A stretch of DNA of 11,302 nucleotides. Origin: Nitrososphaerales archaeon TH5895. GTDB lineage: Archaea > Thermoproteota > Nitrososphaeria > Nitrososphaerales > Nitrososphaeraceae. Of this stretch, positions 1-11,302 are shown one piece after another. The notes under the pieces are model-generated. The model did no database searches, was not told the origin of the DNA, and saw nothing but the letters and a program-made list of their open reading frames with translations. The stretch is from NCBI GenBank assembly GCA_014523695.1, contig JAATVS010000504.1, forward strand, positions 1 through 11,302, in the 5' to 3' direction. The translations under genes and the position numbers were made by a program. Numbering within the stretch: the first letter of the stretch is position 1; every line of letters starts with the position of its first letter.

Positions 1-1
1 A

Positions 2-124
<123 letters not shown>

Positions 125-163
125 CATCAAGAATCAAATAATCCAAAACTGAACTAAATCAAA

Positions 164-289
164 TTACAAATCTAGAAGGTATCCATCTCCTCCTAGTCTG
201 GTTTTGTTTGCAATGACACTTTCTGCTCCAATAGGGGGATAAACAACCGTGTTATCTCTACGCAAAACAAGAATTTGTTGACTTATCAA
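164..289 (-). pseudogene. Protein-like open frame without ATG; small gene or gene remnant
   Basis: The minus strand is open from just after a TAG (323-325) to a TAA at 164-166. The only usual start codon near its beginning is a TTG at 287-289, giving 41 residues. The peptide is protein-like, with mixed hydrophobic and charged residues, and ends in GAESVIANKTRLGGDGYLLD plus L. No promoter or ribosome binding site is convincing before the TTG, and the sequence upstream of the TAG shows no matching coding frame. It may be the 3' end of a decayed gene or a short real protein. I do not recognise it. Confidence 0.3.
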
Positions 290-486
290 ATGACGATGCA
301 GCCTTGAACCTTCATGCGATTTCTAGATGGCCAAATTCAGTCAAGGTTGGGGTCAGTTACCCTAGTTCTTTCTTCATAGATCAGAGTATTCAATCATCAT
401 CCCCGCGCGTAATCTCCAGTTTTATGCGATATTACTTAACTGTATAATTATATTAATTAAACCAGTCAGATTTCATTACTCTCTCC

Positions 487-495
487 TTTAAATAT
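487..495 (+). promoter_or_regulatory. TATA box of the wHTH/ATPase operon
   Basis: TTTAAATAT is centred about 28 bases before the ATG at 520, which predicts transcription starting at or within a few bases of the start codon (leaderless transcript, common in archaea). An AT-rich tract precedes it. No Shine-Dalgarno is visible before the ATG, which agrees. Confidence 0.55.
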
Positions 496-519
496 CGTTC
501 TTAAATCAGCTTCGATGTC

Positions 520-1185
520 ATGTCACTCGAGAAGATAGTCGCCAGTATATCAGCCACGGGAACGGAAGGAATCAAAAAGACAGAACTGCGGCGGGAATTC
601 CAAGAAGTAGCAGAGCTCGATTTGATACTCCAAGAATTAGTCAGAACTCAGGAAATATTCATTGAAAAGAAGGGCAATTCAATCTATTGTTGGCACAAGA
701 ACTATTATCTGCAGAAATTATTGAACACAGATCAAAAGTTTTCGTTCTTATATTCCTCAATGAATTCCTTGTGTGACTCATTGATCACTAGATTCGATTC
801 AATCGGTGAAAGGTTGGATGAAGTTAGCAGAGAAGTCAGTGAAGTAACTAAGGAAATTCGGGTTCTAACAAGTTTTGAACAGAGAGATGATGGCAGAAAT
901 GATCTAATGCCTCAAGAGCAAATTAATGCAACCAAGATCAATTATGACAATTTCAAAGAGCAACTTGATCACGCAATAGCCAGCGCATCAAGTTCCATTG
1001 GTTGGGTCGAATTGTGTAATATTCGAAAAAATCTATGCTCGAAGATGAATATCTCTCGGGAACAATTTTACGAATCACTTGAAGAAGTTGTTTCCAGTAA
1101 CTATGACAAATACGAACTTTCCACAGGTGGCGAGGAAGGAATACAATTAAGAGGATTAGTACACGGGTTCGTGAGGTGTATTTAG
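520..1185 (+). CDS. Winged-helix / coiled-coil protein, first gene of ATPase operon
   Basis: A 221-residue protein with no signal peptide or membrane segment. Residues 1-58 look like a winged helix-turn-helix: short helices (SLEKIVASIS, KKTELRREF, LDLILQELVRTQEIFI) followed by a small hairpin ending in YCWHK. Residues 80-118 form a heptad-like helix (LITRFDSIGERLDEVSREV), a likely coiled coil. Residues 142-221 look like a second winged-helix unit, with helix WVELCNIRKNLC, helix SREQFYESLEEVV and a wing rich in glycine (STGGEEG). The ATG at 520 is favoured by the TATA box. The stop is separated from the next start by a single base, so the two genes are surely co-transcribed and the product probably works with the ATPase, for example as a DNA-binding or multimerising partner. 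No family name is certain; the role is inference. Confidence 0.85.
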   Translation: MSLEKIVASISATGTEGIKKTELRREFQEVAELDLILQELVRTQEIFIEKKGNSIYCWHKNYYLQKLLNTDQKFSFLYSSMNSLCDSLITRFDSIGERLDEVSREVSEVTKEIRVLTSFEQRDDGRNDLMPQEQINATKINYDNFKEQLDHAIASASSSIGWVELCNIRKNLCSKMNISREQFYESLEEVVSSNYDKYELSTGGEEGIQLRGLVHGFVRCI

Positions 1186-1186
1186 A

Positions 1187-2842
1187 ATGTATCCATACGG
1201 TTTGAACCGTAATCCATATCACAGTAGCCCGACTCCTAGGTTTTCAGATTCAGCCATTCTCGGTGGAGAGCGCCACAAGGAAGCAAAAAGTGCAATCCTT
1301 TCATGTATGCACGATCTTTGCTCCAAGATGGCTCTTTCAGAAAAAGACCTTCGTGTCGTCACAATAATTCAAGACGTCGGATCTGGCAAGACTCACCTTG
1401 CACTTCATATGCAGACAGTTGAAGAGATGTCTGCAAAGTCTGTAATCTCATATGTTGATTTTTCACAGGTATCACCTAGAAGCAAGAATGTTATACTATC
1501 TTCCATTCTGGATGGCTTCAGAGAAGGCGATTTAGAGGCCCTACGAACAACACTAATCGGGCTAATGATGGCTTCACTACATGACAGAGAAAAGGCAAAA
1601 CTTGTCAAGAAAATATTCAAGCATGGTCTGCTATCAGAAATCAGGGGAGAATCAATCGACGACAAGATCGGATTGTTACTTCAAAAAAGAATTAAGATTA
1701 GAGACGAAGATACTTTAAGTGAAATATTAGGAAGAAATTTCACCGAATTGGAAAAGCAGTTTATATACAACACTCTTAATGACGAAGTAAAAAATTGGGT
1801 TAGCTCAATCAAATCACTGAGTGACATGTTGGAATTGCTCGCATCGATTATTAGTCTAAATCAAAAGCTTCTTGATAAGGTGACTGTATTTGAATTCGAT
1901 GAATTTGATTCAGAAGGCGAATCGATGGAGTTCATCAAGGCCATTATTAATTTCATCCTTCCTTCAAGCATGATTTTGCTCATTATGACGCCTGCGTCAT
2001 ACGACGAAATAAGGAAAAGGAATACCTCATTATATGATAGATTGGAGAAAGCAAATTACAAAATCGATCTTGCGGGCTCCAATACATTTAGCGAAATAAA
2101 CGATATTGTTCTTGAATACATGCGCTCATGCGATGCTACCGGTGAATTTACTGTAGAATCTGAATATGATCTATCTTCCAAGATCAAAATTATTTACGAT
2201 GAATTTCCTGATTTTAGAAACGTTCGTTCTATGATAAATATCCTCTATCATGCAACAGAATTAGTTGGCAAGCGTGATGCGGGAAGCATTGACGAACAGG
2301 CATTGGAAGAGACAATTAAGACAGCGTTTCCAGGATTGAGGATCAAAGGTAGTATAATGTCAGTCCCAGTCTCAGACTTCATGAAAATCAGAAGGATGTC
2401 CAATAACCTTCAAGAATTGGAAGACAGGGTAAAGAACGCAGTACGAGATCTTGTTCAATGTACCGAAGGCGAAAGTTCATTAAGTCCTCTTGATCTGTCT
2501 GAAGATACATCTGAGTTATTTGATGTGTTGTATCGTGATTCTCAAGGCGATAAAGTTGCTGTTTCAGTTGCTCTTGACAAGGCGAAATCATTCAAGATTA
2601 ACCAAGGGATTGCCAGGTCTCAATTTTCAGGGTATGTTAATAAGGTCCTGATTCTGTCCGATAATAGACCAAGCCAATTTGATGTACAAAAAGAGATTGG
2701 TCCGCAGGTGAAGAATGTCAATATGGATAACTCGAAACTGATTGATTTGATTTATTTTAGTTCAAAATATAGAGATAGCCAGATCTCAGATGAGGATCTT
2801 AAACGAGCCTCCATGCTCGCAAGATCGATAGAGCTTCCTTAA
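1187..2842 (+). CDS. P-loop (AAA+-type) ATPase with nuclease-like C-terminal domain
   Basis: A 551-residue cytoplasmic protein. Walker A is QDVGSGKT at 62-69 (first glycine replaced by Gln), Walker B is VFEFDEFD at 234-241, a sensor-1-like strand is LLIMTPASYDE at 264-274, and PDFRNVRSM near 341-349 may supply a sensor-2 arginine. The overall order resembles Orc1/Cdc6-like and other archaeal AAA+ ATPases. The N-terminus (YGLNRNPYHSSPTP, then ILGGERHKEA) resembles the lead-in of ATPases that load onto or remodel DNA. The C-terminal part, about 420-530, contains ELFDVLYRDSQGDKVAVSVA, which follows the strand pattern of PD-(D/E)xK nucleases but has Ser and Ala where Glu and Lys are expected. It starts one base after the winged-helix gene, implying translational coupling. 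Substrate and pathway are unknown; chromosome maintenance or defence are possibilities only. Confidence 0.85.
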   Translation: MYPYGLNRNPYHSSPTPRFSDSAILGGERHKEAKSAILSCMHDLCSKMALSEKDLRVVTIIQDVGSGKTHLALHMQTVEEMSAKSVISYVDFSQVSPRSKNVILSSILDGFREGDLEALRTTLIGLMMASLHDREKAKLVKKIFKHGLLSEIRGESIDDKIGLLLQKRIKIRDEDTLSEILGRNFTELEKQFIYNTLNDEVKNWVSSIKSLSDMLELLASIISLNQKLLDKVTVFEFDEFDSEGESMEFIKAIINFILPSSMILLIMTPASYDEIRKRNTSLYDRLEKANYKIDLAGSNTFSEINDIVLEYMRSCDATGEFTVESEYDLSSKIKIIYDEFPDFRNVRSMINILYHATELVGKRDAGSIDEQALEETIKTAFPGLRIKGSIMSVPVSDFMKIRRMSNNLQELEDRVKNAVRDLVQCTEGESSLSPLDLSEDTSELFDVLYRDSQGDKVAVSVALDKAKSFKINQGIARSQFSGYVNKVLILSDNRPSQFDVQKEIGPQVKNVNMDNSKLIDLIYFSSKYRDSQISDEDLKRASMLARSIELP

Positions 2843-2948
2843 TCATTGCTGCCCCTCCAAACAGATCATACTATCATTGGAAATATGCTCCAAATGAAGG
2901 CTTCGTGAAGTTATTAGAACTCTTTTATGTGGGTACTGCTTACATGCT

Positions 2949-3224
2949 GTGTTGAAAGAGGGAAATTTTGGCGACTGGCCCGGTCAAGACAACGTCGAAG
3001 ACTACGAACTTGACGGTTCAATCGCCTGCAACGTCTGCGGAAAGGATGCGGATTTCGTGGTTCAACTTGAACTGGTGTGGGACAGGAGCAACTATAGTCT
3101 AATGAATTCGCTTAACCAGATGCCCTTCTATCTTTGCAAAGCACATGAGTATATTTATGAGCGAATGCAAAATAATATTGAACTAACGGAATACTTTCGA
3201 GAGACAGTAAATGCAAACCGTTAA
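2949..3224 (+). CDS. Small CxxC/CxxH putative zinc-binding protein
   Basis: A 91-residue protein starting at GTG (or at TTG, the very next codon); there is no in-frame ATG. CNVC (27-30) and CKAH (63-66) form a CxxC-32-CxxH set suited to one zinc ion, with a beta-rich stretch (ADFVVQLELVW) between them and a helix (EYIYERMQNNIELTEYF) after. The frame stays open upstream to a TGA at 2895-2897 and encodes a further CGYC at 2928-2939, but no usual start codon exists there. A TATA-like TTTTATG at 2923-2929 would place the transcript start near the GTG/TTG pair, supporting the short form. It lies 106 bases after the ATPase gene, so may be separately transcribed. Function is not recognised. Confidence 0.65.
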   Translation: MLKEGNFGDWPGQDNVEDYELDGSIACNVCGKDADFVVQLELVWDRSNYSLMNSLNQMPFYLCKAHEYIYERMQNNIELTEYFRETVNANR

Positions 3225-3258
3225 TGATAATTGAATTTAAGCTGCCCCTCCCTTAATA

Positions 3259-3705
3259 ATGAGCAACAAAAAGAAATTCTCTAGTTACGACGATTTCTAT
3301 AGGAACCTACATACTAGCGGTGCTTCAATTATCGAATTTAATAAAGGAACCGCACCTTGCATTTACCTTGAGAACAACCAGTTCATGACATTTATCAACT
3401 ATGCGGCTGGCAAAAAAATGGCTGTAGATACGAATCTGGATATCTATCATAACGGGAAGGATGTTTTTGTTCAAATAAATTTGAAAATAATAGACACGGC
3501 CATTGAACACTCCTTTTTGTTTCATGCCAACGAAATGGTGGCATTTTTTAAGGTGATGCTGGAAAGCGCACTAATCGTGTTGTCACCAAGTGATCCCTCT
3601 TTAATGTCTGAAAATATCTTTGCAATACAGCTACCAAAAAAAGACAAATTGGAAGAGGCTTTCCAAATAATTTCAAGACACACAAACAAGATAGGACTTG
3701 AATAA
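3259..3705 (+). CDS. Hypothetical protein, 148 residues
   Basis: The frame starts at an ATG just after an AT-rich stretch; ATTTAA at 3234-3239 sits about 23 bases before it and could be the TATA box, making the message nearly leaderless. The protein is soluble, with no signal peptide. It opens with a basic segment (MSNKKKF), followed by alternating strands (ASIIEFNKG, APCIYLENNQFMTFINY, MAVDTNLDIYH, DVFVQINLKI) and then a hydrophobic helix (MVAFFKVMLESALIVL), ending with a charged amphipathic helix. This suggests a compact alpha/beta fold. It contains one cysteine only, so metal binding is unlikely. It follows the CxxC/CxxH gene by 34 bases on the same strand. I recognise no family and assign no function. 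Confidence 0.7.
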   Translation: MSNKKKFSSYDDFYRNLHTSGASIIEFNKGTAPCIYLENNQFMTFINYAAGKKMAVDTNLDIYHNGKDVFVQINLKIIDTAIEHSFLFHANEMVAFFKVMLESALIVLSPSDPSLMSENIFAIQLPKKDKLEEAFQIISRHTNKIGLE

Positions 3706-3757
3706 TAGGAACGGACCAGCGTAGGTCAAGGCAGCTACCTTTTATAGGGACTGACAT

Positions 3758-3831
3758 GCGACGGCCGGGATTTGAACCCGGGTTACCAGATTGGCAATCT
3801 GATGTCCTAGACCAAACTGGACGACCGTCGC
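3758..3831 (-). tRNA. tRNA-Gly(GCC)
   Basis: On the minus strand the acceptor GCGACGG pairs fully with CCGTCGC, the D-stem GTCC pairs with GGAC, and the anticodon stem TCAGA/TCTGG holds the loop TTGCCAA, so the anticodon is GCC (glycine). The T-arm CCGGG-TTCAAAT-CCCGG is perfect. Length is 74 bases with no room for an intron and no encoded CCA. A weak TATA-like GTTAAAG on the minus strand (3856-3862) lies about 28 bases upstream of the 5' end. Confidence 0.95.
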
Positions 3832-4066
3832 ATCTTACGAGATTTATGAAAGACTCTTTAACAACCTTTCGGTGCCTTGAAATCGAATAATGTACCGAGG
3901 AATACTCGTGCAATCTTGTACCTGAAAAAAAGTGTAAACCATTGATATGGGGAACAATTAGACCGACATATCGGAAATCTTGATTGGGACCCCAAAAAGC
4001 CCTCCATGTCTCATGCAGCCAGTACAAAAATTATTGAACTCTATGACCTGTTGAGAATTCGTGACT

Positions 4067-4687
4067 CTAGCTTAATAAAATGAGAGTCGTGTAGCCCCTT
4101 TTCTCTGTCACATATGAATCTTGAATCTCTTCAACTACTATGGTAATGGAGACCAGATCGCCACTCTTGCATTCTGTCGTTTCTAATACTACCATATCCT
4201 TAAGTATGTCTCCACCGACAAAACTCTCCTTACTAGCGGAGTAATTTACTTCTTTTTCTGAACTTAATAGAAAAACCTGACCTTTTTGATAATTCCCGAT
4301 TCTAACCATTCTCCCTTGCCTTGGGAGCGCACTAACGGTTAAGGCAATCTTTCGTAAGGGTTGTTTGACAAATCGCTTGGCAGATCCCACAACGATCTCA
4401 TAATCAAACGGGTATCCTGCAGTATACTCCGCCATCTTATTTATGCCATCATTCATTATGATATCGACTTTCTTTATATTGAGACCGTACTTGAAAATCC
4501 AGTTGGAAGTTGTTCGCGTAACCAAGTCGATGCCTTCTTTCCTTTTGACCGATTCTGGGGTACTGAGCTGATATCTATCAACCCAATCCTTGTAATCCCT
4601 GCTAATGTCGCTTATGAAGTCCGAGCAAGTCACTTGATAGTCCTGGATGCTAGAGGCTCGTTCAGATGTAGTATCTCTAAATACCAA
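4067..4687 (-). CDS. Hypothetical protein, about 190-206 residues
   Basis: The minus-strand frame has no in-frame ATG near its beginning; the longest form starts at TTG 4687 (206 residues). The upstream in-frame stop lies before 4710. A TATATA element at 4701-4707 would start transcripts near 4677-4680, downstream of that TTG, so a GTG at 4631-4633 (residue 19) is an alternative start. The protein is soluble. The first 90 residues are helical and charged (FISDISRDYKDWVDRYQL, VKRKEGIDLVTRTTSNWIF); from 95 on it is beta-rich (YEIVVGSAKRF, KIALTVSALPRQGRMVRI, GQVFLLSS, MVVLETTECKSGDLVSITIVV). It is transcribed away from the 4736 gene and toward tRNA-Gly. Not recognised. Confidence 0.6.
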   Translation of the reverse strand: MVFRDTTSERASSIQDYQVTCSDFISDISRDYKDWVDRYQLSTPESVKRKEGIDLVTRTTSNWIFKYGLNIKKVDIIMNDGINKMAEYTAGYPFDYEIVVGSAKRFVKQPLRKIALTVSALPRQGRMVRIGNYQKGQVFLLSSEKEVNYSASKESFVGGDILKDMVVLETTECKSGDLVSITIVVEEIQDSYVTEKRGYTTLILLS

Positions 4688-4700
4688 AGCTAGTAATCGA

Positions 4701-4707
4701 ATATATA
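4701..4707. promoter_or_regulatory. Shared TATA element between divergent genes
   Basis: The near-palindromic ATATATA lies in the 48-base gap between the divergent genes at 4687 (minus) and 4736 (plus). On the plus strand its centre is about 28-32 bases before the ATGs at 4732 and 4736, a good TATA position for a leaderless transcript. On the minus strand it is closer to the annotated TTG than a TATA box should be. Confidence 0.4.
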
Positions 4708-4735
4708 CTAACTTAGCATCTCAATATTAAGATGA

Positions 4736-5269
4736 ATGCAACTAGATTATGGTTGTGACTTTGGAGAGACCATTGAAGCTATGACAATAACCTTTTCGAC
4801 ATTACTTCAGGATCTAAGATCTAATATTGATCACAACAGACAGGTTTTGGAAAGTTCTTTAAGGACTAACCCTGGAATAGCTTATCAAAAGGTTAACGAA
4901 ATAACAAGGTTTGTTGGGTCCAGGTACCACCTAAACCTACAGATACACTTCCCTGACCATCGAAGACTGTCTGAAATTGATTCCTATGGCACTGAGAACC
5001 TGGGGATCGTATTCGACAAGCATAAAAAACGGTTCCCTATTGAACGCGAAACTATAAAGCAGAAGGCTCTCGAAATATTTGCTGCCTCCAAAGCTGATGA
5101 TGCATATATGTATGAAGACAAGGAAGGTGTGCGAATAACCATTGCCGAAGGCAGGTTAGAAGTTCTGCCAGGATCCATCCACCTGTGGTGTAATGTGGAG
5201 AAGGATGGAGTAAAAGAGTTTGTGGATTGGTTATTTGAGAATGTGTATAATTTTAGCAATCCTCACTAG
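4736..5269 (+). CDS. Hypothetical protein, 177 residues
   Basis: An intact ATG-started frame with no membrane segment. The first 60 residues are helical (TFSTLLQDLRSNIDHNRQVL, GIAYQKVNEITRFV), then a strand (HLNLQIHF). A C-terminal alpha/beta part follows: helix RETIKQKALEIFAASK, strands AYMYED, VRITIAEGRLEVL, SIHLWCNVE, and final helix VKEFVDWLFENVYNF. An ATG at 4732 in another frame opens only an 8-codon frame (to TGA at 4756-4758) that overlaps this start; Met16 (4781) is a possible alternative start. It is convergent with the exported-protein gene ending at 5333. No family is recognised. Confidence 0.65.
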   Translation: MQLDYGCDFGETIEAMTITFSTLLQDLRSNIDHNRQVLESSLRTNPGIAYQKVNEITRFVGSRYHLNLQIHFPDHRRLSEIDSYGTENLGIVFDKHKKRFPIERETIKQKALEIFAASKADDAYMYEDKEGVRITIAEGRLEVLPGSIHLWCNVEKDGVKEFVDWLFENVYNFSNPH

Positions 5270-5305
5270 TCAATTAAGCTGTCATGAACTTAGGGAGAAC
5301 TTCAT

Positions 5306-5320
5306 GGCTATCTAATAGCC
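5306..5320. terminator. Hairpin between convergent genes
   Basis: GGCTAT-CTA-ATAGCC is a perfect 6-bp inverted repeat with a 3-base loop in the 63-base gap between the convergent genes ending at 5269 and 5333. Its position fits a two-way transcription stop, but no long T-run follows, and archaeal termination relies mostly on T-tracts, so the role is inference. Confidence 0.3.
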
Positions 5321-5332
5321 GGCAGTCGAATC

Positions 5333-6028
5333 TCATCTTCTGTATCCCCTCATCTCAAATGTGTATCTTGTGCTGCTGTCAGAATCGCCTACATCTGCTT
5401 TGATAGGCAATGGAAATCCATGGGCGATCCAAATCTTGCTTACTTTGGACGGAAGATCATACTGCAATACGTAAGAATCAACTGTTGTTCCATTGACGAT
5501 GATCGAATCTTGTCCTGTAATCCGAATTGGTGCTGTGAGAGCGCCAGAAACTATGTTGTCCCAAATCGCTCCCGGGACCAAATATTTAGGTTCCCGTGCG
5601 AAATTGCGAATATCAAATAATGACGATTCTATGATCCTATAGACATCAGCCAGATCGCCTTCGGGCATCTGCCTGTTGGTTAAATACTCTTTTGAAAGAA
5701 GGATGCTCCCTGTATAATCGTAGGAACCATTGATAATGTTAAAGTTTGCTTTCCAAGAGTCATCTCCTTCTTGAATGAATTGGATAGAAACAGTTGCATT
5801 CTTTAACGAAAGCGAGGTGGGGCTTGTTGAGGTTAGAATATAGTTTATTCGTGTATTATTTCTTAACCCTTCTCCCACTATCCACAGATCCTTTGAAGAT
5901 GGTGGACTCAATAGTGAAGGAACAGGACCCGAAAAGCCGCCTCCAACAGCCACTATCACCAAACTAACAACAATTCCTAATGTCCCTAAAACCAAAGTGA
6001 GCAAGACTACTTGCCGTACGGGAGACAT
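5333..6028 (-). CDS. Membrane-anchored extracellular protein, paralogue of the 6107-7189 product
   Basis: A 231-residue protein with a basic N-terminus (MSPVR) and one strong hydrophobic helix at 7-28, then a Gly/Pro/Ser-rich linker (29-45). It is most likely an N-terminally anchored protein facing the outside; cleavage is less likely because no AxA site is clear. The rest (47-228) is beta-rich with several N-x-S/T sequons (N57, N77, N100, N179), fitting an exposed domain. Two blocks match the neighbour: DLWIVGEG (47-54) against DSWYVGKG, and KIWIAHGFPLPIKAD (198-212) against HIWVNSNLPYPVKAE, with a shared ending containing FE. The ATG is supported by a TTTTA element about 27 bases upstream. 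Ligand and role are unknown. Confidence 0.75.
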   Translation of the reverse strand: MSPVRQVVLLTLVLGTLGIVVSLVIVAVGGGFSGPVPSLLSPPSSKDLWIVGEGLRNNTRINYILTSTSPTSLSLKNATVSIQFIQEGDDSWKANFNIINGSYDYTGSILLSKEYLTNRQMPEGDLADVYRIIESSLFDIRNFAREPKYLVPGAIWDNIVSGALTAPIRITGQDSIIVNGTTVDSYVLQYDLPSKVSKIWIAHGFPLPIKADVGDSDSSTRYTFEMRGYRR

Positions 6029-6069
6029 TATCTCTTTCCAAATACGATTCTTCTTAAAACTAAAGAACC

Positions 6070-6076
6070 AAAAAAA
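6070..6076 (-). terminator. T-tract after the upstream exported-protein gene
   Basis: On the minus strand this is a run of seven T's, about 30 bases past the stop of the 6107-7189 gene. T-runs are the usual archaeal terminators. It sits upstream of a separate TATA-like element (around 6052-6058), so the two exported-protein genes are probably separate transcription units. Confidence 0.4.
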
Positions 6077-6106
6077 GACCGTTGGGACGGAATTATGATT
6101 CCCTCA

Positions 6107-7189
6107 TTAAGTTGCTACAACCCTGAAGGATGAGCTCTCTATGAATTCTCCTGTCGTTACTCCCTCTTCTGAGGTTAGGGTCACCTTCACTTCATACGGG
6201 CCCGGTGAGGGGAAATTTACAGTAAGGAGGCCTGTACCATCATCGGCTCTTTGGCCCTTTAGATCAGTTATTGCAGTTCCGTTCTCTCCGGTTATCACAA
6301 GATCATAGGTGACTCCGCTAACGGTTGCCCCAAAACTATCGCTAAAGATTAAGCCGAGCTTCGTATCCTGGCCAGCAATAATCGGATCTGGTTCCCATAT
6401 CAACTGAATACTATAGGAGCCCCTACCGGTTAGCTGCGTTAATGGCGACTTTGGGGTCTCTACAATGGCTTCTGGAGGTGGAGGTTGACCGGTACCAGTG
6501 GCTTGGAGTTCGAATGCAAATAGGACAGGAGGGTTTCCGCTAGTTACCCCGGCAAAGGTCTCTGCCTTCACGGGATACGGTAAATTGGAATTTACCCAGA
6601 TATGATTCTTAGCACCATATGTCCAAGATACATCAACCGTGTCAAATGTACCAGCAGGTGTTGTGACCTTGGCTGACCCGCCAGGAGAAATAGGTGAGCC
6701 TCCTATGGCTGCTATTTTCCCCCAATTCGGGGCACTAAGGGACTGCCCAGGCTTGGGGACGTAAGATGCCAGCCACTGCAATGAACTAGAGTAAGCGTTT
6801 CTGTATGGGGCCATTTCAGCAGGTACGACTGAGGATCCCAACGCGCTCATGTCCAGATCACTGAGATGGAATGTACCGTTGTACACCTTTCCTTGATCGA
6901 CTACGAATACTGGAGCAATCCAATATTTGTTTTCCTCATCGAATTCCTTTAGGTACATTGTCATCAGAAATGGTCTGCCTTGATTAGTGTCAAGATTCTG
7001 AATCTTGTATGTATAATAGGCATCGGGCTTTGCTCCCTTTCCTACATACCAACTATCGCCCTGTGCAAAAGCACTGTTGGGGACCAGTGTATTCATTAAC
7101 ACAATGCTTGATCCCAGAATGGTAACAAGGAAACATACTTCCAAGTTAGCTCGAAGGATCATTGAGGTCTTGGCTAAGTAGTTTTTCAT
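6107..7189 (-). CDS. Secreted two-domain protein with C-terminal Ig-like domain
   Basis: A 360-residue protein. Residues 16-42 form a hydrophobic signal segment ending in NSAFA, with likely cleavage before QGDSW (43). Domain 1 (45-230) is the unit shared with the 231-residue neighbour: DSWYVGKG at 45-52, HIWVNSNLPYPVKAE at 196-210 and FAFE at 224-227. A proline-rich linker (QPPPPE, 235-240) leads to domain 2 (258-358), a beta-sandwich pattern (SYSIQLIWEPDPIIAGQDTK, VTYDLVITGENG, GLLTVNFPSPGPYEVKVTLT) like Ig/FixH-YtkA-type extracellular domains. There is no C-terminal membrane helix or sorting motif, so the protein is either released or held by partners. The ATG is supported by a minus-strand ATTTATCA (7214-7221) about 28 bases upstream. 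Ligand and function are not known. Confidence 0.8.
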   Translation of the reverse strand: MKNYLAKTSMILRANLEVCFLVTILGSSIVLMNTLVPNSAFAQGDSWYVGKGAKPDAYYTYKIQNLDTNQGRPFLMTMYLKEFDEENKYWIAPVFVVDQGKVYNGTFHLSDLDMSALGSSVVPAEMAPYRNAYSSSLQWLASYVPKPGQSLSAPNWGKIAAIGGSPISPGGSAKVTTPAGTFDTVDVSWTYGAKNHIWVNSNLPYPVKAETFAGVTSGNPPVLFAFELQATGTGQPPPPEAIVETPKSPLTQLTGRGSYSIQLIWEPDPIIAGQDTKLGLIFSDSFGATVSGVTYDLVITGENGTAITDLKGQRADDGTGLLTVNFPSPGPYEVKVTLTSEEGVTTGEFIESSSFRVVAT

Positions 7190-7213
7190 TAACTGATATG
7201 TTCAAAAAGGAAC

Positions 7214-7221
7214 TGATAAAT
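7214..7221 (-). promoter_or_regulatory. TATA box of the secreted two-domain protein gene
   Basis: ATTTATCA on the minus strand is centred about 28 bases before the ATG at 7189, predicting a leaderless or nearly leaderless transcript. Confidence 0.45.
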
Positions 7222-7267
7222 GTTTCAATAGCAGCCACCATCCGGCGGTTCCTATTCGACAGCTAAC

Positions 7268-7275
7268 ATAAATAT
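7268..7275 (+). promoter_or_regulatory. TATA box of the 51-residue gene
   Basis: ATAAATAT is centred 30 bases before the ATG at 7302, which is the spacing expected for a leaderless archaeal transcript. This supports the short frame as a real gene. Confidence 0.45.
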
Positions 7276-7301
7276 GACTGATGTTCCCGATCTAGTGATG
7301 T

Positions 7302-7457
7302 ATGTGTAACTGTCCCACTATACAATTCTATGAAGTGGAGTTCAAGCTATGGGGAATGCATGTGGTCCCAACACACAAGAATTGTGGGGATCCCCTCACA
7401 GATGAACAAGCAACCAAATTCAACAAAGAACTAACGAAAATGTGGAACATGGAATAA
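7302..7457 (+). CDS. Small protein, 51 residues, Cys/His-containing
   Basis: The frame starts ATG and ends TAA. It begins MCNCPTIQFYEVEFKLWGMH and ends in a charged helix (DEQATKFNKELTKMWNME). Cys2, Cys4 and Cys28 with His20 and His25 could bind a metal, but the spacing matches no motif I know. The composition is that of a folded protein: a strand (TIQFYEVEFKLWG), then a turn, then an amphipathic helix. A stop lies just upstream, so the start is fixed, and the TATA box is well placed. It sits alone in a 542-base gap between larger genes. Function unknown. Confidence 0.6.
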   Translation: MCNCPTIQFYEVEFKLWGMHVVPTHKNCGDPLTDEQATKFNKELTKMWNME

Positions 7458-7544
7458 TTCGGGCCACTTATTTCTCCTTATTTGTACATTTCAACGCCTG
7501 ATGAAATAGCAATAACCCGGTAGACATGATGTTGCAACCATCTC

Positions 7545-7655
7545 TTACCCTGCTATTTTCGCGCACAGCGAGAATTTTCCTATCTTGTCTTTGCTTTCGA
7601 TAATAAATTCAAATCCGTCCCAATAATCTTGAAGATGTAAAGAGGTGGAAATACT
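7545..7655 (-). pseudogene. Start-less protein-like open frame, possible gene remnant
   Basis: On the minus strand the frame between a TGA (7656-7658) and a TAA (7545-7547) gives 36 residues without any ATG, GTG or TTG near its beginning. The peptide includes HLQDYWDGFEFIIESKDKIG and then KFSLCAKIAG, which reads like the C-terminal end of a real protein. The frame upstream of the TGA does not clearly continue it. I regard it as a decayed 3' end; a short protein with an unusual start is the alternative. Confidence 0.3.
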
Positions 7656-7690
7656 TCAAAGTAACCGCGGTCAGAAAACCATACGTCAAC

Positions 7691-7726
7691 TTTATTAATA
7701 GCCGGAATGAACTTGGTTTAGGTGAT
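7691..7726 (+). promoter_or_regulatory. TATA box and strong Shine-Dalgarno of the 84-residue gene
   Basis: TTTATTAAT (7691-7699) is followed by AGGTGAT (7720-7726), a 7-base match to the sequence complementary to the archaeal 16S rRNA 3' end, five bases before the ATG at 7732. Most genes in the window look leaderless, so this leadered, SD-bearing start is unusual here and fixes the start codon. Confidence 0.55.
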
Positions 7727-7731
7727 TTTGA

Positions 7732-7986
7732 ATGACCAAGATGCTAACCGTAAACATAGAAACAGGTGGCGTTAACGAAAACGAAGCCAAGGAATGGGTT
7801 ACTGAACTTACGAATGTCTATGCAGATATGGAGATTGAGGATGTCAATGTCTCAGGTAACAAGATCTCATTTAAGGCTGGTTTTTCGGGGATGGAGGATA
7901 CTGAACCAGAAGATGTCAAGATGAAAATAGACGAATATCTCACAATGAATGAAGCATTCGAAGCCAAGAGCGTCTCAATTAAGTAA
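7732..7986 (+). CDS. Small alpha/beta protein, 84 residues
   Basis: The start is fixed by the Shine-Dalgarno AGGTGAT five bases upstream. Predicted order is strand (KMLTVNIETGG), helix (NENEAKEWVTELTNVYA), strand (EIEDVNVSG), strand (KISFKAGFSG), helix (EPEDVKMKIDEYLTMNEAF), strand (AKSVSIK). This beta-alpha-beta-beta-alpha-beta order is that of a ferredoxin-like (no iron) fold. The protein is very acidic, has no cysteine, and has no signal or membrane segment. Ferredoxin-like folds of this size may bind nucleic acid, metal or ligand, but no specific family or motif is visible. It is monocistronic by its own promoter and the 118-base gap to the next gene. Confidence 0.75.
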   Translation: MTKMLTVNIETGGVNENEAKEWVTELTNVYADMEIEDVNVSGNKISFKAGFSGMEDTEPEDVKMKIDEYLTMNEAFEAKSVSIK

Positions 7987-8066
7987 AGCACGCCTCAGCT
8001 TAGTTTATCTCCTTTTTATTTGTCAGACTGTTGTAATTAATAGATTATCAAAAATAGTCACTCAAG

Positions 8067-8074
8067 TTTAAATA
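8067..8074 (+). promoter_or_regulatory. TATA box of the zinc-ribbon gene
   Basis: TTTAAATA is centred about 34 bases before the ATG at 8105, predicting a transcript start near 8097 and a leader of a few bases. Confidence 0.5.
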
Positions 8075-8104
8075 GTATGACAAGACCTTCTTATAGGTCA
8101 TACG

Positions 8105-8344
8105 ATGACGTGTAAAGGCATTTGTATTAGGCATAGGGCACAAAAGCCTGTCGGGTCGGGCAGGTACGTTAGTGGTCAAAGACGTTGCCAGATTTGTGAA
8201 ATTTTTATAAAATGGGAAGGATTATGGTGTCCCTGTTGTGGTTATAGGCTAAGAACTAAGCCGAGAAATCTTAAGTACAAAGCAAAATTGCGTGCTAGAA
8301 GTAGGAGAGTTGAAATAACTCAACCTGCGATAACAGTTCGGTGA
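8105..8344 (+). CDS. Small basic zinc-ribbon protein
   Basis: A 79-residue, strongly basic protein. CxxC pairs CQIC (28-31) and CPCC (42-45) form a four-cysteine zinc ribbon; extra Cys3, Cys7 and His10 at the N-terminus may make a second site. The core IKWEGLWCPCCGYRLRTKPR and the opening MTCKGIC resemble a short protein I recall as widely conserved in Nitrososphaeria, often present in several copies; this is memory of the family, not a search. A basic, ribbon-containing protein of this size could bind DNA or RNA or act as a general transcription accessory factor, but no role is established from the sequence. The last 25 bases overlap the convergent gene at 8320. Confidence 0.85.
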   Translation: MTCKGICIRHRAQKPVGSGRYVSGQRRCQICEIFIKWEGLWCPCCGYRLRTKPRNLKYKAKLRARSRRVEITQPAITVR

Positions 8345-9273
8345 GACCGCAGCAGCTGCTTGGCTGCTAGGGTAAGCTGTGAATTCCATCTTTGAATATG
8401 CTCAACGTCCAAGCTTAGATCCATTCCAATTTGTATCAGCTTTCCATAGGTTTGCCAAAAATTACTGTCGAGTGATTTGAGAATCTCTGAACACATTTTC
8501 CCAATATAGTAATAACAATCTACCGTCATGCCCGATTCGTAAAGAAAATTAATTTTGGCTTCGATTAGCGGTAGATCGTACCTTTGCGCGGCAAGTCGAG
8601 AATATGAAGGGATAGATCGTCTCAGTACAGAGCTTGATGCTCTCTCCACCCCGATGATCTCTAATGCCAATGAAATGCTCTCAGACTCGAACCGATTTGG
8701 CTCCAGCGTTTTTCTGATCAAATCCATCTGATGCAGCGGCGATCCCGGTAAGCCAGCAAAATAAACCAGACTCTGCATGATTTCATAGGCAGAAATCTTG
8801 AGTAGCATTGACGAAATTATGGGCGATTTCTGTGACATTCCTTCTATTTCAGTGTGTCTCATTAAGCAAGAAATGAGCAACTTTCTTGCGATTGCCGATT
8901 TGCTCGTAGTCCGTCTTTTCCTATTGACGTCGGTATTTTTTATCGAAGATAGCACGAGATCATCCGTATCATTTAGAACGATTTCCTCTACGTTATCTAG
9001 TATCACTTTTCGTACCTTGGACTGCAAAGGGATATGTAGAAGCTCCATCCAGTGTGAACCGAGTTTCTTCACCTTATGAGGATGATTTTCATTCGATAAG
9101 ACAATTATATCAAATTCACAACAGGGCTTTGATATTCCTAACCCGATCGCTCTACAACCAACGAGCAAAGCTGGCGCTTTTAAAACTTCATGGAGATAGG
9201 TAGAAATAACCGGTGGAATATCGTTGTCTTCCAATAAATTAGGTTCATCTAGGGAACACCAAATATAATGCAA
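8320..9273 (-). CDS. Putative nucleotidyltransferase-fold protein, 317 residues
   Basis: Residues 35-59 read LLVGCRAIGLGI, SKPCCEFDIIVL, matching the hG[GS]..(D/E)h(D/E)h core of the polymerase-beta/minimal nucleotidyltransferase superfamily, but with Cys40 in place of the usual Ser and E53-F-D55 as the metal-binding pair. The remaining 250 residues are mostly helical (KSAIARKLLISCLMRH, SSMLLKISAYEIMQSLVYFA, YYYIGKMCSEILKSL), as in families where a helical domain follows the catalytic one. No ATG is available; the long form starts at TTG 9273, while TTATATTT (minus, about 9262-9269) would favour a TTG at 9232-9234 (residue 14). It converges on, and overlaps by 25 bases, the zinc-ribbon gene. 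Activity and substrate are unknown. Confidence 0.7.
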   Translation of the reverse strand: MHYIWCSLDEPNLLEDNDIPPVISTYLHEVLKAPALLVGCRAIGLGISKPCCEFDIIVLSNENHPHKVKKLGSHWMELLHIPLQSKVRKVILDNVEEIVLNDTDDLVLSSIKNTDVNRKRRTTSKSAIARKLLISCLMRHTEIEGMSQKSPIISSMLLKISAYEIMQSLVYFAGLPGSPLHQMDLIRKTLEPNRFESESISLALEIIGVERASSSVLRRSIPSYSRLAAQRYDLPLIEAKINFLYESGMTVDCYYYIGKMCSEILKSLDSNFWQTYGKLIQIGMDLSLDVEHIQRWNSQLTLAAKQLLRSHRTVIAG

Positions 9274-9350
9274 TCCATTAGTTGGGTGTTATCCGAACCA
9301 TTTTCAAGCAAGGGATAGATCGAGTATAAACTGAGTAATTTAGACGCAAT

Positions 9351-9358
9351 TTTTATAT
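9351..9358 (+). promoter_or_regulatory. TATA box of tRNA-Glu
   Basis: TTTTATAT is centred about 28 bases before the first base of tRNA-Glu (9383), the normal position for an archaeal promoter. Confidence 0.6.
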
Positions 9359-9382
9359 GATGAATAACATGCAATGTGTTGA

Positions 9383-9488
9383 GCTCCGGTGGTGTAGTCC
9401 GGTTAAGCATTTCGCCCTCTCAAGGCGGAGATCCCGGGTTCAATCGGATCGCGGTCAATACCGCAACGGAACAAATCCCGGCCGGAGC
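9383..9488 (+). tRNA. tRNA-Glu(CTC), interrupted by a T-loop intron
   Basis: The acceptor GCTCCGG pairs with CCGGAGC; the D-stem GTGT pairs with GCAT; the anticodon stem TCGCC/GGCGG encloses CTCTCAA, anticodon CTC (9419-9421) for glutamate codon GAG. The T-stem halves CCGGG and CCCGG are present but the loop reads TTCAA, then 31 extra bases, then AT. Removing them restores TTCAAAT and a 75-base tRNA. No CCA is encoded. Without the intron the tRNA matches the consensus well, so it should be functional after splicing. Confidence 0.93.
9444..9474 (+). other. 31-base T-loop intron (between positions 58 and 59) of tRNA-Glu
   Basis: GTTC at the exon end pairs with GAAC near the intron end to make a 4-bp helix flanked by the 3-base bulges AAT and AAA, on opposite strands: the bulge-helix-bulge cut by archaeal EndA. 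Cutting after the second base of each bulge gives exactly the tRNA junction TTCAA/AT. The intron itself folds around GCGGT-CAAT-ACCGC. The splice register is fixed by the bulges; by sequence alone three registers give the same product. Confidence 0.85.
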
Positions 9489-9535
9489 ATGAAATATGAA
9501 TGTCTATTCAGGATTCAGTAGTCCGGTCATTCTCT

Positions 9536-9721
9536 TCATCTCTTCTGACATTGATTTGCCAGAATAATAGGGGGACTATCTTGCTCTTCATCATCCGGTA
9601 CGACTAGTGGAAGTAGATTACAAAGATTATCGTTTATAAATACAATGCATTCGAGCCGGTAGTCTTCAAAGCATGATTGTTCCAAAAGCATGGGACTACC
9701 GTTGTAATTAATGCTCTTCAT
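9536..9721 (-). CDS. Hypothetical small protein, 61 residues
   Basis: An ATG-started frame beginning 13 bases after the stop of the CxxC protein at 9735-9908, on the same strand, so probably co-transcribed with it. The protein has a helical-to-strand core (DYRLECIVFINDNLCNLLPL) and an acidic, proline-containing tail (VVPDDEEQDSPP). It has four cysteines without CxxC spacing. No ribosome binding site is visible. No family recognised; chance open frame is possible. Confidence 0.45.
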   Translation of the reverse strand: MKSINYNGSPMLLEQSCFEDYRLECIVFINDNLCNLLPLVVPDDEEQDSPPIILANQCQKR

Positions 9722-9734
9722 TGTTCATTTCATG

Positions 9735-9908
9735 TTATCTTTCAAAGATAAAAGTATCATCAGTAATCAATGCACTGTGATAAGCTGCATTGCATCGCGG
9801 ACACATAGAATGTACGCTTATACATTCTGTACAAAAGTCGCCTGCCTGCAGATACTCATAATCGTCACCGGTATAGAAACAGCTCTCACACACTCTTTTC
9901 AATACCAT
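9735..9908 (-). CDS. Small protein with three CxxC pairs (zinc-binding)
   Basis: Starting at ATG 9908 the protein has 57 residues with CESC (7-10), CTEC (26-29) and CPRC (36-39). The spacing CxxC-15-CxxC-6-CxxC gives six cysteines, enough for one four-cysteine zinc site plus a spare pair or, with His34 or His44, a second site. A longer form from TTG 9923 adds five residues. The ATG is preferred because a minus-strand TATA box (9928-9934) lies about 23-27 bases before it and only about eight before the TTG. It leads a short unit with the 61-residue gene downstream. Role unknown; nucleic-acid or protein binding are typical for such modules. Confidence 0.65.
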   Translation of the reverse strand: MVLKRVCESCFYTGDDYEYLQAGDFCTECISVHSMCPRCNAAYHSALITDDTFIFER

Positions 9909-9927
9909 TCGGATCAGCTCCAACGCT

Positions 9928-9934
9928 TATTTAA
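9928..9934 (-). promoter_or_regulatory. TATA box that decides the start of the three-CxxC gene
   Basis: TTAAATAA on the minus strand is centred about 23 bases from the ATG at 9908, giving a nearly leaderless transcript, and lies too close to the upstream TTG at 9923 for that codon to be transcribed. Confidence 0.45.
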
Positions 9935-10173
9935 TGGTTCTCGATAGAGGCAGCTTTGTAATCTTGGCCGGAGGATGGATCAGATTCTACCGCCCTCCAC
10001 ACCAATAGATCTTTCCCCCCACCAAATGAACGATGATCTATCTTCGTAAATGAAAAAGATGAGGCGAACCCATCGCCCTGAAGACGTTTAACAACTGATT
10101 TCTAAAAATATAGTTCGAATCCAGGCGGTCTAATTCATGTACTAAAAAAGCTCAAGAGAATTACAACCTTCAT
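9931..10173 (-). pseudogene. Broken small gene with two internal stops
   Basis: A minus-strand frame runs 81 codons from ATG (10171-10173, MKVVILLSFFST) to TAA (9931-9933), broken by an in-frame TGA and a TAG (10102-10104). The last 56 codons are open and protein-like: they include RLQGDGFASSFSFTKIDHRS and KDLLVWRAVESDPSSGQD. Between the two stops the neighbouring frame reads HELDRLDSNYIFRNQ, and one base lost from the T6 run plus one gained in the A3 run would join everything into one intact protein of about 80 residues. This looks like a recently broken gene or a pair of homopolymer sequencing errors. Product not recognised. It conflicts with a plus-strand frame at 10106-10234; at most one is real. 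Confidence 0.4.
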
Positions 10174-10390
10174 TGATAACTCCGACCTGGATCGGAAGTC
10201 GTCACCAAGGAATAGTGTCTCCCTTTACGCAGAATAGTGTCTCCCTTTACGCACATTCAAATTGTCCCGTAAACATCAAGTTCGTTCGCTATAGGAAATA
10301 ATCAATTCTCCAAACAGTTCTTAATATATAATGATGCAAGTGCGATAAGCATTGCATTACCTATTTCAAGTTTGAGCGTAATATGGTATC
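10174..10390. other. Non-coding interval with tandem duplication and short open frames
   Basis: Together with the pseudogene this is a 482-base gap between clear genes. It contains the 22-bp tandem duplication (10210-10253), an AT-rich TTAATATATAATG at 10321-10333 without an obvious downstream gene, and a 16-codon minus-strand frame (10302-10352) extending from a longer start-less open stretch next to the stop at 10391. Confidence 0.5.
10210..10253. repeat. Perfect tandem duplication, 2 x 22 bp
   Basis: The unit beginning GAATAGTGTCTCCC and ending TTTACGCA occurs twice without spacer or mismatch (10210-10231 and 10232-10253). Perfect identity suggests a recent duplication by slippage. The unit length is not a multiple of three. 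Confidence 0.95.
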
Positions 10391-10588
10391 TCAGTCGTCA
10401 TTCTCGCCCGTAAGTCTGGTTGTAACCGAATGACCACTTCTTATATGAGTGTTATGATGTAACCTCGTTAGTTCTGTAACTTTAAGATCTGAAAAATAGT
10501 CGACATTGTAGCGAGCCAAAATTGTCTTACAATCGTGACAGAATACTTCTTTAAATCCCATTTCTACACCACATAAAGGGCACCACAT
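10391..10588 (-). CDS. Small zinc-knuckle protein behind endA
   Basis: A 65-residue protein beginning MWCPLCG, with CPLC (3-6) and CHDC (17-20), a compact CxxC-10-CxxC zinc ribbon. After it come a short helix (DLKVTELTRLHHNTHIR, with several histidines) and an acidic end (GENDD). The ATG lies 18 bases after the endA stop on the same strand, so the two genes probably share a transcript, though a TATA-like stretch inside the endA end could drive it alone. A zinc knuckle next to a tRNA-processing enzyme suggests, but does not prove, RNA-related work. Family not identified. Confidence 0.7.
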   Translation of the reverse strand: MWCPLCGVEMGFKEVFCHDCKTILARYNVDYFSDLKVTELTRLHHNTHIRSGHSVTTRLTGENDD

Positions 10589-10606
10589 TGATTTAAATGA
10601 TGATTT

Positions 10607-11260
10607 TTATCCTTTGTCAAAACGTTGAATGTGCCCGGCACTTATCTCACTTTCTTGACGAAATCGGTTGTCCTTGAGGAGAAACTTCGAAGCTTTATAG
10701 TAGATAACCTCTCCTCTTCGCTCAATGACAGCTAGAACAGAGTTCTTTCCCATTCTGGCAGTCTGATCGATTAAGTCGTAGAGCGCCTCAATCTTTAGGT
10801 TGATCCCTTCGTTTAGTGCATACACCAAATATTTTGAAGGCTTTTTTTGATACTCGCCTCTTTCATAGACCCTGAAGTCGATGCCAAAGCCAAACCCATC
10901 TTTCACAACATATCCACGACTACGCAAATCGCGGTACACTAGAAACCTAGTAAGTATGCTAGGATCGTGCTTTAACATCTTTTTTATTAACTGCTCAAAC
11001 CCAATGTTGGTGTCTTCATTATTTTTTATTACCAACCTGTTTGTAAATGCTAAGTATAGAGCCTCGCAATGGCCAAGAGTGTATTCTGAGTCCTGTTTTT
11101 CACCGAACCCTTTTGATCTGAGCTGATCTTGGAATTTCGTTTCATTTACTATGATCTTGGTTTCCCCTGCTGGCATAGTCGCCTCGATCAAATATGATAC
11201 ATCAAGCTCTGAGCCCTCAATATCAGCGGACATAACGAATAAATCGGAGCCAGTCCACAT
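10607..11260 (-). CDS. endA: tRNA-splicing endonuclease EndA
   Basis: EndA cuts both exon-intron junctions of archaeal precursor tRNAs (and rRNAs) at bulge-helix-bulge motifs, leaving ends joined later by RtcB. The 217-residue length is close to the homodimeric family. The signature RFLVYRDLRSRGYVVKDGFG, then GIDFRVYERGEY, is clear at 105-137; an N-terminal domain covers 1-95, and SVLAVIERRGEVIYYK (174-189) is the family's C-terminal strand pair. Of the catalytic Tyr-His-Lys triad, Tyr132 (FRVY) and Lys172 (MGKN) are present but the His position is Pro141 (KKPSKYLV), with no other histidine between the Tyr and the C-terminal H210. The ATG at 11260 is used here; Met10 (11233) is an alternative given an A/T-rich tract upstream. 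Its likely local substrate is the tRNA-Glu intron. Confidence 0.93.
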   Translation of the reverse strand: MWTGSDLFVMSADIEGSELDVSYLIEATMPAGETKIIVNETKFQDQLRSKGFGEKQDSEYTLGHCEALYLAFTNRLVIKNNEDTNIGFEQLIKKMLKHDPSILTRFLVYRDLRSRGYVVKDGFGFGIDFRVYERGEYQKKPSKYLVYALNEGINLKIEALYDLIDQTARMGKNSVLAVIERRGEVIYYKASKFLLKDNRFRQESEISAGHIQRFDKG

Positions 11261-11302
11261 TTAAGCATTAAAAAATTGGTGCATTTTGTTGAAGGGTAGT
11301 AA

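Follow-up and report, generated by a model that had tools for sequence, protein, structure and literature searches.

How can a functional tRNA arise from a gene whose T-loop is interrupted? In Nitrososphaerales archaeon TH5895 (genome G000), the gene for tRNA-Glu(CTC) lies at 9383-9489 on the + strand of the 11,302-nt stretch of DNA analyzed here (the window, which is the entire contig C382 of a 3.88-Mb assembly of 719 contigs that is 92% complete). The two strands of its T-stem are separated by 38 nt instead of the usual 7 and it thus carries an insert of 31 nt. The original prediction, made from the letters of the window, described a tRNA-Glu(CTC) with a 31-base intron in the T-loop at 9383-9488; this identification is borne out by the empty site and the conservation described below, and the start coordinate stands, whereas the end left out the discriminator A and has to be moved to 9489. 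The features on which the argument relies are as follows.

9352..9360, + strand: TATA-like box (TTTATATGA), read from the sequence, upstream of the tRNA gene
9383..9443, + strand: 5′ exon (acceptor, D-arm, anticodon arm, variable loop, T-stem 5′ strand, T54-A58)
9438..9441, + strand: GTTC (positions 53-56), 5′ strand of the predicted central helix of a relaxed bulge-helix-bulge
9444..9474, + strand: predicted 31-nt intron at 58/59 (DNA-equivalent starts 9441, 9442 and 9443; empty site in L050-L053)
9469..9472, + strand: GAAC, 3′ strand of the predicted central helix, within the intron
9475..9489, + strand: 3′ exon (A59-T60, T-stem 3′ strand, acceptor 3′ strand, discriminator A)
10607..11260, - strand: tRNA-splicing endonuclease (EndA), predicted beta-type subunit, 217 aa (PF01974, PF02778)

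The interrupted gene and its uninterrupted counterparts

Removal of the insert leaves a 76-nt tRNA that is identical at 76/76 nt to the uninterrupted tRNA-Glu(CTC) of G048, G037, G027 and G015 (L050-L053), which belong to the same family. Comparison over these 76 nt therefore indicates that removal restores a normal tRNA, as it should for a non-canonical intron lying elsewhere than at 37/38, and the claim that splicing would regenerate the T-loop TTCAAAT is matched exactly by the intronless genes. The original prediction had also called for a look at tRNA-Glu(CTC) in related genomes, and this revealed the insert in 5/5 genomes of the genus and in other lineages as well. Within the genus the exons have a single sequence, with 0/76 positions differing among the five genomes, while the introns differ pairwise at 2-7 of their 31 positions. 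The TATA-like stretch 5′ of the gene, a putative promoter judging by its sequence, is likewise identical in 5/5 genus genomes (L043-L047). It is because of the empty site and this conservation, more than because of the fold, that the insert is read as an intron.

A gene interrupted in this manner could instead be a pseudogene, in which the insert has ruined the T-loop and GAG codons are read by another tRNA, for example tRNA-Glu(TTC), which can in principle read GAG by wobble. In keeping with this, the Rfam tRNA model (RF00005) misses the gene at 9383-9489, reporting it neither in the window nor in a search of the genome; ARAGORN detected the anticodon of tRNA-Glu(CTC) and put the end of the gene at 9468. 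No tRNA-Glu(TTC) was found in the 92%-complete G000 assembly, though; G003 of the same genus has one, with an intron in the D-arm. Moreover, a pseudogene would not be expected to keep its exons identical in five genomes while the intron drifts, nor to keep the central helix described below or to share an insert of this kind, at this position, with other lineages, and we regard this explanation as very improbable. The original prediction had named a second, uninterrupted tRNA-Glu(CTC) as the finding that would reduce this copy to a pseudogene. In the assembly, from which a copy could be missing given its completeness and 719 contigs, the search returned one gene match and no second copy, and the 15-mer of the 3′ exon (9475..9489) occurs only once.

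Junction pairing and the splicing enzymes

Four placements of the cut, after window position 9440, 9441, 9442 or 9443, give the same mature tRNA. In a bulge the cut falls after the second base, which places it after 9443, at position 58/59, and delimits the intron to 9444-9474; the rule thus favors, among the four DNA-equivalent placements, the T-loop position 58/59 named at the outset. Cutting at 55/56, 56/57 or 57/58 would leave the product unchanged, but the bulge rule and a 5′ bulge of 3 bases (AAT or AAA) in 10/10 T-loop introns of the family favor 58/59, which also still fits in G069 and the G067 group, where the intron ends differ. We therefore consider the other three placements unlikely.

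The same early reading described a 4-bp GTTC/GAAC helix with 3-base bulges AAT and AAA. The helix holds, but the 3-base 3′ bulge does not, since G53 is common to the T-stem and to the GTTC/GAAC helix, so that a full T-stem and a full central helix are mutually exclusive. Either five T-stem pairs form together with three of the central helix or four form with four, and the 3′ bulge has 5 nt either way, giving bulges of 3 and 5 nt. When forced, the central helix lay 1.9-2.1 kcal/mol above the free minimum (G000, G032 and G069 folded), and the predicted minimum fold of the whole pre-tRNA is not a cloverleaf. Because of the sharing of G53, the 5-nt bulge and the cost of about 2 kcal/mol, the junctions as modeled carry a relaxed and not a strict bulge-helix-bulge, the strict form being one of 3-4-3 geometry with an intact outer helix.

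The relaxed form can be drawn throughout the family, in that a 4-bp central helix can form in 10/10 T-loop introns, with G-U pairs in all three from the G067 group. The flanking helix beside it has 4/4 pairs in five of these introns, three in one and two in four; in G000 the helix adjoining the 5′ bulge has only 2/4 pairs. We compared the 10 family introns with 20000 shuffles each at fixed geometry, counting the shuffles that did as well as the intron itself (for G000, 4 pairs in the H helix and at least 2 in the h′ helix). This was reached by 266/20000 shuffles for G000 (range within the genus, 124-596) and by 3 to 29 of 20000 for the family's other three lineages, where central and flanking helices occur at the same geometry despite mostly unlike intron sequences. 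Pairing alone is thus only modest evidence for an intron in G000. Among five T-loop inserts folded from other families, those of G115, G119 and G120 pair the 5′ side of the T-loop with the insert, and those of G070 and G071 have predicted minima lacking this pairing.

The genome contains two genes with a PF01974 (EndA) domain, one in the window and one on contig C419. The window product has Pro at the catalytic His position when aligned to the M. jannaschii EndA (1a79) and is probably a non-catalytic, beta-type subunit. The C419 product has its best sequence match in the A. pernix EndA (3p1z, E 7.7e-42); it keeps the active-site Tyr, His and Lys, and in the 3p1z alignment a Lys is aligned with the loop lysine K44 of A. 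pernix. These alignments identify it as the catalytic alpha subunit. An RtcB gene is located on C235. Both predicted hallmarks of an (alpha beta)2 EndA, i.e., separate genes for a catalytic alpha and a structural beta subunit and the loop lysine, are therefore found in this genome. Lys44 in the loop of the A. pernix enzyme is reported to confer broad specificity (PMC6379350), and Thaumarchaeota are reported to have an alpha2beta2 EndA, archaea of this kind being rich in intron-containing tRNA genes (PMC4090602); by analogy with that enzyme type, broad EndA specificity is to be expected here. The host alpha resembles the A. pernix (alpha beta)2 EndA (PDB 3p1z and 3ajv) in being its best match and in the loop lysine, whereas A. 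pernix is a crenarchaeote and the present host is not, the activity and assembly of the host enzyme being predicted from its sequence.

Together, these data point, with a probability of roughly 0.94, to a non-canonical intron at 58/59 of the sole tRNA-Glu(CTC) found, recognized through a relaxed motif, cut by an (alpha beta)2 EndA and joined by RtcB. In the pre-tRNA, GTTC of the T-stem and loop would pair with GAAC near the 3′ end of the intron to form the relaxed bulge-helix-bulge; we infer that the two EndA subunits assemble and cut after A58 and before A59, and that RtcB would then ligate the exon ends into a normal TTCAAAT T-loop.

Gene neighbors and a displaced copy

The original prediction took the nearby endA as a sign of splicing that goes beyond the canonical route. 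The neighborhood of tRNA-Glu was counted at 30 loci, each with no more than about 1.5 kb of flanking sequence. The endA-beta gene adjoins tRNA-Glu in 5/10 intron-bearing loci (L043, L045, L046, L047 and L049, in G000, G001, G002, G004 and G069) vs. 9/20 intronless loci (L056, L057, L065-L069, L071 and L072); it was not found beside the intron-bearing L044, where the contig ends, nor beside L048 and L062-L064. On these counts, a tie between endA nearness and the intron is rejected. Since the window endA is of the beta type and also stands beside intronless tRNA-Glu genes, its proximity is uninformative about the intron, and with the catalytic alpha gene on another contig this part of the prediction has to be given up: the adjacency is shared gene order and no sign of a special splicing route.

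Convergent with tRNA-Glu, a C/D-box sRNA-like gene occupies 9511-9596 on the - strand, with boxes ATGATGA ... CTGG ... ATGAAGA ... CTGA and GGAT/ATCC ends; it was assigned according to the C/D box consensus and has no Rfam match at gathering score. A similar stretch lies 3′ of tRNA-Glu in many relatives, both intron-bearing and intronless. The sequence complementary to its D guide, TAGTCCGGT, is present in the 23S rRNA of G014 (LSU 878) and in the D-arm of tRNA-Glu; a second 9-base pairing run occurs at 2691 of the G014 23S rRNA, G014's own guide is different, and no rRNA was found in the G000 assembly. Elsewhere in the window, a 551-aa protein (1187-2842, + strand) has a GSGKT nucleotide-binding-like motif, and neither this protein nor the 221-aa ORF ending just 5′ of it (520-1185) has a Pfam match at E 0.01. 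Reading by eye, we also saw a 22-nt unit (GAATAGTGTCTCCCTTTACGCA) in two head-to-tail copies at 10210-10253, flanked by small ORFs with CxxC pairs. By the window endA, the nearest named records are Nitrososphaerales archaea at 3/4 loci and a Nitrososphaeraceae archaeon at 1/4.

In G001 a second piece of the gene was found away from it: locus L093 (contig C56) has 71 nt at 2023-2093 that reproduce the intron, 3′ exon and trailer at 96% identity and begin one base 5′ of the 5′ splice site. Its sequence makes an integration scar possible. The stretch upstream, in which an ORF resembling CAP-domain proteins was recognized by eye, is unmatched in the four remaining genus genomes, and a stretch some 150 nt 3′ of the copy matches G000, G003 and G004. 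Separately, about 50 nt at about 2143-2194 of L093 recur in all five genus genomes, where more than one contig per genome matches, several in each case. The copy raises the question of whether the insert itself might be an att-site scar or the remnant of a mobile element, and not a spliced intron at all. It does resemble the integration-linked tRNA fragments described for Caldiarchaeum (PMC3293823); however, the exact empty site and the pairing at the junctions speak for splicing, the end of the tRNA is not repeated in G000, and reading by eye the 18 ORFs on C56 that reach 60 aa revealed no recognizable integrase, whereas the insertion reported at tRNA-Thr of Caldiarchaeum subterraneum codes for a recombinase (PMC3293823). 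A scar in place of a spliced intron is thus scarcely credible, although gain through an element would be compatible with its being a spliced intron.

Intron gain in the family and the known context

The distribution of tRNA-Glu introns was surveyed in 121 genomes, of which 107 had a match; 103 loci came from 83 of these 107, and 100 tRNA-Glu genes were read, leaving aside three unparsed loci (G091, G100) and further matches, among them four in G026 whose matched part is similar to the genes of genus g2. In the family, 10/59 CTC genes have a T-loop intron (5/5 in the genus and 5/13 in genus g12), 13/59 have one in the D-arm, and 36/59 have none. The D-arm cases are those of genus g2, where all 13 genes read carry the intron there rather than in the T-loop. 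Other families of the order have T-loop inserts in 6/14 CTC and 4/10 TTC genes. D-arm introns follow TGTAG or a similar sequence in tRNA-Glu loci of relatives (L074, L079-L084, L086, L118-L126) and in G000 itself, where the 34 RF00005 matches include such inserts in a Gln-like (L076) and an Asp-like (L078) gene; when all 34 were read, no other T-loop insert was seen. A search of G000 with the pattern GTTCAA...YAAATC gave 62 matches vs. 46 for a backward control and led nowhere.

Four scattered lineages of the family thus have T-loop introns at the same tRNA-Glu site, and the sequences of these introns are mostly dissimilar. Likeness between introns was scored with the last 6 bases omitted, as the number of 2000 shuffles at least as good. 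Within the genus, none of 2000 was as good for the pair G000 and G004. Between classes, the counts were 104 (G000-G032), 187 (G004-G032), 1179 (G000-G069), 1468 (G004-G069), 743 (G000-G067), 935 (G004-G067), 401 (G032-G069), 293 (G032-G067) and 28 (G069-G067). The sequence likeness of G069 and G067, and weakly the borderline one of G000 and G032, speak against full independence of the classes. A tree of RtcB was built from 30 genomes searched, 28 of which had a match, giving 28 rows with those of G060 and G069 partial; second copies in G001, G002 and G013 were dropped, and 26 rows were scored, a D-arm intron being entered as absence of a T-loop intron. On this tree the T-loop intron state requires at least 4 changes, with 5 open forks. 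As a simpler reading, this one gene tree suggests repeated gain of a T-loop intron at one tRNA-Glu site, though an ancestral T-loop intron followed by many losses could also account for the pattern. More tentatively, and with considerable doubt on our part, 58/59 of tRNA-Glu might be a hot spot of intron gain in Nitrososphaerales with at least four separate gains, perhaps via recombination of mobile elements at this stretch, as the intron-bearing 3′ fragment in G001 hints.

Introns of this type are not new to the group. Thaumarchaeota are listed among the phyla with non-canonical tRNA introns (PMC3218864), and for tRNAscan-SE 2.0 a count of 107 such introns in Thaumarchaeota and the training of a phylum-specific intron model are reported (PMC8450103); these are of the same phylum and the same kind as the tRNA-Glu(CTC) intron, which, or kin of which, may be contained in the supplement of that paper. 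Caldiarchaeum subterraneum is likewise described as intron-rich, with tRNA introns in the D-, V- and T-arms and tRNA fragments elsewhere in its genome (PMC3293823). Among the titles and abstracts searched, we found none that names this tRNA-Glu(CTC) intron. It adds a clear example to a kind of intron already known in the group, with a mechanism that would be ordinary for the phylum, and established knowledge of archaeal splicing is unchanged by it. Near relatives have the site exactly empty, so that it provides a clean example for annotating tRNA genes of the sort that ARAGORN and the Rfam model mishandled here. The gains and losses at this single position across the family can serve as a testbed for models of tRNA intron gain.
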